Below the pieces are notes generated by a model, which was not told where the DNA came from, made no database searches, and saw only the letters and a list, made by a program, of their open reading frames with translations. From Mycobacterium branderi (GTDB taxonomy: Bacteria > Actinomycetota > Actinomycetes > Mycobacteriales > Mycobacteriaceae), in contig NZ_AP022606.1 of the NCBI RefSeq assembly GCF_010728725.1, positions 496,001-560,000 of the forward strand: a stretch of DNA of 64,000 nt, given 5' to 3'. Numbering within the stretch: position 1 is the stretch's first letter; the number at the start of each line of letters is the position of its first letter. Shown here piece by piece: positions 1 to 64,000 of this stretch. The translations under genes and the position numbers were made by a program.

Positions 1-936
1 CCCGAACACGACGATTTCAGCGGTGTGGCGCCCGATGTCACGTTGATCAGCATCCGGCAATCGAGCACCAAATTCGGCGCTTCCGCCGATGCGTCGACAA
101 CCGGGTTCGGCGACGTCGACACGTTGGCGAAAGCGGTCCGCACCGCAGCCGATCTCGGCGCTTCGGTGATCAACATCTCGTCGGTCGCCTGTGTCCCGGT
201 TGATTCCCGGCTGGACGACCGCGCGTTGGGCGCGGCGCTGGCCTACGCCGTCGACACCAAGAATGCTGTCGTGGTCGCGGCGGCCGGCAACACCGGTGGC
301 CCTGCCCAGTGCCCGGCGCAGCAACCCGAAACCACCTGGGACACCGCCACCGTCGCGGTCAGCCCGGCGTGGTACGACGACTATGTGCTGACGGTGGGAT
401 CGGTCAACGCGCGCGGCGAGCCGTCGCCGTTCACCCTCGCCGGGCCGTGGGTCGACGTGGCAGCACCCGGTGAGACAGTAATGTCGCTGAGCCTGACCGG
501 CGACGGTACAGTGAATTCGCTTGGCGCGCCGCCTCACTCGGTACCGCTGTCGGGAACCAGTTACGCCGCACCCGTGGTCAGCGGGCTGGCCGCGCTGATC
601 CGGTGCCGGTTCCCGACGCTGACCGCCCGGCAGGTGATGCAGCGCATCGAGGCCACCGCGCATCATCCGCCGCGCGGACGGGATCCGTTGGTGGGCAACG
701 GTGTCGTGGACGTCCTCGCCGCCGTCAGCTCCGGGACCCCGGCCGACCCGCCCCCTCGTCCGCGTGACCGGCCGCCGCCGGTTGCGCCGCCAACGCCGCC
801 GGCGGCTACGGACCGCAGCCCTCGCCACACCGCGTTCACCGGCGCGGCGATCTGCCTGACGGTGCTCGCGACGGCGCTGATTGCCGGCGCTGTGACGGCC
901 CGGCTACGGCGCACCGAGGCTGTCCCGGACGACTAA
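1..936 (+). CDS. mycP4: Mycosin-4, ESX-4 subtilisin-like serine protease (5' partial)
   Basis: Membrane-anchored subtilase of the ESX-4 type VII secretion system. The reading frame is open from base 1, so the N-terminus with the signal peptide and the catalytic Asp and His lies outside the window; 311 residues are visible. The catalytic serine is in the GTSYAAP motif (Ser codon 559-561), followed by a Pro-rich linker (about 735-825) and a C-terminal transmembrane helix (about 835-900), the standard mycosin layout. It is convergent with eccB4 and overlaps its end by 33 bp, as I remember for Rv3449/Rv3450c. An internal GTG at 25 is not a credible start because the homologous sequence continues upstream of it. 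Confidence 0.93.
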   Translation, partial: PEHDDFSGVAPDVTLISIRQSSTKFGASADASTTGFGDVDTLAKAVRTAADLGASVINISSVACVPVDSRLDDRALGAALAYAVDTKNAVVVAAAGNTGGPAQCPAQQPETTWDTATVAVSPAWYDDYVLTVGSVNARGEPSPFTLAGPWVDVAAPGETVMSLSLTGDGTVNSLGAPPHSVPLSGTSYAAPVVSGLAALIRCRFPTLTARQVMQRIEATAHHPPRGRDPLVGNGVVDVLAAVSSGTPADPPPRPRDRPPPVAPPTPPAATDRSPRHTAFTGAAICLTVLATALIAGAVTARLRRTEAVPDD

Positions 937-2253
937 CGCGTTTGCCCTGCTCAGTTCCGGTCCCGCCGGCAGCGTCGCCAACACCGGCCAGGGCGCCGGA
1001 ATCGCCGTCTGCGGCAGACCGAGGGCGCGCGCCGCGTCGTCGTCGGCGATACCGAAACGCACCCCGGTCTCGGTGACCAGAAATCGGGTACCGGCCTCAG
1101 GGTTCTCCCCGGACAGGCCGGTGGCGCGAACGTACGCGCTGCGACCGGGCGGAACGTAGACGGCGTCGACGGCAGGCCCGGCGCCGTCACCCTGCGACAG
1201 CGCCACCGGCAGCTGGCCCGCCGGAATGGGCGGTGCGCCGGCCGCAATCGACATAACGGCGTCATCCGCCGTGGGTGTCCACGTCGCGCACAGCGGCGTG
1301 TGCTCGACATCCAGCGGCGCCGAAGCCCGCTCGGGAAACGTGGAGACCGGCAGATCGGCCACTGTCGGAGCGGCGCGGATGACGTCGGGGGCCACCGAGA
1401 TGATGCTGCGGGCGCCGCGTGCGTCATTGAGCCGCAGCAGATCTGCGGCGACCGGGCCGACGCGCTGAACCCCGCCTGCCAGAACGACGTAATGCTCGTC
1501 GCCGTCGGCGCGCGCGATGCGCAGCACACTGCCGATCGGAAATCCGGGCAGCCGGCCCGGCCCGCCGGCGCTGGGAATGCGCGGCGCGGTGATCGGCGGC
1601 GCCTCCGGGATAGCGTTCAGCAGTGCGTGCGAAACCCTATGCGGCACAATGCCTTCCAACCGCAGTACCCGGACCACCGCAGGCTGGGTCAAGTCGACCG
1701 TCGCCCGAACCCCCTCGTAGAGCAGGTAAGTCGAAGCGCCCGAATCGGCTGTCACCAGCACGGTCTGTGCGACGGCCAGGCGATGCGATGCGTGTGCGGA
1801 GCCGACGACGACCGTCGTGCCGGCGTCGCTGTCACAGACCGTCCAGCCGGTATCGTCCAGTGGCTCGGGCAGTAGTTGGGGAGCGCCGGGGATGCCCATC
1901 AGCGGACCGCGTTTGGTGTGGGCCAGCTCGGATTCGGCCACCGGCTGCGGATTGCTACCCGACGCCGCGATCAGCCGCGCCGACGCCAGATTCAACACCG
2001 GATGCCACGTGTCACCGACCCGGACGTAGAGCGCTCCGGACTGCCGGGCCATCACAATCGGCGCGTTTCCCAACGCCCCCGACGGCCGCAGCACGCCAAG
2101 AACCGCGCAGGCGCCAATCACGAGGGTCGCCACCAGAGCACCAGCCGCCAGTGCCCGCATCGGTCGTGGGCGAGCATCCCCGCCCACCAGCGCGCATTCG
2201 ATGCGGCGCAGCAGAAACCGATACCCGCTGAGGTGCAGCTGGGTGGTGGCCAT
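904..2253 (-). CDS. eccB4: ESX-4 secretion machinery protein EccB4
   Basis: Structural component of the ESX-4 inner-membrane secretion complex, 449 residues. It begins with the family hallmark YRFLLRR close to the N-terminus, then one transmembrane helix at about residues 32-56 and a large periplasmic domain, as in other EccB proteins. I chose the ATG at 2253 because it gives the canonical short cytoplasmic tail and follows a strong purine-rich ribosome site (GGGGGAAAG). An upstream in-frame extension to 2316 is possible but has no family support. Convergent with mycP4. Confidence 0.93.
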   Translation of the reverse strand: MATTQLHLSGYRFLLRRIECALVGGDARPRPMRALAAGALVATLVIGACAVLGVLRPSGALGNAPIVMARQSGALYVRVGDTWHPVLNLASARLIAASGSNPQPVAESELAHTKRGPLMGIPGAPQLLPEPLDDTGWTVCDSDAGTTVVVGSAHASHRLAVAQTVLVTADSGASTYLLYEGVRATVDLTQPAVVRVLRLEGIVPHRVSHALLNAIPEAPPITAPRIPSAGGPGRLPGFPIGSVLRIARADGDEHYVVLAGGVQRVGPVAADLLRLNDARGARSIISVAPDVIRAAPTVADLPVSTFPERASAPLDVEHTPLCATWTPTADDAVMSIAAGAPPIPAGQLPVALSQGDGAGPAVDAVYVPPGRSAYVRATGLSGENPEAGTRFLVTETGVRFGIADDDAARALGLPQTAIPAPWPVLATLPAGPELSRANALVVRDSLGAP

Positions 2254-2356
2254 CTTTCCCCCGGAGTCGGCCTCACGATAAGCCGGTGGCCGGGCGTGAT
2301 GTGCCGGTCCATCCACAGGAAATGAGGATTTCGCAGGTTACCGGTACTATCGCCTC

Positions 2357-3076
2357 GTGCTCTACCACCACACCCGTCGCTGGAACCGCCTGGGCGCCGC
2401 GGTTCTGGCCGCCGGCGCCATGCTGGTCGCCCCCAGCGCTCTCCCGGCCACCGTCCCGTCGGCCGCTGCCGTCGACTGCCCGGACGTCGAGGTCATCTTC
2501 GCCCGTGGGACCAGCGAAAAGCCCGGTCTCGGACGCGTCGGCGACGCCTTGGTCGACTCGCTGCGCCAGCAGACCGGCCTGAACATCGACGCGTACGGGG
2601 TGAACTACCCGGCGGGCAAGCTGCAATTAGGCGGGGGTGACGGCGCCAACGACACCATCAAGCGGGTCAAAGACGTCGTGCAAGCCTGCCCGAACACCAA
2701 GATCGTGCTCGGCGGATACTCCCAGGGCGCATCGGTCATGGACATCGTGGCGGGGGTGCCGGTGGGCGGCGTGACCTTCGGAAGTCCGCTGCCGCCCCAA
2801 TACGCCGACAACATCACCGCGCTTGCCACCTTCGGCAACATCGCCGACCGGTCGGGCAGCCCGATCTCCGCCCAGAGCGCATTGCTGGGGTCCAAGGCCA
2901 TCGACCTGTGCAACCCCGGGGACCCGATCTGCCACGCCGGTCCCGGTAACGAGTGGAGCGATCACACCGACGGCTACGTGCCCACCTACACCACGCAGGC
3001 GGCGACGTTCATCGCGGCCAAGCTGTTGGCGGCCCAGACACCGGCATCGTCGCAACCCGACGTGCACATCAATTAG
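2357..3076 (+). CDS. cut3: Secreted cutinase-family esterase, Cut3-like
   Basis: Alpha/beta hydrolase of the cutinase family (239 residues), expected to be exported and to act on ester lipids at the cell surface. The N-terminus is a basic, hydrophobic signal peptide ending near AVDCPD. The mature part has the GYSQG nucleophile elbow (Ser), the C-P-D-V-E-V start typical of the family, and a late D-P-I-C-H segment that supplies the Asp and conserved Cys. The start is GTG at 2357. It lies next to a second cutinase 18 bp downstream, the arrangement I remember for Rv3451/Rv3452. Substrate cannot be read from sequence. Confidence 0.9.
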
Positions 3077-3094
3077 ACCGGCTAATATCGAGCT

Positions 3095-3751
3095 ATGAGT
3101 CTGCGCTCGATATGCCCGCTGGTGCTTGCCGCGTTGTTTGCCACGGCGGCGTTGGTGAACGGCCCCGCACCCGCCGCGTCGGCGGCGTCTTGCTCGGATG
3201 CCCAACTGGTGTTCGCCCGCGGCCGTATGGAGCCACCCGGGCCCGGGCAGATCGGCAACGCGCTGCTCAGCGCGTTGCGGTCGAAATTGCCCAACAAGAA
3301 CATCGGTCTGTATGCCGTCAACTACGCGGCCAACACCGACGTGCAACAGGGCGCCAACGACATGAGCGGTCACGTCCAGTACATGGCCAACAACTGCCCT
3401 GATACTCGGCTGGTGCTCGGCGGCTACTCGCTCGGCGCTGCCGTCACTGACGTGGTCCTCGCCGCGCCCGGCCCGATGTTCGGGTTCGACAATCCCCTCC
3501 CGCCCGGCATGGACCAGCACGTCGCCGCGGTCGCGTTGTTCGGCAACGGCAGTCAATGGGTGGGCCCCATCACCAACTTCAACCCCATCTACAACGACCG
3601 GACCATCGAGCTGTGTCACGGCGACGATCCGATCTGCAACCCGGCCGATCCCAAAACTTGGCAAAACAACTGGCCTCAGCACCTGGCGCCCGCCTACATC
3701 CAGGCAGGCATGGTGGGTCAAGCCGCCGACTTCGTCGCCGGCAAGCTCTGA
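3095..3751 (+). CDS. cut4: Secreted cutinase-family esterase, Cut4-like
   Basis: Second cutinase of the pair, 218 residues. It has an N-terminal signal peptide (hydrophobic residues about 6-28, cleavage near ASAAS) and a GYSLG nucleophile motif, followed by the late G-D-D-P-I-C motif carrying the catalytic Asp. Family members in mycobacteria act as esterases or phospholipases at the envelope. Position, size and the 18-bp gap after the preceding cutinase suggest co-transcription. It ends three bases before the convergent stop of truA. Confidence 0.9.
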   Translation: MSLRSICPLVLAALFATAALVNGPAPAASAASCSDAQLVFARGRMEPPGPGQIGNALLSALRSKLPNKNIGLYAVNYAANTDVQQGANDMSGHVQYMANNCPDTRLVLGGYSLGAAVTDVVLAAPGPMFGFDNPLPPGMDQHVAAVALFGNGSQWVGPITNFNPIYNDRTIELCHGDDPICNPADPKTWQNNWPQHLAPAYIQAGMVGQAADFVAGKL

Positions 3752-3754
3752 ACG

Positions 3755-4624
3755 TCAGCCGCGCGTACGCAGGTCGCGGGTGACCAGGGTCCGGGCCCGC
3801 AGTTCGTGGTCGGGCGGGTAGTCGACGCCGATCAGCGTCAAGCCCTGCGGCGGCGCGGCCGCGAAGTCGCTGGACCGGCGCGTCGCGGTGAGCAGGCCGC
3901 GGCACCAGTCGGCGGTCCGTCGGTGCTCGCCGACAGCCAGCAACGCCCCGACCAGCGAACGCACCATCGACCAGCAGAACGCATCGGCGCTGACATGAGC
4001 GGTGACCAGATCGCCGTCGCGGGACCAGTCGAGCCGCTGCAAGTCGCGAATCGTGGTGGCACCTTCGCGATGACGGCAGAATGCGGCAAAGTCATGAAGC
4101 CCCACCAGGTCTCGCGACGCTTGAGTCATCGCGTCCACGTCCAGCGGCCGCGGCCAGGCTGTTACGAACCGGGCCTGCAGCGGATCCACCCCATACGGCG
4201 CCGTCGAGAGCCGGTAGACGTAATGCCGGCGCAGCGCTGAGAATCGGGCATCGAAACCCGCTGGGGCGCGGGTGATATCGCGTACCCGGACGTCGGCGGG
4301 CAGCAACCGGCCCAGGCGTCGCACCAGCGGCACGAATTCCGGCTCGGCCGAACGCCGTGCGCGCGGATACGCATTGGGCAGCGCATCGACCGCGATGTCG
4401 GCATGAGCCACCTGTCCGGTCGCGTGCACGCCGGTGTCGGTGCGTCCGGCCGCCCGCAGGCGCACCGACGCGCGAAACACCGTCGACAGCGCCTCGTCGA
4501 GCACTCCGGCGACCGTGCGCTGACCCGCCTGCACGGCCCAGCCAGCGAAATCTGTTCCGTCATAGGCGATGTCGAACCGAAGACGAACGTGCCCGCCACC
4601 GGTCTCGGTGGCGGGCACATCCAC
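3755..4624 (-). CDS. truA: tRNA pseudouridine(38-40) synthase TruA
   Basis: Converts uridines 38-40 of the tRNA anticodon stem to pseudouridine. The catalytic Asp sits in the signature [11 protein letters not shown]. The body matches mycobacterial TruA closely, including [14 protein letters not shown]. The start is uncertain: GTG codons at 4624 and 4618 lie just downstream of the rplQ stop, and I use 4624 (289 residues). A TTG at 4708 would overlap rplQ by about 77 bases and is less likely. It is the last gene of the infA-truA ribosomal operon. Confidence 0.9.
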
Positions 4625-4631
4625 AGGGTCG

Positions 4632-5168
4632 TCAGGACTCGTCGCCGTCAGCCTTCGGTTCCTCGTCCTCGGCGGGAGTCTCAGCATCCTCGGCATCGGG
4701 ACCGACAACAGCCTCCGGCTCGACAGCGGCCTGCGGAGCGGCGGCAGCCGCCACGGGTGCCGCCTTCGATGCGGCAGCCCGACGGGCGCGGTTGGCCTCC
4801 GAGGTCACCGTCTTCTCCTGCACCAGCTCGATCACCGCCATCGGGGCGTTGTCACCCTTGCGCGCCTCGACTTTGATGATGCGGGTGTAGCCGCCGTTGC
4901 GGTCGGCGAAGTGCGGCCCGATCTCCGCGAACAGGGTGTGCACCACGTCCTTGTCGCGGATCTTCTTGAGCACCTCGCGCCGGTTGTGCAGCGTGCCTTT
5001 TTTGGCGTGGGTGATCAGCTTCTCGGCATACGGCCGCAACGCCCGCGCCTTGGGCTCGGTCGTCTTGATCCGGCCGTGCTCGAACAGCGCCGTGGCCAGG
5101 TTGGCCAGGATCGCCTTCTGGTGCGACGACGACCCGCCGAGGCGACGGCCCTTGGTGGGCTTGGGCAT
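4632..5168 (-). CDS. rplQ: 50S ribosomal protein L17
   Basis: Ribosomal protein of the large subunit exit-tunnel region, 178 residues. The first 120 residues are the conserved L17 fold, beginning [12 protein letters not shown]. The rest is an Ala/Glu/Pro-rich acidic tail of low complexity, typical of mycobacterial L17 and absent from most bacteria. It lies 30 bp downstream of rpoA and directly before truA, the conserved actinobacterial order. Confidence 0.97.
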
Positions 5169-5198
5169 TGGGGACTCCCTTGGGTTAGTGCAACAGGT

Positions 5199-6272
<1,074 letters not shown>

Positions 6273-6318
6273 CTATTTGATGCCGTTGGGGTTTCGAGCC
6301 GGCCGGCTCGAAAGTCTG

Positions 6319-6924
6319 TTACTTCGAGTAGAACTCGACGATCAGCTGCTCGGTGAGCGGGATGTCGATCTGCGCCCGCTCCGGCAGTTGGTGGACCAGG
6401 ATGCGCTGGCGTTCGCCGACCACCTGCAGCCAGCTCGGGATCGGGCGGTCACCGGCGGTCTCGCGCGCGATCTGGAACGGCAGCGTGTTCAGCGACTTGT
6501 CCTTCACGTCGATGATGTCGTACTGCGACACCCGATAGCTGGGGATGTTCACCTTGACGCCGTTGACCAGGAAGTGGCCGTGGCTGACCAGCTGACGGGC
6601 CATCCGGCGGGTGCGGGCCAGCCCGGCGCGGTACACCACGTTGTCCAGCCGGCTTTCCAGGATCTGCAGCAGCTCCTCGCCGGTCTTGCCGGGGCGGCGC
6701 ACCGCCTCTTCGTAGTAGCGGCGGAACTGCTTTTCCATCACGCCGTAGGTGAAGCGCGCCTTCTGCTTCTCCTGCAGCTGCAGCAGGTATTCGCTCTCCT
6801 TGATCCGCGCGCGGCCGTGCTGGCCGGGCGGGTAGGGGCGCTTCTCGAAGGCCTGGTCCCCACCGACCAGGTCGGTGCGCAACCGGCGCGACTTGCGAGT
6901 GACGGGGCCGGTGTAACGAGCCAT
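6319..6924 (-). CDS. rpsD: 30S ribosomal protein S4
   Basis: Primary 16S rRNA-binding protein that helps set translational accuracy, 201 residues, full length. It begins MARYTGPVTRKSRRL. The S4 RNA-binding domain is at about residues 93-155, with RQLVSHGHFLVNG. The cysteine pattern of zinc-binding S4 is absent, which fits the C-minus form common in actinobacteria. Two bases separate its start from the rpsK stop, so translation is probably coupled. Confidence 0.97.
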   Translation of the reverse strand: MARYTGPVTRKSRRLRTDLVGGDQAFEKRPYPPGQHGRARIKESEYLLQLQEKQKARFTYGVMEKQFRRYYEEAVRRPGKTGEELLQILESRLDNVVYRAGLARTRRMARQLVSHGHFLVNGVKVNIPSYRVSQYDIIDVKDKSLNTLPFQIARETAGDRPIPSWLQVVGERQRILVHQLPERAQIDIPLTEQLIVEFYSK

Positions 6925-6926
6925 TA

Positions 6927-7340
6927 CTAAACCCTCCGACGCTTGGGTGGACGGACACCGTTGTGCGGCTGCGGGGTGACGTCGGAGATCGCGCCGACCT
7001 CCAGGCCCGCGGCCTGCAACGAGCGGATCGCGGTCTCGCGGCCCGAACCCGGGCCCTTGACGAACACGTCGACCTTGCGCACGCCATGCTCCTGCGCCTT
7101 GCGGGCCGCGTTCTCGGCGGCCAGCTGGGCGGCGAAGGGCGTCGACTTGCGCGAGCCCTTGAAGCCGACGTGGCCCGAGGACGCCCAGGCGATCACATTG
7201 CCCTGCGGGTCGGTGATGGTCACGATCGTGTTGTTGAACGTGCTCTTGATGTGGGCGGCACCGTGCGGGACATTCTTCTTTTCCCGCCGCCGGGTCTTCT
7301 GACCCTTCTTCGGTGCTGCGGCCTTCTTTGCGGGTGGCAT
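6927..7340 (-). CDS. rpsK: 30S ribosomal protein S11
   Basis: Protein of the 30S platform, where it contacts the Shine-Dalgarno helix; 137 residues. It has a Lys-rich N-terminus, then the conserved [16 protein letters not shown] core and the basic C-terminus ending in PPKRRRV. It sits between rpsM (3 bp gap) and rpsD (2 bp gap) in the alpha operon. Confidence 0.97.
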
Positions 7341-7343
7341 GGG

Positions 7344-7718
7344 TTACCTGGCCTTCTTCTTGCCTGCGATGGTGCGCTTCGGGCCCTTGCGGGTGCGCGC
7401 GTTGGTCTTGGTCCGCTGGCCACGCACCGGCAGGCCGCGACGGTGCCGCAGGCCCTGGTAGCAGCCGATCTCGATTTTGCGGCGGATGTCGGCCTGCACC
7501 TCGCGGCGCAGATCACCCTCCACCTTCAAGTTGCCTTCGATGTAGTCGCGCAGCCGGGTCAGCTGGTCATCGGTGAGGTCCTTGGTGCGCTGATCCCGGT
7601 CGATGCCGGTGGCGGCCAGAATCTCGTTCGACCGGGTACGGCCGATGCCGTAGATGTAGGTCAGCGCGACCTCCATGCGCTTATCGCGCGGCAGGTCCAC
7701 GCCCACTAGACGTGCCAT
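7344..7718 (-). CDS. rpsM: 30S ribosomal protein S13
   Basis: Head protein of the 30S subunit that forms inter-subunit bridges and contacts P-site tRNA; 124 residues. Conserved features include the N-terminal [14 protein letters not shown] and the basic tail with [15 protein letters not shown]. It is separated from rpmJ by 151 bp, the longest gap in this operon. I see no clear promoter in that gap. Confidence 0.97.
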
Positions 7719-7869
7719 AAGTGGCGTTCCTCTTTCTCCGCGGAGGTCTGATCCCAGTCCGTTCCCGGCTGACAGCTCCGGGGCCCGGCCTCCGTTCCGG
7801 GCGTGGGTGAGCGGCCTATCCGCTCAGTGGTGCTGGGAGGTCTGCATTCAGTTGTATGCGGCCGGTGTT

Positions 7870-7983
7870 CTAACCCTGACGCTGTTTGTGCCGCGGATCG
7901 GAGCAGATCACCATGACCCGCCCATGCCGGCGGATCACCCTGCACTTGTCGCAGATCGGCTTGACGCTCGGGTTCACCTTCAC
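7870..7983 (-). CDS. rpmJ: 50S ribosomal protein L36
   Basis: The smallest large-subunit protein, 37 residues, starting at a GTG (GTG AAG GTG AAC). It is the zinc-binding C-plus form: Cys at residues 11 and 14, Cys at 27 and His at 32 match the C-x2-C-x12-C-x4-H pattern. It is too short to stand out as an open frame but matches the family along its whole length and lies between infA and rpsM as expected. Confidence 0.95.
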
Positions 7984-8035
7984 GGCTGTTTCGATCCTGT
8001 TCTGTCTTCTCGCTGGTCGGATGGTTCGGGTTTGG

Positions 8036-8257
8036 TCACTTGTACCGGTACACGATGCGGCCCCGGGACAGGTCGTAGGGCGACAGCTCCACCACCACCC
8101 GGTCCTCGGGCAGGATGCGGATGTAGTGCTGCCGCATCTTGCCGCTGATGTGGGCGAGCACCTTGTGGCCGTTTTCCAGCTCAATGCGAAACATCGCATT
8201 GGGCAGCGGCTCGACCACGCGGCCCTCGACCTCGATGGCACCGTCCTTCTTGGCCAT
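8036..8257 (-). CDS. infA: Translation initiation factor IF-1
   Basis: Binds the 30S A site during initiation; 73 residues, a single OB-fold ([12 protein letters not shown] to the C-terminal RGRIVYRYK). The ATG at 8257 is preferred because family members start MAKKD; the longer open frame upstream is out of family. It is the first gene of the infA-rpmJ-rpsM-rpsK-rpsD-rpoA-rplQ-truA operon. The 238-bp divergent region to 8495 must hold its promoter; I could not assign a convincing -35/-10 pair. Confidence 0.95.
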
Positions 8258-8495
8258 AACCTTCCAGGGATCCTCGTCTTGGGGTTTCGTTCGAGTATGC
8301 GCCCGAACCGGCGCAGCATTCGCTCGACTTAAAACGTGGGCCGACGTTAGGAAAATTCCGCAAATTCCTAGGACAGGGCACGCAAAAAGCCGGCGCGGAT
8401 GACGCACCGTTGCTCCACGATACCCGCATTGCGGCGCTGCGCCAAAACGGTTGACCAGCGGAATAGCAGCCGTCGGGCGTCGGGTTCCACACACC

Positions 8496-9347
8496 ATGAC
8501 TGACGCAACAGCACGTAAACCAAACCTCGGCCGGTTCGGATCGTTCGGCCGCGGTGTCACCCCGCAGCAGGCTAAGGAAATCGAGGCCCTGGGCTATGGC
8601 GCCGTCTGGGTGGGCGGCTCCCCGCCGGCCGAGCTGGAGTGGGTGGAGCCCATCCTGGAGCAGACGACGACGCTGCAGGTGGCCACCGGAATCGTGAACA
8701 TCTGGACGGCGCCGGCCGAGGCGGTGGCGAAGTCGTTTCATCGCATCGACAAGGCCTACCCGGGCCGCTTTTTGCTCGGCATCGGCGTGGGCCACCCGGA
8801 GGCCCACAGCGAGTACCGCAAGCCTTACGACGCGCTGGTGAGCTACCTCGACCAGCTCGACGACTACGGCGTGCCCGCCGAGCGCCGGGTCGTCGCCGCG
8901 CTGGGGCCGCGGGTGCTCAAGCTTTCGTCGCAGCGCAGCGCCGGGGCGCATCCCTACCTGACCACCCCCGAGCACACCGCAAAGGCCCGCGACCTGATCG
9001 GCCCGTCGGCGTTCCTGGCGCCCGAACACAAAGTGGTGCTGACCACGGATGCCGAGGCCGCCCGGGCCGTCGGCCGCAAGGCCCTCGACATCTACCTCAA
9101 CCTGGCCAACTACCTCAACAACTGGAAGCGGCTGGGCTTCACCGACGACGACATCGCCCGCCCGGGCAGCGACCGCCTTGTCGACGCCGTCGTCGCCTAC
9201 GGCACCGCCGACGCCATCGCCGCCCGGCTGGGCGAGCACCTCGACGCCGGTGCCGACCACGTCGCTGTGCAGGTTCTGACCCGACCTGACAAGCTGGTCC
9301 CGGCGCTGGCCGAACTGGCCGGCGCGCTAGGACTGAACCCCGCCTGA
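8496..9347 (+). CDS. LLM-class F420-dependent oxidoreductase, copy 1
   Basis: Luciferase-like monooxygenase fold (283 residues), in the family that uses deazaflavin F420; closest by memory to M. tuberculosis Rv3463. Typical features are [11 protein letters not shown] near the N-terminus, [11 protein letters not shown] in the middle (phosphate-binding loop) and the helical insertion with SNYLNN-type sequence near residue 200. I chose the ATG at 8496 because the protein then aligns end to end with the next gene. Followed after 13 bp by a paralogue. Substrate unknown. Confidence 0.85.
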
Positions 9348-9360
9348 CTTAAGGATCTAG

Positions 9361-10221
9361 ATGACCGAGGCCGTTTCGCTCAAACCGGACCTGGGCCGCT
9401 ACGGCGTGTGGCTGGGCACCCGCACCCTGTCCCCCGAGCTGGCCGAACAGATCGAATCGCTGGGATACGGCGCGGCCTGGATCGGCGGATCGCCCGACGC
9501 CGACCTGTCGTGGGTGGAACCCGCGCTGGCCGCGACCATCTCGCTGCAGCTGGCCACCGGCATCATCAATATCTGGTCCTCACCGGCCGCGGAGGTCGCC
9601 GAGTCGTACCAGCGCATCGAAAAGGCCTATCCGGGACGATTCCTGCTCGGCGTGGGCGTCGGTCATCCCGAGCACACCCAGCAATACCAAAAGCCCTACG
9701 ACGCACTGGTGAGCTACCTCGACGAACTCGACGCGGCCACCGTGCCGACCAGCCGGCGGGTGATCGCGGCGCTGGGTCCCAAGGTGCTGCGGCTGGCCGC
9801 TCAGCGCAGCGCCGGCGCCCACCCGTATCTGACCACGCCCGAACACACCGCACAGGCCCGCGAGCTGGTCGGCAACACGGTGTTTCTGGCGCCCGAACAC
9901 AAGGTGGTGCTGAGCACTGACCCCGCCGAGGCCCGCCGGATCGGCCGCAAGAGCGTCGGCTTTTACCTGGGCCTGAGCAACTATGTGAACAACTGGCGCC
10001 GGCTGGGATTCACCGAGAGCGACGTGCGCGAGCCCGGCAGCGACAAGCTGATCGACGCGCTGGTGGCCTACGGGACACCCGACGCCGTCGCCGGCCGGCT
10101 CGACGAGCATCTGCAGGCCGGCGCCGACCATGTGGCGATCCAGGTTCTGACCCGGCCCGAGAATCTGGTGCCGGCGTTGACCGAACTCGCCGCCGCGCTG
10201 GGGCTGCCAGCCACGAGCTGA
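9361..10221 (+). CDS. LLM-class F420-dependent oxidoreductase, copy 2
   Basis: Tandem paralogue of the preceding gene, 286 residues. Long stretches are identical or nearly so ([36 protein letters not shown]), while the N-terminal substrate-side segments differ. Both probably reduce or oxidise a small substrate with F420, but the partner compound is unknown. It ends 26 bp before rmlB and may be transcribed with the rhamnose genes. Confidence 0.85.
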   Translation: MTEAVSLKPDLGRYGVWLGTRTLSPELAEQIESLGYGAAWIGGSPDADLSWVEPALAATISLQLATGIINIWSSPAAEVAESYQRIEKAYPGRFLLGVGVGHPEHTQQYQKPYDALVSYLDELDAATVPTSRRVIAALGPKVLRLAAQRSAGAHPYLTTPEHTAQARELVGNTVFLAPEHKVVLSTDPAEARRIGRKSVGFYLGLSNYVNNWRRLGFTESDVREPGSDKLIDALVAYGTPDAVAGRLDEHLQAGADHVAIQVLTRPENLVPALTELAAALGLPATS

Positions 10222-10238
10222 CTGGTCCGCTCGGCTAG

Positions 10239-11841
<1,603 letters not shown>

Positions 11842-11845
<4 letters not shown>

Positions 11846-12609
11846 GTTCCGTTTTCTCCTAAGCCCGCTCGTTCGACCGTCAGCAGGCTTTCCGTGCGGT
11901 GTTCTTTCCAATAGGCTTCGGCTCCCCCGTTGAGGCCGAAGAGTCGCTTGCTCCACAGCAGCCAGACCACGGCCACGACGTTGACCAGGAACGCGACCAC
12001 GCGCAGCGTCGTCACCTTCTCTGTCAGCTCGTAGATTTCCAGCGGAAGGAACACACTGGTCGCGATCACCGCGAAGTACTCGCCCCATCGTCGCACCAGC
12101 CACAATCCGACCGCCTCGACGAGTTCGATCAGCGCATATGCGGTGAAGCCCAGCGCGATCCACAGGAATGTCGACGACGACAGCGAGAACAGGTGCCCGA
12201 TGTGGCGGACGATCTTGGAGTCGTCGGGATTCCAGCCGAGCTGATTGCCCAACGGTCGAAGCAGCGGGAGGTCTTGCTCGAATGCCTGTTGCAGCCGCTC
12301 GCGTGATCCGCGGACTTTGAGCACGCCGGCCGCCAACAGTAGGAAGACGACGCCTCGAACCGCACGTTCGACGGCGAGGGCGCGCATCAACGTCCGATCC
12401 CGCAGCAATCGTCCACGCGGGATCTCGGGCGCCGTATCCGCCGGACCGCTGCGGCGCGGCGGACCGACGACAAACGTCTCGCACCGCAGACAGCGCCAGG
12501 CCTCCCCCGCCGGAGTGTCGGCCTTCAGGCGCTCCCGCAACCTGGGCTCGTCGGGCGCAAACGTCGCGTGTCCGCGCAACCCGCACGAGCGCAGAGCGAA
12601 ATCGACCAT
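11842..12609 (-). CDS. DUF2127-type membrane protein with N-terminal Cys-rich segment
   Basis: Predicted integral membrane protein of 255 residues with no known function. The N-terminal 50 residues have Cys9, His14 and the pair Cys40-x2-Cys43, which look like a zinc ribbon. The rest contains about four hydrophobic helices (near 85-100, 150-170, 180-195 and 205-225), arranged as in DUF2127 proteins. Convergent with rmlC (4-bp overlap) and divergent from the NmrA-like gene. Confidence 0.7.
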
Positions 12610-12659
12610 GTACGCACGCTAACGGTCACGACGCGGGCCCCGCATGGCAATCTGGCGAT

Positions 12660-13466
12660 ATGACGAGCACTGTCCTGGTCACCGGCGGCACCGGCACCCT
12701 GGGCCGCGTCGTGGTCGACCACCTCCTGACCGCCGACGCGACTGTCCGCGTCCTCAGCCGTGGGCGGCGGCCTCGCCGTGCCGACGTCGAACACGTCACC
12801 GGCGACCTGCAGACCGGCGCCGGGCTCGAGGCAGCGGTGTCCGGCGTCGACACGATCGTGCAATGCGCCGAGCACGTGCATCACCTGGTCGCGGCCGCCC
12901 AGCGAGCCGGTTCACCGCATCTGGTGTACACGTCCATCGTCGGCGTCGACCGCGTCCCGTTCGGGTTCTACCGCCGAAAGGTGGCCGACGAACAGTTGAT
13001 CGCCACATCGGGTCTGCCGTGGACGGTGTTGCGGGCAACGCAGTTTCACGACTTGATCGCGGTGCTGCTGCGCCTGCTGGCCAAGTCGCCTGTCCTGACG
13101 CTGCCCGCCGGGTGGAGCTTCCAGCCGGTCGACGTGCGTGAGGTCGGCGAGCGGCTCGCCCGGCTCGCACTCGGCGAACCCGTCGGCAGGGCACCGGATT
13201 TCGGTGGGCCACAAGTACGCTCGGTTGCAGATCTCGCCCGAAGCTACCTTGCCATCGTCGGCAAGCGACGACCGATCGTACCGGTGTGGCTGCCCGGCAA
13301 GGTATTCCGGGCGTACCGCGCCGGCGGTCACCTGGCCCCCGACCATGCGGCGGGCACCGTCACCTTCGAGCAATATCTGACCGAGCAACTCGCCGCCGGC
13401 CACCTCCCGTACGCCGACGCTCTTCGCGCATACCTGCCCCGGCCGCCCTGGCCTCGACGACACTGA
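12660..13466 (+). CDS. NmrA/SDR-type NAD(P)-binding protein
   Basis: Atypical short-chain dehydrogenase of the NmrA-like group, 268 residues. A Rossmann glycine motif (GGTGTLG, residues 9-15) opens the protein and a YTSIVGVD strand follows, but no clear Tyr-x3-Lys catalytic pair, so it may sense or reduce NAD(P)-linked substrates such as quinones. Its last 107 bp run antisense to the C-terminal codons of the convergent methyltransferase. Specific role unknown. Confidence 0.75.
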   Translation: MTSTVLVTGGTGTLGRVVVDHLLTADATVRVLSRGRRPRRADVEHVTGDLQTGAGLEAAVSGVDTIVQCAEHVHHLVAAAQRAGSPHLVYTSIVGVDRVPFGFYRRKVADEQLIATSGLPWTVLRATQFHDLIAVLLRLLAKSPVLTLPAGWSFQPVDVREVGERLARLALGEPVGRAPDFGGPQVRSVADLARSYLAIVGKRRPIVPVWLPGKVFRAYRAGGHLAPDHAAGTVTFEQYLTEQLAAGHLPYADALRAYLPRPPWPRRH

Positions 13467-14514
13467 GCGGCGAGGCGGTGCGCACCACCCGGGTCATCCG
13501 GAAACCGGCCTGGCTGAGCAGTTCTCGGTACTGCGCGGCGGTGCGCTCGCGGCCTGCGAGATTCAGCAACATCTCCAAGTCCGCCCATTTTCCCGGAAAG
13601 TCGCGGTCGTGGTCCGGGATGACCAGTTCGACCAGCAACACCGTGGCCTGCGAGCCGGCTGCTGCGCGAACGTTGCGCAGGATCTGCACCGCCTGCTGGT
13701 CAGGCCAGTCGTGAACAATGTTCTTCAGGACGTAGGCGTCACCGCCGCCCGGAACGGCGTCGAAAAACGAGCCGGTCACGACGCGCACACGGTCGGCAAT
13801 TTTACGCTGGCACAACAGGTTCGACGCCGCATCAACCACATTCGGCAGGTCGTAGAGTACGCCGCGAGAGGCAGGCGCCGCGTGTAAGATCGCCGCGAGC
13901 AGCGGGCCCTGCCCACCGCCGACATCGACGATCGTCGGGTAGCGACCCCAGTCGTAGCCGGTTGCCACCGCCGCGTCGGTCAGCTGTGAGATGCTCGTCA
14001 TGGTGCGGTTGAACAGTTCGGCGTGTTCGGGATGGCCGGCGAAGTAGTCGAAGCTGCCGGTGCCGTGCAGCGCCGGGACGACGGCCTGACCGGTTCGCAC
14101 CGAATCCGCCAGCAGGGTCCAGCGCTGCCGCTGTTCGGCAGACCCATAGAACCGTGCTGCCCACGCCATCGACACCGGAGCGTCCGAACGCAGCGTCCTG
14201 GCAAGGGAATTCAGCTCGTAACGGCCGCCGCGGCGATGACGGAAGATGCCCCGGCTGATCAATGCCCGCAGTAGGCGCTCCAATGCGTCGGCGTCGGCAC
14301 CCACCCGGGCCGCCAACTCGGCGATCGGCAGCGGCCCGTCGGCAAGGGCGTCGGCGACGCCGAGTTGGGCGGCCACCGTGATCGCCTGCGACGTCCACCC
14401 CGCGATGATCATCTCCAGCATCGCCGCCGGCGCGGGCATCAGTTGTTGGTGGATTCGGCAGAGGTAGTGGCGAATCCACTCGACGATGCGGGCCACCCCG
14501 GGCGGCGGCACCAT
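13360..14514 (-). CDS. SAM-dependent O-methyltransferase (acetylserotonin/O-MT2 type)
   Basis: Small-molecule O-methyltransferase: an N-terminal winged-helix dimerisation domain (about residues 20-100) and a C-terminal SAM-binding domain with VDVGGGQGPLL and the KNIVHDW motif whose His is the usual catalytic base. Start uncertain between ATG 14514 and GTG 14526 (the latter overlaps the monooxygenase stop as GTGA). Family members normally end soon after a PLS(V/I)xEA-like segment; here about 28 further Arg/Gly-rich residues are read antisense to the NmrA-like gene, suggesting loss of an older stop. Last gene of the minus-strand run from 20.5 kb. Confidence 0.8.
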   Translation of the reverse strand: MVPPPGVARIVEWIRHYLCRIHQQLMPAPAAMLEMIIAGWTSQAITVAAQLGVADALADGPLPIAELAARVGADADALERLLRALISRGIFRHRRGGRYELNSLARTLRSDAPVSMAWAARFYGSAEQRQRWTLLADSVRTGQAVVPALHGTGSFDYFAGHPEHAELFNRTMTSISQLTDAAVATGYDWGRYPTIVDVGGGQGPLLAAILHAAPASRGVLYDLPNVVDAASNLLCQRKIADRVRVVTGSFFDAVPGGGDAYVLKNIVHDWPDQQAVQILRNVRAAAGSQATVLLVELVIPDHDRDFPGKWADLEMLLNLAGRERTAAQYRELLSQAGFRMTRVVRTASPLSVVEARAAGAGMREERRRTGGGRRRVARSDIARR

Positions 14515-14522
14515 GGTGGTGG

Positions 14523-15710
14523 TCACCACCGCAGTCCCGCGGCCAAGGCGCCGGCCTCGAGCTCGCGGCTGATCGCGGCGGACATCCGGTGATGACTGAC
14601 CGAGCGCAGAAACGTCGCCAGCGCCCAGGTCATGAAGCGGTCCGAGATGAGTGCCGCCGGTCGCAGCATCGACTCGCTGCGCGATACCTGTTGCGTGGTG
14701 ACCCACGAGACGGCTTTGACCTTGCGCCGCCTGGTGTTCTCGTACCAGCGCAGTGCGTTTGGGGCGTGGTGGAATTCGCGCAGTGCCTTACGCAGCACCA
14801 TCGTGTCGAGCAGCGCCTGATTGGTGCCCTGCGCAAGCGTGGGCGGCATCGTGTGCGCGGCGTCGCCGAGCAAGGTCACCGCACCGCGGCCCGCTCGCGG
14901 AATGGGGTGGCGAAAGTGTGGGAACGGCGAACAAGCCAGGTCGTCGTCGGTCAATACGGCCAGCACCCGGTCGACCGAGTCGGACCATCCGGTGAACTGC
15001 GACCGGATCAGCTCGATCGGGCGGTCCGGCCGGACGACGTCCGGTGACCAGGGCAGGTCGAACCACCACTGCACGGCAAAGCCTCCGGCCGGCCACAGAC
15101 CGAGGTTGCCGTGCGCACCGATCATCATCAGCGCGACGCGTTGGTCGGTGACCTCGGGAAGGCTGACCAGGCCCTGCCAACTGCACCAGCCGGTCGGCTT
15201 CGCGTGTGGCGCGCCGAGCGTACGTCGGATCGTCGAGCGCAGGCCGTCCGCACCGATCACCACGTCGCCCTCGGCCGAGGTGCCGTCGTCAAAGTCGACC
15301 CGTACCCCATCTCGGGTATCGACCACTCCGGCCACCCGGACGTCGCAGTGAACGCGATCCACCGGAAAGCCGTCCAGCAGCCGTTCAAGCAACACCCGGC
15401 GCGGAACCATCCGAACGGGTGCGCCAAGCCGATCCATGATCGTCGTCAGGTCGAGGTTGGCGATCGGGCGGCCCGTCGAGGTCAGCACCCGCACGGTGGA
15501 CAGCAGTTGACCGGCGCCTGCCATGTCGACGCTCAGCTGCCCGAGAACCGTTGCGCCATTGGGCCATATCGTCACCGCGCCGCCGCCCGTCGTCAGCTTC
15601 GGCCGCTGTTCGAACACGGTGACGTCGTGGCCGTCGCGCAACAATCCGCGGGCGACAGAGATCCCGCCCACGCCGGCGCCGACCACCAGCACCCGAAACG
15701 GCGCAGCCAT
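14523..15710 (-). CDS. FAD-dependent aromatic-type monooxygenase
   Basis: Class A flavoprotein monooxygenase (PHBH-like), 395 residues. The FAD-binding glycine motif VVGAGVGG is at residues 9-16, the DG-type motif VIGADGLRST near 150-160, and the second FAD motif LLGDAAHTMPP near 275-285. It probably hydroxylates a small organic substrate with NAD(P)H and oxygen. It follows the 38-residue gene by 4 bp and precedes the O-methyltransferase, so hydroxylation then O-methylation of one substrate is a reasonable inference. Confidence 0.83.
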   Translation of the reverse strand: MAAPFRVLVVGAGVGGISVARGLLRDGHDVTVFEQRPKLTTGGGAVTIWPNGATVLGQLSVDMAGAGQLLSTVRVLTSTGRPIANLDLTTIMDRLGAPVRMVPRRVLLERLLDGFPVDRVHCDVRVAGVVDTRDGVRVDFDDGTSAEGDVVIGADGLRSTIRRTLGAPHAKPTGWCSWQGLVSLPEVTDQRVALMMIGAHGNLGLWPAGGFAVQWWFDLPWSPDVVRPDRPIELIRSQFTGWSDSVDRVLAVLTDDDLACSPFPHFRHPIPRAGRGAVTLLGDAAHTMPPTLAQGTNQALLDTMVLRKALREFHHAPNALRWYENTRRRKVKAVSWVTTQQVSRSESMLRPAALISDRFMTWALATFLRSVSHHRMSAAISRELEAGALAAGLRW

Positions 15711-15714
15711 CGGC

Positions 15715-15831
15715 TCAATCCTCGACGTGGCGCTCGTAGTCCCAGCGTTCGAGTCGCGCTTGCAGCTTCACCAGGCCCAGCCCGGCGATCGGTGCGCCCG
15801 CCGACAGGTAGAGCATCAGCAATTGGCTCAT
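15715..15831 (-). CDS. Small conserved-looking protein, 38 residues
   Basis: A short frame (ATG 15831, TGA 15715) between the sulfatase and the monooxygenase, with gaps of 47 and 4 bp. It encodes a hydrophobic first half (LMLYLSAGAPIAGLGLVKL) and a charged end, RWDYERHVED. I believe similar tiny proteins occur in other mycobacteria, but I cannot verify this. The tight spacing and compositional switch from a membrane-like helix to a charged tail support a real gene. Function unknown. Confidence 0.6.
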   Translation of the reverse strand: MSQLLMLYLSAGAPIAGLGLVKLQARLERWDYERHVED

Positions 15832-15878
15832 GCTGCTTACACGGTGTACTCCGGCGAGAAGTTCACCGCGGCCAGCAG

Positions 15879-17540
15879 TCAGCCTCCGCGCAGCGCGACG
15901 AGGTGGCGCATGTCGGCCAGGCCCTGCTGTTGCGCGTCGTTGAGGAAGGCCGGCAGCGGCGCCCGCACTTCGGGCAACACCTGGTGGTCGATGAGGGCCT
16001 GCAACGCTGCTTCCTTGCCGCTGCGCCCGGCCTGGTTGTCGACCTCTTGACGGCCCAACGGCGTTGAGTAGTCGTAAAGTTCGCGCTCGATCTGCCGGGT
16101 CGTGTCGATTTCCATGCCGCCGGGCTTCCAGTACGAGTACATGCTCAGCTTGGCGTCCGGGGTCCGCACGGCCACAATGTGATTCGGCGCTGACGTGGGA
16201 ATGTTGGTCGGCAGGTCGGTCCCACCGAACACCGCGCGGATTTGCGGCGACTTCAGCAGGGTGGCCATCTCCTCGACCGACATGTCGTCGGTGACGTGCG
16301 CGATCCACGGCCGCCCCTTGGCCGCCGGTTCACTCGCGATCGCGGCAAGGTCCGCGCGGCCGGCCAGGTAGGAGTACCGGGGTTCGGCACGCCACCCGTT
16401 GCCGCCGTAGCCGATGGTGAGCAGCAGCGGGGCCAGGTCGACGCTGGAGGTCAGCTGGGTGCGGGTGTCGCCCGGTTTGGGCGTCAGATGCCCGTGCGGG
16501 TCGCGAACATACAGCGGTACGCGAATCGCCTCGTCGTAGGCCGCTGCGCCTTTGCCGCGCAAGCCGTGCGAGCCGCCGTACTCGCCGTGATCGGAGGTGA
16601 AGACGACGACGGTGTTGCGGTCGATGTCGGGGCGTGACGCCAGTTTGTCGAGCACCCTGCCGATTTGGGCGTCGACCTGCTGCTGCAGCCACAGGTACAT
16701 GTCCAGGCAGCGCGCCCACTGCCGCGCCAGGTCTGAACCGGAGTACGACAGCGCGCCGGTCATCAGCGGCGACATGAAATTGACGTAGTCGATCTGCAGT
16801 TGCGGCTTTCCGCGCCGACGCAGATCGTCGGGTGTTTCGAAGTTGACCGGTGCCGAGTCGAACCAATGCGGAACATCCTCGGGCAGCGGGTTTTTCGGCC
16901 ACCAGCAGATGTCGTGCGGGTTGACCAGCGAGACGGTGGCGCACCATGGGCCGTTGCCGGCGTTGGCGTCGAACCAGTGGGAGAACTGGTCGACAATGCC
17001 GGGATCCTTGTGCAGTCCCTGGTTGGGTGAGCCGTTCGGCGACGGATACGTGCCGCCGGAAAAGCCGTGTTCCTCGAGGCCTTCGGGGGTGGTGTCGCCC
17101 GAATGCCCCAGATGCCACTTGCCCCACCACCAGGTGCGGTAGCCCTGCTCACGCAGCATGGTGCCCCACGTCGGGAACCGTGGCGCCAGCGTCGACTCGC
17201 TGGGTCCCTCGCCGGTGAACAGGCATCCGGTTTGATGCGAATACAGCCCGGTGGTCATCACGCCGCGCGACGGCGTGCACATGTTCGACGCGGCGTAGTG
17301 CGACTCGAACGACACGCTGTTACGTTGCAGACGGCCGAGATTGGGCAGCAGGGTGTTGAGCCGCTGCGGCTCCGGAAACCATTGCGGTGCCCGCATCTGG
17401 TCCACGACGATCACCAAGATGTTGGGCTTGTTGCCGCCGACGGGCTTGCGCAGGAATTCGTATCCGGCGAATCCCGCTGCGGCGACACCTGCCGCCGTTG
17501 CCGCACCGGTCAGTACCGTGCGTCGATTGATCGAGGCCAT
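15879..17540 (-). CDS. Formylglycine-dependent sulfatase, Tat-exported
   Basis: Sulfatase of the alkaline-phosphatase superfamily, 553 residues. The N-terminus has a twin-arginine signal (NRRTVL followed by an Ala/Gly-rich hydrophobic stretch, residues 5-27). The active-site signature CTPSRG has Cys88, which must be oxidised to formylglycine by an FGE. Metal ligands include Asp47 (VVDQM) and a later TSDHGE. It would release sulfate from a small or envelope molecule outside the membrane. Follows the small membrane protein by 8 bp. A matching FGE begins at the far right of the window. Confidence 0.87.
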   Translation of the reverse strand: MASINRRTVLTGAATAAGVAAAGFAGYEFLRKPVGGNKPNILVIVVDQMRAPQWFPEPQRLNTLLPNLGRLQRNSVSFESHYAASNMCTPSRGVMTTGLYSHQTGCLFTGEGPSESTLAPRFPTWGTMLREQGYRTWWWGKWHLGHSGDTTPEGLEEHGFSGGTYPSPNGSPNQGLHKDPGIVDQFSHWFDANAGNGPWCATVSLVNPHDICWWPKNPLPEDVPHWFDSAPVNFETPDDLRRRGKPQLQIDYVNFMSPLMTGALSYSGSDLARQWARCLDMYLWLQQQVDAQIGRVLDKLASRPDIDRNTVVVFTSDHGEYGGSHGLRGKGAAAYDEAIRVPLYVRDPHGHLTPKPGDTRTQLTSSVDLAPLLLTIGYGGNGWRAEPRYSYLAGRADLAAIASEPAAKGRPWIAHVTDDMSVEEMATLLKSPQIRAVFGGTDLPTNIPTSAPNHIVAVRTPDAKLSMYSYWKPGGMEIDTTRQIERELYDYSTPLGRQEVDNQAGRSGKEAALQALIDHQVLPEVRAPLPAFLNDAQQQGLADMRHLVALRGG

Positions 17541-17548
17541 GCCTCAAT

Positions 17549-17935
17549 CTACGGCCGGGCCGATCTGAGCCGCCCACCGACCACCCATACCGCCCACAGC
17601 ACGATCGTCAGCAGTTCCGCGACGGCGCTGACGGCGGTGTGCGGCCAGGGCTCCCAGCCCCGTTCGGTGAACCCGAAGAGCCCGACAGTGCGGGACAAGC
17701 CGAATGCGACCAGTGCGCCGCTGGCCACCATGGCCGCCGCCCAGCGCAGCCACGCCGGGCCGCCCACCAGGATTAGCGTCGCGATGGCGAACGCGACACT
17801 GGCTTGCAGCGCGAAAGCGCCGCCGATCGTCGGGATATGCCGATAACCGTGCACATAAAGGTAGGCGTGGCTGATGCCGCTGGCCGCAAGTGTTGCGGCG
17901 ATGCCGATCCTGGTCGCGATGTCCGCGAAATTCAC
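17549..17935 (-). CDS. Small four-helix membrane protein
   Basis: A 128-residue integral membrane protein with about four hydrophobic segments (near residues 5-25, 38-58, 62-85 and 100-122), general layout like DoxX/DUF-type quinone-pool proteins. The start GTG at 17935 overlaps the phosphoesterase stop as GTGA, giving tight coupling. A His residue (SHAYLYVHGYRHI) in the first loop could bind metal or a cofactor, but nothing is proven. Function unknown. Confidence 0.7.
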   Translation of the reverse strand: MNFADIATRIGIAATLAASGISHAYLYVHGYRHIPTIGGAFALQASVAFAIATLILVGGPAWLRWAAAMVASGALVAFGLSRTVGLFGFTERGWEPWPHTAVSAVAELLTIVLWAVWVVGGRLRSARP

Positions 17936-18861
17936 TGCAGCGTCCGTTCTTTCAGTGCAAGGGCATGCTGGCCGGTGGTGTAGCTGACCTCGCGGATGCC
18001 CAGCGCGTCGTGCAGTTTGCCCGCCGGCAAGGTCAGCGGCTTGGGCGCCGGCCCGTCGCCGGGATGCGGCAGCGGATAGGCCGTCGTGGTCGCGCTGTAG
18101 AACGTCACATTGCCCTCGGTCTTGCAAAACAGTTGGTGCACATGCCCGTTGAGGCAGGTGACCGACGAGAAGCGCCGCAGATGGCTCAGCGCCTGCGCGG
18201 CGTCGTCGGTGGCCCAGCCCCAGTCCGGGTACATCGCGAACAGCGGGATGTGGCTGAACACGATGATCGGCGTGTCGCTGGGCAGTCCCGCGACGTCCTT
18301 TTGGACGAACTCCAGCTGGTCGACGCCCAAGTGGCCCAGCTTATTGAGGTTCAGCGTGTTCACCAGCGCGATCACGTGCACCCCGGCGATGTCGAAGCTG
18401 TACCACCCGTCGCCGCGGGTGCCCGCGCCGAAGGCGTTGCGGTATTTCTGCCCGGCGTCGTCGACCGAGTCGTGTTCGCCGGGCACGGTGAACACATGCG
18501 GGGTGCGCAGCCCGGCCATCATTTGCTTGACCTGGTCGAATTGGTCCGGGGTTGCCAGATGCGTGAGGTCGCCGGTGTGGATGACGAAATCCGGTGCGTA
18601 TCCGAGCTGGTTGATCCGGTCGATCGCCTGGCCGAACGAGGCGGCGACGTTCGGGTTGGCCGTGCCGGAAAATCCGATGTGGCTGTCGCTGACCTGGGCG
18701 AAGCGCACAGTCGGCCGGGTCTGGGTCTGCTCGGCTGATGCGGTGTCCCCGAGGTGCGAGACGACCTCGCCGCCGACCACCGCCAGGCCGACCGCCGCGC
18801 CGAACCATGCCGTGTGCCGGATGAGCTGGCGGCGGCTCATCGCGGGCGCGTCGCCGGTCAT
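17932..18861 (-). CDS. Tat-exported calcineurin-like metallophosphoesterase
   Basis: A 309-residue two-metal phosphoesterase. It begins with a twin-arginine signal (SRRQLIRH plus hydrophobic stretch, about residues 9-30). The catalytic motifs are in order: QVSDSHIGF (D-x-H), HTGDLTH (GD), PGEHD in place of the usual GNHD, FSHIPLF (H), and LNGHVHQ (GHxH). The start ATG overlaps the cupredoxin stop as ATGA. Exported function near the Rieske and copper proteins suggests work in the cell wall zone. Substrate unknown. Confidence 0.83.
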   Translation of the reverse strand: MTGDAPAMSRRQLIRHTAWFGAAVGLAVVGGEVVSHLGDTASAEQTQTRPTVRFAQVSDSHIGFSGTANPNVAASFGQAIDRINQLGYAPDFVIHTGDLTHLATPDQFDQVKQMMAGLRTPHVFTVPGEHDSVDDAGQKYRNAFGAGTRGDGWYSFDIAGVHVIALVNTLNLNKLGHLGVDQLEFVQKDVAGLPSDTPIIVFSHIPLFAMYPDWGWATDDAAQALSHLRRFSSVTCLNGHVHQLFCKTEGNVTFYSATTTAYPLPHPGDGPAPKPLTLPAGKLHDALGIREVSYTTGQHALALKERTLQ

Positions 18862-19289
18862 TGCGTCACCACGACGGTGCCGTGCATGAACGGATGGATC
18901 GAGCAGATGTAGTCGAATGTGCCTGCCGTCGAGAAGGTATGGGTGTACGTGGCTTGGGAGCCCATCCCGGGCGAGCGGAACGAGCCGTCGCTGGCGGCCA
19001 CGGTGTGGGGTTCTTCGTCGCGGTTGGTCCAGGTGACGGTGCTGCCGGCGGCGACGGTCAGGGTCGGCGGCACGAAGGCGAAGTTGTCGATGGCGACCGC
19101 GTCGCCGGCCACCGGCGCGGCCGGTCCGGTTTCCGTCGTCGGCGGCATCGACGGCATGGCGCTCATGCCCGGTGTGCCGCCCGATCCGAACGTCACCGAC
19201 GGATGGGTGTCGGGTCGTGAATGCGCGCAACCCGCAAGCAGCAGAATCCCGGCCAGCGCAATTCCGGCGCGCCGATGTCGTCTGGGCAT
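18858..19289 (-). CDS. Cupredoxin (plastocyanin-like) lipoprotein
   Basis: A 143-residue blue-copper lipoprotein. The lipobox LLAGC has its Cys at residue 21. After a Pro/Ser-rich linker the C-terminal domain carries the type-1 copper ligands: His in EEPHTV, then Cys, His and Met in YICSIHPFMHG. It is likely an electron carrier outside the membrane. It sits 51 bp after the Rieske gene and is coupled (ATGA) to the phosphoesterase. Confidence 0.85.
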   Translation of the reverse strand: MPRRHRRAGIALAGILLLAGCAHSRPDTHPSVTFGSGGTPGMSAMPSMPPTTETGPAAPVAGDAVAIDNFAFVPPTLTVAAGSTVTWTNRDEEPHTVAASDGSFRSPGMGSQATYTHTFSTAGTFDYICSIHPFMHGTVVVTQ

Positions 19290-19340
19290 GGCGATGCACC
19301 TCCGTAAATACGAGCTGTCGCCAACAGATACGGCGGCGGG

Positions 19341-20021
19341 TTACACCGCTCGGCCGGCAGGCGGCGGGGCGAACACCTCGATGACGCCGCTCTGTTCACG
19401 GACCATCAAGGCGGGCAATGGTTTTGGTGCAATGGGTAGCTGATGGGTGAGCACCTGTCCGGTGGGCGCAAACGACGTCGAGTGGCACGGGCAACGCAGC
19501 CGGTCGTCTGATGCGTCGAACCAGAGCCGGCAGCCCTGGTGGGTGCACACGCCCGATACCGCTGTCACTTTGCCGTCGACCCGGCGGACGAATCCGCTGA
19601 CCGAGCCGAGATCGAAGGGCCGCGTAGCCCCTTCGGGCACCTCCGCGCTGGCCGCCACCCGCATCCAGCGGCCGGCATTGGGAGTCAGCTGTTCGGCAAC
19701 CTCGGTCGGGCCGCCGCGCATGGCTCGATCGATCGAGACGGCCGCCACCGCAGCGGTCGCGGCGGCCGACGTGCCGACGATCACCTGCCTGCGGGTGGTG
19801 TTCGGCGTCGGGTGCGGGGGCGCACCGTCGAGCTGTGCGGCCAGACGGTCGCGAAGGTCGGCGAGGAACTCCTGGCGGGGTGCGTCGCTGCCGAGCCGGG
19901 CCGCCTGCAGATCGATGGCGGTCCGGATCTGCGCCGCCTCGAAGTCGTCCGGACGGAACGGCTTCGGCCGGCGGCCGCGCAGCAAGTCGTCGACGTAGCG
20001 GCGCAACTTCCCCGCGTTCAT
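19341..20021 (-). CDS. Membrane-anchored Rieske [2Fe-2S] protein, candidate redox anti-sigma factor
   Basis: A 226-residue protein in three parts: a charged soluble N-terminal region of about 75 residues (LRRYVDDLLRGRRP), a TRRQVIVG twin-arginine-like signal/anchor (residues 76-97), and a C-terminal Rieske domain with cluster ligands Cys159, His161, Cys177, His180 and the disulfide pair Cys164/Cys179. Coupled by ATGA to the ECF sigma gene. A cytosolic domain, one membrane span and an external sensor is the architecture of anti-sigma factors, so a redox-sensing role is plausible. It could instead be a simple electron carrier. Confidence 0.8.
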   Translation of the reverse strand: MNAGKLRRYVDDLLRGRRPKPFRPDDFEAAQIRTAIDLQAARLGSDAPRQEFLADLRDRLAAQLDGAPPHPTPNTTRRQVIVGTSAAATAAVAAVSIDRAMRGGPTEVAEQLTPNAGRWMRVAASAEVPEGATRPFDLGSVSGFVRRVDGKVTAVSGVCTHQGCRLWFDASDDRLRCPCHSTSFAPTGQVLTHQLPIAPKPLPALMVREQSGVIEVFAPPPAGRAV

Positions 20022-20557
20022 GGCTCGCCCTTCTCGTTGACCTGTGCCGCGAGCCGCAGCGCGCGATGCTGGAGCACTTTGGCGTTGGCGACGCTGACTC
20101 CGAGCTCGACGGCGGAGTCCTTGATCGAACGGCCTTGCAGGAACCGCAGTTCCAGGATTCGCCGGTAGTGGTGCGGCAGCGTGTCGAGGACCTCGGCGAC
20201 GCGTTGCGGAGCGGTGCTGATCGCTTCCTCGCTGTCGGGCGGCTGCTCGATGTCGTCGATCGAGGTGATTTCACGTCCCATCGTCTCGCGCCAATGCGCC
20301 GCGAGCACCGTTCGTGCCGTCGCGCGCAGATAGGCGCGCACCTCGCCGACGCTGGCCGTCAGTCGCAGCGGCCGCAGCGCCGCCAGGAAGACTTCGGCAG
20401 TGAGGTCCTCGGCGTCGGCGCGGTTGCCGACCCGCGCGAAGATCGTCCGGTAAACCCAGGTCGCGTTGTCCTGGTACACGGCCTCCCAGTCGGGGTAGCC
20501 GCCGCTGGAAACCACGCGCAGGGGCGCCGGATCGATCGGTTCGCCGGGTGCCGTCAC
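20018..20557 (-). CDS. ECF-type RNA polymerase sigma factor
   Basis: A 179-residue sigma-70-family protein with region 2 (about residues 25-95, including NRADAEDLTAEVFLAAL) and region 4 (about 120-172, with the helix-turn-helix SIKDSAVELGVSVANAKVLQHRA interrupted only by loops). No other domain. The start is GTG at 20557. It heads the minus-strand run that includes the Rieske, cupredoxin, phosphoesterase, sulfatase, monooxygenase and methyltransferase genes. A candidate self-controlled -35 element (TGTAACC on the minus strand, 20622-20628) lies upstream, but no clear -10 was found. Confidence 0.87.
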   Translation of the reverse strand: MTAPGEPIDPAPLRVVSSGGYPDWEAVYQDNATWVYRTIFARVGNRADAEDLTAEVFLAALRPLRLTASVGEVRAYLRATARTVLAAHWRETMGREITSIDDIEQPPDSEEAISTAPQRVAEVLDTLPHHYRRILELRFLQGRSIKDSAVELGVSVANAKVLQHRALRLAAQVNEKGEP

Positions 20558-20651
20558 ATAGTGCCTGCCTGTCGGTTGGCTGCGCCGAGAATATGCCGCA
20601 TCACCGGTCTATAGCGGTTCGGGTTACAGCACCTTGCCACCCCGTCCCGTC

Positions 20652-20673
20652 GATACTAGGATGTCCTAGTATC
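20652..20673. promoter_or_regulatory. 22-bp palindrome upstream of mmsA (probable operator)
   Basis: Two 10-base arms, GATACTAGGA and TCCTAGTATC, are perfect reverse complements around a TG centre. The site lies 29 bp before the mmsA start, in the region shared with the divergent ECF sigma gene. Size and symmetry suit a TetR-type or MarR-type dimer. I cannot assign the regulator; the candidate regulators in the window (MarR at 26.9-27.4 kb, response regulator at 25.0 kb) are both downstream of the operon. Confidence 0.6.
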
Positions 20674-20702
20674 CACTCTTTGCATATTCGTTAGGGCACC
20701 CC

Positions 20703-22223
20703 ATGACCGCACAGATTCCGCATTTCCTCGATGGGCAGCGCAGCGCCGGGCAGTCCGGGCGCACCGCCGAGGTGTTCGACCCCAATACCGGGCAGGTGCA
20801 GGCGCTGGTGCCCATGGGGAGCAAGGCCGACGTCGACGCCGCAGTGGCATCGGCCGCCGAGGCACAGAAGGGCTGGGCGGCGTGGAACCCGCAGCGCCGC
20901 GCCCGGGTGATGATGCGGTTCGTCGAGCTGGTCAACGAGCACATGGATGAGTTAGCCGAGATGCTCTCGCTCGAGCACGGCAAGACGCTGGCCGACTCCC
21001 GCGGTGACATTCAGCGCGGCATCGAGGTGATCGAGTTCTGCATCGGGATCCCGCACCTACTCAAGGGCGAATACAGCGAAGGCGCCGGCCCGGGCATCGA
21101 CGTGTACTCGCTGCGCCAGCCGCTGGGCGTCGTCGCCGGGATCACCCCGTTCAACTTCCCCGCGATGATCCCGCTGTGGAAGGCCGGGCCCGCGCTGGCA
21201 TGCGGAAATGCCTTCATTCTCAAGCCTTCTGAGCGCGACCCGTCGGTGCCGGTACGGCTGGCCGAGCTGTTCGTCGAGGCCGGCCTTCCCCCCGGGGTGT
21301 TCCAGGTGGTGCACGGCGACAAGGAAGCCGTCGACGCGATCCTCACCCACCCGGACATCCAAGCCGTCGGGTTTGTCGGCAGCTCCGACATCGCGCAGTA
21401 CATCTACGCGACGGCGGCGAGTACCGGTAAGCGCGCGCAGTGCTTCGGCGGCGCCAAGAACCACATGATCGTGATGCCCGACGCCGACTTGGACCAGGCG
21501 GTGGACGCGCTGATCGGCGCCGGCTACGGCAGTGCGGGCGAGCGGTGCATGGCAATCAGCGTCGCCGTGCCAGTCGGCGAGCAGACCGCAGACCGGTTGC
21601 GCGCCAGGCTGATCGAGCGCGTCAACAATCTGCGGGTCGGCCACAGCCTCGACCCGAAGGCCGACTACGGCCCGTTGGTCACCGGTGCCGCACTGAACCG
21701 GGTGCGCGACTACATCGGCCAGGGCGTCGCCGCCGGCGCCGAGCTCGTCGTGGACGGGCGCGAGCGCGCCAGCGACGACCTGTCCTTTAGCGACGCGAAC
21801 CTGCAGGACGGATTCTTCATCGGGCCCACGCTGTTCGACCGCGTCACCGCGGATATGTCGATCTACACCGACGAGATCTTCGGGCCGGTGTTGTGCATGG
21901 TTCGCGCGCACGACTACGAAGAGGCGCTGCGGCTGCCCACCGAGCACGAATACGGCAACGGCGTGGCGATTTTCACCCGCGACGGCGACACCGCCCGCGA
22001 CTTCACCTCACGGGTGCAGGTCGGCATGGTCGGGGTCAACGTGCCGATCCCGGTCCCGGTGGCCTACCACACGTTCGGGGGGTGGAAGCGCTCCGGCTTC
22101 GGCGATCTCAACCAGCACGGGCCGGCGGCGATCCAGTTCTACACCAAGGTCAAGACCGTCACCTCACGCTGGCCGTCGGGCATCAAGGACGGTGCCGAAT
22201 TCGTCATCCCGACCATGAAGTAG
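20703..22223 (+). CDS. mmsA: CoA-acylating methylmalonate-semialdehyde dehydrogenase
   Basis: Converts methylmalonate semialdehyde to propionyl-CoA in valine (and thymine) catabolism. An ALDH-superfamily protein of 506 residues with ITPFNFPAMIPLW, the NAD-binding region, and the catalytic Cys in GSAGERCMA. Conserved family motifs end with GWKRSGFGDLNQHG. First gene of a three-gene operon with an acyl-CoA dehydrogenase 4 bp downstream. The homologous genes in M. tuberculosis are Rv0753c-Rv0751c. Confidence 0.94.
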   Translation: MTAQIPHFLDGQRSAGQSGRTAEVFDPNTGQVQALVPMGSKADVDAAVASAAEAQKGWAAWNPQRRARVMMRFVELVNEHMDELAEMLSLEHGKTLADSRGDIQRGIEVIEFCIGIPHLLKGEYSEGAGPGIDVYSLRQPLGVVAGITPFNFPAMIPLWKAGPALACGNAFILKPSERDPSVPVRLAELFVEAGLPPGVFQVVHGDKEAVDAILTHPDIQAVGFVGSSDIAQYIYATAASTGKRAQCFGGAKNHMIVMPDADLDQAVDALIGAGYGSAGERCMAISVAVPVGEQTADRLRARLIERVNNLRVGHSLDPKADYGPLVTGAALNRVRDYIGQGVAAGAELVVDGRERASDDLSFSDANLQDGFFIGPTLFDRVTADMSIYTDEIFGPVLCMVRAHDYEEALRLPTEHEYGNGVAIFTRDGDTARDFTSRVQVGMVGVNVPIPVPVAYHTFGGWKRSGFGDLNQHGPAAIQFYTKVKTVTSRWPSGIKDGAEFVIPTMK

Positions 22224-22227
22224 CGTC

Positions 22228-23388
22228 ATGTTCACCCTCAGCGACGACGAGCGAGAGATCGCCGAGACGGCGGCGGCGTTCGCCGCGAAGCGCCTGGCGC
22301 CCTACGCGTTGGAATGGGATGCGTCCCAACATTTCCCGGTCGACGAGCTGCGGGAGGCCGCGCAGCTCGGGATGGCGGCGATCTACTGCCGCGACGACGT
22401 CGGGGGCAGCGCATTGCGCCGGCTCGACGGGGTGCGCATCTTCGAGCAGCTCGCCATCGCCGACCCGACCACCGCGGCGTTCTTGTCCATCCACAACATG
22501 TGCGCGTGGATGATCGACACGTTCGGCACAGCCGAGCAGCGCAAGAGCTGGGTGCCGCGGCTGGCGTCGATGGATGTCATCGCCAGCTACTGTCTGACCG
22601 AGCCCGGGGCCGGATCGGACGCCAGCGCGCTGCGCACCCGCGCGGTCAGGAGCGGCTCAGACTACGTGCTCGACGGTGTCAAGCAGTTCATCTCCGGCGC
22701 GGGCGCGTCGGATGTGTATGTGGTGATGGCGCGCACCGGCTCAGAGGGGCCGCGCGGGATATCGGCGTTCGTCGTCGAAAAGGGCAGTCCCGGGCTGAGT
22801 TTCGGCGCCCATGAGCAGAAGATGGGCTGGAACGCGCAGCCCACGGCACAGGTGGTGCTGGACGGGGTACGGGTGCCGGCCGATGCGATGCTTGGCGGCG
22901 CCGACGGCGAGGGCGGCGGCTTCTCGATCGCGATGAACGGGCTCAACGGCGGCCGGATCAACATCGCGGCGTGCTCGCTGGGCGGGGCGCAGGCCGCGTT
23001 CGACAAGGCGGTGTCCTACGTGTCCCAGCGGGAGGCGTTCGGTGCCGTGCTGCTCGACGAGCCGACCATCCGGTTCACGTTGGCCGACATGGCCACCGCG
23101 CTGGAGACCTCGCGAATGCTGTTGTGGCGCGCGGCAACGGCGTTGGATCAGGACGCCGACGACAAGGTCGAGCTGTGCGCGATGGCCAAGCGGTATGTCA
23201 CCGACGCCTGTTTTGACGTCGCCGACAAGGCGCTGCAGTTGCACGGCGGATACGGCTATCTGCGCGAGTATGGTCTGGAGAAGATCGTGCGTGACCTGCG
23301 GGTGCATCGCATTCTGGAGGGCACCAACGAAATCATGCGCGTGGTCATTGGCCGGGCCGAAGCTGCCCGGGCCCGCGCCGGCACGTAG
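22228..23388 (+). CDS. fadE9: Isobutyryl-CoA-type acyl-CoA dehydrogenase
   Basis: FAD-dependent acyl-CoA dehydrogenase of 386 residues, here expected to act on isobutyryl-CoA from valine. Signatures are YCLTEPGAGSDA (FAD loop) and the C-terminal GGYGYLREYGLEK and ILEGTNEIMR with the catalytic-base Glu. Gene order mmsA-fadE9-mmsB identifies the pathway. It lies 4 bp after mmsA and 12 bp before mmsB. Confidence 0.92.
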   Translation: MFTLSDDEREIAETAAAFAAKRLAPYALEWDASQHFPVDELREAAQLGMAAIYCRDDVGGSALRRLDGVRIFEQLAIADPTTAAFLSIHNMCAWMIDTFGTAEQRKSWVPRLASMDVIASYCLTEPGAGSDASALRTRAVRSGSDYVLDGVKQFISGAGASDVYVVMARTGSEGPRGISAFVVEKGSPGLSFGAHEQKMGWNAQPTAQVVLDGVRVPADAMLGGADGEGGGFSIAMNGLNGGRINIAACSLGGAQAAFDKAVSYVSQREAFGAVLLDEPTIRFTLADMATALETSRMLLWRAATALDQDADDKVELCAMAKRYVTDACFDVADKALQLHGGYGYLREYGLEKIVRDLRVHRILEGTNEIMRVVIGRAEAARARAGT

Positions 23389-23400
23389 GAAGGGCATCAG

Positions 23401-24270
23401 GTGTCCACGATCGCGTTCTTGGGGCTGGGCCACATGGGCGGGCCGATGTCGGCGAATCTCGTTGCGGCAGGCCACACCGTACGGGGTTTCGATCCGGTGC
23501 CCGCAGCATCGGCGGCGGCCGCCGACAAGGGTGTCACGGTGTTCGACAGCGCCGCCGCAGCGGTGGCCGACGCCGAGGTCGTCATCACGATGCTGCCCAA
23601 CGGCGATGCGGTCAAGCGGTGTTACGCCGACATCCTGCCGGCGGCGTCCGAAGGCGCGCTGTTCATCGACAGCTCAACGATTTCCGTCGACGACGCCCGT
23701 GAAGTGCACGCGCTGGCCGGCTCGCATGGCTTCGCTCAACTCGACGCACCGGTCTCGGGCGGGGTGGCCGGCGCGGTGGCCGGCACGCTGGCGTTCATGG
23801 TCGGCGGCGACGCCTCGGCGTTGGAGCATGCGCGGCCGGTGCTGGAACCCATGGCGCGCAAGGTCATTCACTGCGGCGGCACAGGCGCCGGTCAGGCCGC
23901 CAAGGTCTGCAACAACATGGTGCTTGCGGTCCAGCAGATCGCGATCGGTGAGGCGTTCGTGCTGGCCGAAAAGCTCGGGCTGTCGGCGCAATCGCTGTAC
24001 GACGTCATCACCGGGGCGACCGGCAACTGTTGGGCCGTGCACACCAACTGCCCCGTGCCGGGGCCGGTGCCGACGTCGCCGGCCAACCACGACTTCAAGC
24101 CGGGTTTCGCGGCCGCGCTGATGAACAAGGATTTGGGTCTGGCAATGGATGCCGTCGCGTCGACCGGGGCGTCGGCGCCATTAGGCAGCCACGCCGCCCA
24201 GATCTACGCCGAGTTCGCGAAAGACAACGCCGACAAGGACTTCAGCGCCGTCATCGAGATGCTGCGCTAG
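23401..24270 (+). CDS. mmsB: 3-hydroxyisobutyrate dehydrogenase
   Basis: NAD-dependent beta-hydroxyacid dehydrogenase of 289 residues, making methylmalonate semialdehyde for MmsA. The Rossmann motif FLGLGHMGGPM opens the protein, DAPVSGG follows near residue 118, and the catalytic Lys lies in GAGQAAKVCNN. Start is GTG at 23401. Last gene of the valine operon. Confidence 0.93.
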   Translation: MSTIAFLGLGHMGGPMSANLVAAGHTVRGFDPVPAASAAAADKGVTVFDSAAAAVADAEVVITMLPNGDAVKRCYADILPAASEGALFIDSSTISVDDAREVHALAGSHGFAQLDAPVSGGVAGAVAGTLAFMVGGDASALEHARPVLEPMARKVIHCGGTGAGQAAKVCNNMVLAVQQIAIGEAFVLAEKLGLSAQSLYDVITGATGNCWAVHTNCPVPGPVPTSPANHDFKPGFAAALMNKDLGLAMDAVASTGASAPLGSHAAQIYAEFAKDNADKDFSAVIEMLR

Positions 24271-24296
24271 CCGGTCGGCCCGTCGCGAACCACAAG

Positions 24297-24860
24297 CTAT
24301 GGTCGCGATTCGGCCGCGTCGGCAGCCCTGGCTTCTGTCTCGCGGCACGCCCCGACGCGCTTTTGCCGGATCCACCAGCGCCGGTGCAGTTGCTGGCAGC
24401 CGTCGGCGGACTCCTGGCCGCCGATGTAACCGTTCGTGACGACCGTCGTGGGCAACCCGGCGGCCATGGCCGCGTGGAAGCCACGGTCCGAACCCGCGAA
24501 CGCCAAGGCGCTCTCGGGCGTAATCCCCAGCTCCCACAATGCCAACCGGAACAGTTCGGCGTCACGGCCGGGCCGAGCCACATCGTCAACGGTGACAATC
24601 GTTTCGACGAGCCCGTCGCCGACCAATTGGCGGACCAACGGCTCTACCCGTACCCGCTGGCACGGGCTCACCACGCCGACCCAGATACCCGCGACGAACA
24701 AATCCATGACCAGGTCAACGAGGCCGTCTCTCGGCTCACGTTGGCGATCTGCCATGGCATCCAGGTCGAAGATCACCGCACGCAGGGGATTGACGTCGGA
24801 GTCCACCGCAGGGGCGCGGTCCCACCAGAACGTCCGTCGGGCCGTGGTCTGCACGCCCAT
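24297..24860 (-). CDS. HAD-superfamily hydrolase-like protein
   Basis: A 187-residue protein of the haloacid-dehalogenase fold. Motif I reads VIFDLDAMAD: the two Asp of D-x-D are present but the usual G-T/V after them is replaced by A-M. A motif II-like VVSPC and a late FAGSDRGFHAAMAAG (motif IV region, phosphoglycolate-phosphatase type) are also present. It may be a phosphatase or a degenerate relative. It is convergent with mmsB and divergent from the response regulator. Confidence 0.65.
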   Translation of the reverse strand: MGVQTTARRTFWWDRAPAVDSDVNPLRAVIFDLDAMADRQREPRDGLVDLVMDLFVAGIWVGVVSPCQRVRVEPLVRQLVGDGLVETIVTVDDVARPGRDAELFRLALWELGITPESALAFAGSDRGFHAAMAAGLPTTVVTNGYIGGQESADGCQQLHRRWWIRQKRVGACRETEARAADAAESRP

Positions 24861-24990
24861 AGCCTGCCCAGAGGCCGCAGCGTCGGGCGTCCCCCATTAG
24901 GGGGATTGGCGTGGCGAATTGGTCTTCGCGGCGATCGCAAGCGCGGCAAAGCCGGGCGCAGCGGGTCGCCGCCATGCTTAGGGTGAGGGC

Positions 24991-25641
24991 ATGGCTGTGC
25001 GGCTTGTGCTGGTCGACGACCACGAGATGGTCATCGAGGGGCTCAAGGCGATGCTGGCTGCGTTCAAGGACCGGGTACAGGTCGTCGGACAGGCAATCGG
25101 CGCCGAGCGCGCAGTCAGCGTGATCGACGAACTCGAGCCCGACATCGTGCTGTGTGACGTACGCATGCAGGGCTCCAGCGGCCTGGACCTGTGTCTGGAG
25201 CTGCGCGAACGGCAGCCCGACCGCAAGGTCGTGATGTTGTCGGTGTACGACGACGAGCAGTATCTGTTTCAGGCGTTGCGGGTCGGGGCGTGCGGCTACC
25301 TGTTGAAAAGCATCAGCAGCGACGATTTGGTCCGCCAGCTGGAATTGGCCCACAGCGGCGAAACGGTGATCGATCCCGGCATGGCGGCGCGCGCTGCGGA
25401 CACCGCGGCACGCTTGCAGCGCAACGAGTTCTGGCCGGGCGCCCGCCAAGGTCTGACCCAACGCGAAAGCGAGATCCTGTCGTACATGGTGAGTGGGCTG
25501 TCCAACCGCGGCATCGCCAACAAACTCGTCATCGGCGAGGAAACGGTCAAGAGCCACCTGCGTTCGATCTACCGCAAGCTCGGTGTCGCCGACCGCACCG
25601 GCGCGGTGGCCACGGCACTGCGCGAAGGCATTTACCAATGA
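24991..25641 (+). CDS. NarL/LuxR-family response regulator
   Basis: Two-domain regulator of 216 residues. The receiver domain has the acidic pair Asp9/Asp10, phospho-acceptor Asp56 (VLCDVRM) and the Lys in YLLKS. The C-terminal LuxR-type helix-turn-helix (about residues 150-210) has LTQRESEIL and GEETVKSHLRSIYRKL. The stop overlaps the kinase start as ATGA. It is the DNA-binding output of the pair. Targets are unknown; the mmsA operon and the divergent HAD gene are the nearest candidates. Confidence 0.88.
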   Translation: MAVRLVLVDDHEMVIEGLKAMLAAFKDRVQVVGQAIGAERAVSVIDELEPDIVLCDVRMQGSSGLDLCLELRERQPDRKVVMLSVYDDEQYLFQALRVGACGYLLKSISSDDLVRQLELAHSGETVIDPGMAARAADTAARLQRNEFWPGARQGLTQRESEILSYMVSGLSNRGIANKLVIGEETVKSHLRSIYRKLGVADRTGAVATALREGIYQ

Positions 25642-26858
25642 CCCCACGCAACCGTCCGTCGAACGCAGTGCGCGATCTTGTTGACGCCGACCGCGAATTG
25701 GTGCTGCTGCGCGAGCTCATCCAGGCCGCCTCCAGCGGACCCGCAGTAGAACCACTGGCCGCCGCGGCCGCCCGGATGATCACCGCGGCCACCGGGACCG
25801 ATGTGTGTTTCGTGCACGTCCTCGACGACAGCGACCGGTCGCTGACCCTGGCCGGTGCGACGCCGCCGTTCGACGGCCAGGTGGGAAAGATCCGGCTGCC
25901 GTTGGGCTCCGGGATTTCCGGTTGGGTGGCGCGGCATCGCGAGCCGGTCGTGATCACCGACGACAAGGAAGCCGACCCGCGGTATCTGCCGATCCAGTCG
26001 CTGCGCGGACGGGACTTCACCTCGATGGTGTCGGTGCCGATGGAAACCGACCCGGGCGGGCTGGTCGGCGTGCTCAACGTGCATACCGTCGCGCGACGCG
26101 AATTCACCGACGGCGACGTGGAATTGCTGCGTGTCATCGGCCGCCTGATCGCGGGCGCGTTACACCAGGCGCGGCTGCATCGCCAGCTGGTGGCCCGCGA
26201 ACGCGCCCACGAGCTGTTCGTCGAGCAGGTGATCGAGGCGCAGGAAATCGAACGTCGCCGGCTGGCCGGCGACATTCACGACGGGATCTCGCAGCGCCTG
26301 ATCACGCTGTCCTACCGGCTGGACGCCGCGGCCCGCGCCGTCAGCACCGATCCGGTGGAAGCCTCCGGGCAACTCGACGAGGCCCGCCAACTGGCCCGGC
26401 TGACCTTGGAAGAGGCCCGCGCCGCGATCAGCGGCCTGCGCCCGCCGGTGCTCGACGACCTCGGGCTGGCCGGCGGGCTGGCCAGCCTCGCCCGCTCGGT
26501 GCCGCACCTGGATCTCGAGCTCGACCTGTCCGATACCCGGCTGCCCGAGCACATCGAGCTCGCGCTGTACCGCATCGCCCAGGAAGGGTTGCAGAACATT
26601 GTCAAACACGCCCACGCGACCACGGCGCGGCTGCGGTTCGCGGTCGACGGCGATACCGCCCGGCTCGAAATCGTCGACGACGGTGTCGGTTTCGATACGT
26701 TCGAGAATCCACTGGGCGGCGACGAGATGGGTGGCTACGGAGTGTTGTCGATGGCCGAGCGGGCCGAGTTGGTCGGCGGGCAGCTCAACATCCGGTCACG
26801 ACCCGGCGCCGGGACCGCGGTCACCGCGACGATCCCGGTGCCGCCGGTGCTGGAGTAG
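25638..26858 (+). CDS. GAF-domain sensor histidine kinase
   Basis: A soluble-looking kinase of 406 residues with no transmembrane helices. A GAF sensor domain spans about residues 40-180. The HisKA_3 dimerisation domain has the phospho-acceptor His214 in GDIHDGISQR, and the C-terminal HATPase domain has QEGLQNIVKHA, DDGVGFD and GYGVLSM motifs, as in NarX/DosS-type kinases. Coupled by ATGA to the response regulator. The GAF domain likely binds a small ligand or cofactor; there is no obvious heme ligand pattern. Confidence 0.87.
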   Translation: MTPRNRPSNAVRDLVDADRELVLLRELIQAASSGPAVEPLAAAAARMITAATGTDVCFVHVLDDSDRSLTLAGATPPFDGQVGKIRLPLGSGISGWVARHREPVVITDDKEADPRYLPIQSLRGRDFTSMVSVPMETDPGGLVGVLNVHTVARREFTDGDVELLRVIGRLIAGALHQARLHRQLVARERAHELFVEQVIEAQEIERRRLAGDIHDGISQRLITLSYRLDAAARAVSTDPVEASGQLDEARQLARLTLEEARAAISGLRPPVLDDLGLAGGLASLARSVPHLDLELDLSDTRLPEHIELALYRIAQEGLQNIVKHAHATTARLRFAVDGDTARLEIVDDGVGFDTFENPLGGDEMGGYGVLSMAERAELVGGQLNIRSRPGAGTAVTATIPVPPVLE

Positions 26859-26868
26859 TGGCGAGCCA

Positions 26869-27375
26869 TCAGAAGTCGCCGGCGTTGTGGCGCAAGGTTT
26901 CGATCGACGACACCAGCGCCCGCGCCTCCTGCTCGGACATCCCGATGTCGCCGAACACCTGCTCGTTGAGCGTGACGGTGGCGTCCTCGACCGTCGAGCG
27001 GCCCAGGTCGGTGATCTGCACCAGCGTGGTGCGCCCGTCGGTGGGGTGCGGCACCCGCTGCACCAGCCCGTCGGCCTCCAGCCGGCGAATCGCATGGGTG
27101 ACGCTGGTGACGTGAACCTGCAGCAGGTCGGACGCCTTGGTAATCGGCAACGCCCCGGTGCGGCTGAATGCCAGCAGCCGCAGCAGCTCGTACCGCGAAA
27201 AGCTCAGATCGTAGGGGCGCAACGCGTTCTCGACGCGGGCCAGCAGAATCTGGTGGGCCCGCATCACGGACGTGACCGCGACCATGCCCTGCGCGACGTC
27301 GCCCCAGCCGGCGCGCTCCCAGTTGGCCCGCGCCGCAGCGATCGGGTCGCGACTCTCGGAGCTCGAAGCGGCCAC
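26869..27375 (-). CDS. MarR-family transcriptional regulator
   Basis: A 168-residue winged-helix regulator; by position and sequence the counterpart of Rv0737. The DNA-binding part has LSFSRYELLRLLAFS, ITKASDLLQVHVTSVTHAIR and the wing DGRTTLVQIT. Start GTG at 27375, with a good ribosome site (AGAAAGG). It lies 34 bp downstream of the aminotransferase, on the same strand, so it may be the last gene of the SigL-type biosynthetic operon and could respond to its product. Ligand unknown. Confidence 0.85.
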   Translation of the reverse strand: MAASSSESRDPIAAARANWERAGWGDVAQGMVAVTSVMRAHQILLARVENALRPYDLSFSRYELLRLLAFSRTGALPITKASDLLQVHVTSVTHAIRRLEADGLVQRVPHPTDGRTTLVQITDLGRSTVEDATVTLNEQVFGDIGMSEQEARALVSSIETLRHNAGDF

Positions 27376-27409
27376 GCCCTTTCTTACCGCACTTTCGAGC
27401 GGATTCGGG

Positions 27410-28441
27410 TCAGCAGCGCGACTTTGCCACCGCGGACAGCACCGCCCGCGTCGATGCCCGGTTGCCGACGGTGATGCGCGCGCCGCCGTCGGCGTAGTAG
27501 CGGACCCGCAGCCCACTGTCCGCGAACACCTCGTGCCACGGCCGACCCCTCGGCGGCAGGAACACGAAGTTGGCGTGCGCATCGGTGCTGTAAACCCCCA
27601 TCGCGGACAACCGGGTCCGCAGATGGCGGCGCTCGTCGGCGATCCGCCGAATACGCTGTCCCAGTTGGTCTTCCGCCTGATACGACGACGCCACCGCTAA
27701 CAGGCTGGTGATCGGCATGCCGAACGGCAACTGCTTGCTCCACAGCGTTCGGATCAGGCTCGTCGACCCGAGGCCGTAGCCGATCCTCAGCCCGGCCAGC
27801 CCGTACGCCTTGGAGAAGGTCCGCACCACCACCACGTTGGGAAACCGGTCGACCAGCGTCCTCACGTCGATGCGGTGCTGGGGAGCGACGAACTCGATGT
27901 ACGCCTCGTCGAGCACGACGATCACCTCCGGCGGCACCCGGTGCAAAAATCGCACCACCTCGTCGGCCGGCTCCAACGTGCCGGTCGGGTTGTGCGGCCG
28001 GCACAACACCACCACCCGGGCGTTCGCGGCGGCGACGGCCATGGCGCCGAGGTCGTGGTGGCCATGCTCGTCGAGTGGCACGGTCGTCGAAACCAGCCGG
28101 GCGATCTGGGCGAAGATCGGATACCCGTCGAACGTCGGTGACGTCATGACGATCGTGTCGCCCGGATCGGTCACCGCGTGCAGCGTCTGCATCACCACAC
28201 CGGTTGCACCAGCACCGAGCACCACCTGTTCCTCGCCCACGCCGATACGATCGGCAATCAGCCGGCGCAACCGCTCGGGCAGAAATTCCGGATAGCGGTT
28301 GGCCGCGTCGATCGAGCGGATCAGCGCAGAGCGCACCGCCGGCAGCGGCGGAAACGGATTTTCGTTGAGCGACAAGGCGAGTGGATCGATTGCGTCGGGC
28401 AGCCCGTCGTCGATCATCACCGAAGCCGCCGGCGCCGACAT
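27410..28441 (-). CDS. PLP-dependent aminotransferase, histidinol-phosphate aminotransferase-like
   Basis: Fold-type I aminotransferase of 343 residues. Features in order: SLNENPFPP, CRPHNPTGT with Asn151, DEAYIEF with Asp178, and the Schiff-base Lys211 in RTFSKAYGLAGLR. The start overlaps the ketosynthase stop by one base (TGATG). It closes a four-gene operon. Because the neighbours are biosynthetic rather than histidine genes, I think it aminates a pathway intermediate or supplies an amino acid, not histidinol phosphate; this is inference. A hisC elsewhere in the genome would be expected. Confidence 0.83.
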   Translation of the reverse strand: MSAPAASVMIDDGLPDAIDPLALSLNENPFPPLPAVRSALIRSIDAANRYPEFLPERLRRLIADRIGVGEEQVVLGAGATGVVMQTLHAVTDPGDTIVMTSPTFDGYPIFAQIARLVSTTVPLDEHGHHDLGAMAVAAANARVVVLCRPHNPTGTLEPADEVVRFLHRVPPEVIVVLDEAYIEFVAPQHRIDVRTLVDRFPNVVVVRTFSKAYGLAGLRIGYGLGSTSLIRTLWSKQLPFGMPITSLLAVASSYQAEDQLGQRIRRIADERRHLRTRLSAMGVYSTDAHANFVFLPPRGRPWHEVFADSGLRVRYYADGGARITVGNRASTRAVLSAVAKSRC

Positions 28442-29466
28442 CAGTCTCGTCCGCCCCACCGGACGGCGGCCGCCCCGGCGAAGTCACCGGCATGCGCGAA
28501 CGCGGCCATCAGCACCACATCGCCCGCCGTGACCTTGCCGTCGGATATCGCGCGGTCCAGGTTGATCGGGATGCCGGCGCCGAACAGGTTGCCGCACTCG
28601 TCGAAGGTATCGACGTGTGACGATTCGGGCACCTCGAGGGCTTCCCGCCAGTTGCGCAGGAACACCCGGTTGGGCTGATTAGTGACCAGCAGGCCAATAT
28701 CCTTGGAGCTCAGCCCGATTCGATCGCACACTGCGAGCGCGACTTCGGGAACCTGGCGGTTGCCGCGGGCCAGCACCTTGGCGATCTTGGTTTCGGTGAA
28801 CCCGATGCAACCTTCCCCCGGGCCGGGCTGCCACCACTTACGGGGCGGATCCATCGCGATCGTCATGTCGCCGGCGTATTCGCCGTAGGTACGGCATTCG
28901 ACGTCGAGGATCGGTGATCGCTCGGACAGCGTCACCAACGCCACCGCGGCGCCGTCACCCGGAACTGCCGACTGCGCTTTGCGGCGCACACCGGGTTGGT
29001 CGAAGACCTGCCCCGCGGCGTTCTGCGCGATCGCGATCAGCGCGCTGGCCCCTTCGCCGGATGCCAGGAGTCGGCGGGCCACGTTGAGCGCCAACACAAA
29101 TGCCGCGCATCCGCCGTTGTGCAGGTCGAGTACCCAAGATGGCCGCATGCCCAAGCGGTGTGCGATGCCACCACCCGCGCCGTAGAACGGCATGTCGGGC
29201 ATCTGCGTGTGGGTGATGAGTACGTCGATGTTGGAGACCGCGTCATGACCATGACGCTCGATCAGCCCGGCGGCGGCGCGTTCGATCATGTCGACGGCGG
29301 TTTCGTCGGGTGCGACGTGATGGCGGAATTCGGGTGCGCGAAACATCAGATTGTCACGCAGCTCGTCGGATTCGGCGAATTGCGCGTAATAGTCGGCGCC
29401 GATCGGCTCGCCAGGTAGGTACGTGGAGACGTCGACGAGGCTGACTTGGCTCATGGCGGTGTTCAT
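28441..29466 (-). CDS. Ketosynthase III (FabH-like) enzyme with altered catalytic triad
   Basis: Thiolase-superfamily protein of 341 residues resembling beta-ketoacyl-ACP synthase III. The nucleophile is Cys120 (HNGGCAAF). The HQAN motif of FabH is replaced by NQPN, so the catalytic His is Asn263; the second Asn is kept at 293 (CGNLFGAG). FabH relatives lacking the His generally do not decarboxylate malonyl thioesters, so acyl transfer or a non-decarboxylative coupling is likely. Start chosen at 29466, overlapping the SRPBCC stop as ATGA; second gene from the end of the SigL-type operon. Confidence 0.84.
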   Translation of the reverse strand: MNTAMSQVSLVDVSTYLPGEPIGADYYAQFAESDELRDNLMFRAPEFRHHVAPDETAVDMIERAAAGLIERHGHDAVSNIDVLITHTQMPDMPFYGAGGGIAHRLGMRPSWVLDLHNGGCAAFVLALNVARRLLASGEGASALIAIAQNAAGQVFDQPGVRRKAQSAVPGDGAAVALVTLSERSPILDVECRTYGEYAGDMTIAMDPPRKWWQPGPGEGCIGFTETKIAKVLARGNRQVPEVALAVCDRIGLSSKDIGLLVTNQPNRVFLRNWREALEVPESSHVDTFDECGNLFGAGIPINLDRAISDGKVTAGDVVLMAAFAHAGDFAGAAAVRWGGRD

Positions 29467-30098
29467 CTCATCCAGGCTGGGGTGATCGGCAAACCGTTGC
29501 GATGCCGGTATTCGGCGATCGCCTTCAGGTTGTTCAGCTCTAGCCCGTGACCCGCGCCGAAGAGGTCCCAGAAGTCGCCCACCCAGCCGGTGCGACCCGC
29601 CGGTGCGGCCTCGGGATACGGGTTGTGGTCGTAGAACGGGTGGCGGCAATTGGTCCACAGCACAACGGAACCCGGCTTGTTCAGCACCACCTGCGCGTCG
29701 AGGACCCGCATCACGTAGATCATCCACAGATGCTTGCCCTGATCCCACGCGCAGTGGTAGTCGACGGTGCGCGCCTCGGAGTTGGCATACGTGCGGGTGT
29801 AGATCTTGGTGTCGGGAAGCAGTCGGTCGTAGGCCTCCCACAGGCCCGGCTCCTCGGTGGGAGTGAAGCCGCGCAGGGTGTAGGTCCACTCCTCGAGGCT
29901 GCGGGTGTCGGATAAGTACTCGAACAGCTCGTCCGCTGGGCAGTCGACGTAGTCGTTGACCGTGCAGTACTGGCCGAACACCTCGTCGTGCGGGTACACC
30001 GAGCGCATCTTGGCCATGAACATCGGCGCGGTTTCTTCCAGCGGCGAGGTCTCGATGCGGACCACCCCGTCGATATCGTCAAGCGCTGGCAGGGACAT
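29463..30098 (-). CDS. SRPBCC (START/polyketide-cyclase-fold) protein
   Basis: A 211-residue protein whose central part (DYVDCPADELFEYLSDTRSLEEW) is the opening of an SRPBCC domain, a hydrophobic-pocket fold used by cyclases, aromatases and lipid carriers. I chose ATG 30098 because a strong GGAGG site precedes it; this gives a 20-bp overlap with the upstream TPP gene. In this operon it probably binds or cyclises the intermediate made by its neighbours. Exact reaction unknown. Confidence 0.75.
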   Translation of the reverse strand: MSLPALDDIDGVVRIETSPLEETAPMFMAKMRSVYPHDEVFGQYCTVNDYVDCPADELFEYLSDTRSLEEWTYTLRGFTPTEEPGLWEAYDRLLPDTKIYTRTYANSEARTVDYHCAWDQGKHLWMIYVMRVLDAQVVLNKPGSVVLWTNCRHPFYDHNPYPEAAPAGRTGWVGDFWDLFGAGHGLELNNLKAIAEYRHRNGLPITPAWMR

Positions 30099-31785
30099 GG
30101 GTTCGGTCCTCCTCATGGTTCGTAATACGTTGTCGACCAATCTGATTCAGGAACGCCGCGAAAGGCGGGATCTCGTCGGCCGAGCATGCGACGCTGACTA
30201 CTGATGGCCCGTCGACGTCCATCGCGTGCTGGATCGCCGCGGGTAACGCGTCGAGGTCGGCGACGTCGACCGAGGACAACCCGGGGAACATGGCCGCCAG
30301 CCCGGCGCCGAGATTGCTGGGGCTGAACCGGTTGTAGCTGTAGAGGTCGTCGTAGAAGAGCTGCTCGCGGGTGACGCACATGGCGTGGGCGTTGTTGTTG
30401 AACAACACGAACGTCACCGGCAGCCGGTATTGCACCGCGGTGTGCACCTCCATGCCGTGCATGAAAAACGCTCCGTCTCCGGCGATGACGACGGTGCGCC
30501 GGGCCCGGCCGAACGCCATCCCGATACCGGCACCGAAGCTGTAACCCATCCCGCCCATGCCGAGCGCGACGGCGAATCGGCCGCCGCGCCGCACCGGCAG
30601 GTAGTGGATTGCGGCCGCTCCGGTGTTGCCGGCGTCGACCACGATGTCGGCGCCGGCGGGCAGCGCAGCGTCCAGCACCGCCATAGCGTCGCGGTAGCGC
30701 ACACCCGGACCGTCGACGGCCGGGGGCCGCAGTTCGGTACGCGCCACGACGTCGGGCACCCGCAGGCCGGTGGGCCTCCCGCCGCCGGACAACTCCCGGG
30801 TCAGCATGCTCAGCGACAGGCGCACGTCGTCGGTATGCACGTGCGTGCACGGCAGGTACGGCGGCGCCGAGCCGATCGAGATCGTTCGCGTCGCCGCCAG
30901 CGCGTCGTCGAGGCCGGCGCGCGCGGTCACCGACAGCCGGGTGCCCACCACCAGGCACAACGCGCTGCCCGCCACCGCCTCGGCCACGCCGGGATGACCC
31001 ATCACGCCGGTGAGTCCGAGCGCCGACGACGATCCGAAACCCGGTGTACCGGCAACGTCCTTGGCATCGGGCACGCACGCCACCCGGGCACGCAACAGGG
31101 CGCGCAGCTCCTCGAGCTCTCGGCGAGCGTCATCGCGGGCCACCTGCTCGCCGGCGACGATCGTGACCGGTCCGTTGGCGCGGCGCAGGGCACGCACAAT
31201 CGGATGCAGGTCGCCGATCCGCGGCGCCGCAGCCTCGAGTTCGTAGCCATTGGCGGCGACGAGTCCTTGCTGAATGTCCTTGGGCAGCAACAACACCGCC
31301 GGACCCCCGGTTCGCGCGGCGGCGACTGCGGCAGGCAGGGCCGACGCGATGTCGCCGGGTGCCATTACCCGTCGGCAGAACACCGATACCGCGGAAAACA
31401 ACGCCTCGGCGTTCAGCGAACCGTTGCGGCCGCTGGTGTCCTGAAAACTGCCACGGCCGTCCATCGTCGTCGCAGGCTGACCCGCCAGCGCCAACACCGG
31501 CACCCGGCTGGCGAACGATTCCCCCAGTCCCGGAACGAGATTCAGCGCACCTCCGCCCGATGTCGCCGCCACCACGCCTAATCGGGCGCCGCCGCGGCTG
31601 TAACCGTCGGCCATCGCCGCGGCGGAGAATTCGTGCTTGGCCAGCACAGCGGTGACGTCGGAGCGGAAATGCGCTGCATCGTAAAGGTCTTCGATGTTGG
31701 CGCCGTCGACACCGAAGATGTAGTCGACTCCGATCCGCGCGAGATATTCGACGATGTGGTCGACCACCCGGTGTTGCCTGGCCAT
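30079..31785 (-). CDS. Thiamine-pyrophosphate enzyme of acetolactate-synthase type
   Basis: A 568-residue TPP enzyme with N-terminal PYR domain (Glu52 in KHEFSAAAMADG), a middle domain and C-terminal PP domain with the Mg/TPP motif GDGAFFM followed by FNNNAHAM. It should form or break carbon-carbon bonds at 2-oxo acids. No small regulatory subunit is nearby, so it is probably not a housekeeping IlvB. First gene of an operon starting from a SigL-type promoter at 31792-31819, whose -10 is six bases from the ATG, so the mRNA is probably leaderless. Confidence 0.86.
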   Translation of the reverse strand: MARQHRVVDHIVEYLARIGVDYIFGVDGANIEDLYDAAHFRSDVTAVLAKHEFSAAAMADGYSRGGARLGVVAATSGGGALNLVPGLGESFASRVPVLALAGQPATTMDGRGSFQDTSGRNGSLNAEALFSAVSVFCRRVMAPGDIASALPAAVAAARTGGPAVLLLPKDIQQGLVAANGYELEAAAPRIGDLHPIVRALRRANGPVTIVAGEQVARDDARRELEELRALLRARVACVPDAKDVAGTPGFGSSSALGLTGVMGHPGVAEAVAGSALCLVVGTRLSVTARAGLDDALAATRTISIGSAPPYLPCTHVHTDDVRLSLSMLTRELSGGGRPTGLRVPDVVARTELRPPAVDGPGVRYRDAMAVLDAALPAGADIVVDAGNTGAAAIHYLPVRRGGRFAVALGMGGMGYSFGAGIGMAFGRARRTVVIAGDGAFFMHGMEVHTAVQYRLPVTFVLFNNNAHAMCVTREQLFYDDLYSYNRFSPSNLGAGLAAMFPGLSSVDVADLDALPAAIQHAMDVDGPSVVSVACSADEIPPFAAFLNQIGRQRITNHEEDRTHVPASA

Positions 31786-31791
31786 ACCGGT

Positions 31792-31819
31792 AATACGACT
31801 GCCGGGTGGCCTTGGTTCA
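31792..31819 (-). promoter_or_regulatory. SigL-type promoter of the TPP-ketosynthase operon
   Basis: Read on the minus strand: TGAACC at 31819-31814, a 16-base spacer, and CGTATT at 31797-31792. This fits the SigL promoter type reported for M. tuberculosis (TGAACC, about 16-18 bases, CGT). The ATG of the TPP gene begins six bases after the -10, so the transcript should start at or next to the ATG. It lies in the short gap after rslA. Confidence 0.75.
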
Positions 31820-31833
31820 CCCTGGCGCGGAAT

Positions 31834-32607
31834 TTACAGCGAACGCTCCAGCAACACGTTGCCGTTGTCGGCGGAAACCACTTGCACCGCGGCGATTTGG
31901 TCGACAGGCGTGGAAATACTTCCGGCGGGCGTCGCCGTGTGGCCGGGTTCGGCCACCCAGGTGGCCAGCCGAGTGCGACTGCCGTCCCGGCCCACCACCA
32001 CCATCGCCAACCGGTCGTGGTGGGCGTACACCGGCGCCAGGCAAACGCATTTCATGTCGATATAGGTTCCCCAGTTCTGGCCGCTGACCGACACGGTCGA
32101 TGCCAGCGCTTTGGTCCCTACCTGCGCCATCTCCAGCGTCGACGCGCTCGGCTGGGGCGCGGCGGGGGCGCTTGCCTGCGGCGGCGCGGGCACAACGGCC
32201 GGGGAGTGCGGCTTGACGCCGACGAACACGCCGATCGCCAGCACCGCGGCCGCTGCGCCCGAGGCTGTCCACGTGATCACACGGGAGCGACGCCGCCGCC
32301 AGGCCACCTTGGCCAGCAGTGACGGCAGCATCTCGGGAGGCACGGATGCATCGCCGGTGTGGTCCGCCGCCTCGATCGCGGCCACCACGTTGTCGTCGAG
32401 CCGCGAGAGCAGGGCCGGCATGCCACTGAGTTCGGCGACAGCGCTGCGACACGACGCGCAGCCACGCAGGTGCGCCTCGAATTCCTGCCGGTCGGCGTCC
32501 GACAGCGAACCCAGCACGTAGGCGGCGTCCCACATCGCGTACTCGTGGTCGTCGCCCGGGGCTCGCCCACCGTCACCGGTTGGGCCGGCGCCCCATCGAG
32601 TAATCAT
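31834..32607 (-). CDS. rslA: Anti-sigma-L factor RslA
   Basis: Membrane anti-sigma factor of 257 residues that holds SigL inactive. The N-terminal zinc anti-sigma domain has HLRGCASC (H-x3-C-x2-C). One transmembrane helix lies near residues 110-130, followed by a Pro/Ala-rich stretch and a C-terminal external domain with CVCLAP Cys pair. It matches M. tuberculosis RslA (Rv0736) over most of its length. ATGA overlap with sigL; release of zinc on oxidation is the known trigger for the family member. Confidence 0.94.
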   Translation of the reverse strand: MITRWGAGPTGDGGRAPGDDHEYAMWDAAYVLGSLSDADRQEFEAHLRGCASCRSAVAELSGMPALLSRLDDNVVAAIEAADHTGDASVPPEMLPSLLAKVAWRRRRSRVITWTASGAAAAVLAIGVFVGVKPHSPAVVPAPPQASAPAAPQPSASTLEMAQVGTKALASTVSVSGQNWGTYIDMKCVCLAPVYAHHDRLAMVVVGRDGSRTRLATWVAEPGHTATPAGSISTPVDQIAAVQVVSADNGNVLLERSL

Positions 32608-33143
32608 CGGGTAACCCCCATCTCCTGAAGGGTGAGTCGTAGGGCTCGCAGGGCGTAATGCAGGCGTGATTTCACGGTACCCTCGGCAATCCCGAGGTCG
32701 GCGGCGATCGCAGATGTGGTCCAGCCCCGGTAGTACGAGCGGGAGACCACGGCGCGATGCTCGGGCGACAATTGCGCCATCGCCTCCGCGATCAGCATCC
32801 GGTCCAGGGCCGAATTGACCTCGTCGGGACCGGCCTGCTCCGGCGCGGCGTCCAGCGAGCTGACTTCGTTTCGCGAACGCGCACTTCGGCTTTGGTCGAT
32901 GATCATGTTGCGGGCGACGGTGAACAGCCAGGCCCGCGCCGAGCGCTCGCCGTCGCCGACGACCTCGGGATGCTGCCAGGCCCGCAGCAGCGTCTCCTGC
33001 ACGACGTCTTCGGCCCGGGCCCGGTCACCAGTCAACCGGACGGCAAAACGCCACAACGCCGCGGCGTGCTCGTCGTAGAGCGCTTTCATCAACGCCTCTT
33101 CCGGAGCCGCCCGCCCGGTGGCATCCCGGACCCGATCGTCCAT
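32604..33143 (-). CDS. sigL: ECF sigma factor SigL
   Basis: ECF sigma factor of 179 residues, matching Rv0735 almost throughout. Region 2 includes RAEDVVQETLLRAW and the RNMIID helix; region 4 has SPEHRAVV and TSAIAADLGIAEGTVKSRL. I use ATG 33143, preceded by a GAGG site and by a SigL-type promoter at 33162-33189, so the gene is likely autoregulated. ATGA-coupled to rslA. In M. tuberculosis SigL is reported to control polyketide-type genes, consistent with the biosynthetic neighbours here. Confidence 0.95.
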   Translation of the reverse strand: MDDRVRDATGRAAPEEALMKALYDEHAAALWRFAVRLTGDRARAEDVVQETLLRAWQHPEVVGDGERSARAWLFTVARNMIIDQSRSARSRNEVSSLDAAPEQAGPDEVNSALDRMLIAEAMAQLSPEHRAVVSRSYYRGWTTSAIAADLGIAEGTVKSRLHYALRALRLTLQEMGVTR

Positions 33144-33161
33144 CACCAGCCTCACTGTGAG

Positions 33162-33189
33162 TACACGAATCAAACGCCTGTTTCGTTCA
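33162..33189 (-). promoter_or_regulatory. SigL-type autoregulatory promoter of sigL-rslA
   Basis: Minus strand: TGAACG at 33189-33184, 16-base spacer, CGTGTA at 33167-33162, then an 18-base stretch to the sigL ATG. It overlaps the last codons of the carotenoid oxygenase fusion gene. The -10 matches the reported CGTGTR form. The spacer shares GGCGTTTGA with the spacer upstream of the truncated sigL copy. Confidence 0.78.
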
Positions 33190-34825
33190 CGTGGCTAACC
33201 TCTGCTGCGTCGGTGATCCAGTTGCCGTGGAAGCCGTGCGGCACCCGCCGCGGCATCCGCACGCGGGCAACCGGTTCCCCACCGAAATCCGACGCGTCGA
33301 GGATCACCAGATCGCTGCCGTCGCGAACCGGGTCGTACACGTAGCTCAGGTACCAGCCCGCCGACTCGTCCGACTGTTCGCCCGCGGGCACGAACACCGC
33401 CTCATCGGCAGTGCCGCGACTGCCGAACCGGTGTTCTTCGGCCGTATCGCGTAAGAGGTCGTAGCGCACCAGGCAGTTGGTGCCGACCGCGACGGAGTAG
33501 CGAGCCGGCCGGCCGGTTCGCCTGTCGTCGATCCGGGGGAACTCGATGGCGCGGTCGTCGAGTTGTTGCTCGTCGACCTTGCCGGCGTCGGTGTCGATGG
33601 TCCATTGCCACAGTGCCGCGCCAGTGTCGAACACACTGTCCTCTCGCCACAATTCTGGGTAGCGAACCACCTGCAGCACAATGGAATTGACACTGTCGTA
33701 CGCATTGGCAAGGTGGAAGACGTAGCACGGGTCGACGTCGAACCAGCGCACCGCGCCGTACGGGTCGTCGCGGCGCAGCACACCGAGACGCGCGCCGTAG
33801 GAGTCGTCCCACCGGTAGGGCACGTCCTGATCGGCTTGCATGGTCAAGGCAACGCCCAGGTCGAATACCAGTGGCAGGTCGAAGAACACGACATGTTCGG
33901 CGGTCAACGCGAAGTCGTGCATCAGCGTGAGCGCCGGGACGTCGACGGGGCGGCTGATGGTCAGCTCGCCGTCGGCATTCGCCCGGTGGTAGGTGACGTG
34001 CGGGGCGAAGATGCCGCCGTAGCCGAAGAAGTGCAACTCGCCGGTATCCGGGCAGATCTTCGGGTGTGCCGTCATCGCGTCAGCCAGCTTGCCGCCGAAG
34101 TCGTAGGCGCCCAACGTTTTCAGATCGTTGGTGATCTCGTACGGCAGCGACGTCTCCATCAGCGCCAGCGTTTTGCCCGCGTGCCGGACGACGTGGGTGT
34201 TGGCGACGCTGGAGCGCAGGTTGCGGGTGCCGTCGGCGTTGTATGTCGGGAACGGATCGGCGAAGCTCTCGGTGCGCACCCAGCGGTTGCGGTACCACGC
34301 GACACGGCCGTTCTCGAGCCGCACCCCGTGCACCATGCCGTCGCCGACGCACCAATGTCCCTGGGCCTCGCGCGGGTTCGGGCCGTTCCGCAGGTACCAA
34401 CCATTGAGCTCGCTGGGAATGTGTCCCTCGACCGGGAGATCCAGGACGGTCAGCTCGTCGGGCACCGGCGCATAGTTCGCGGTGCGAAAGACCGGGAACA
34501 CAGTCTGCTCCGGCACGGCGTTGGCCGCCGACCGGCTTGCGGGCGTGCCGACCTTGTCGAGCACAAGCAGGGGCGCAGCATGTGCAGGTTGCTCGTCGAG
34601 CGCGGCCACCTCGTCGGGAGAGAGCAGGGCCAGCAGAGCCGGCATGTCGGCCAGTTCGTCAACGGCCTGCCGGCATGACGCGCAGGCACCCAGATGCGTC
34701 TCGAATTCCCGCCGCTCGGCTGCCGACAGCGACCCCAGCACGTAAGCCGCGTCCCACGTCGCATAGTCATGGCCGCCGTAGGGTTCACCGTTGTGGGCCA
34801 TGCCGTGGCCGTGTGCGCGCGTCAT
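33170..34825 (-). CDS. Anti-sigma zinc domain fused to carotenoid cleavage oxygenase
   Basis: A 551-residue fusion in one uninterrupted frame. Residues about 18-75 are an RslA-like anti-sigma domain (WDAAYVLGSLS, then His44, Cys48, Cys51). Residues about 118-545 are a full carotenoid oxygenase (RPE65/CCD family) with all four iron-ligand His: 254 (TAHPK), 303 (MHDFALT), 371 (FHLANAYD) and 533 (FHGNWI). There is no membrane helix, unlike RslA. The start overlaps the truncated sigma gene as ATGA, as rslA overlaps sigL. The enzyme could cleave a carotenoid or apocarotenoid, or sense one, and release a sigma domain; the link is inference. Confidence 0.88.
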   Translation of the reverse strand: MTRAHGHGMAHNGEPYGGHDYATWDAAYVLGSLSAAERREFETHLGACASCRQAVDELADMPALLALLSPDEVAALDEQPAHAAPLLVLDKVGTPASRSAANAVPEQTVFPVFRTANYAPVPDELTVLDLPVEGHIPSELNGWYLRNGPNPREAQGHWCVGDGMVHGVRLENGRVAWYRNRWVRTESFADPFPTYNADGTRNLRSSVANTHVVRHAGKTLALMETSLPYEITNDLKTLGAYDFGGKLADAMTAHPKICPDTGELHFFGYGGIFAPHVTYHRANADGELTISRPVDVPALTLMHDFALTAEHVVFFDLPLVFDLGVALTMQADQDVPYRWDDSYGARLGVLRRDDPYGAVRWFDVDPCYVFHLANAYDSVNSIVLQVVRYPELWREDSVFDTGAALWQWTIDTDAGKVDEQQLDDRAIEFPRIDDRRTGRPARYSVAVGTNCLVRYDLLRDTAEEHRFGSRGTADEAVFVPAGEQSDESAGWYLSYVYDPVRDGSDLVILDASDFGGEPVARVRMPRRVPHGFHGNWITDAAEVSHVNETGV

Positions 34826-35052
34826 GGCGTCACCCCCATCTCCCTCAACGTCTGTCGCAAGGCGCGCAACGCATAGTGCAGCCACGACTTCGCGGTTCCC
34901 TCTGGGATCCCCAGCTCGGCCGCGATTTGCCCGATAGGCAGCCCCTGGTAGTAGGCGCGGTGGACCACCGCGCGATGTTCGGGGGACAACCGCGCCATCG
35001 CATCGGCCATCAGCGCCCGGTCCAGCCCGGCATCGGCTTCGGGAATATCCAT
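34822..35052 (-). CDS. Sigma region 4-only protein, truncated sigL paralogue
   Basis: A 76-residue protein that aligns with the last 75 residues of SigL only: SPEHRAVV, then IGQIAAELGIPEGTAKSWLHYALRALR as the -35-binding helix-turn-helix. Region 2 is missing and only 75 bp separate it from the next gene upstream, so this is a deletion, not a missed frameshift. ATG 35052 has an AGG site. Since RslA contacts SigL region 4, this piece could bind the fused anti-sigma domain or act as a decoy. It may also be a decaying remnant. Confidence 0.75.
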   Translation of the reverse strand: MDIPEADAGLDRALMADAMARLSPEHRAVVHRAYYQGLPIGQIAAELGIPEGTAKSWLHYALRALRQTLREMGVTP

Positions 35053-35069
35053 CACCAGCCCTCCGGTGA

Positions 35070-35097
35070 AATACGACTCAAACGCCCATCTGGTTCA
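35070..35097 (-). promoter_or_regulatory. SigL-type promoter of the sigma4 / anti-sigma-oxygenase pair
   Basis: Minus strand: TGAACC at 35097-35092, 16-base spacer, CGTATT at 35075-35070, with the ATG 17 bases further. The whole 5' region resembles that of sigL (including GGGCTGGTGATGGA versus GAGGCTGGTGATGGA), showing that the promoter was copied along with the gene. Confidence 0.78.
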
Positions 35098-35130
35098 CCG
35101 GCGCTGTACACGTGGGTCAGCCAGTCGAGG

Positions 35131-36507
35131 TCACCGCCACGATGTGTGTTCCCAGTGTGGACCCGATGGAGTTTGGGCGCCAGACATCCAGCTGTGGAAT
35201 CGGCCGTCGGGGTCGTAGGCCGCGCGCACCTGGTCCAGCCGTGCCATGGTGGATTCGGTGACGAATCGCGCCGGTCGCCGGCACAAGTTCTCGTCGGCGA
35301 GCGAGATGCCGGTCGACAGATGCGACATCGCCGCCATGTTCGACGCGGCCCAGTCCCGGTACCGTTCGTCGTCGGCCGGATCCCGCCAGATGGTGTAGAG
35401 CGCCAGGTAGATTTGGTCCTCCAGGCCGTACACCTCGTCGTCGCGTTCCGGGGACGTGTTCCACCCGGTGAAGATGAAATGCGACGGGTGCGGTGGCATG
35501 GTTTCGATGATTTTGCGGATGCCGGGCAGTAGTTCCTCGGCCGAAGCCGACGTGAACATGCTGTCGGCGATATAGCGGTAACCCTTGGGATAACTGGCCA
35601 TCACGGCGCCATACCAGTTGGCCAAGGTGGTGGGCGCGTACGGCAGGTTGACGATCGCCTTGTCGATGACAGGGCAAGTCCCCAGCGGCGCAAGGGCTTT
35701 GACAGCTTCCTCTTCGGACTTGGCGAACACGGGTGAGGCGATCGTGATGCCGGGCTCGTCCCGCCCGGCCGCCGGAAGGCTACGCGCGGTGTGGATCTGC
35801 AGTTCGACGCTGGCGTCGATCTCGCAGCGGACAGCACGTCCCCAGCTGAAGACCTCGTCGGCGACGTCGATCGGGTACATGTACAGGCAGGTGCCCCAGA
35901 CCGGCGGGCGCGGGTAAAGCCGCAACCTGAAAGAGGTGACCACGCCGAAGAAGCCCGGACCCGACCCGCGGGCCGCCCAGTACAGGTCGGGGTGGTTCTC
36001 CGGGTCGCAGTAAACCTGGTCACCGTCGGCGGTGACGACCTGCAGCCCGAGCACGCTCTCGCAGGCCGGCCCGAGCGCCGGGCTGTTCCAGCCGTATCCG
36101 CCCTGCAGGAGATAGCCGCCGAGGCAGATGCCTTCACAGTGGCCGGCCGGGAAGAAAAGCCCCTGCGCATCCAGTTCGGCGGCGAAGACGCTGGCGACCT
36201 TGCCCGGCCCGACGTCGGCGGTCATCCGATCCGGGTCGACGCTGCAGTGATCGAGGCGGCTGACGTCGAGCAGCACGCCGCCGTCACGGAGGTGGCTGGC
36301 GGTCCAGCTGTGTCCGCCGGACCGTACGCCGACGCGATGCCCGTTCGCGCGCGCATAGCGTAGGGCTGCCACTACGTCGTCGGTGTCGTGCGCCTGCACG
36401 ATCACATCGGGAAAGCGGTCGGGCACCAAACCATTCCATACCGTTGCGCGGCGAGCTGCCTCATACCCGTCGGAGCCGCGACAGAAGACCTTGTCGGCGG
36501 ATATCAT
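35131..36507 (-). CDS. Berberine-bridge-type FAD-linked oxidase
   Basis: A 458-residue VAO/PCMH-family flavoenzyme with a C-terminal BBE segment. FAD is probably bound twice covalently: His66 in RSGGHSW and Cys124 in GHCEGICLGG. Such enzymes oxidise or cyclise alcohols, sugars and natural-product intermediates. No secretion signal is obvious. It follows the flavin monooxygenase with an ATGA overlap, and both are transcribed from the SigL-type promoter at 37701-37728. Confidence 0.85.
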   Translation of the reverse strand: MISADKVFCRGSDGYEAARRATVWNGLVPDRFPDVIVQAHDTDDVVAALRYARANGHRVGVRSGGHSWTASHLRDGGVLLDVSRLDHCSVDPDRMTADVGPGKVASVFAAELDAQGLFFPAGHCEGICLGGYLLQGGYGWNSPALGPACESVLGLQVVTADGDQVYCDPENHPDLYWAARGSGPGFFGVVTSFRLRLYPRPPVWGTCLYMYPIDVADEVFSWGRAVRCEIDASVELQIHTARSLPAAGRDEPGITIASPVFAKSEEEAVKALAPLGTCPVIDKAIVNLPYAPTTLANWYGAVMASYPKGYRYIADSMFTSASAEELLPGIRKIIETMPPHPSHFIFTGWNTSPERDDEVYGLEDQIYLALYTIWRDPADDERYRDWAASNMAAMSHLSTGISLADENLCRRPARFVTESTMARLDQVRAAYDPDGRFHSWMSGAQTPSGPHWEHTSWR

Positions 36508-37694
36508 TGCAGCACCTCGCTTTTAGCCCGCCGCGGCGCCGTTGAAAGATAGGCCGCGACTTGGCTCGCCAGCGGCGTCGCAGCGAGCCGAATGGCCCGC
36601 AGTGGGCCATTGGGCGGGATGCCGTATCCGATGGCGAACATTCCGTCGGCGAGGTGCGAGGCAAAGCCGCCGCGCGGGTTGCCGCGCTCGTCGAGTACGC
36701 CCAGGTGGCCGACCAGACCGTGAAGGTCGGTGCGAAACCCGGTGGCAGCGATGATCGTCTGCGGCGTTACCGATGTGCCGTCGGTCAGGATCACACGGTC
36801 GGATTCGATCGCCTTGACGGCGGCCACGACGGCCACGTGCCCGGCTCGCACAGTGTCGACGAGCTCGTCGGCCAGCGTGGGGATCCGGCCGCGCGTTTCC
36901 ACCGTCGCCTTCAGTCCGAGCGGCGGCCGGCCAAAACCGCAGGCCGCCAGGTCTTTCCACATCAGGCGGTTGAGCCGCCCGATCACCGGGTCGACCAGCC
37001 GCGCCGGGACCCGCGCAAACAGTTCGAGGAAGATGTCCGACGGAACCGGCCCGATGGCCCGCCGCACCAGGTGCGGCGGGGTACGTATCGCAAGCCAGAT
37101 CCGACGGGCGCCGGCGGTGGCGAGTTGGACGGCGATGTCGGCGCCCGAATTGCCGGCGCCGACAACCAGGACGTCGCGACCGCGGTAGGGCCAGGCATTG
37201 GTGAAGTTCCCGGAGTGCACGAGCTCGCCCGTGAAGCCACTCAACCCGGGCCAGGGCGGGACGGTAGGTGCGCTGTAGTTTCCGGTGGCGAGAACGACTG
37301 CCGCGGTTCGGATTTCACCCGACGACGTGTCCAGGTGCCACGCTCCCCCGGCCCGGTCGATGCGACGGACGTCGCACCCGAGCCGCAGCGCGATGTTTTG
37401 CTGCGCAGCGTAGTGGTCGAAATAGCGGACCATGTCCTCTTTGGTCGGCCAGCGGCCGGCGTTCAGCGGAATCCGTTGCCCGGGAAGATGCGACAAGAAT
37501 CCGTTGGTGTTGAGCCGGAAGTTGTCATAGCGCCTGCGCCATGAAATCGCCGGCGCCGCCGCTCGATCGAGGACGAGCGCCGTGACGCCGTGCCGATGGC
37601 CGAGTTGGCGCGCCACCGCCAGGCCGGCGGGCCCCGCCCCGACGACCACAGCCTCAGGTTCGTCGTCACTGGGCAGGCGAGGACCTCGGGTCAC
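36504..37694 (-). CDS. FMO-type flavin monooxygenase
   Basis: Single-component class B monooxygenase of 396 residues. The FAD motif VVGAGPAGLA is near residue 17 and the NADPH motif VVGAGNSGAD near residue 173; the second part has VILTDGTSVT and IIAATGFRTDL. The start is GTG 37694, six bases after the -10 of a SigL-type promoter, so the mRNA is probably leaderless. It should oxygenate a C, N or S centre of a cluster intermediate. Coupled by ATGA to the BBE-type oxidase. Confidence 0.85.
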   Translation of the reverse strand: MTRGPRLPSDDEPEAVVVGAGPAGLAVARQLGHRHGVTALVLDRAAAPAISWRRRYDNFRLNTNGFLSHLPGQRIPLNAGRWPTKEDMVRYFDHYAAQQNIALRLGCDVRRIDRAGGAWHLDTSSGEIRTAAVVLATGNYSAPTVPPWPGLSGFTGELVHSGNFTNAWPYRGRDVLVVGAGNSGADIAVQLATAGARRIWLAIRTPPHLVRRAIGPVPSDIFLELFARVPARLVDPVIGRLNRLMWKDLAACGFGRPPLGLKATVETRGRIPTLADELVDTVRAGHVAVVAAVKAIESDRVILTDGTSVTPQTIIAATGFRTDLHGLVGHLGVLDERGNPRGGFASHLADGMFAIGYGIPPNGPLRAIRLAATPLASQVAAYLSTAPRRAKSEVLQ

Positions 37695-37700
37695 AGCAGT

Positions 37701-37728
37701 AATACGAGCCGCGACCGATGATGGTTCA
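37701..37728 (-). promoter_or_regulatory. SigL-type promoter of the monooxygenase-oxidase operon
   Basis: Minus strand: TGAACC at 37728-37723, 16-base spacer, CGTATT at 37706-37701. The GTG of the monooxygenase begins six bases after the -10, the same spacing as at the TPP operon. The site sits in the short gap between mapA and the monooxygenase. Confidence 0.76.
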
Positions 37729-37750
37729 GTCGGTCAGGTGGTCCACCGGT

Positions 37751-38566
37751 TCAGCGCCGGACCGGCCCGGCCAGCGTGAGGATCCGGGGACCGTCCTTGG
37801 TCACTGCGACAGTGTGCTCCCAGTGTGCGGCGCGCGACCCGTCGGCGGTGATGACCGTCCATTCGTCGTCGAGCACCTTGGTTTTGGTGGTGCCCAGCGT
37901 CAGCATCGGCTCAATCGCCAATACCGATCCGACGGCCAGCAGCGGGCCGCGTCCCGGGGCGCCTTCGTTGGGCAGGAACGGATCCATGTGCATGTGCCGG
38001 CCGATGCCGTGACCGCCGTAGCCCTCGACGATGCCGAACCCGCGGCCGAAGCGCTTCTCGGCGGCGTGCGTGGCGGTTTCGATGGCGTGCGAGACGTCGG
38101 TCAACCGGTTGCCGACCACCATCGCGGCGATCCCGGCCTCCAACGACTCCCTGGTCGCCTCCGACAGCGCCTCGTCGGCGTCGGTAAGCTGCCCGACCCC
38201 GAACGTGACCGCCGCGTCCCCGTGCCAACCGTCGAGGATGGCGCCGCAGTCGATCGACACCAAATCGCCGGGCGCCAGGATCTCTTCGGCGGACGGAATG
38301 CCATGCACCACACGGTCGTTCACCGAGGAGCAGATCGACGCCGGATAGCCGTGATAGCCCAGGAACGACGGCGTGGCGCCGGCGTCGCGGATCACCGATT
38401 CGGCGACTTCATCGAGGCTGCGGGTCGAGACCCCGGGCGCGGCCGCATCCTGCACCGCCCGCAGTGCGGCGGCCACCACCGCACCCGCCGCGGCCATCGC
38501 GTCGAGCTCACCGGCGCTGCGCTGCGGCACGACCTTGCGGCTGCGCAGCCCGGCCAGGGCGATCAC
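37751..38566 (-). CDS. mapA: Methionine aminopeptidase, type I
   Basis: Removes the N-terminal Met from new proteins. A 271-residue pita-bread metalloprotease with metal ligands in [18 protein letters not shown] (Asp pair), GHGIGRHMH (His) and a final Glu region. It matches Rv0734. It is 2 bp downstream of adk in the secY-adk-mapA operon. Confidence 0.95.
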
Positions 38567-38568
38567 GG

Positions 38569-39120
38569 TTACTTACCGAGGGCTTGCAGGGCGCGGGCGA
38601 ACACCTCGTCGACGGTGCCGACGGCGTCGACCGTCTTCAGCTCGTGCTCATGCTGGTAGTACTCCAGCAGCGGCGCGGTCTCGTCGCGGTAGACGTTCAT
38701 CCGGTTCAGGATGACCTCGTCGTTGTCGTCGGCGCGTCCGCGGCCTTTGAGCCGCTCGAGCAGCTCGTCTTCGGGCACGCGGAACTCAAGCACCGCATCG
38801 AGTTTGGTGCCCCGGCGTTCGAGCATGTCGTGCAGTGCCTTGGCCTGCTCCAGCGAGCGGGGGTAGCCGTCCAGGATGAAACCGGCCGCCGCGTCAGGGT
38901 GGTCGAGGCGGTCGTCGACGAGCTTGTTGGTCAGCTCGGAGGGCACCAGGTCGCCGGCGTCGAGGTAGCGCTTTGCTTCCAGGCCGAGTTCGGTACCCTC
39001 GCTGATGTTGCTGCGGAACAGCTCCCCGGTGGAAATCTGTGGGACTCCGAGTTTTTCGGCCAGCTTGACCGCCTGGGTGCCTTTTCCGGCGCCGGGCGGC
39101 CCGAGCAAAACGACTCTCAC
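38569..39120 (-). CDS. adk: Adenylate kinase
   Basis: Balances AMP, ADP and ATP. A 183-residue, short (lidless) mycobacterial-type enzyme with the P-loop [11 protein letters not shown] at residues 4-14, AMP-binding STGELFR, and the FILDGYPRS motif. No zinc-lid cysteines. Start GTG 39120 overlaps the secY stop by four bases (GTGA). Confidence 0.96.
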
Positions 39121-40442
39121 TTCAGGAACCCTTCGTAGTTGCGCTGCATGAGCTGGCTTTCGATCTGTTTGACCGTATCCAAACCGACGCCGATCATGAT
39201 CAAAACCGCAGTACCGCCGAACGGCAGGTTCTGCACCTGGCCGGTGTTACCGATCTGCAAGAACAGGTTGGGCAGCACCGAGATCACGCCAAGGTAGATC
39301 GAGCCGGGCAACGTGATGCGGCTCAGCACAAAGCGCAGGTAGTCCGCCGTTGGCTTGCCCGGGCGGATGCCAGGAATGAAGCCGCCGAATTTCTTCATTT
39401 CGTCGGCGCGTTCGTCGGGATTGAACGTGATCGACACGTAGAAGTACGTGAAGAAGATGATCAGCCCGAAGTAGAGGCCGATGTAGACCGGGTCGGCGGG
39501 GTTCGACAGGTAGTTGCCGACGAACTTGTCCCACCAGGTGTTGCCGACGCCGCCGGTGCCGCTGCGGATGAGCTGGGTGATCAGATGCGGGATGTAGATC
39601 AGCGACGACGCGAAGATGACCGGGATAACGCCGGCCTGGTTGACCTTGAGCGGCAGATATGTCGAGGTGCCGCCGTACATCCGCCGGCCCACCATCCGCT
39701 TGGCGTATTGCACCGGGATGCGGCGCTGGCCCTGCTCGACGAACACCACGCCGACGATGATCACGAGCGCGGCCACCAGGACGGCGGCGAAGATCGGGCC
39801 GCCGCGGCTGTCCAGGATGGACTTGCCCTCGGCGGGGATGCGGGCGGCGATGCCGACGAAGATCAGCAGCGACATGCCGTTGCCGATCCCGCGCTCGGTG
39901 ATCACCTCGCCCATCCACATCACCAGCGCCGCGCCTGCCGTCATCACCAACACGATGACGACCAGGGTGAAGATGCTCTGGTCGGCGATGATGTCCAGGC
40001 TGCAGCCCTGCAGCAGCCCGCCGTTGGCGGCCAGCGCCACGATGCTCGTGGCCTGCAGGATGGCCAGCGCGATGGCCAGATAACGGGTGTACTGCGTCAT
40101 CTTGGCCTGGCCGGATTGACCTTCCTTGCGCAGCTCTTCGAAGCGAGGGATCACCACGGTCAGCAGCTGCACGATGATGCTCGCGGTGATGTAGGGCATC
40201 ACCCCGACCGCGAACACGGTCAGCTGCAGCAGCGCGCCCCCGGAGAACAGGTTGATCAGCGAGTAGATCTGCGCCGCTTCGCCACCACTGACCTGGGCGA
40301 TGCACTTCTGCACGTTCGGGTAGTCCACGCCGGGCGACGGGATCGACGCGCCGACCCGGTAGAGGATGACGATGCCCAGTGTGAACAGGATCTTCCGTCT
40401 CAGGTCGACTGTTCGCAGCGATGAGATGAAAGCCGAAAGCAC
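39117..40442 (-). CDS. secY: Protein translocase subunit SecY
   Basis: Core of the protein-export channel, 441 residues with ten predicted transmembrane helices. Conserved SecY features are [19 protein letters not shown], the [21 protein letters not shown] stretch and the cytoplasmic loop [14 protein letters not shown]. First gene of the secY-adk-mapA operon, reading away from a divergent methyltransferase. Confidence 0.96.
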
Positions 40443-40660
40443 TCTTCCTCCTGCGCAGCCGGGCTCTGGTCGCGGCGTGCCGATGGGGCTGGTCTGGCCA
40501 GCGTCGGTTGGTCCTGCGTTACGCGCCGACCCGCAGGCCAGGATATGCAGAGTCGCGCGTCAAGCAGTCTACGAGAGTAACAGCGCAGGCAGCGGTCCCC
40601 CGCATGCAGGCGTACAGTTCCTGCTGTCATTACATTGGCTAAGTATTCGAGGGGCGGCGA

Positions 40661-41590
40661 GTGAGCAGCACACGCTTTGAGGGAGACACCTGGGACCTGG
40701 CTTCCAGCGTCGGGGTGACGGCGACGATGGTGGCGGCCGCCCGGGCTGTGGCGACCCGGAGCCCCGACGCGCTGATCAACGACCAGTTCGCCGAGCCGCT
40801 GGTGCGGGCCGTCGGCGTCGACTTCTTCACCCGGATGGCCAGCGGTGAGCTCGATCCGCAGGATCTCGACGAGGACGAGGCCCAGGGCCTGCGCCGGTTC
40901 GCCGACGCGATGGCCATCCGCACCGAATTCTTCGACGGTTTCTTCGCCGACGCGGGTCGCGCTGGGATCCGGCAGGCGATCATCCTGGCCGCAGGGCTGG
41001 ACTCTCGGGCCTACCGGCTGCCGTGGCCGCCCGGCACCACGGTGTTCGAGGTCGACCAGCCGCAAGTGATCGACTTCAAGACCGCCGCGCTGGCCGAGCT
41101 CGGCGCTCAGCCGACGGCGGATCGGCGCGTGGTGGCAATCGACCTGCGCGACGACTGGCCGGCCGCGTTGAAAGAGGCCGGCTTCGACCATGCGCAGCGC
41201 AGCGCGTGGGTCGCCGAGGGGCTGCTGGGCTATCTGCCCGCCGCCGCCCAGGACCGGCTGCTCGACCAGATCACCGAGCTGAGTGTGCCCGGCAGCCGGT
41301 TCGCCACCGAAGGCTTGGTGGACGTCAACGACCTCGGCGAAGCGGAACTGCGGCGCCGCATGCAGCGCCAAACCGACCGCTGGCGCAGCCATGGCTTCGA
41401 GCTAGACATGGCCGCACTGGTCTATTTCGACCACCGCACCGACGTGGCGACCTATCTGGCCGGCAAGGGCTGGCACACCGCCGGCGCCAGCGCGACGGAC
41501 TTGCTGACCAAACATGGCCTGCCGCCGATCGACCCCGACGACGCCCCGTTCGGCGACGTCGTCTACCTCCGCGCGGAGCTGACCCGATGA
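40661..41590 (+). CDS. Class I SAM methyltransferase, Rv0731c/Rv0726c family, member 1
   Basis: Putative SAM-dependent O-methyltransferase of 309 residues (TIGR00027/leucine carboxyl methyltransferase-like family). Signature sequences are [10 protein letters not shown] at the N-terminus, [11 protein letters not shown] motif I ([14 protein letters not shown]) and [10 protein letters not shown] in motif IV. Start GTG 40661 with a GGGGCGG site. Coupled by ATGA to a second copy, probably one operon. Target metabolite or lipid unknown. Confidence 0.87.
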
Positions 41591-42492
41591 CACGCTCGGA
41601 ACGCGACAGCTGGGATCTGGCGTCGAGCGTGGGTGCGACGGCGACGATGGTCGCCGCCGCCCGGGCGTTGGCGACGCGCGCCGAGCCCCCGCTGATCGAC
41701 GATCCGTTCGCCGAGCCGCTGGTGCGGGCGGTGGGCATCGATTACTTCGTCCGCCTGCTCGACGGCGAGATCGCTTCGGGCGACCCCGCTCTGCCGGTGG
41801 ATCCGCGCCACGTCGTCACGAACATCGCCGTGCGCACAAGGTTTTTCGACGACTTCTTCACCGCGGCGGCCAACGACGGTGTGCGGCAGGCGGTGATCCT
41901 GGCAGCCGGGTTGGACACCCGGGCCTACCGGTTGCCGTGGCCGGACGGCACGGTCGTCTTCGAGCTGGACCAGCCCGCGGTCGTCGACTTCAAGTCGGCG
42001 ACGCTGTCGAAGCTGGGCGCCCAGCCGAGTGCCGAGCGGCGAACGGTGCCGGTCGATCTGCGGGAGGATTGGCCGGTTGCCTTGCGGGCCAACGGCTTTG
42101 ACGAGAGCAAGCCGACAGCGTGGATCGCCGAGGGCCTGCTGTTGTACTTGCCGCCGGAGGCGCAGGACCGGCTGTTCGACATCATCACCGCGCTCAGCGC
42201 ACCTGGCAGCCGGCTGGCCACCGAGTACCACCCCGACGGCGGCGCGGCGATGGCCGAGCGCAGCAAGACGATGGCACCGCACTGGCGGGAACACGGGTTG
42301 GACCTCGACCTGTCCGAGCTGGTGTATCACGGCGAGCGCAAGGCCGTGCCGGACTACCTGGCCGCGCACAACTGGACGATCGCTACCAGCAGCCGCGCAG
42401 AGCTGTTGAGCAGCTACGGCCTCGAGCTGCCCGACGACGCCGCGTCGGCGCCGATGCGCAACACCGTCGCGGTCACCGCCTTGTTGGGCTAG
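41587..42492 (+). CDS. Class I SAM methyltransferase, Rv0731c/Rv0726c family, member 2
   Basis: A 301-residue paralogue of the preceding gene, with [28 protein letters not shown] and [15 protein letters not shown] 41587 overlaps the previous stop by four bases. Followed by about 225 bp without a gene before the convergent xylB stop. Substrate unknown. Confidence 0.87.
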
Positions 42493-42717
42493 CGCCGGCG
42501 AGAACACCTCATCTCTCACACCCGCCTAGCCCCTTGTCGCTGATAGCCGGGCACGCCGAATCGGGGCTATCTACTGTCACCCGCGTTGCTGACGTGGCGG
42601 CAGTGGCATCAGTGAACTATTTGACGACGCTCGTCCCGGCTAAACCCCATGTTGTCGCTAGGAGGCGGGCACATCGCCATATCCCAAACTTCTTGAAACC
42701 GTTGGGAATACTGAGCT

Positions 42718-44064
42718 TCAGTCCAACGCAAGCGATGGCCGTTCGGCCAATTCCAAAAACCGGTGGTAGCGGTCGTCGGTCGCGCTCTCCCACGCCCGGT
42801 CGGGTTCGATGACACGCTCGATGCCCGCCCACCGAGCGGCGTCGGTCATCGACGACTCCAGCCCGACGGCCATTCGCGCCAGGAACGCCGCTCCCAGCGC
42901 CGCACCTTCCGCGACCGCCGACACCTGAACCGGCCGACCGGTCGCGTCGGCGATGGCCTGCATCCATGGCGCGACCCGGGTACCGCCGCCGGCGGCCACG
43001 ATGCGCGACACCGGCGCGCCGCTGCGCTCGACAAGCTGCCGCACGACGAAACCCGACGCCTCGTAGGCAGCCCGGCGCAGCGCGGCGGCGTCGTGGGTGA
43101 GGTCCAGCCCGTCGAGCACCGCCCGTCGGTCCGGGTCGTGGTAAGGCACGCGCTCGCCACGCACATACGGCGACCACACCGGCACCCGTCGTGGCTCGAC
43201 CGCCGCGGGGTCTGCCGGCGCAAGAAGACGGTCCACCCAGCCGAGGAACAGCCCGCCGGCATTGCTGGGGCCGCCGATCTGACTCTTGCCGGCGGCAGTG
43301 TGCGGGATGGTCCACAGGCCCGGCACCTGCCGGTGTTCGGAAATGGTCACCCAGACGATCAGCGTCGTGCCGCACAGCACCAGCACGTCGCCCTCCTGGT
43401 CGGCGCCGGCCACCAGTTGCTCGCACAACGCGTCGATCGCCCCGACCGCCAGCACCGTGTCCGTGTGGCGCACCTTGCCGGCCGCCGCGCCCGGGGCATC
43501 CACCCGCGGCATCCGGTCGACGGTCGCGCCGCAGTCCGTGCATGCCTGTTCGTTCCAGCCGGTGCCGTCGAACAACGGAAGGGTGGTGTAGGCGGTGGCG
43601 AAGTCGACTACCGCGTCGCCGGCCAGCGCGTGGTTGGCCACCGCCGGGGCCGGCCAGTAGCCGGCCGCGTCGGGCGCCTCGGCGGCTGTCCAGCGCAGGA
43701 ACTCGGCCGCTTCCCCGGTCGGCGGGAACGACGCATCGCCGGCGACAACTACCCGCCCGCGGCCGTCGCCGTACAGCAGCCCGGGCGTAATCGGCCGGCC
43801 CGTGGAATCGACGGCGGTCAGCGACGGCACCATCGCCGACACCGCGGCGGCTTTTGCGTCAGGCCGCGCCAGCCGGTCCAGCGCGGCCAGTGGGCCGCGC
43901 CGCCACGCCTCGTCGGCGTCGTGCTCCAGCCGGTCCGGGGCGGGGACGCGCAGTTGGTGCGGAATGCGTGCCCGCGCGATGACCCGGCCGTTCTCGTCGG
44001 CGGCCACGGCCTTGACGGCGGTGCTGCCGATGTCGATGCCGAGTGTGACCTCTTCGCGTGACAC
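42718..44064 (-). CDS. xylB: FGGY-family carbohydrate kinase, xylulokinase-like
   Basis: Phosphorylates a sugar or sugar alcohol, 448 residues. The first strand LGIDIGSTAVKAV carries the FGGY/actin-fold phosphate-1 motif; the catalytic-base Asp lies in VGAIDALCEQL; the second FGGY signature GGGTRVAPWMQAIADATG follows. GTG 44064 gives the length I remember for Rv0729; GTG 44073 is also possible. It diverges from serA2, with fucA beyond, so a small sugar-phosphate module is likely. The true substrate is not certain. Confidence 0.85.
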   Translation of the reverse strand: MSREEVTLGIDIGSTAVKAVAADENGRVIARARIPHQLRVPAPDRLEHDADEAWRRGPLAALDRLARPDAKAAAVSAMVPSLTAVDSTGRPITPGLLYGDGRGRVVVAGDASFPPTGEAAEFLRWTAAEAPDAAGYWPAPAVANHALAGDAVVDFATAYTTLPLFDGTGWNEQACTDCGATVDRMPRVDAPGAAAGKVRHTDTVLAVGAIDALCEQLVAGADQEGDVLVLCGTTLIVWVTISEHRQVPGLWTIPHTAAGKSQIGGPSNAGGLFLGWVDRLLAPADPAAVEPRRVPVWSPYVRGERVPYHDPDRRAVLDGLDLTHDAAALRRAAYEASGFVVRQLVERSGAPVSRIVAAGGGTRVAPWMQAIADATGRPVQVSAVAEGAALGAAFLARMAVGLESSMTDAARWAGIERVIEPDRAWESATDDRYHRFLELAERPSLALD

Positions 44065-44094
44065 GCGCGTCACCGTACGCCAGCATTGGCAGTC

Positions 44095-45066
44095 GTGACG
44101 CGTGCTTTGGTGACGGCGCCGCTGCGTGGCGAGGGATTCGACAAGTTGCGGCGGCTGGCCGACGTGGTCTACGACCCGTGGATCGATCAGCGGCCATTGC
44201 GTATTTATGGCGCCGAGCAACTCGCCGATCGGATTTCGGCTGAACGCGCCGATGTCGTTGTGGTGGAAGGTGATTCGGTCAGCGGTCCGGTATTCGAGCT
44301 GGGGCTGCAGGCGATCGCCTCCACGCGCGGGGATCCCAACAACGTCGACGTCGCCGGCGCCACCGCCGCCGGGATACCGGTCCTATTCACGCCTGGCCGC
44401 AACGCCGACGCCGTCGCGGAGATGACACTAGCGCTGCTGTTCGCCTGTACACGCCATGTGCTGACCGCCGACGCCGACGTGCGGGCCGGGGAAGTGTTCC
44501 GGGACGGCACAATTCCTTACCAGCGATTCCGGGCCTGGGAACTGGCCGGCTTGACTGCCGGGCTGGTCGGTCTGGGCGCGGTCGGGCGCGCGGTGCAGTG
44601 GCGGCTGGCCGGGCTGGGGTTGCGGGTCATCGCCTACGACCCGTACAACGACGAGGCCCGCCACGACCTCGACGAACTGCTCGCCGAGGCCGACATCGTG
44701 TCGCTGCACGCGCCGGTCACCGAGGAGACAACCGGGCTGATCGGCGCCAAGCAGTTCGCGGCCATGCGCGACGGCGTGGTGTTTGTGAACACCGCGCGGG
44801 CGCAGCTGCACGACACCGACGCTCTGGTCGCGGCGCTGCGCAGCGGCAAGGTCGCCGTGGCCGGCCTGGATCACTTTGTCGGGGAATGGCTGCCGGTCGA
44901 CCATCCATTGGTGGGCATGCCGAATGTGGTGCTCACGCCACACATCGGGGGCGCGACGTGGAACACTGAGGCGCGGCAGGCCCAGATGGTCGCCGACGAT
45001 TTGGAAGCACTGTTTGCGGGCCGTCGTCCCGTGCACATCGTCAATCCGGAGGTGTTGTCCTCGTGA
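44095..45066 (+). CDS. serA2: D-3-phosphoglycerate dehydrogenase-like 2-hydroxyacid dehydrogenase
   Basis: NAD-dependent 2-hydroxyacid dehydrogenase of 323 residues. Typical motifs are GLVGLGAVGRAVQWRL (NAD-binding), NTARAQLHDTDAL with catalytic Arg region, and LTPHIGGATWNTE with the catalytic His. There is no regulatory ACT domain, unlike housekeeping SerA. Start: GTG 44095, or a TTG nine bases upstream. Its stop overlaps the fucA start. Confidence 0.87.
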   Translation: MTRALVTAPLRGEGFDKLRRLADVVYDPWIDQRPLRIYGAEQLADRISAERADVVVVEGDSVSGPVFELGLQAIASTRGDPNNVDVAGATAAGIPVLFTPGRNADAVAEMTLALLFACTRHVLTADADVRAGEVFRDGTIPYQRFRAWELAGLTAGLVGLGAVGRAVQWRLAGLGLRVIAYDPYNDEARHDLDELLAEADIVSLHAPVTEETTGLIGAKQFAAMRDGVVFVNTARAQLHDTDALVAALRSGKVAVAGLDHFVGEWLPVDHPLVGMPNVVLTPHIGGATWNTEARQAQMVADDLEALFAGRRPVHIVNPEVLSS

Positions 45067-45719
45067 GATTCGTAGACAATCCGGAGGCCGCCGTACTGGC
45101 CGCGGCCAAAGACATGCTGCGACGCGGGTTGGTCGAGGGGACGGCGGGCAACATCTCGGCGCGACGGGAGGACGGCAACCTGGTCATCACTCCGTCGTCG
45201 GTCGACTACGCCGAGATGACGCTGGACGACCTGGTGCTGGTCGACCCCGACGGCGAGGTGCTGCACGCCGCCGAGGGCCGCTCCCCGTCGACGGAGATGA
45301 AACTGCACCTGGCGTGTTACAAGGCATTCGACGACATCGGCGCTGTCATACACAGCCACCCTGTGTGGGCGACGATGTTTGCCATTGCGCACCAACCGAT
45401 TCCGGCCTGTATCGACGAGTTCGCCGTCTACTGCGGCGGGGACATCCGCTGCACCGAGTACGCGGCATCCGGTACGCCCGACGTCGGCGCCAACGCGGTG
45501 AAGGCGTTGGAGGGCCGGGCGGCCGCGCTGATCGCCAACCACGGCATGGTGGCGGTCGGCCCGCGGCCGGACAAGGCGCTGCACGTCACCGCACTGGTCG
45601 AACGCACCGCGCAAATCGTCTGGGGCGCAAAAGCTCTCGGCGGTCCTGTGCCGATCCCCGAGGACGTCAACGCAGGCTTCGCGGGCATCTATACGTATCT
45701 GCGGGCGAACCCGATGTAG
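45063..45719 (+). CDS. fucA: Class II aldolase, L-fuculose-1-phosphate aldolase-like
   Basis: Zinc-dependent aldolase of 218 residues. Conserved points: VEGTAGNISAR near the N-terminus, PSTEMKLHL, the zinc site HSHPVWATM, and the late NHGMVAVG. It probably splits a sugar-1-phosphate supplied by the divergent kinase. GTG start coupled to serA2 by overlap. Exact sugar unknown. Confidence 0.87.
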   Translation: MRFVDNPEAAVLAAAKDMLRRGLVEGTAGNISARREDGNLVITPSSVDYAEMTLDDLVLVDPDGEVLHAAEGRSPSTEMKLHLACYKAFDDIGAVIHSHPVWATMFAIAHQPIPACIDEFAVYCGGDIRCTEYAASGTPDVGANAVKALEGRAAALIANHGMVAVGPRPDKALHVTALVERTAQIVWGAKALGGPVPIPEDVNAGFAGIYTYLRANPM

Positions 45720-45850
45720 CGCGCCCTAGCTCGCGGCTCGTCGAACGTGGGCAATATGGACGAAAAGTGGTCGGATTGCGTACATTTCCCCCACGCTCGG
45801 CGCGCTAGCTCGCAGCGACTCGGTAATCTCCACCGTCGTCCGCATGCACT

Positions 45851-46702
45851 TCATCCTACGGCGGCCCGCCAGCTGCGGGGCGAAGTGCCGTGCGTCCGGC
45901 GGAACAGCCTGGCGAAATACCCGGGGTCGACGATCCCCACCCGCCCGGCGACGGTGGCCACCGGAAGGTCGGTGTCGGTCAGCAAGCTGCGGGCTTCGGC
46001 CATGCGGCGCTCGATGATCCACTCTTGCACGGTGCGCCCGGTGCGGCGGCGCACGACCGTCGTCAGGTGCCCCGGCGTCATCCCGAGCTCCGACGCGACA
46101 TCGCGCAGCGACAGCGGCTCGCCGTAGCGCCGGTCGATCACCGCGAACACCTCGGCCAGCAGCGGTTCACCGCTGCGCCGCAGATCGCCCACGACGTCGC
46201 CGGCCAGCCGTGCCAGATCGATCAGCAGCAGTGTCAGATGCGCCAGCACCGCCTGCCGATAACCCTCCTGCCGGCTGGTCAGCTCAGTCTCGATGGACCC
46301 GATCGTCACGTCCCATACCGGCCGGCGCGCCGCGGGCACCGTCAGCTCCAGCAATGCGCCGGACTGTCCATGCAGGAACGGGAACAGCAGCGGGTGCGTC
46401 CGCCACGCCGGCCACGGAGATCGCCCGTCGCCGCCCAGCGCGGCTGGGTCGAAGAACACGCCGACGCCATCGGTGCGGCGCACTCGTGCTGGGTCGATCA
46501 CCTGGCCCGCCGCCACGACGTAGACCAGGCCCGCAGCACCCGAGTACCACAGCGCCGGGAAGTCGTGAATGTGGCGGCCATGTTCGAGCAGGTCGTCGCG
46601 CCCGCCCCGGACCACCGACACCGGCGGCGTGTCCATGTCGGCCCGGTATGCGTAGACCGGCACTCCGGCGCGGTGGCGAACAAGCCGAGCTGCTGCGGTC
46701 AT
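45851..46702 (-). CDS. AraC/XylS-family transcriptional regulator
   Basis: A 283-residue regulator with an N-terminal AraC cupin-type ligand domain (about residues 15-130) and two C-terminal helix-turn-helix units (about residues 178-280: SLRDVASELGMTPGHLTTVVRR and PVATVAGRVGIVDPGYFARLFRR, shown here in two parts). It is divergent from the small methyltransferase; a TACTGAGTA palindrome (46725-46733) lies between the two. Ligand and targets unknown. Confidence 0.86.
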   Translation of the reverse strand: MTAAARLVRHRAGVPVYAYRADMDTPPVSVVRGGRDDLLEHGRHIHDFPALWYSGAAGLVYVVAAGQVIDPARVRRTDGVGVFFDPAALGGDGRSPWPAWRTHPLLFPFLHGQSGALLELTVPAARRPVWDVTIGSIETELTSRQEGYRQAVLAHLTLLLIDLARLAGDVVGDLRRSGEPLLAEVFAVIDRRYGEPLSLRDVASELGMTPGHLTTVVRRRTGRTVQEWIIERRMAEARSLLTDTDLPVATVAGRVGIVDPGYFARLFRRTHGTSPRSWRAAVG

Positions 46703-46774
46703 CGCCTTAAAATAGTCCTACTTTTACTGAGTATTAGCCAATTCACGTCGTTGCCAACGGTTCACCATGGAAGC

Positions 46775-47446
46775 ATGACCAAACATCGTCTACATCGACT
46801 CCTTGACAATCACCGCGATTACCTACCCGCGGCCGGCCGCGACATCTTCCTTCCCGGTTACGACCTCATCTCCCGGCTGCTCGGCATGACCAAGGTCCAT
46901 GACACCCTTATCGGGCAGGCCGAACTTGACGACAATCAGCGGGTTCTGGAAATTGGCTGCGGGACGGGCAATGTCGTTTTACAAGCCAAGCGTGGGCATC
47001 CCGGCATCGAGTTGGTCGGTTGCGACCCGGACCCGCGGGCGCTGACCCGGGCGCGACGAAAGGCGCAGGAGCTCAGCGGCATTCGCTTCGATCAGGGCTA
47101 CGCGCAGCAGCTGCCTTACCCGGACGGCGAATTCGACCGGGTGCTGTCGTCGATGATGTTGCATCATCTGCCCGACGACGTGAAAGCCGACGCGGCGGCC
47201 GAAGTCTTTCGTGTGCTCCGACCGGGCGGCAGGTTCCACGTGGTCGATATCGGCGGCGATATGACCGCCCGCTACGGCCTCGGGGCGCGGCGGATGTTGC
47301 GCAGCAGCCACATCGCCGGGAACCTCGGCGACGCGATTCCGCGCCTGCTATCCGCGGCCGGATTCGACTGCCGCGAGGTCGCCAGCCATCGTCATCGCTT
47401 CGTCGGACGACTCACCTACTACCGCGCCACCCGCCCCTCGCGCTGA
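46775..47446 (+). CDS. Small class I methyltransferase
   Basis: A SAM-dependent methyltransferase of 223 residues, UbiE/MenG-like: motif I VLEIGCGTGNVVL, motif II VGCDPDPRAL, post-motif SSMMLHHLP and RVLRPGGRFHVVD. The ATG at 46775 follows GGAAGC. Divergent from the AraC regulator, which may control it. The stop overlaps the end of the alcohol dehydrogenase by 28 bp. Substrate unknown. Confidence 0.85.
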   Translation: MTKHRLHRLLDNHRDYLPAAGRDIFLPGYDLISRLLGMTKVHDTLIGQAELDDNQRVLEIGCGTGNVVLQAKRGHPGIELVGCDPDPRALTRARRKAQELSGIRFDQGYAQQLPYPDGEFDRVLSSMMLHHLPDDVKADAAAEVFRVLRPGGRFHVVDIGGDMTARYGLGARRMLRSSHIAGNLGDAIPRLLSAAGFDCREVASHRHRFVGRLTYYRATRPSR

Positions 47447-48645
47447 TCGAATGCCACCTTGACCGCCCCACTCTCGCCCTGGTTGGCAATCGCGAGGAAC
47501 GCCTCGCGCCACTGCTCCAGCGGAAAGGTGTGAGTCAGCATGGGCCGCAAGTCAATCCGGCCGTCGACGGCCATGTCGAGGTAGTGTGCGATTGCGTGCT
47601 TGCGGACACCATGCACCTCCTCCACCCCAAACGCATTGGAGCCCACCCAGCTGATCTCCTTGAAATACAGCGGACTCCACTCCCACCGGCCGGGCGCATG
47701 GACCCCGGCCTTCACCAAGGTCCCGCGCGCCCGCAGGACCCGCACCCCGACTTCGAACGTTTCCGGCTTGCCGACGGTGTCGTAGACGACGTCGACCGCA
47801 CCCGGGTGGGCCATCGGCAGTCCTTGCAGCGGCTGGCGTAGCCGGCCACCGCCCCAGCCGACAAGCTGCTCGATCACCGCCAGCCGCGGCTCGTGCGCCA
47901 GCACAAGCTCGGCGCCGAACCGGCGGGCCAGCTCCGCCTGGGCGTCGAAGCGTGCCACCACCGCCACCGCCGCATCCGGGTACAACGCCTGAAGGATGGC
48001 GACCGCGCACAGCCCCAACGACCCCGCGCCGTAAACCAGAACCCGGCCGGATGCGGGCGGCGGGTGACGCGTAATCGCATGCAGCGAAACGGAAACCGGG
48101 TCGGCGAACACGGCCAGCTCGTCGGGCACCGACTCGGGGACCGCGAACAACATGCTGTCGTGGGCGGGCATCAACTCGGCGTAGCCGCCCGTCGCGTCGG
48201 CCGACACCCCGCTGTGAATGCCGGGCTTGATGTCGCCGTCGCAAAAGCTCCAGCACAGGCTGTAGTCGCCGGACTGGCAGGATGGGCATGGCGGGTCGAT
48301 GCCGCGCGGCCCGCACGACAACCACGGGTTGAGCACGACGCGCTGCCCCACCTCCAGTCCGCGGGCCTTCGGGCCCAGCGTCACGACGTCGGCAACCACC
48401 TCGTGCCCCATCACTTGCGGGAACGAGCAGAACGCGGCCATCGCATTGTCGGTGTCGCCCTCGCCGAAATCCAGCAGAATCTGTTTGGAGTCCGACCCGC
48501 AGATACCGGTCAGCCGGGGCCGCGTGATCACCCAATCGTCGTGCAGCAAGCCAGGTTCCGGGATATCTTGCAGCGCAACGGGACTGCGGGCCAGAGCATC
48601 GTCATACCCTTCGACCGGCGGTACGCCGAAGACCAGCGCCTTCAT
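47419..48645 (-). CDS. Zinc-type alcohol dehydrogenase family protein
   Basis: Medium-chain dehydrogenase of 408 residues. Catalytic zinc ligands are in GICGSDS (Cys), MGHEVVADV (His/Glu); a structural-zinc-like Cys cluster CPSCQSGDYSLCWSFC follows. The Rossmann motif VYGAGSLGLCAVA lies mid-protein. The start overlaps the SDR stop as ATGA, forming a two-gene operon. It probably oxidises an alcohol for the SDR partner. Confidence 0.83.
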   Translation of the reverse strand: MKALVFGVPPVEGYDDALARSPVALQDIPEPGLLHDDWVITRPRLTGICGSDSKQILLDFGEGDTDNAMAAFCSFPQVMGHEVVADVVTLGPKARGLEVGQRVVLNPWLSCGPRGIDPPCPSCQSGDYSLCWSFCDGDIKPGIHSGVSADATGGYAELMPAHDSMLFAVPESVPDELAVFADPVSVSLHAITRHPPPASGRVLVYGAGSLGLCAVAILQALYPDAAVAVVARFDAQAELARRFGAELVLAHEPRLAVIEQLVGWGGGRLRQPLQGLPMAHPGAVDVVYDTVGKPETFEVGVRVLRARGTLVKAGVHAPGRWEWSPLYFKEISWVGSNAFGVEEVHGVRKHAIAHYLDMAVDGRIDLRPMLTHTFPLEQWREAFLAIANQGESGAVKVAFDQREGRVAR

Positions 48646-49418
48646 TGTCGGGCCATCGCTGCCGCGCCGGCGATGTAGGCGTCGAGGTCGGAGTTCTTGA
48701 GGTCCACCACTGCCTTGATGTCGGGCAGGTAGTGCTCGAACCCGTCGCTGCCCAACGCGGCGATGATGCCGTCGGCCACGTGGTCGGCGGGCACCTTGGG
48801 CCCGTCGTAGAGCGGATCGTCGTTGTCCGGCTGGTCCCAGATCTCGGTGTCGACCGGTCCCGGCTCGATCAGCTTCACCGAGACGCCGGTGTCGTGCAGG
48901 TCGACGGCCATCGACTCGGTCCAGCCGCACAACGCGAATTTGCTTGCGCAGTAAGCGGCTTCGTGAGCGATGCCCAACCGGCCGCCCATGCTGGACACGT
49001 TGACGATCACGCCGTCGCCGCGTTGCAGCATCCGCGGCAGCACGGCCAGGCACAAGCGCATCGGCGCAAAGAAGTTGACCCGCATCACGGCCTCCACGGA
49101 AGCCGGGTCCAGCTCGGTGACCGCGCGGCGCTTGGGTATCGCGGCGTTGTTGACCAGGATGTCGATGCCACCGAGACCGTCCCAGGCCCGTCGCGCCACC
49201 TCGTCGATGGCCGCGGTGTCGGCGAGGTCGGCGACCCACATCTGCGACGCGGGCGTGCTGCGGCGGCAGTCGGTCAGCACCGCGTCAAGCCGCTCGCGCC
49301 GGCGCGCGATCAGCCCGACCACTGCCCCGCCGGCGGCGAGCCGCCGGGCCAGCGCGGCGCCCACCCCCGACGACGCCCCAGTGATCAGGACCCGCTTGCC
49401 CGCCGTCGAGTACGCCAT
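48642..49418 (-). CDS. Short-chain dehydrogenase/reductase
   Basis: Classical SDR of 258 residues: TGASSGVGAAL (NADP motif), NNAAIPK, VSSMGG with catalytic Ser, and YCASK with Tyr/Lys. I use ATG 49418; a TTG six bases upstream is possible. Coupled to the following alcohol dehydrogenase and divergent from the next methyltransferase group. Substrate unknown. Confidence 0.86.
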   Translation of the reverse strand: MAYSTAGKRVLITGASSGVGAALARRLAAGGAVVGLIARRRERLDAVLTDCRRSTPASQMWVADLADTAAIDEVARRAWDGLGGIDILVNNAAIPKRRAVTELDPASVEAVMRVNFFAPMRLCLAVLPRMLQRGDGVIVNVSSMGGRLGIAHEAAYCASKFALCGWTESMAVDLHDTGVSVKLIEPGPVDTEIWDQPDNDDPLYDGPKVPADHVADGIIAALGSDGFEHYLPDIKAVVDLKNSDLDAYIAGAAAMARQ

Positions 49419-49537
49419 GGCCAAAAGCCTCGCGCGCGTGACCAGGCGGTGACGCGGGTTTCGCCAAGATCACCGAGTGGCCGGCCACCCGACTTTAAGT
49501 TATATTGACTAAGTAACGACTTGAAGGGGACTCGAAA

Positions 49538-50458
49538 ATGCCACGTACGGACAACGACACCTGGGATCTCGCATCGAGCGTGGGGGCGACCGCCACGATG
49601 GTCGCGGCGGCTCGGGCCGTCGCGACGCGCAGCGAGCGCCCGTTGATCAACGATCCGTTCGCCGAACCTCTGGTGCGCGCCGTCGGCGTCGACCTGTTCA
49701 CCCGGCTGGCCACCGGCGAGCTGAACCCCGCTGACTTACAGGACGACGACCAGCCGGGCGTGGACCGCATGACCGACAACATGGCGGTACGGACCAAGTT
49801 CTTCGACGAGTTCTTCCTCGACGCCACGAAGTCGGGGATCAGACAGGCAGTCATTCTGGCGTCCGGGCTGGACGCCCGCGCCTACCGGCTGCCCTGGCCG
49901 GCCGGCACCATCGTCTACGAGGTCGACCAGCCGGACGTCATCGAATTCAAGTCCCGCACCCTCGCCGAGTTGGGCGCACAACCAACCGCCATACGCCGGG
50001 CGGTGGCCATCGATTTGCGCGACGACTGGCCAGCGGCACTGCAGGCGGCCGGGTTCGATCCGAGCCGGCCGACGGCCTGGAGCGCCGAGGGCCTCCTGGG
50101 CTACCTGCCCCCCGACGCGCAGGACCGCCTGCTGGACACCATCACCGCACTCAGCGCACCAGGCAGCCGAATCGCCACCGAAAGCGCACCTACTCCGGCT
50201 CCCGGGGACCAGGAGCGGATGAAGGAGCGGATGCAAAAGGCGTCCGAACGCTGGCGCGAGCACGGCTTCGACCTCGACATGACCGACCTGGTTTACTTTG
50301 GTGACCGCAACGAGGCGGCCTCCTACCTGTCCGACCACGGGTGGCAGATGACCGGCAGCACCCTGCGGGATCTCTTCGCCACCAACGGTTTTCCGCCGAT
50401 CGACGACGATCTGCCCTTCGCTGACATGCGCTACGTCAGCGGCATCCTGACCTCCTAG
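49538..50458 (+). CDS. Class I SAM methyltransferase, Rv0731c/Rv0726c family, member 3
   Basis: A 306-residue member of the methyltransferase family: [31 protein letters not shown] and EGLLGYLPP. First of three head-to-tail copies. Preceded by a TTGACTAAGTAA element (49505-49516) similar to one upstream of member 1. ATG 49538 follows a GAAGGGG site. Targets unknown. Confidence 0.87.
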
Positions 50459-50469
50459 GAGCGATTCGC

Positions 50470-51375
50470 ATGCCACGTACTCACGACGACACCTGGGATC
50501 TGGCTTCCAGCGTGGGGGCCACCGCCACCATGGTTGCGCTCTCGCGCGCGCTGGCCTCACAGGGACCCGACGCGCTGCTCGACGATCCGTTCGCCGACCC
50601 GCTGGTCCGCGCGGTCGGGGTGCCTCAGTTCGTGCGCCTGCTCGACGGTGAAGTCAGCCTCGACGACGACGACCCGGTGCTGAACCGCAAGACCCGCACG
50701 CAGCAAATCACGGTCCGCACCAGGTTTTTCGACGACTTCTTCACCAGCGCCGCCGACGCCGGCGTGCGGCAGGCGGTGATCCTGGCGTCCGGTCTGGACA
50801 CCCGGGCCTACCGGCTGCAGTGGCCCGCAGGGACGGTGGTTTACGAGATCGATCAGCCGCAGGTCATCGACTTCAAGACCACCACGCTCGCCGACTTCGG
50901 CGCCACCCCGGCTGCGGAGCGCCGCGCGATCGGCATCGACCTGCGTGACGACTGGCCCGCCGCCCTGCGAGAGGGTGGGTTCGACACCGGCCGGCCGACC
51001 GCGTGGATTGCCGAGGGGTTGTTGCCGTATCTGCCGCCGGAGGCCCAGGATCGACTGTTCGACAACATCACTGCGCTCAACGCCCCGGGTAGCCGGCTGG
51101 CCACCGAACACGTTCCCGACCCGGCCGCCTTCACCGACGAACGTGCAAACAAGATCAGCGAGCGGTGGCGCCGACTCGGATTGGACCTCAACGCGAGCGA
51201 CCTGTTCTACCAAGGCGAGCGCAGTGTCGTCATCGATTATCTGACCCGCCACGGCTGGCAGGTGACTGAATACCCGGTCCGGGAGTTGTATCGGCGCAAC
51301 GGCTTTGAGTTTCCCGAGGACGAGATCATGGCCACCTTCGGGGAAATGAGCTACGTCTCGGCGATCCTCGGATAG
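50470..51375 (+). CDS. Class I SAM methyltransferase, Rv0731c/Rv0726c family, member 4
   Basis: A 301-residue paralogue, 11 bp after member 3, with the same N-terminal [15 protein letters not shown] and motif [15 protein letters not shown]. The middle and C-terminal parts differ, so substrate specificity may differ. A GGAG site precedes it. Probably co-transcribed with members 3 and 5. Confidence 0.87.
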
Positions 51376-51382
51376 GACCCAC

Positions 51383-52297
51383 ATGTCACGCACACACGAC
51401 GACACCTGGGATCTGGCGTCCAGTGTCGGGGCAACCGCAACCATGGTCGCGGCGGCGCGGGCGTTGGCGACCAAGGATTCCCGCGGCCTGATCGACGATC
51501 CGTTCGCCGACCCGTTGGTCCGCGCGGTGGGGGTGGACTTCTTCGTCAAGATGATCGACGACGAACTCGATCTCTCGGCCATCCCGAATGCGTCACCGGC
51601 CCGGGTGCAGGCGATGATCGACGGAATGGCGGTGCGCACCAAGTTTTTCGACGACTACTTCTGCGACGCCATGGACGCAGGCATCCGCCAGGCCGTGATC
51701 CTCGCGTCCGGCCTGGACTCGCGTGCCTACCGGTTGCGCTGGCCGGCCCGGACCGTGGTCTACGAAATCGACCAGCCACAGGTCGTCGACTTCAAGACCA
51801 CCACATTGGCCGCTATCGGCGCCGAGCCCACCGCGGAGCGGCGCACGATCCGTATCGACTTGCGCGCGGATTGGCTGACCGCCTTGCGCGAGGCGGGATT
51901 TGACGCCACCGCCCCGACAGCGTGGCTGGCCGAAGGCCTGCTGATCTACTTACCGCCCGAAGCCCAGGACCGGCTGTTCGACGACATCACCGCACTCAGT
52001 GTGGCGGGCAGCACGATCGCGACCGAATATGTGCCGGGAATCAGGGATTTCGACGCCGACCGGGTCCGGGAGATGTCTGCGCCGCTGCGTGAGCAAGGCA
52101 TCGACATCGATATGGCGTCGTTGGTGTACGCCGGCGAGCGCAACCATGTCGTCGAGTACTTGCGCGGCAACGGCTGGGATGTCAGCGGCGTCTCGCGCGA
52201 GCAGTTGTTCGTGCGCAACGGAATCGAAGTCCCGGCGTTCGAGGACGACGACCCGCTGGGCGAGATCATCTTCGTCAGCGGCACATTCGGCGGTTAA
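51383..52297 (+). CDS. Class I SAM methyltransferase, Rv0731c/Rv0726c family, member 5
   Basis: A 304-residue paralogue, 7 bp after member 4, with [29 protein letters not shown] and [13 protein letters not shown]. Its TAA stop shares a TTAA palindrome with the stop of the convergent sppA, so the genes overlap by four bases. Confidence 0.87.
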
Positions 52298-54081
52298 AAC
52301 CGCGACTCCCCCAGCCACAGCACGCTGGTGCCGGTGAACGTCCGCTCTACCTGGTCGACGAGCCCGGCGACCGACTGGACGATCAACGCGCCCACCGCAT
52401 CCGGCAGCGACGCCGCGGCGGGCTGCGACGACGGGCGCGGCCGCAGGAATTCCCACAGCGACGATCCTGGGTAGCCGACCAGACGGGCGTCGTCGTCGGC
52501 GTCCAGCCCGGCCAGCACCTTGGCCCGGCGCACTGCCGTCCGCAGCCCGCCGAGCTCGTCGACCAGTCCACGCTCGAAAGCGTCCGCACCGGTCCAGATT
52601 CGGCCGCGGGCCACCTCGTGCACCGCCTCGGTACTCAGGTGACGGGCTTCTGCCACCCGTTGCACGAAGTCGGCGTAGAACAGGTCCGCCTCGGCTTCGA
52701 CCTTGGCGTGTTGTTCTGGTGTGAAGGGCGCGTTGATCGACCACGCGTCGGCGTTGGCGTTGGTGCGCACCGCATCCGATCCGACGCCCAGCCGGTCCTT
52801 CAGGTTTCGCGCCACCAGCTTTCCGCTCAACACGCCGATTGACCCGGTGATGGTGCCGGGATTAGCCACGATCGCGTCCGCCCCCATCGCGATGTAGTAG
52901 CCGCCCGACGCGGCGACTGCACCCATCGACGCCACCACCGGCTTGCCGCGACCGCGGGCCTTCGCCACCGCGCGCCAAATGGTTTCCGACGCGTTGATCT
53001 CGCCGCCCGGGCTGTCCACGCGCAGCACGATCGCCGACACCGCGTCGTCGGCAGCCGCGTCGCGCAGCGCCGCCGAGATGGTGTCTGCGCCGCAGCTGGG
53101 TGTGCCGAACGGCAGCACCCGCGGGCCGCCGCGGCCACTGACGATCGGGCCGGCCACGGTGACCACGGCGACGGCCGGCTTGGGCCGTCGGCCGGGAACA
53201 GGCGGCATCGGTCGCGGTCCGCCGGCACGCGCGTAGCGCGACAGATACAGCCGCGGCGGGGCAGCGTCGTCGTCGGCGTCTCCGGTTTCGGGCGAGATCC
53301 CTTCGGCGCCAACCAGTTCAGCGATCCTGGCGTACGCCTCGTCGCGGTAGCCGATGCGATCGATCAGCTTGGAGCTCACCGCGTCGTCGCGCAGCAGCGG
53401 CGCCCGGTCCGCCAGCACGTCGACCTCGTCGGGATCGATCTTGCGGGATTCGGCGACGGCCTGCCACACCTGGGCGTGCAGGCTCTCCAGCAGCCGGCTG
53501 TCCGCTTCCCGATGCGCGTCTGTGTAGCGGTCTTGAGTGAAACGGTTTACCGCCGACTTGTATTCGCCGCGAGCCACGAATTGTGCTTCGATGCCGGCCT
53601 TGTCCAGAGCATCACGCAGGAACATGGCGTTGGTGGCGAATCCGACCAGCCCGACGGTCCCCGACGGCTGCATCCACACCTCGCCGAACGCCGAAGCCAG
53701 GTAGTACGACAGCGTTCCCGGATACGTCTCGGCCCATGCCAGCGACGGCTTGACGGCCGTGAACGCGGCGACGGCCTCGCGCAACTCCTGGACCGGCCCC
53801 GCTGCGGCGGCCGGAAGCTGCACGCGGGCAATCAGGCCTGCCACCCGCGGGTCGTCGGCGGCGCGGTGAATCGCCGCAACGGCCTCGCGCAGCAGCAATG
53901 GCCGTCCGCCGCCGCTGATGATTGCCAGCGGGTCGAAGCCGCCCGTCTCGGGCGGGGTGGCGTGCAGGTCGAGTTCGAGCACGCAGCCCTTGGGTACGCC
54001 GTGGTGCCGGGCGGTGTCGACCCGGCGTGCCAGCGTGCGCGCGTCGTCGATCCCGGGTGGGTCGGGCAGAAAACCAAGCAT
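52294..54081 (-). CDS. sppA: Signal peptide peptidase SppA, long form
   Basis: Membrane-associated S49 serine protease (595 residues, double-domain type) that degrades cleaved signal peptides. The catalytic Lys is in the N-terminal repeat, region GRGEYKSAV, and the nucleophile Ser in the C-terminal repeat, region [25 protein letters not shown] precedes the Ser. I use ATG 54081; the open frame continues far upstream but only as antisense to the next gene. Counterpart of Rv0724c. Confidence 0.88.
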
Positions 54082-54120
54082 GCCGTCGAGCCTACCGATG
54101 GCCGGGCCTACGGTGATGGG

Positions 54121-55044
54121 ATGCGCTTGTCCATCTCCATACCTCAGCTGGCCGATCCGTTCGATGCCGCGGGTGTGCGTTCGTATCTCGCCCGTGCCGA
54201 AGAGCTCGGCTTCGAGGGCGCCTGGACGGTGGATCAGGTCGTCGGCGAGGCGCCGCTGCTGGCGCCGCTCGAACTGTTGGCGTTCGCCGCCGCGTGCACC
54301 GAGCGGCTGCGGCTGGGTGTCGCGGTACTTGTTGCGTCCCTGCATGATCCGCTGCAGCTGGCGGCCGCGGTGACGGCGGTCGACCAGATCAGCAACGGCC
54401 GGCTGGACGTCGGGGTCGCGCCCGGCGGCGGCCGTCACCAGTTTTCCGCTTTCGGGGTGGAGAAGGCCACTTTCGTGCGGAGTTTCACCGAGGGCCTGCA
54501 GTTGATGAAAGCGGCGTGGTCCGACGAGCCGCGGGTGACGTTTCACGGCCGGTTCCGTCAGGTCGACGACCTGCCGATCCAGCCGAAACCCGTGCAGCGG
54601 CCGCATCCGCCGATCTGGTTCGGCGGCCAGGCGCCCAAGGCCCTGGCCCGCGCGGTGCGCCACGGCGACGCGTTCCTGGGCGCGGGCTCGTCGACCACCG
54701 CCGCGTTCGCCGAAGCGGTCACAACCGTGCGCCGCGAGCTCGCCGACCAGGGCAAAGACCCCGCGACCTTCGACATCGGCAAGCGGGTGTACGTGATGGT
54801 CGACGACGACGTCCAGCGGGCGCGCGAGCGGGTCCTCACCGGGCTGCACCGCATCTACGGCCAGATGCGGGGCATCGACGAGGTGCCGGTGTTCGGCCGG
54901 CCCGACGACGTGGCGCGCGGATTGCGTGAGGTGATCGACGCCGGAGCGGCGATGATCCTGCTCAACCCCGTCGGCGACGACGTCGCAGCGGACCGCGAGC
55001 AGATGGAACGCCTTGCCGCCGAAGTGATTCCGAAGCTGGCTTAG
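54121..55044 (+). CDS. LLM-class flavin-dependent oxidoreductase
   Basis: Luciferase-like family member of 307 residues with VDQVVGEAPLLAPLELLA, RLDVGVAPGG and PPIWFGGQAPKALARAVRHGD. Cofactor could be FMN or F420. ATG 54121 matches the family start MRLSISIPQ. Divergent from sppA; the next gene follows within 8 bp. Substrate unknown. Confidence 0.83.
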   Translation: MRLSISIPQLADPFDAAGVRSYLARAEELGFEGAWTVDQVVGEAPLLAPLELLAFAAACTERLRLGVAVLVASLHDPLQLAAAVTAVDQISNGRLDVGVAPGGGRHQFSAFGVEKATFVRSFTEGLQLMKAAWSDEPRVTFHGRFRQVDDLPIQPKPVQRPHPPIWFGGQAPKALARAVRHGDAFLGAGSSTTAAFAEAVTTVRRELADQGKDPATFDIGKRVYVMVDDDVQRARERVLTGLHRIYGQMRGIDEVPVFGRPDDVARGLREVIDAGAAMILLNPVGDDVAADREQMERLAAEVIPKLA

Positions 55045-55052
55045 GTGTGGCG

Positions 55053-55685
55053 ATGGACGCTGCCGATGCAATCCGCCGGATAGGCATCAAGCTCGCTGCG
55101 CTCGCCCAAGACGGGCTGACCTTCGCCACCAACGAGTACGACGAGGAGCGCTACCGGCAGGTGCGCGGGCTTGCCGCCGAGCTGATGTCGGCGCTCAGCG
55201 GTCGGGCCGCCGACGAACTCACGGTCGAACTCGGGCGCGACTCGGGCTACGCCACACCCAAGATCGATGTGCGCGGCGTGATCTTCGACGAGCAGGAGCG
55301 TGTGCTGCTGATGCGTGAAAAAGCCGACGGCCGTTGGTCATTGCCCGGCGGGTGGGCCGACCCCGGTGACTCGCCGTCGGCCGCGGTCACCCGTGAGATT
55401 CTCGAGGAAACCGGCTATCACAGTTCGGCGGTGAAGCTGATCTCGTGCTGGGACCGCGAGTTGCAGCACCACCCACCGCCACTGCCCGTGCACGTCTACA
55501 AGCTGTTCTTCCTGTGCCGCGCGCACGAGGCGGTGCAGTCGCCGGCCGCGCTGGAGACTCTGGCCGTGGGATGGTTCGGGCTCGACGAGCTGCCGGCGCT
55601 GTCGCTTGGCCGGGTCAACCAGCGCCAGCTGGAACGGGCGCTGGCCCACCATCGCGATCCCACGCTGCCGACCGAGTTCGACTGA
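55053..55685 (+). CDS. Nudix hydrolase with N-terminal extension
   Basis: A 210-residue protein: an N-terminal helical Nudix-associated domain (about residues 1-60) and a Nudix fold. The Nudix box reads G-x5-D-x7-REILEETG: the first acidic residue is Asp instead of Glu, and the REUxEExG core is intact, so activity is likely. It would hydrolyse a nucleoside-diphosphate derivative such as ADP-ribose or NADH. Start ATG 55053 or GTG 55047. Confidence 0.82.
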   Translation: MDAADAIRRIGIKLAALAQDGLTFATNEYDEERYRQVRGLAAELMSALSGRAADELTVELGRDSGYATPKIDVRGVIFDEQERVLLMREKADGRWSLPGGWADPGDSPSAAVTREILEETGYHSSAVKLISCWDRELQHHPPPLPVHVYKLFFLCRAHEAVQSPAALETLAVGWFGLDELPALSLGRVNQRQLERALAHHRDPTLPTEFD

Positions 55686-55725
55686 GAACCCTCGCCGCGT
55701 CCACCGATCACGGTATAACCGCCTA

Positions 55726-56955
55726 ATGGTTCTCAAAGTGACGGTGGCGCCGGAGCTGATCGGCGGAGACGTCGACGAGGGTTACGGCAAGGTCGCGGAC
55801 GCCTTTCGCGCCAACTTCGTCCGCGGCCGCGAAGTCGGCGCCGCCGTGGCGGTCTATCGCGACGGCGTCAAAGTCGTCGACCTGTGGGGCGGCTACCGCA
55901 ACGGCATCACCAAGGCACCGTGGCAACAGGACACCATGGTCAACATGTTTTCGACGACGAAAGGCGTTGCTTCCCTTGCGGTCGCGGTGGCCGCGTCCCG
56001 CGGCCTCATCTCCTACGACACCAAGGTCGCCGACTACTGGCCCGAGTTCGCGCAAGCCGGCAAGGACGACGTGACAGTGCGGCAACTGCTGTCGCATCAA
56101 GCCGGACTGCCGGTGCTGGATGCGCCGCTGCGGCTGGCCGACCTGTCCGACCCGGACAAGGTGTCGGCGGTGCTGGCGGCACAGGCCCCGGTCTGGCCGC
56201 CCGGAACCCGGCACGGCTATCACGCCCTCACCCTCGGCTGGTATGAGTCCGAGCTGATCCGGCACACCGATCCGGCAGGCCGGACACTGGGCCGATTCTT
56301 CGCCGACGAGGTCGCCGCGCCGCTTGGTCTGGACCTACATATCGGATTACCTGCTTCGGTGGACCGCGACCGCGTCGCACATTTGCATGGCTGGCGCCGC
56401 GTCGAGGCACTGCTTCACCTCAATACGCTGCCGCCGCGTATGGCGTTGGCCTTGCTGAATCCCGTCGGCCTTACCAGCCGAGCCACTCTGCTGCCCAACG
56501 ATGTCGACGCGATGCGCGACTACAACCGCGAAGACGTACGTTCCGTCGAGATACCGGCCGCCAACGGCATCGGCACTGCGCGTTCGGTCGCAAAAGCCTA
56601 CGGTTGCGTGGCCACTGGTGGCAGTGAAATCGGTTTGACGCCAACCACTCTCACCGCACTGACTCAGCCGGCGATCACACCCAGCCGCGGACTGCGAGAC
56701 AAAGTGCTACACATCGATTCGGTGTTCTCGCTGGGCTACTGCAAACCGGTCCCGCACTTTTGCTTCGGCTCGTCCGACAAAGCGTTCGGAACTCCGGGCC
56801 TCGGCGGGTCGTTCGGTTTCGCCGACCCGGATACCGGTATCGGATTCGGCTATGTGATGAACCGGTTGGGTTTTCACCTCTATAGCGATCCACGCGAACT
56901 CGCGGTGCGCCAAGCGCTGTTTCGCGACGTGCTAAGGGTGCGCGAGCAGACGTAG
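55726..56955 (+). CDS. Serine beta-lactamase-fold esterase (LipD/EstB type)
   Basis: Family VIII esterase of 409 residues, serine-beta-lactamase fold. The nucleophile Ser/Lys pair is S-T-T-K in MFSTTKG; the Tyr motif is probably HGYHALTLGW; and GGSFGFADP is the late GG motif. No clear signal peptide. Its stop codon lies inside the left arm of a 24-bp inverted repeat shared with the end of rplO. Likely a carboxylesterase or lipase; substrate unknown. Confidence 0.82.
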   Translation: MVLKVTVAPELIGGDVDEGYGKVADAFRANFVRGREVGAAVAVYRDGVKVVDLWGGYRNGITKAPWQQDTMVNMFSTTKGVASLAVAVAASRGLISYDTKVADYWPEFAQAGKDDVTVRQLLSHQAGLPVLDAPLRLADLSDPDKVSAVLAAQAPVWPPGTRHGYHALTLGWYESELIRHTDPAGRTLGRFFADEVAAPLGLDLHIGLPASVDRDRVAHLHGWRRVEALLHLNTLPPRMALALLNPVGLTSRATLLPNDVDAMRDYNREDVRSVEIPAANGIGTARSVAKAYGCVATGGSEIGLTPTTLTALTQPAITPSRGLRDKVLHIDSVFSLGYCKPVPHFCFGSSDKAFGTPGLGGSFGFADPDTGIGFGYVMNRLGFHLYSDPRELAVRQALFRDVLRVREQT

Positions 56956-57003
56956 AATCGCACGATTCCACCTCGCGGAGTGCGATTCTACGTCTGCTCG
57001 CGC
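56940..57003. terminator. 24-bp-arm inverted repeat between convergent esterase and rplO
   Basis: Arms 56940-56963 and 56980-57003 are perfect reverse complements with a 16-base loop. The left arm covers the last codons and the stop of the esterase; the right arm ends 12 bp before the rplO stop. A hairpin this strong could stop transcription from both sides. There is no U-tract, which is usual for mycobacterial terminators. Similar hairpins are found, in my recollection, between convergent mycobacterial genes. Confidence 0.75.
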
Positions 57004-57015
57004 CAGAGTCTCGCC

Positions 57016-57456
57016 CTACAGCTCGGTGACCGAACCGCCTGCGGCGGTGATCTTCTCGCGCGCGCTGCCGCTGAACTTGTGCGCGGTGACGTCGACCTTG
57101 ACGGTGATCTTGCCGTCGCCGAGCACCTTTACCAACGAGTTCTTCCGCACTGCGCCCTTGGCCACCAGCTCGTCGACGCCGATCGAACCGCCTTGCGGGA
57201 ACAGCCGACCGATATCCCCGACGTTGACGATTTCGTACTCGGTGCGGAATCGGTTACGGAAACCCTTGAGCTTGGGCAGCCGCATGTGGATGGGCATCTG
57301 CCCACCCTCGAACGTCACGGGCACGTTCTTGCGGGCCTTGGTGCCCTTGGTGCCGCGGCCCGCGGTCTTGCCCTTGGAGCCCTCACCGCGACCGACGCGG
57401 GTGCGCTTGGTCTTCGCCCCGGGCGCGGGCCGCAGGTCGTGAAGTTTGATTGTCAT
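57016..57456 (-). CDS. rplO: 50S ribosomal protein L15
   Basis: Late-assembly large-subunit protein, 146 residues, full length. It starts [19 protein letters not shown], with the Gly/Arg-rich [17 protein letters not shown] region and the C-terminal [15 protein letters not shown]. Start overlaps the rpmD stop by one base. Last gene of the spc block before the island that separates it from secY. Confidence 0.97.
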
Positions 57457-57635
57457 CAGGCCTCCTCGACCTCAACCAGGTGGCGCACGACCGCGATCAA
57501 GCCACGGGTCTGAGGATTGTCCTCACGGACCACCGACTGGCGAATCTTCCGCAAACCCAAGGTGCGCAGGCTCTCCCGCTGCTTCCAGCGGGCACCGATC
57601 GTGCTGCGCACCTGGGTGATCTTCAGCTCTGCCAT
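57456..57635 (-). CDS. rpmD: 50S ribosomal protein L30
   Basis: A 59-residue protein, start ATG 57635. It begins [14 protein letters not shown] and has [15 protein letters not shown], the L30 signature, ending [13 protein letters not shown] coupling to rplO and a 3-bp gap to rpsE fit the conserved rpsE-rpmD-rplO order. Confidence 0.95.
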
Positions 57636-57638
57636 GGC

Positions 57639-58331
57639 CTATGCCGTTCCCTCACGCGCTGCGCTCGCCGCCAGCGCTTCGCTCTCCCGCCGCGCCTTCA
57701 ACAAGCTGGCCGGAGCGACGTCCTCGATCGGCAGGCCGCGCCGGGCCGCCACCTCCTCGGGCCGCTGCAGCAGCTTGAGCGCCGCCACCGTGGCGTGCAC
57801 CACGTTGATCGCGTTGTCGCTGCCCAGTGACTTGGCCAGGATGTCGTGCACCCCAGCGCATTCCAGCACCGCGCGCACGGCACCACCGGCGATCACCCCG
57901 GTACCGGGGCTGGCCGGGCGCAGCAGCACCACACCGGCGGCGGCCTCGCCCTGCACCGGATGCGTGATGGTTCCGCCGATTAGCGGCACCCGGAAGAAGC
58001 TCTTGCGTGCCTCCTCGACGCCCTTGGCGATCGCGGCCGGGACTTCCTTGGCCTTGCCGTAGCCGACGCCGACCATCCCGTTGCCGTCGCCGACGATGAC
58101 CAGCGCGGTGAAGCTGAACCGCCGGCCGCCTTTGACCACTTTGGAGACGCGGTTGATCGCCACGACCCGCTCGAGGTAGTTGCTGCCGTCGCGGTCGCGC
58201 CCGCGTCCACCGCGGTCGTCGCGCCGGCCCCGGCCCTCACGCCCTTCGGCGCGTCCCTCACCACGTCCTTCGCTGCGGGGCGCGCTGCCGGTGTCCGGAG
58301 CGGCGCCCCCTGAAGTCGGCTGCTCCGTCAT
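57639..58331 (-). CDS. rpsE: 30S ribosomal protein S5
   Basis: Protein of the 30S body at the mRNA entry channel, 230 residues. An Arg/Gly/Glu-rich N-terminal extension (about residues 10-48) is mycobacterial. The S5 core has [17 protein letters not shown] and [15 protein letters not shown]; the C-terminal domain has [12 protein letters not shown] and ends with an Ala-rich tail. ATG 58331; a GTG one codon upstream is also possible. Confidence 0.97.
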
Positions 58332-58350
58332 CACAGAGTCCCTTCGTTCA

Positions 58351-58752
58351 TCAGAATTTCAATCCGCTCTCGCGCGCGGCGTCGGCAAGTGCCGCGATCC
58401 GGCCGCCGTAGGTGTAGCCCCCGCGGTCGAACACCACGGTGTCGATGCCGGCGGCCTTGGCCCGCTCGGCGATCAACTGGCCGACCCGCACGCTGCGGGC
58501 TTTCTTGTCGCCCTCCACACCGCGCACATCGGCTTCGATCGACGAGGCCGCCGCCAGCGTGGTGCCGTTGAGATCGTTGACCAGTTGCACGTGAATGTGC
58601 CGTGCCGACCGGTGCACCACCAGCCGCGGACGTTCCGGCGTGCCGGAAATCTTCTTGCGCAGCCGTGCGTGCCTGCGCAGCCGGGCGGCCCGTCGGGCAG
58701 CGGATACGCTCTGCCCCACCGGCTTCCGCGCGTCTGCTTGTGTTCCAGCCAT
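58351..58752 (-). CDS. rplR: 50S ribosomal protein L18
   Basis: 5S rRNA-binding protein of 133 residues. It has [35 protein letters not shown], and the final [17 protein letters not shown]. Two bases separate it from rplF. The N-terminal extension with [13 protein letters not shown] is usual in mycobacteria. Confidence 0.97.
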
Positions 58753-58754
58753 GA

Positions 58755-59294
58755 CTACTTACCTGTCTTTCCGACCTTGCGGCGGATCTGCTCGCCCTCG
58801 TAACGCACGCCCTTGCCCTTGTACGGGTCGGGACGGCGCAACCGGCGGATGTTCGCCGAGATCTGGCCGACCTTCTGCTTGTCGATCCCTGAGATCGAGA
58901 ACTTCGTCGGTGTCTCCACCGCGAACGTGATGCCTTCCGGCGCCTCGATCACCACGGGGTGGCTGTATCCCAGCGCGAACTCCAGCGTGTTGCCCTTGAG
59001 CTGCACGCGGTAGCCGACGCCGAAGATCTCCATCTTGGTGGTGTAGCCCTGCGTCACGCCGGTGACCAGGTTGGCCACCAGGGTCCGCGACAGCCCGTGC
59101 AGCGAACGGTTGCGCCGCTCGTCGTTGGGCCGCGTCACCACGATCGCGCCATCGTCGTTGCGCGACACCGTGATCGGTTCGGCGACCGAGAGCTCCAGGG
59201 TGCCCTTGGGGCCTTTCACCGATACGTTCTGGCCGTCGATCGTGACGTCGACGCCAGAAGGAACCGGGATCGGCTGCTTACCAATACGCGACAT
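58755..59294 (-). CDS. rplF: 50S ribosomal protein L6
   Basis: Large-subunit protein near the sarcin-ricin loop, 179 residues, full length with two related domains. Key motifs are [26 protein letters not shown], and the C-terminal signature [14 protein letters not shown]. Start ATG 59294, 9 bp after the rpsH stop. Confidence 0.97.
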
Positions 59295-59303
59295 TGCTAC
59301 CCC

Positions 59304-59702
59304 TCACCACACGTACGCGAGGACTTCGCCGCCCACGCCCTGTCTGGCCGCCTGGCGGTCGGTGAGCAGGCCCGAGGAGGTCGAAATGATCGCCACGCCC
59401 AGGCCGCCGAGCACTCGCGGCAGGTTGGTGGATTTCGCGTACACCCGCAGACCCGGCTTGGACACCCGGCGCAGACCCGCAATGCTGCGTTCCCGGCTGG
59501 GGCCGTACTTGAGCTGCACCACAAGGGCTTTGCCGACGCGGGCGTCTTCAACGTGGTAGTCGCTGATGTAGCCTTCGCGCTTGAGGATCTCGGCGATGTT
59601 GGCCTTGATCTTCGAGTGCGGCAGCGTCACCTCGTCGTGGTAGGCCGAATTGGCGTTACGCAGACGTGTCAAGAAGTCTGCGATCGGGTCCGTCATAGTC
59701 AT
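59304..59702 (-). CDS. rpsH: 30S ribosomal protein S8
   Basis: 16S rRNA-binding protein of 132 residues that usually also regulates the spc operon by binding its mRNA. It begins [18 protein letters not shown] and ends with the signature [19 protein letters not shown]. Full length and close to the M. tuberculosis protein. A 67-bp gap separates it from rpsZ. Confidence 0.97.
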
Positions 59703-59769
59703 TTAGCGCTGCTCCTCTTCATCGCTGCGCTCTGCATCGTCGACAACGCGGTCATAAGCGGCCCGCTCC

Positions 59770-59955
59770 TCACCAACTGCTCTTCTGCACGCCCGGCAGC
59801 TCGCCGGCATGCGCCATCTCGCGCAGGCAGATCCGGCACAGCCCGAACTTGCGGTAAACCGCATGCGGGCGGCCGCATTTGCTGCAGCGGGTGTAGGCGC
59901 GCACCTTGAACTTCGGCTTGCGCTGCGCCTTGTTGACCAGTGCCTTCTTCGCCAT
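59770..59955 (-). CDS. rpsZ: 30S ribosomal protein S14, type Z (zinc form)
   Basis: A 61-residue zinc-binding S14: Cys24-x2-Cys27 (TRCSKCG) and Cys40-x2-Cys43 (GLCRICLR). It is the short zinc form (Rv0717) rather than the zinc-free alternative that many mycobacteria hold elsewhere for zinc starvation. Located between rplE (4 bp gap) and rpsH. Confidence 0.95.
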
Positions 59956-59959
59956 CTGC

Positions 59960-60523
59960 TCAGTTCTCCTTGAACGGAAAGCCGAGGGCCCGCAACAGCG
60001 CTCGTCCTTCGTCGTCGGTCGTCGCCGAGGTGACGACGGTGATGTCCATGCCACGGGTCCGGTCGATCGAGTCCACGTCGATCTCGTGGAACACCGACTG
60101 CTCGGCCAGCCCGAACGTGTAGTTGCCCGCGCCGTCGAACTGCGTGGGCGAAAGGCCGCGGAAGTCGCGGATACGCGGCAGCGCAATCGAAGTGAGCCGG
60201 TCGAGGAACTCCCACATCCGATCGCCGCGCAACGTCACCCGCGCCCCGATCGGCATGCCCTCGCGCAATTTGAACTGCGCGATCGACTTGCGGGCACGAC
60301 GGATTTCGGGCCGCTGCCCCGTGATCAGCGCCAGGTCGTTGACCGCGCCGTTGATCAGCTTGGCGTCGCGGGCGGCGTCGCCGACGCCCATGTTGACGAC
60401 GACCTTGACCACGGTCGGGATCTGCATGACGTTGCGGTAGCCGAATTCCTTGTTCAGCGCGTCACGGATCTCGTCGCGGTAGCGCACCTTCAGCCGGGGC
60501 TGAACCTTTTCTGCCGTCGTCAT
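59960..60523 (-). CDS. rplE: 50S ribosomal protein L5
   Basis: 5S rRNA-binding protein of 187 residues. Conserved parts: [36 protein letters not shown] and ALGFPFKEN at the end. Start ATG 60523; two bases follow the rplX stop. Confidence 0.97.
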
Positions 60524-60525
60524 CG

Positions 60526-60843
60526 TTAGATGTCCTTGCCGTTGCGCTTGGAGATGCGGACCTTCTTGCCGGTTTCCTCGTCTCGCCGGTAGCCGATCCG
60601 GGTGGGCTTGCCGTCGGAGTCGACCACCATCACGTTGGAAACGTGAATCGGCGCCTCCTGCGTGACGATGCCGCCGGACCGCGCGCCGCGCTGATTGGTC
60701 GAGATCGGGGTGTGCTTCTTGATCCGGTTGACGCCCTCGACGAGCACCTTGTTGCGGGCCGGGTAGGCCTGCAGCACCTTGCCCTTGGCGCCCTTGTCCT
60801 TGCCGGAGATGACCAGCACGGTGTCGCCCTTGTGGACCTTCAT
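60526..60843 (-). CDS. rplX: 50S ribosomal protein L24
   Basis: Early-assembly 23S rRNA-binding protein of 105 residues with the KOW motif [20 protein letters not shown] and [10 protein letters not shown]. Start ATG 60843, immediately adjacent to the rplN stop. Confidence 0.97.
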
Positions 60844-61212
<369 letters not shown>

Positions 61213-61541
61213 TAGATCTCCTGACCTGGTTTCGCGTGTGCACGCCCATGTGTGCCGTCGCGGCGTGACGTGCGTAGTTTCATCACCGAAGGGCACGCGG
61301 GGCCGACAAAATCGCCGGCCGAGGTCTGCCCACGGCAACCCCTAGAGTCTAGGGGATCGCCTGCTCAGCGCCAAATTGCGGCCTGATCCGGTGCCACCGC
61401 GTGACCGGCCAGAGATCTAGCTGACAATCGCCACAGTTGGTGACGAGCGCCACGGTCTCTCGGCTGCGCAGATTGTTAGATTGTTTATTAGATTTGATCC
61501 ATGGTCGGGATCCGCTGTGCGACAACCTGGTTGCGCCAACA
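61213..61541. other. Divergent intergenic region between rplN and the fatty-acyl-AMP ligase
   Basis: No gene in 329 bp. The rplN leader (about 125 bp) occupies the left part, with an SD-like AGGAGA near 61220. The rplN promoter is at 61346-61374. The right end (about 61470-61500) is an AT-rich patch with TAGATT and TATTAG, candidate -10 elements for the ligase gene at 61542. A 7-bp-arm palindrome CCCCTAG/CTAGGGG (61339-61355) overlaps the rplN promoter -10. Confidence 0.6.
61346..61374 (-). promoter_or_regulatory. SigA-type promoter of the rplN operon
   Basis: On the minus strand TTGGCG (61374-61369), a 17-base spacer and TAGACT (61351-61346) fit a housekeeping promoter. The transcript would start near 61339 and carry a leader of about 125 bases to rplN. 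The -10 lies within a CCCCTAG-AGT-CTAGGGG palindrome, which could be an operator or coincidental. Confidence 0.65.
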
Positions 61542-63332
61542 ATGAAAATCGAAGACTGCTTCGACGCAGCAGGCAACATCGTCTTGCCCGACGGAATCAC
61601 GTTGCCGTCGTGCCTTGAGGCGACCGTCGCCGAGAACCGAGACGCCCCGGCCTACCGGTTCATGGACTACACCCGCGAGAAGGACGGGGTGGCCGCCGAG
61701 CTGACCTGGAAGCAGCTGGGCGCCACACTGCGCGCGGTCGGCGCACGGCTTCAGCAGGTCACCCGGCCCGGTGACCGGGTGGCCGTGCTGGCTCCGCAGG
61801 GCCTGGACTACGTCGCCGGTTTCTTCGCCGCTATCCACGCCGGCAACATCGCGGTGCCGCTGTTCGCGCCGGGGCTGCCCGGGCACGCCGAACGGCTGGA
61901 GGCGGTGCTGGCCGACTGCTGCCCGACGGCCGTGCTGACCACCACCGGTGCAGCCGAGGCCGTCGGCGCATTCCTGCGCAAGCTCCCCCGGTCGCGCCGT
62001 CCGCGGGTCATCGCGGTCGACGCGGTGCCGGACTCGGTGGGCTCGACGTTCGTCCCCGCAACGCTGGGCACCGACGACATCGCCTACCTGCAGTACACGT
62101 CCGGGTCGACCCGAACCCCGGCCGGTGTCGAGATCACCCACCGCGCGGTGTGCACCAACGTCTTGCAGATGATCATCGCCGGCGAGCTGGACATGAACAT
62201 CCGCAGCGTGAGCTGGTTGCCGCTCTATCACGACATGGGCCTGATGATGATCATGTTCCCGGCGCTGTTCGGCAACTACATCACGCTGATGTCGCCGCTG
62301 GCGTTCGTCCGGCGACCGTATCGGTGGATCAAGGAGCTGGCCGCCGAATCGGTGCACGGCCGAATCTTCGCGGCCGCACCGAATTTCGCGTACGAGCTGG
62401 CCGCCAAGCGCGGATTGCCGGCCGACGGTGAGCACCTGGACCTCAGCAACGTGACCGGCCTGCTGAACGGATCCGAACCGGTGACGATGTCCGCCATCGA
62501 CGAGTTCGTCGCGGCGTTCGCGCCCTACGGGCTGCCTGCGACGGCCGTCAAACCGTCCTACGGCATGGCCGAAGCGACGTTGTCGGTCGCCAGCATCGCC
62601 CAGGCGGCGCAAGCGAGCGCGATCCACGTCGACCGCGAAGCGCTCGGCGCCGGCCGGGTGGTGACCGTGGCACCCGACGCCCCCAACGCCGTCGCCCTGG
62701 TTTCCTGCGGCCAGGTGCTGCGCAACCAGTGGGCCGTCATCGCCGACCCGGACAACGACGCCGAACTGCCCGACGGCACGGTCGGCGAAATCTGGCTGCA
62801 CGGCGACAACATCGGCCGCGGCTACTGGGGCAGGGACGACGAGACCGAGCGGGTCTTCCACAACAAGCTGCAGACCCGCCTCGAGGCAGGCAGCCACGCC
62901 GAGGGCTCGCCGATGAACGGGCTGTGGCTGCGGACCGGCGACCTGGGGTTCTACCTCGACGGCGAGCTGTACATCGCCGGGCGGATCAAGGATCTGGTGA
63001 TCGTCGACGGGCGTAACCACTATCCGCAGGACATCGAGGCCACCGTCTCGGAGGCGTCGCCGGCGGTGCGCGCCGGTTATGTCGCGGCGTTCGCGGTGAT
63101 GGGCGAGCGCGGCGAACAGTTGGTGGTCATCGCCGAACGTGCCGCGGGCGCGGGCCGGGCCGACCAGGCGCCGGTCGCCGACGCCATCCGGGCCGCGGTC
63201 TCGCGACGGCACGGTGTGGCGGTGGCCGATGTGCGCCTGGTCAACGCCGGCGCCATTCCCCGCACCACCAGCGGCAAACTGGCCCGCGGCGCTTGCCGCG
63301 CCGAATACCTCGCCGGACAATACGACCGGTGA
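61542..63332 (+). CDS. Fatty-acyl-AMP ligase (FAAL/FadD type)
   Basis: Activates a fatty acid as acyl-AMP for loading onto a polyketide synthase or acyl carrier, 596 residues. Adenylation motifs: YLQYTSGSTR (P-loop), SWLPLYHDMGLMM, SYGMAEATLSVAS, GELYIAGRIKDLVIVDGRNHYPQDIE and the catalytic Lys in TTSGKLARGA. The GxNxYPxDIE insertion is typical of FAALs rather than acyl-CoA ligases. No polyketide synthase is next to it. ATG 61542 in frame. Confidence 0.87.
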   Translation: MKIEDCFDAAGNIVLPDGITLPSCLEATVAENRDAPAYRFMDYTREKDGVAAELTWKQLGATLRAVGARLQQVTRPGDRVAVLAPQGLDYVAGFFAAIHAGNIAVPLFAPGLPGHAERLEAVLADCCPTAVLTTTGAAEAVGAFLRKLPRSRRPRVIAVDAVPDSVGSTFVPATLGTDDIAYLQYTSGSTRTPAGVEITHRAVCTNVLQMIIAGELDMNIRSVSWLPLYHDMGLMMIMFPALFGNYITLMSPLAFVRRPYRWIKELAAESVHGRIFAAAPNFAYELAAKRGLPADGEHLDLSNVTGLLNGSEPVTMSAIDEFVAAFAPYGLPATAVKPSYGMAEATLSVASIAQAAQASAIHVDREALGAGRVVTVAPDAPNAVALVSCGQVLRNQWAVIADPDNDAELPDGTVGEIWLHGDNIGRGYWGRDDETERVFHNKLQTRLEAGSHAEGSPMNGLWLRTGDLGFYLDGELYIAGRIKDLVIVDGRNHYPQDIEATVSEASPAVRAGYVAAFAVMGERGEQLVVIAERAAGAGRADQAPVADAIRAAVSRRHGVAVADVRLVNAGAIPRTTSGKLARGACRAEYLAGQYDR

Positions 63333-64000
63333 TTACCGATCCGCCACGCAGCGGAACCCGATGTGGGTGGTGGCGGTGTCCTGCGACTGCGGCGAGCGCG
63401 CCGCCGGCCGGTAGCGGTGGCAGTACTCCGGCGCGCACAAGTGCGAACCACCCTTGAGCGTTTGCGCCACAGTCGGATCGGCGGGGCCGGTTGGTGTGCA
63501 GCAGGCCTTGGGTGGCTGGTTCGGGCGGTGATGCGCCGAGAATTCGGTGGCGGTCCATTCCCACACGTTGCCGATCATGTCGAGCAACCCAAACCCGTTG
63601 GGCGGGAACGTCCCCACCGGCGACGTTCCGGCCCAGCCGAGCGCGCCGTCGTTGCGGTACGGGAATCGGCCCTGCCACGTGTTGGCCATCAGCTGCCCGC
63701 CGGGCTTCTCCTCGTCACCCCACGCGTAGGTGGCGGTGGTTCCGCCACGCGCGGCGTACTCCCACTCGGCCTCGGTGGGTAATCGGCGCCCGGCCCAGCG
63801 CGCGTACGCCGCGGCGTCGGGATAGGCCACCTGCACGACGGGATGGTCCGCCTTGCCGGAGATGTCGCTGTCCGGGCCGAATGGGTGACGCCAGCTGGCG
63901 CCCGGCACCCAGTGCCACCACTGCCGCCAGTCCCGCAGGTCGACCGGACCCGGCGTCGGCCGGAACACCAGCCCGCCGGGAACCAGGTCTGCCGGGTCGG
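63333..64000 (-). CDS. Formylglycine-generating enzyme (5' partial)
   Basis: Oxidises the active-site Cys of sulfatases to formylglycine. Only the C-terminal 221 or so residues are in the window; the start is beyond base 64000, and the ATG-like codon at 63968 is inside the protein (it is GTG for Val). Motifs: RRLPTEAEWEYAARGG, NVWEWTATEF, and the active-site Cys pair in LCAPEYC. The stop abuts the ligase stop. Counterpart of Rv0712; the sulfatase at 15.9-17.5 kb is a plausible client. Confidence 0.9.
   Translation of the reverse strand, partial: DPADLVPGGLVFRPTPGPVDLRDWRQWWHWVPGASWRHPFGPDSDISGKADHPVVQVAYPDAAAYARWAGRRLPTEAEWEYAARGGTTATYAWGDEEKPGGQLMANTWQGRFPYRNDGALGWAGTSPVGTFPPNGFGLLDMIGNVWEWTATEFSAHHRPNQPPKACCTPTGPADPTVAQTLKGGSHLCAPEYCHRYRPAARSPQSQDTATTHIGFRCVADR

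What the first reader, a model, noticed from the sequence alone, without database searches (positions are those of the whole stretch)
33170..34825. Anti-sigma zinc domain fused to a complete carotenoid oxygenase
Seen: one open frame joins an RslA-like H-x3-C-x2-C domain (residues 18-75) to a CCD-family enzyme with all four iron His. No membrane helix is present. This pairs a sigma-binding module with an oxygen-using enzyme in one soluble protein. Inference: an apocarotenoid or oxygen-linked signal might control release of a sigma domain, or the enzyme is recruited to RNA polymerase. This combination is not one I know of.
Basis: partly seen in the sequence, partly recalled or inferred. Interest (0 to 1): 0.9.

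Follow-up and report, generated by a model that had tools for sequence, protein, structure and literature searches.

The report
Sigma-gripping domain fused to carotenoid-cleaving enzyme
Some mycobacteria carry an enzyme of the carotenoid-cutting family joined to the zinc domain that normally holds a gene-switching protein (a sigma factor) inactive, encoded together with a cut-down sigma factor that keeps only the part this domain grips, which suggests that a gene switch was rebuilt into a protein partner for an enzyme.

Summary
The fusion is real: 33170-34825(-), 551 aa, RslA-type zinc anti-sigma domain (ZAS) plus complete carotenoid cleavage dioxygenase (CCD). At least 29 of 396 genomes of the genus carry it. 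In 29 of 29 loci a sigL paralogue overlaps the fusion start by 4 bp. In 20 of 29, the window included, it has no detectable region 2 and keeps region 4, the piece RslA grips in crystal structure 3HUG. Region 2 was lost at least twice (AU p 0.001). The remaining region 4 is under relaxed but real purifying selection (omega 0.43, 95% 0.31-0.57); a recognition-helix arginine kept in the 37 region-2-bearing sigmas is gone in 19 of 20. The operon has a SigL-type promoter site, as do three neighbouring units. ZAS fused to an AAA ATPase shows the same pattern in 5 of 5 loci. Best reading: a SigL-RslA copy became a soluble anti-sigma enzyme, then, in this lineage, a sigma4/ZAS partner module on an enzyme. 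Complex, signal, substrate and effect on SigL are inferred. The window's genome lacks phytoene synthase, so a home-made carotenoid substrate is unlikely.

The parts
33170..34825 (-). ZAS-CCD fusion gene, 551 aa: ZAS domain (res ~17-70), fast-evolving linker (~71-107), CCD/RPE65 domain (~108-540)
34822..35052 (-). 76-aa region-4-only SigL-like ORF, stop overlapping the fusion ATG by 4 bp (ATGA)
   Evidence: Sigma70_r4 E 1.6e-14, no region 2; 3HUG_A E 1.1e-24; 4-bp overlap in 29 of 29 loci
35072..35097 (-). SigL-type promoter-like site TGAACC-N16-CGTA, 20 nt before the mini-sigma ATG
33164..33189 (-). SigL-type site TGAACG-N16-CGTG before sigL, overlapping the last codons of the fusion
32604..33143 (-). 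intact ECF sigma factor SigL (regions 2 and 4), 179 aa
31834..32607 (-). RslA: ZAS domain plus hydrophobic helix (113-131) and C-terminal domain, 257 aa
31794..31819 (-). SigL-type site before the TPP-enzyme gene
   Evidence: found before that gene in 11 of 13 relatives' loci
30079..31785 (-). TPP-dependent enzyme, first gene of a SigL-type unit
37703..37728 (-). SigL-type site before the flavin monooxygenase-like gene
   Evidence: in relatives at 35-54 nt before the gene in 4 of 6 loci and overlapping the start inferred by homology in 2 of 6
36504..37694 (-). flavin monooxygenase-like gene, first gene of a SigL-type unit
35131..36507 (-). FAD-linked (FAD_binding_4) oxidoreductase, second gene of that unit

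Best explanation
A copy of the SigL-RslA pair, under its own SigL-type promoter, had the membrane half of its anti-sigma factor replaced by a CCD enzyme; this gave a soluble anti-sigma enzyme that holds sigma region 4. In several lineages, the window's among them, the sigma copy then lost region 2 and is kept only as the domain the ZAS grips. The operon would now make a 1:1 sigma4 / ZAS-CCD complex whenever SigL is active. Most likely use: a feedback and competition device on SigL. Free sigma4 fragment would compete with SigL for RslA (a sigma mimic), free ZAS-CCD would bind SigL, and substrate or oxygen chemistry at the CCD, or zinc loss at the CxxC, would shift the balance. Shown here: the fusion, the coupled sigma4, their conservation and selection, the repeated loss of region 2, the conserved promoter-like sites. 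Inferred from the RslA-sigma4 crystal structure and homology: complex formation. Inferred only: SigL use of the sites, competition with SigL, signal, substrate.
For: 29 of 29 loci have an ATGA-coupled upstream sigL paralogue and a sigL homologue downstream. Sigma70_r4 in 29 of 29, Sigma70_r2 in 9 of 29 of the upstream paralogues. Region 2 loss needs two events, one clade rejected (AU p 0.00102), and erosion, judged by eye from the alignments, in L016/L017 and M. fragae adds two. Region 4 of region-2-less ORFs over 10 pairs: omega 0.425 (0.31-0.57), linker of the same genes 0.770 (0.62-0.99); ZAS 0.262 there and 0.268 in three pairs with intact sigma. First start codon still 42-47 nt after the promoter site in 13 of 18 testable region-2-less loci. 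R160 present in 28 of 28 SigL, 7 of 7 intact and 2 of 2 eroded copies, in 1 of 20 region-2-less ones. PDB 3HUG is RslA ASD with SigL region 4 only, and sigma4 is the tighter-binding half. Promoter-like sites before the sigma copy in 26 of 29 and before sigL in 28 of 29. ZAS-AAA fusions repeat the pattern in 5 of 5 loci.
Against: No binding, transcription or enzyme data; no structure model was obtained. Region 4 evolves about five times faster (omega) than in intact copies (0.085), some close pairs reach 0.55 and 0.69 (B31/33, B21/26), and one copy (L030, near a contig end) is cut short, so slow decay is not excluded. RslA's fourth zinc His is missing or shifted in 4 of 29. M. fragae (outside the 29) keeps part of region 2 yet has lost R160. 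No direct evidence that ZAS-CCD or the fragment touches SigL or RslA; in L035 sigL itself has an in-frame stop while fragment and fusion are open. The ZAS-AAA module may share its duplication and erosion with the CCD module.
Confidence: 0.45

Rival explanations
1. Structural adaptor without regulation: the sigma4/ZAS pair merely folds, dimerises or places the CCD enzyme, and no longer affects SigL.
For: Recognition-helix residues lost while the rest of region 4 and ZAS are kept; CCD under constant strong selection (omega 0.165-0.195); the same pairing with an unrelated AAA ATPase; in L035 fragment and fusion stay open although sigL has an in-frame stop.
Against: The operon stays under SigL-type sites and beside sigL-rslA; intact sigma copies persist in 7 of 29 loci.
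Confidence: 0.25
2. Plain soluble anti-sigma factor: ZAS-CCD inhibits SigL (and the intact copy where present); the region-4 fragment is a minor decoy.
For: The ZAS core matches RslA of the same genomes closely, position by position; intact copies exist.
Against: Repeated retention of region 4 alone, coupled with the fusion, is not needed for this.
Confidence: 0.17
3. Decaying relic: the sigma copy is a pseudogene remnant or a translation-coupling leader, ZAS a passenger on the enzyme.
For: Higher omega in region-2-less copies (0.425 against 0.085; single close pairs up to 0.69) and one truncated copy, L030.
Against: Pooled omega clearly below 1 and below the linker; an open region-4 ORF with an ATG in 19 of 20; zinc triad and WDAAYVLG core invariant in 29 of 29.
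Confidence: 0.1
4. Split sigma factor as in Bacillus SigO/RsoA: the fragment supplies region 4 to a partner carrying region 2.
For: Two-protein sigma factors are known (recalled; papers seen only in a search listing).
Against: Recognition-helix Arg replaced in 19 of 20; no region-2-only partner was noticed in the locus, though none was searched for in the rest of the genome.
Confidence: 0.03

Closest known systems
SigL-RslA of Mycobacterium (PDB 3HUG; PMC2877774)
   Same: ZAS domain with WDAAYVLG and HxxxCxxC; region 4 homologous over its length; likely parent of the module
   Different: RslA has a membrane helix and C-terminal domain, here replaced by a CCD enzyme; SigL has region 2, absent from the window's copy
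ChrR of Rhodobacter sphaeroides (ZAS plus cupin, singlet-oxygen sensor)
   Same: ZAS fused to a cupin that serves as sensor (as described in PMC2877774, Discussion read)
   Different: cupin, not a CCD; that its sigma factor is intact and has no region-4-only partner is recalled
PhyR-NepR-EcfG sigma mimicry
   Same: idea of a sigma-like domain that binds an anti-sigma factor without being a working sigma (search listing and abstract starts only)
   Different: PhyR is a sigma-like domain on a response regulator; here a bare region 4, coupled to an anti-sigma type enzyme
Free mycobacterial CCD
   Same: orthologous enzyme, 68.5-73.3% identical over the CCD part in ten compared
   Different: no ZAS domain; no match to sigL, rslA or the other locus genes within the flanks held of 64 loci

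Membership tests
Zinc-associated anti-sigma (ZAS), RslA type | HxxxCxxC zinc motif | tested here: met
   H44, C48, C51 in 29 of 29; zf-HC2 above cut-off
Zinc-associated anti-sigma (ZAS), RslA type | fourth zinc ligand (His25 of RslA) | tested here: met
   H19 in the window; 25 of 29 overall
Zinc-associated anti-sigma (ZAS), RslA type | binds a cognate sigma, releases it on oxidation | not testable with these tools
   needs purified proteins
Zinc-associated anti-sigma (ZAS), RslA type | membrane-spanning C-terminal half (feature of RslA, not of all ZAS proteins) | tested here: not met
   replaced by a CCD domain; hydropathy scan alone inconclusive
Carotenoid cleavage dioxygenase (RPE65) | four iron histidines (positions recalled) | tested here: met
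   H254, H303, H371, H533 in 29 of 29
Carotenoid cleavage dioxygenase (RPE65) | second-shell acidic residues (recalled) | tested here: met
   E428 and E475 in 29 of 29; E224 is E in 19 (window included) and D in 10
Carotenoid cleavage dioxygenase (RPE65) | carotenoid cleavage activity | not testable with these tools
   own genome has no phytoene synthase match
ECF sigma factor (the 76-aa ORF) | region 4 | tested here: met
   E 1.6e-14
ECF sigma factor (the 76-aa ORF) | region 2 | tested here: not met
   no match here and in 20 of 29 copies at E 0.001; two of the 20, L025 and L030, lie near contig ends
ChrR-type ZAS-cupin | cupin sensor domain | tested here: not met
   C-terminal domain is RPE65
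Sigma mimic / anti-anti-sigma | competes with a sigma factor for its anti-sigma factor | not testable with these tools
   only homology to the RslA-bound domain

The most novel reading that the evidence does not exclude
Sigma region 4 and the zinc anti-sigma domain, freed from transcription initiation, form a reusable protein-protein module: a sigma fragment and a ZAS-tagged effector are made together under SigL control, with at least two effectors (a carotenoid-cleaving enzyme and an AAA ATPase). The fragment acts as a sigma mimic whose release from ZAS is set by the effector, so that an enzyme's chemistry is read out on SigL.
Probability: 0.3. Interest if true: 0.92.

Novelty: new variant of a known kind. 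Interest (0 to 1): 0.82.

Why it matters
A sigma factor that loses region 2 should be dead; here region 2 is lost repeatedly while the domain gripped by the anti-sigma factor is kept, coupled to the anti-sigma domain, and that domain carries an enzyme. If the pair works, it shows how a transcription switch turns into an enzyme's partner or into a sigma mimic, and gives a ready natural series (intact, eroded, region-4-only) in which each step can be tested. It also poses a concrete question about SigL: what a carotenoid-type oxygenase inside its likely regulon reports or controls.

Tried and rejected
Frameshift or sequencing error making two genes: rejected, open single frames in 29 of 29 genomes. 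Window-specific accident: rejected. Endogenous carotenoid signal: weakened; phytoene synthase (PF00494, E 1e-10) has no match in the own genome and matches in 6 of 29 fusion genomes against 270 of 367 others (my recount of the rows; related genomes, not independent). Free CCD beside sigL before the fusion: not seen in 64 free-CCD loci, L054-L117, whose flanks are up to 10 kb and often shorter (the CCD query there was out of frame, so its CCD identities are not used). Genome-wide SigL regulon: not resolved, 14 matches against 10 for the reversed control; only the cluster of four in this locus stands out; within the window a looser pattern gives 6 matches, shuffles 1.83 on average and as many as 6 in 1 of 100. 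Of the other ten genomic sites I looked at two: one lies about 100-130 bp before a cyclopropane-mycolate-synthase-like ORF, one inside a mycosin-like ORF on the opposite strand (named by eye, no family search). Independent origin of the ZAS-AAA module: not resolved (few columns; CCD modules as one clade not rejected, p 0.122; rows L030 and, for SigL-RslA, L035 left out). PHROGs: nothing for the fusion. Published SigL promoter consensus: not found, so the consensus used is recalled.

Full report
The window has one uninterrupted frame at 33170-34825 on the minus strand, 551 aa, with zf-HC2 at 27-52 and RPE65 at 118-537. The N-terminal domain is RslA-like: residues 18-80 match chain B of 3HUG, the RslA anti-sigma domain, with E 8.1e-20. 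The CCD domain matches carotenoid 9,10-dioxygenases best in the PDB (E 5.5e-65), and NCBIfam's 8'-apo-carotenoid 13,14-cleaving dioxygenase below that model's cut-off (398 of 675 bits).

The fusion is conserved. Of 396 genomes of the genus at least 29 (own included) carry the full-length fusion; the match list was cut, so this is a lower bound. Many others show only the CCD part (query from about residue 112 on). In the large protein database 26 of 33 hits to residues 1-110 carry the RPE65 domain, 4 an AAA domain and 3 neither (my count). Named carriers include M. celatum, M. kyorinense, M. fragae and Mycolicibacter species. In trees with 10 free CCDs (L037 and 9 of the 64 free loci) the fusions form one group (100/99, 100/98).

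The missed part is upstream. A 76-aa ORF (34822-35052) ends in a 4-bp ATGA overlap with the fusion start; it is sigma region 4 of the SigL subfamily and nothing else. In 29 of 29 loci the ORF before the fusion is a sigL paralogue with the same 4-bp overlap, and a sigL homologue follows the fusion; in L035 that sigL has an in-frame stop. Pfam finds region 4 in 29 of 29 of the upstream ORFs and region 2 in 9 of 29 at E 0.001. Of the 20 without it, L025 and L030 lie near contig ends and are not decisive, and L030's ORF is cut to 47 codons without a usable start. Of the nine with region 2, seven look intact; L016 and L017 have lost the conserved stretch after 'VAR' (by eye). M. fragae (L046, outside the 29) shows the same kind of erosion and has R160 changed to Q. 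Three further loci (L047, L049, L051) are region-4-only.

Region 2 was lost more than once. The region-4-only state (23 rows) needs two changes on the tree (2-2 in bootstraps), and holding these rows as one clade is rejected (log-likelihood 28.6 lower, AU p 0.00102). The eroded rows need two more. The two region-4-only groups keep different N-terminal remnants. In 13 of the 18 region-2-less loci with a visible promoter site the first start codon is still 42-47 nt after it, as in 8 of 9 region-2-bearing copies (the ninth has no site in the range searched); in five it is 111-149 nt away.

The remaining region 4 is not junk. Over 10 non-overlapping pairs of region-2-less loci, omega is 0.425 (bootstrap 0.308-0.565, 0 of 1000 at or above 1) against 0.770 (0.615-0.985) for the linker of the same genes. 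The window's own group alone gives 0.381 (0.192-0.774). ZAS is 0.262 there and 0.268 in three pairs with intact sigma; CCD 0.177 and 0.195. Region 4 of the intact copies is at 0.085, SigL's own at about 0.17-0.18, so constraint has relaxed but not gone; single close pairs range from 0.24 to 0.69. What relaxed is informative: R160 in the recognition helix is present in 28 of 28 SigL, 7 of 7 intact and 2 of 2 eroded copies, but is W in 3 of 4 copies of the window's group and Q or H in 16 of 16 of the other; S159 and R169 are lost in 16 of 16 of the second group and kept in 4 of 4 of the first; L161, H162, L165 and L172 stay in 20 of 20. That R160 or S159 touch DNA is recalled, by analogy with E. 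coli sigma E, not tested.

Why region 4? The RslA study (PMC2877774; abstract, Results part 1, Discussion and passages read) reports that sigma4 binds RslA more tightly than sigma2, that the crystallised complex contains only sigma4 and RslA, and that RslA covers both the promoter-binding and the polymerase-binding face of sigma4. The natural pair here, a bare sigma4 and a ZAS, has the same make-up as that crystal. The same paper describes ChrR as ZAS plus a cupin that senses singlet oxygen, the nearest known architecture.

ZAS itself is intact. Position by position it matches RslA of the same genomes; WDAAYVLG and the zinc triad are kept in 29 of 29 of each; one consistent difference is residue 67, hydrophobic in 29 of 29 fusions and polar in 29 of 29 RslA.

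The module sits in what looks like a SigL regulon. TGAAC-N16/17-CGTR sites precede the sigma copy in 26 of 29 loci (not L017, whose spacer is longer by one, nor L025 and L030, where the contig ends) and sigL in 28 of 29 (not L021). Over 131 kb per strand there are 72 matches on the sense strand and 1 on the other; 16 of the remaining 18 sense matches lie about 1.3 kb after the fusion stop, where the TPP-enzyme gene begins in the window, and 2 inside the sigma copies of L035 and L036; shuffling predicts 0.2 of 29 loci. In the own genome 4 of 14 matches of a stricter pattern lie in this one locus, before the flavin monooxygenase, the sigma copy, sigL and the TPP-enzyme genes; the reversed control gives 10 in the whole genome. 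In relatives a site lies before the TPP gene in 11 of 13 loci, before sigL in 15 of 16, and at the monooxygenase gene in 6 of 6 (in 2 of these overlapping the inferred start); no strict match precedes the FAD-oxidase, the unnamed protein or the KAS gene. That SigL uses these sites rests on the recalled consensus and on the site before sigL itself. In 64 free-CCD loci none of the genes of this locus was found in the flanks held. In 20 of them examined for neighbours a PadR-like gene family occurs in 12, directly beside the CCD in 6 and within one or two predicted genes in 6; one member was confirmed as PadR by Pfam.

A second effector repeats the pattern. ZAS fused to an AAA ATPase (about 920 aa) was found in 5 of 392 genomes, 2 of them among the 358 of high quality, and makes up 96 of 108 hits in a protein search from its N-terminus (my count). 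In 5 of 5 loci a sigL paralogue lies upstream with the same ATGA overlap: region 4 only in L135 and L139, region 2 with a 12-16 residue deletion in L136, L137 and L138 (in L138 the start of region 2 is also unmatched), region 4 kept in all five; a SigL-type site lies upstream in 5 of 5. In a short tree the canonical SigL-RslA pairs form one group (98/91) and both effector types lie outside it, so both may stem from one old duplicate; origin and number of erosions there are unresolved.

What it does. The anatomy supports a sigma4/ZAS complex attached to an enzyme, made when SigL is active. I consider a competition or feedback role on SigL most likely (0.45), a structural adaptor next (0.25). 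Substrate: the own genome has no phytoene synthase match, so an imported or unrelated polyene, or a product of the neighbouring genes, is more likely than a home-made C40 carotenoid.

Novelty. Searches for SigL with RslA (10 papers, none on this by title; two opened), anti-sigma factor with carotenoid oxygenase (1 paper: M. kansasii carotenogenesis, passages read, unrelated), zf-HC2 with RPE65 (0), anti-sigma with carotenoid cleavage, sigma factor and fusion (1, unrelated by title), region-2-lacking ECF factors (32, ten titles seen, none on this), M. celatum with carotenoid and sigma factor (0), and a wider architecture query (4, none on this by title) gave no description. The library holds open-licence papers only.

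Noticed in passing
L135-L139; proteins P0014, P0028: Second fusion family: RslA-type ZAS fused to an AAA_16 ATPase, with an ATGA-coupled sigL paralogue that has lost (2) or eroded (3) region 2 in 5 of 5 loci and a SigL-type site in front.
   Followed up: partly
window 28441-37728: Four SigL-type promoter sites before four neighbouring units (monooxygenase-FAD oxidase; sigma4-ZAS-CCD; sigL-rslA; TPP enzyme-unnamed protein-KAS III): a possible small biosynthetic cluster under SigL.
   Followed up: partly
L043, L046, L050: The monooxygenase and FAD-oxidase pair lies on the other side of sigL-rslA and inverted, still with a SigL-type site at the monooxygenase gene.
   Followed up: no
L054-L117: A PadR-like gene family lies near free orthologous CCD genes in 12 of 20 loci examined, directly beside them in 6.
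   Followed up: partly
own genome G000: No phytoene synthase match although several CCD paralogues are present.
   Followed up: partly
fusion residue 67: Hydrophobic (L 28, M 1) in 29 of 29 fusions, polar (Q/R/H/K) in 29 of 29 RslA of the same genomes.
   Followed up: no
L035 (sigL downstream of the fusion): sigL carries an in-frame stop while the region-4 fragment and the fusion upstream stay open; sequencing error not excluded.
   Followed up: no
G147 (L020 genome): Has both the fusion and a free CCD orthologue (72%); listed with 7% contamination, so the second copy may be foreign.
   Followed up: no
window 33170-33208: The window's fusion reads 12 residues past the end seen in the 28 other fusions of A1, into the sigL promoter site.
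   Followed up: no
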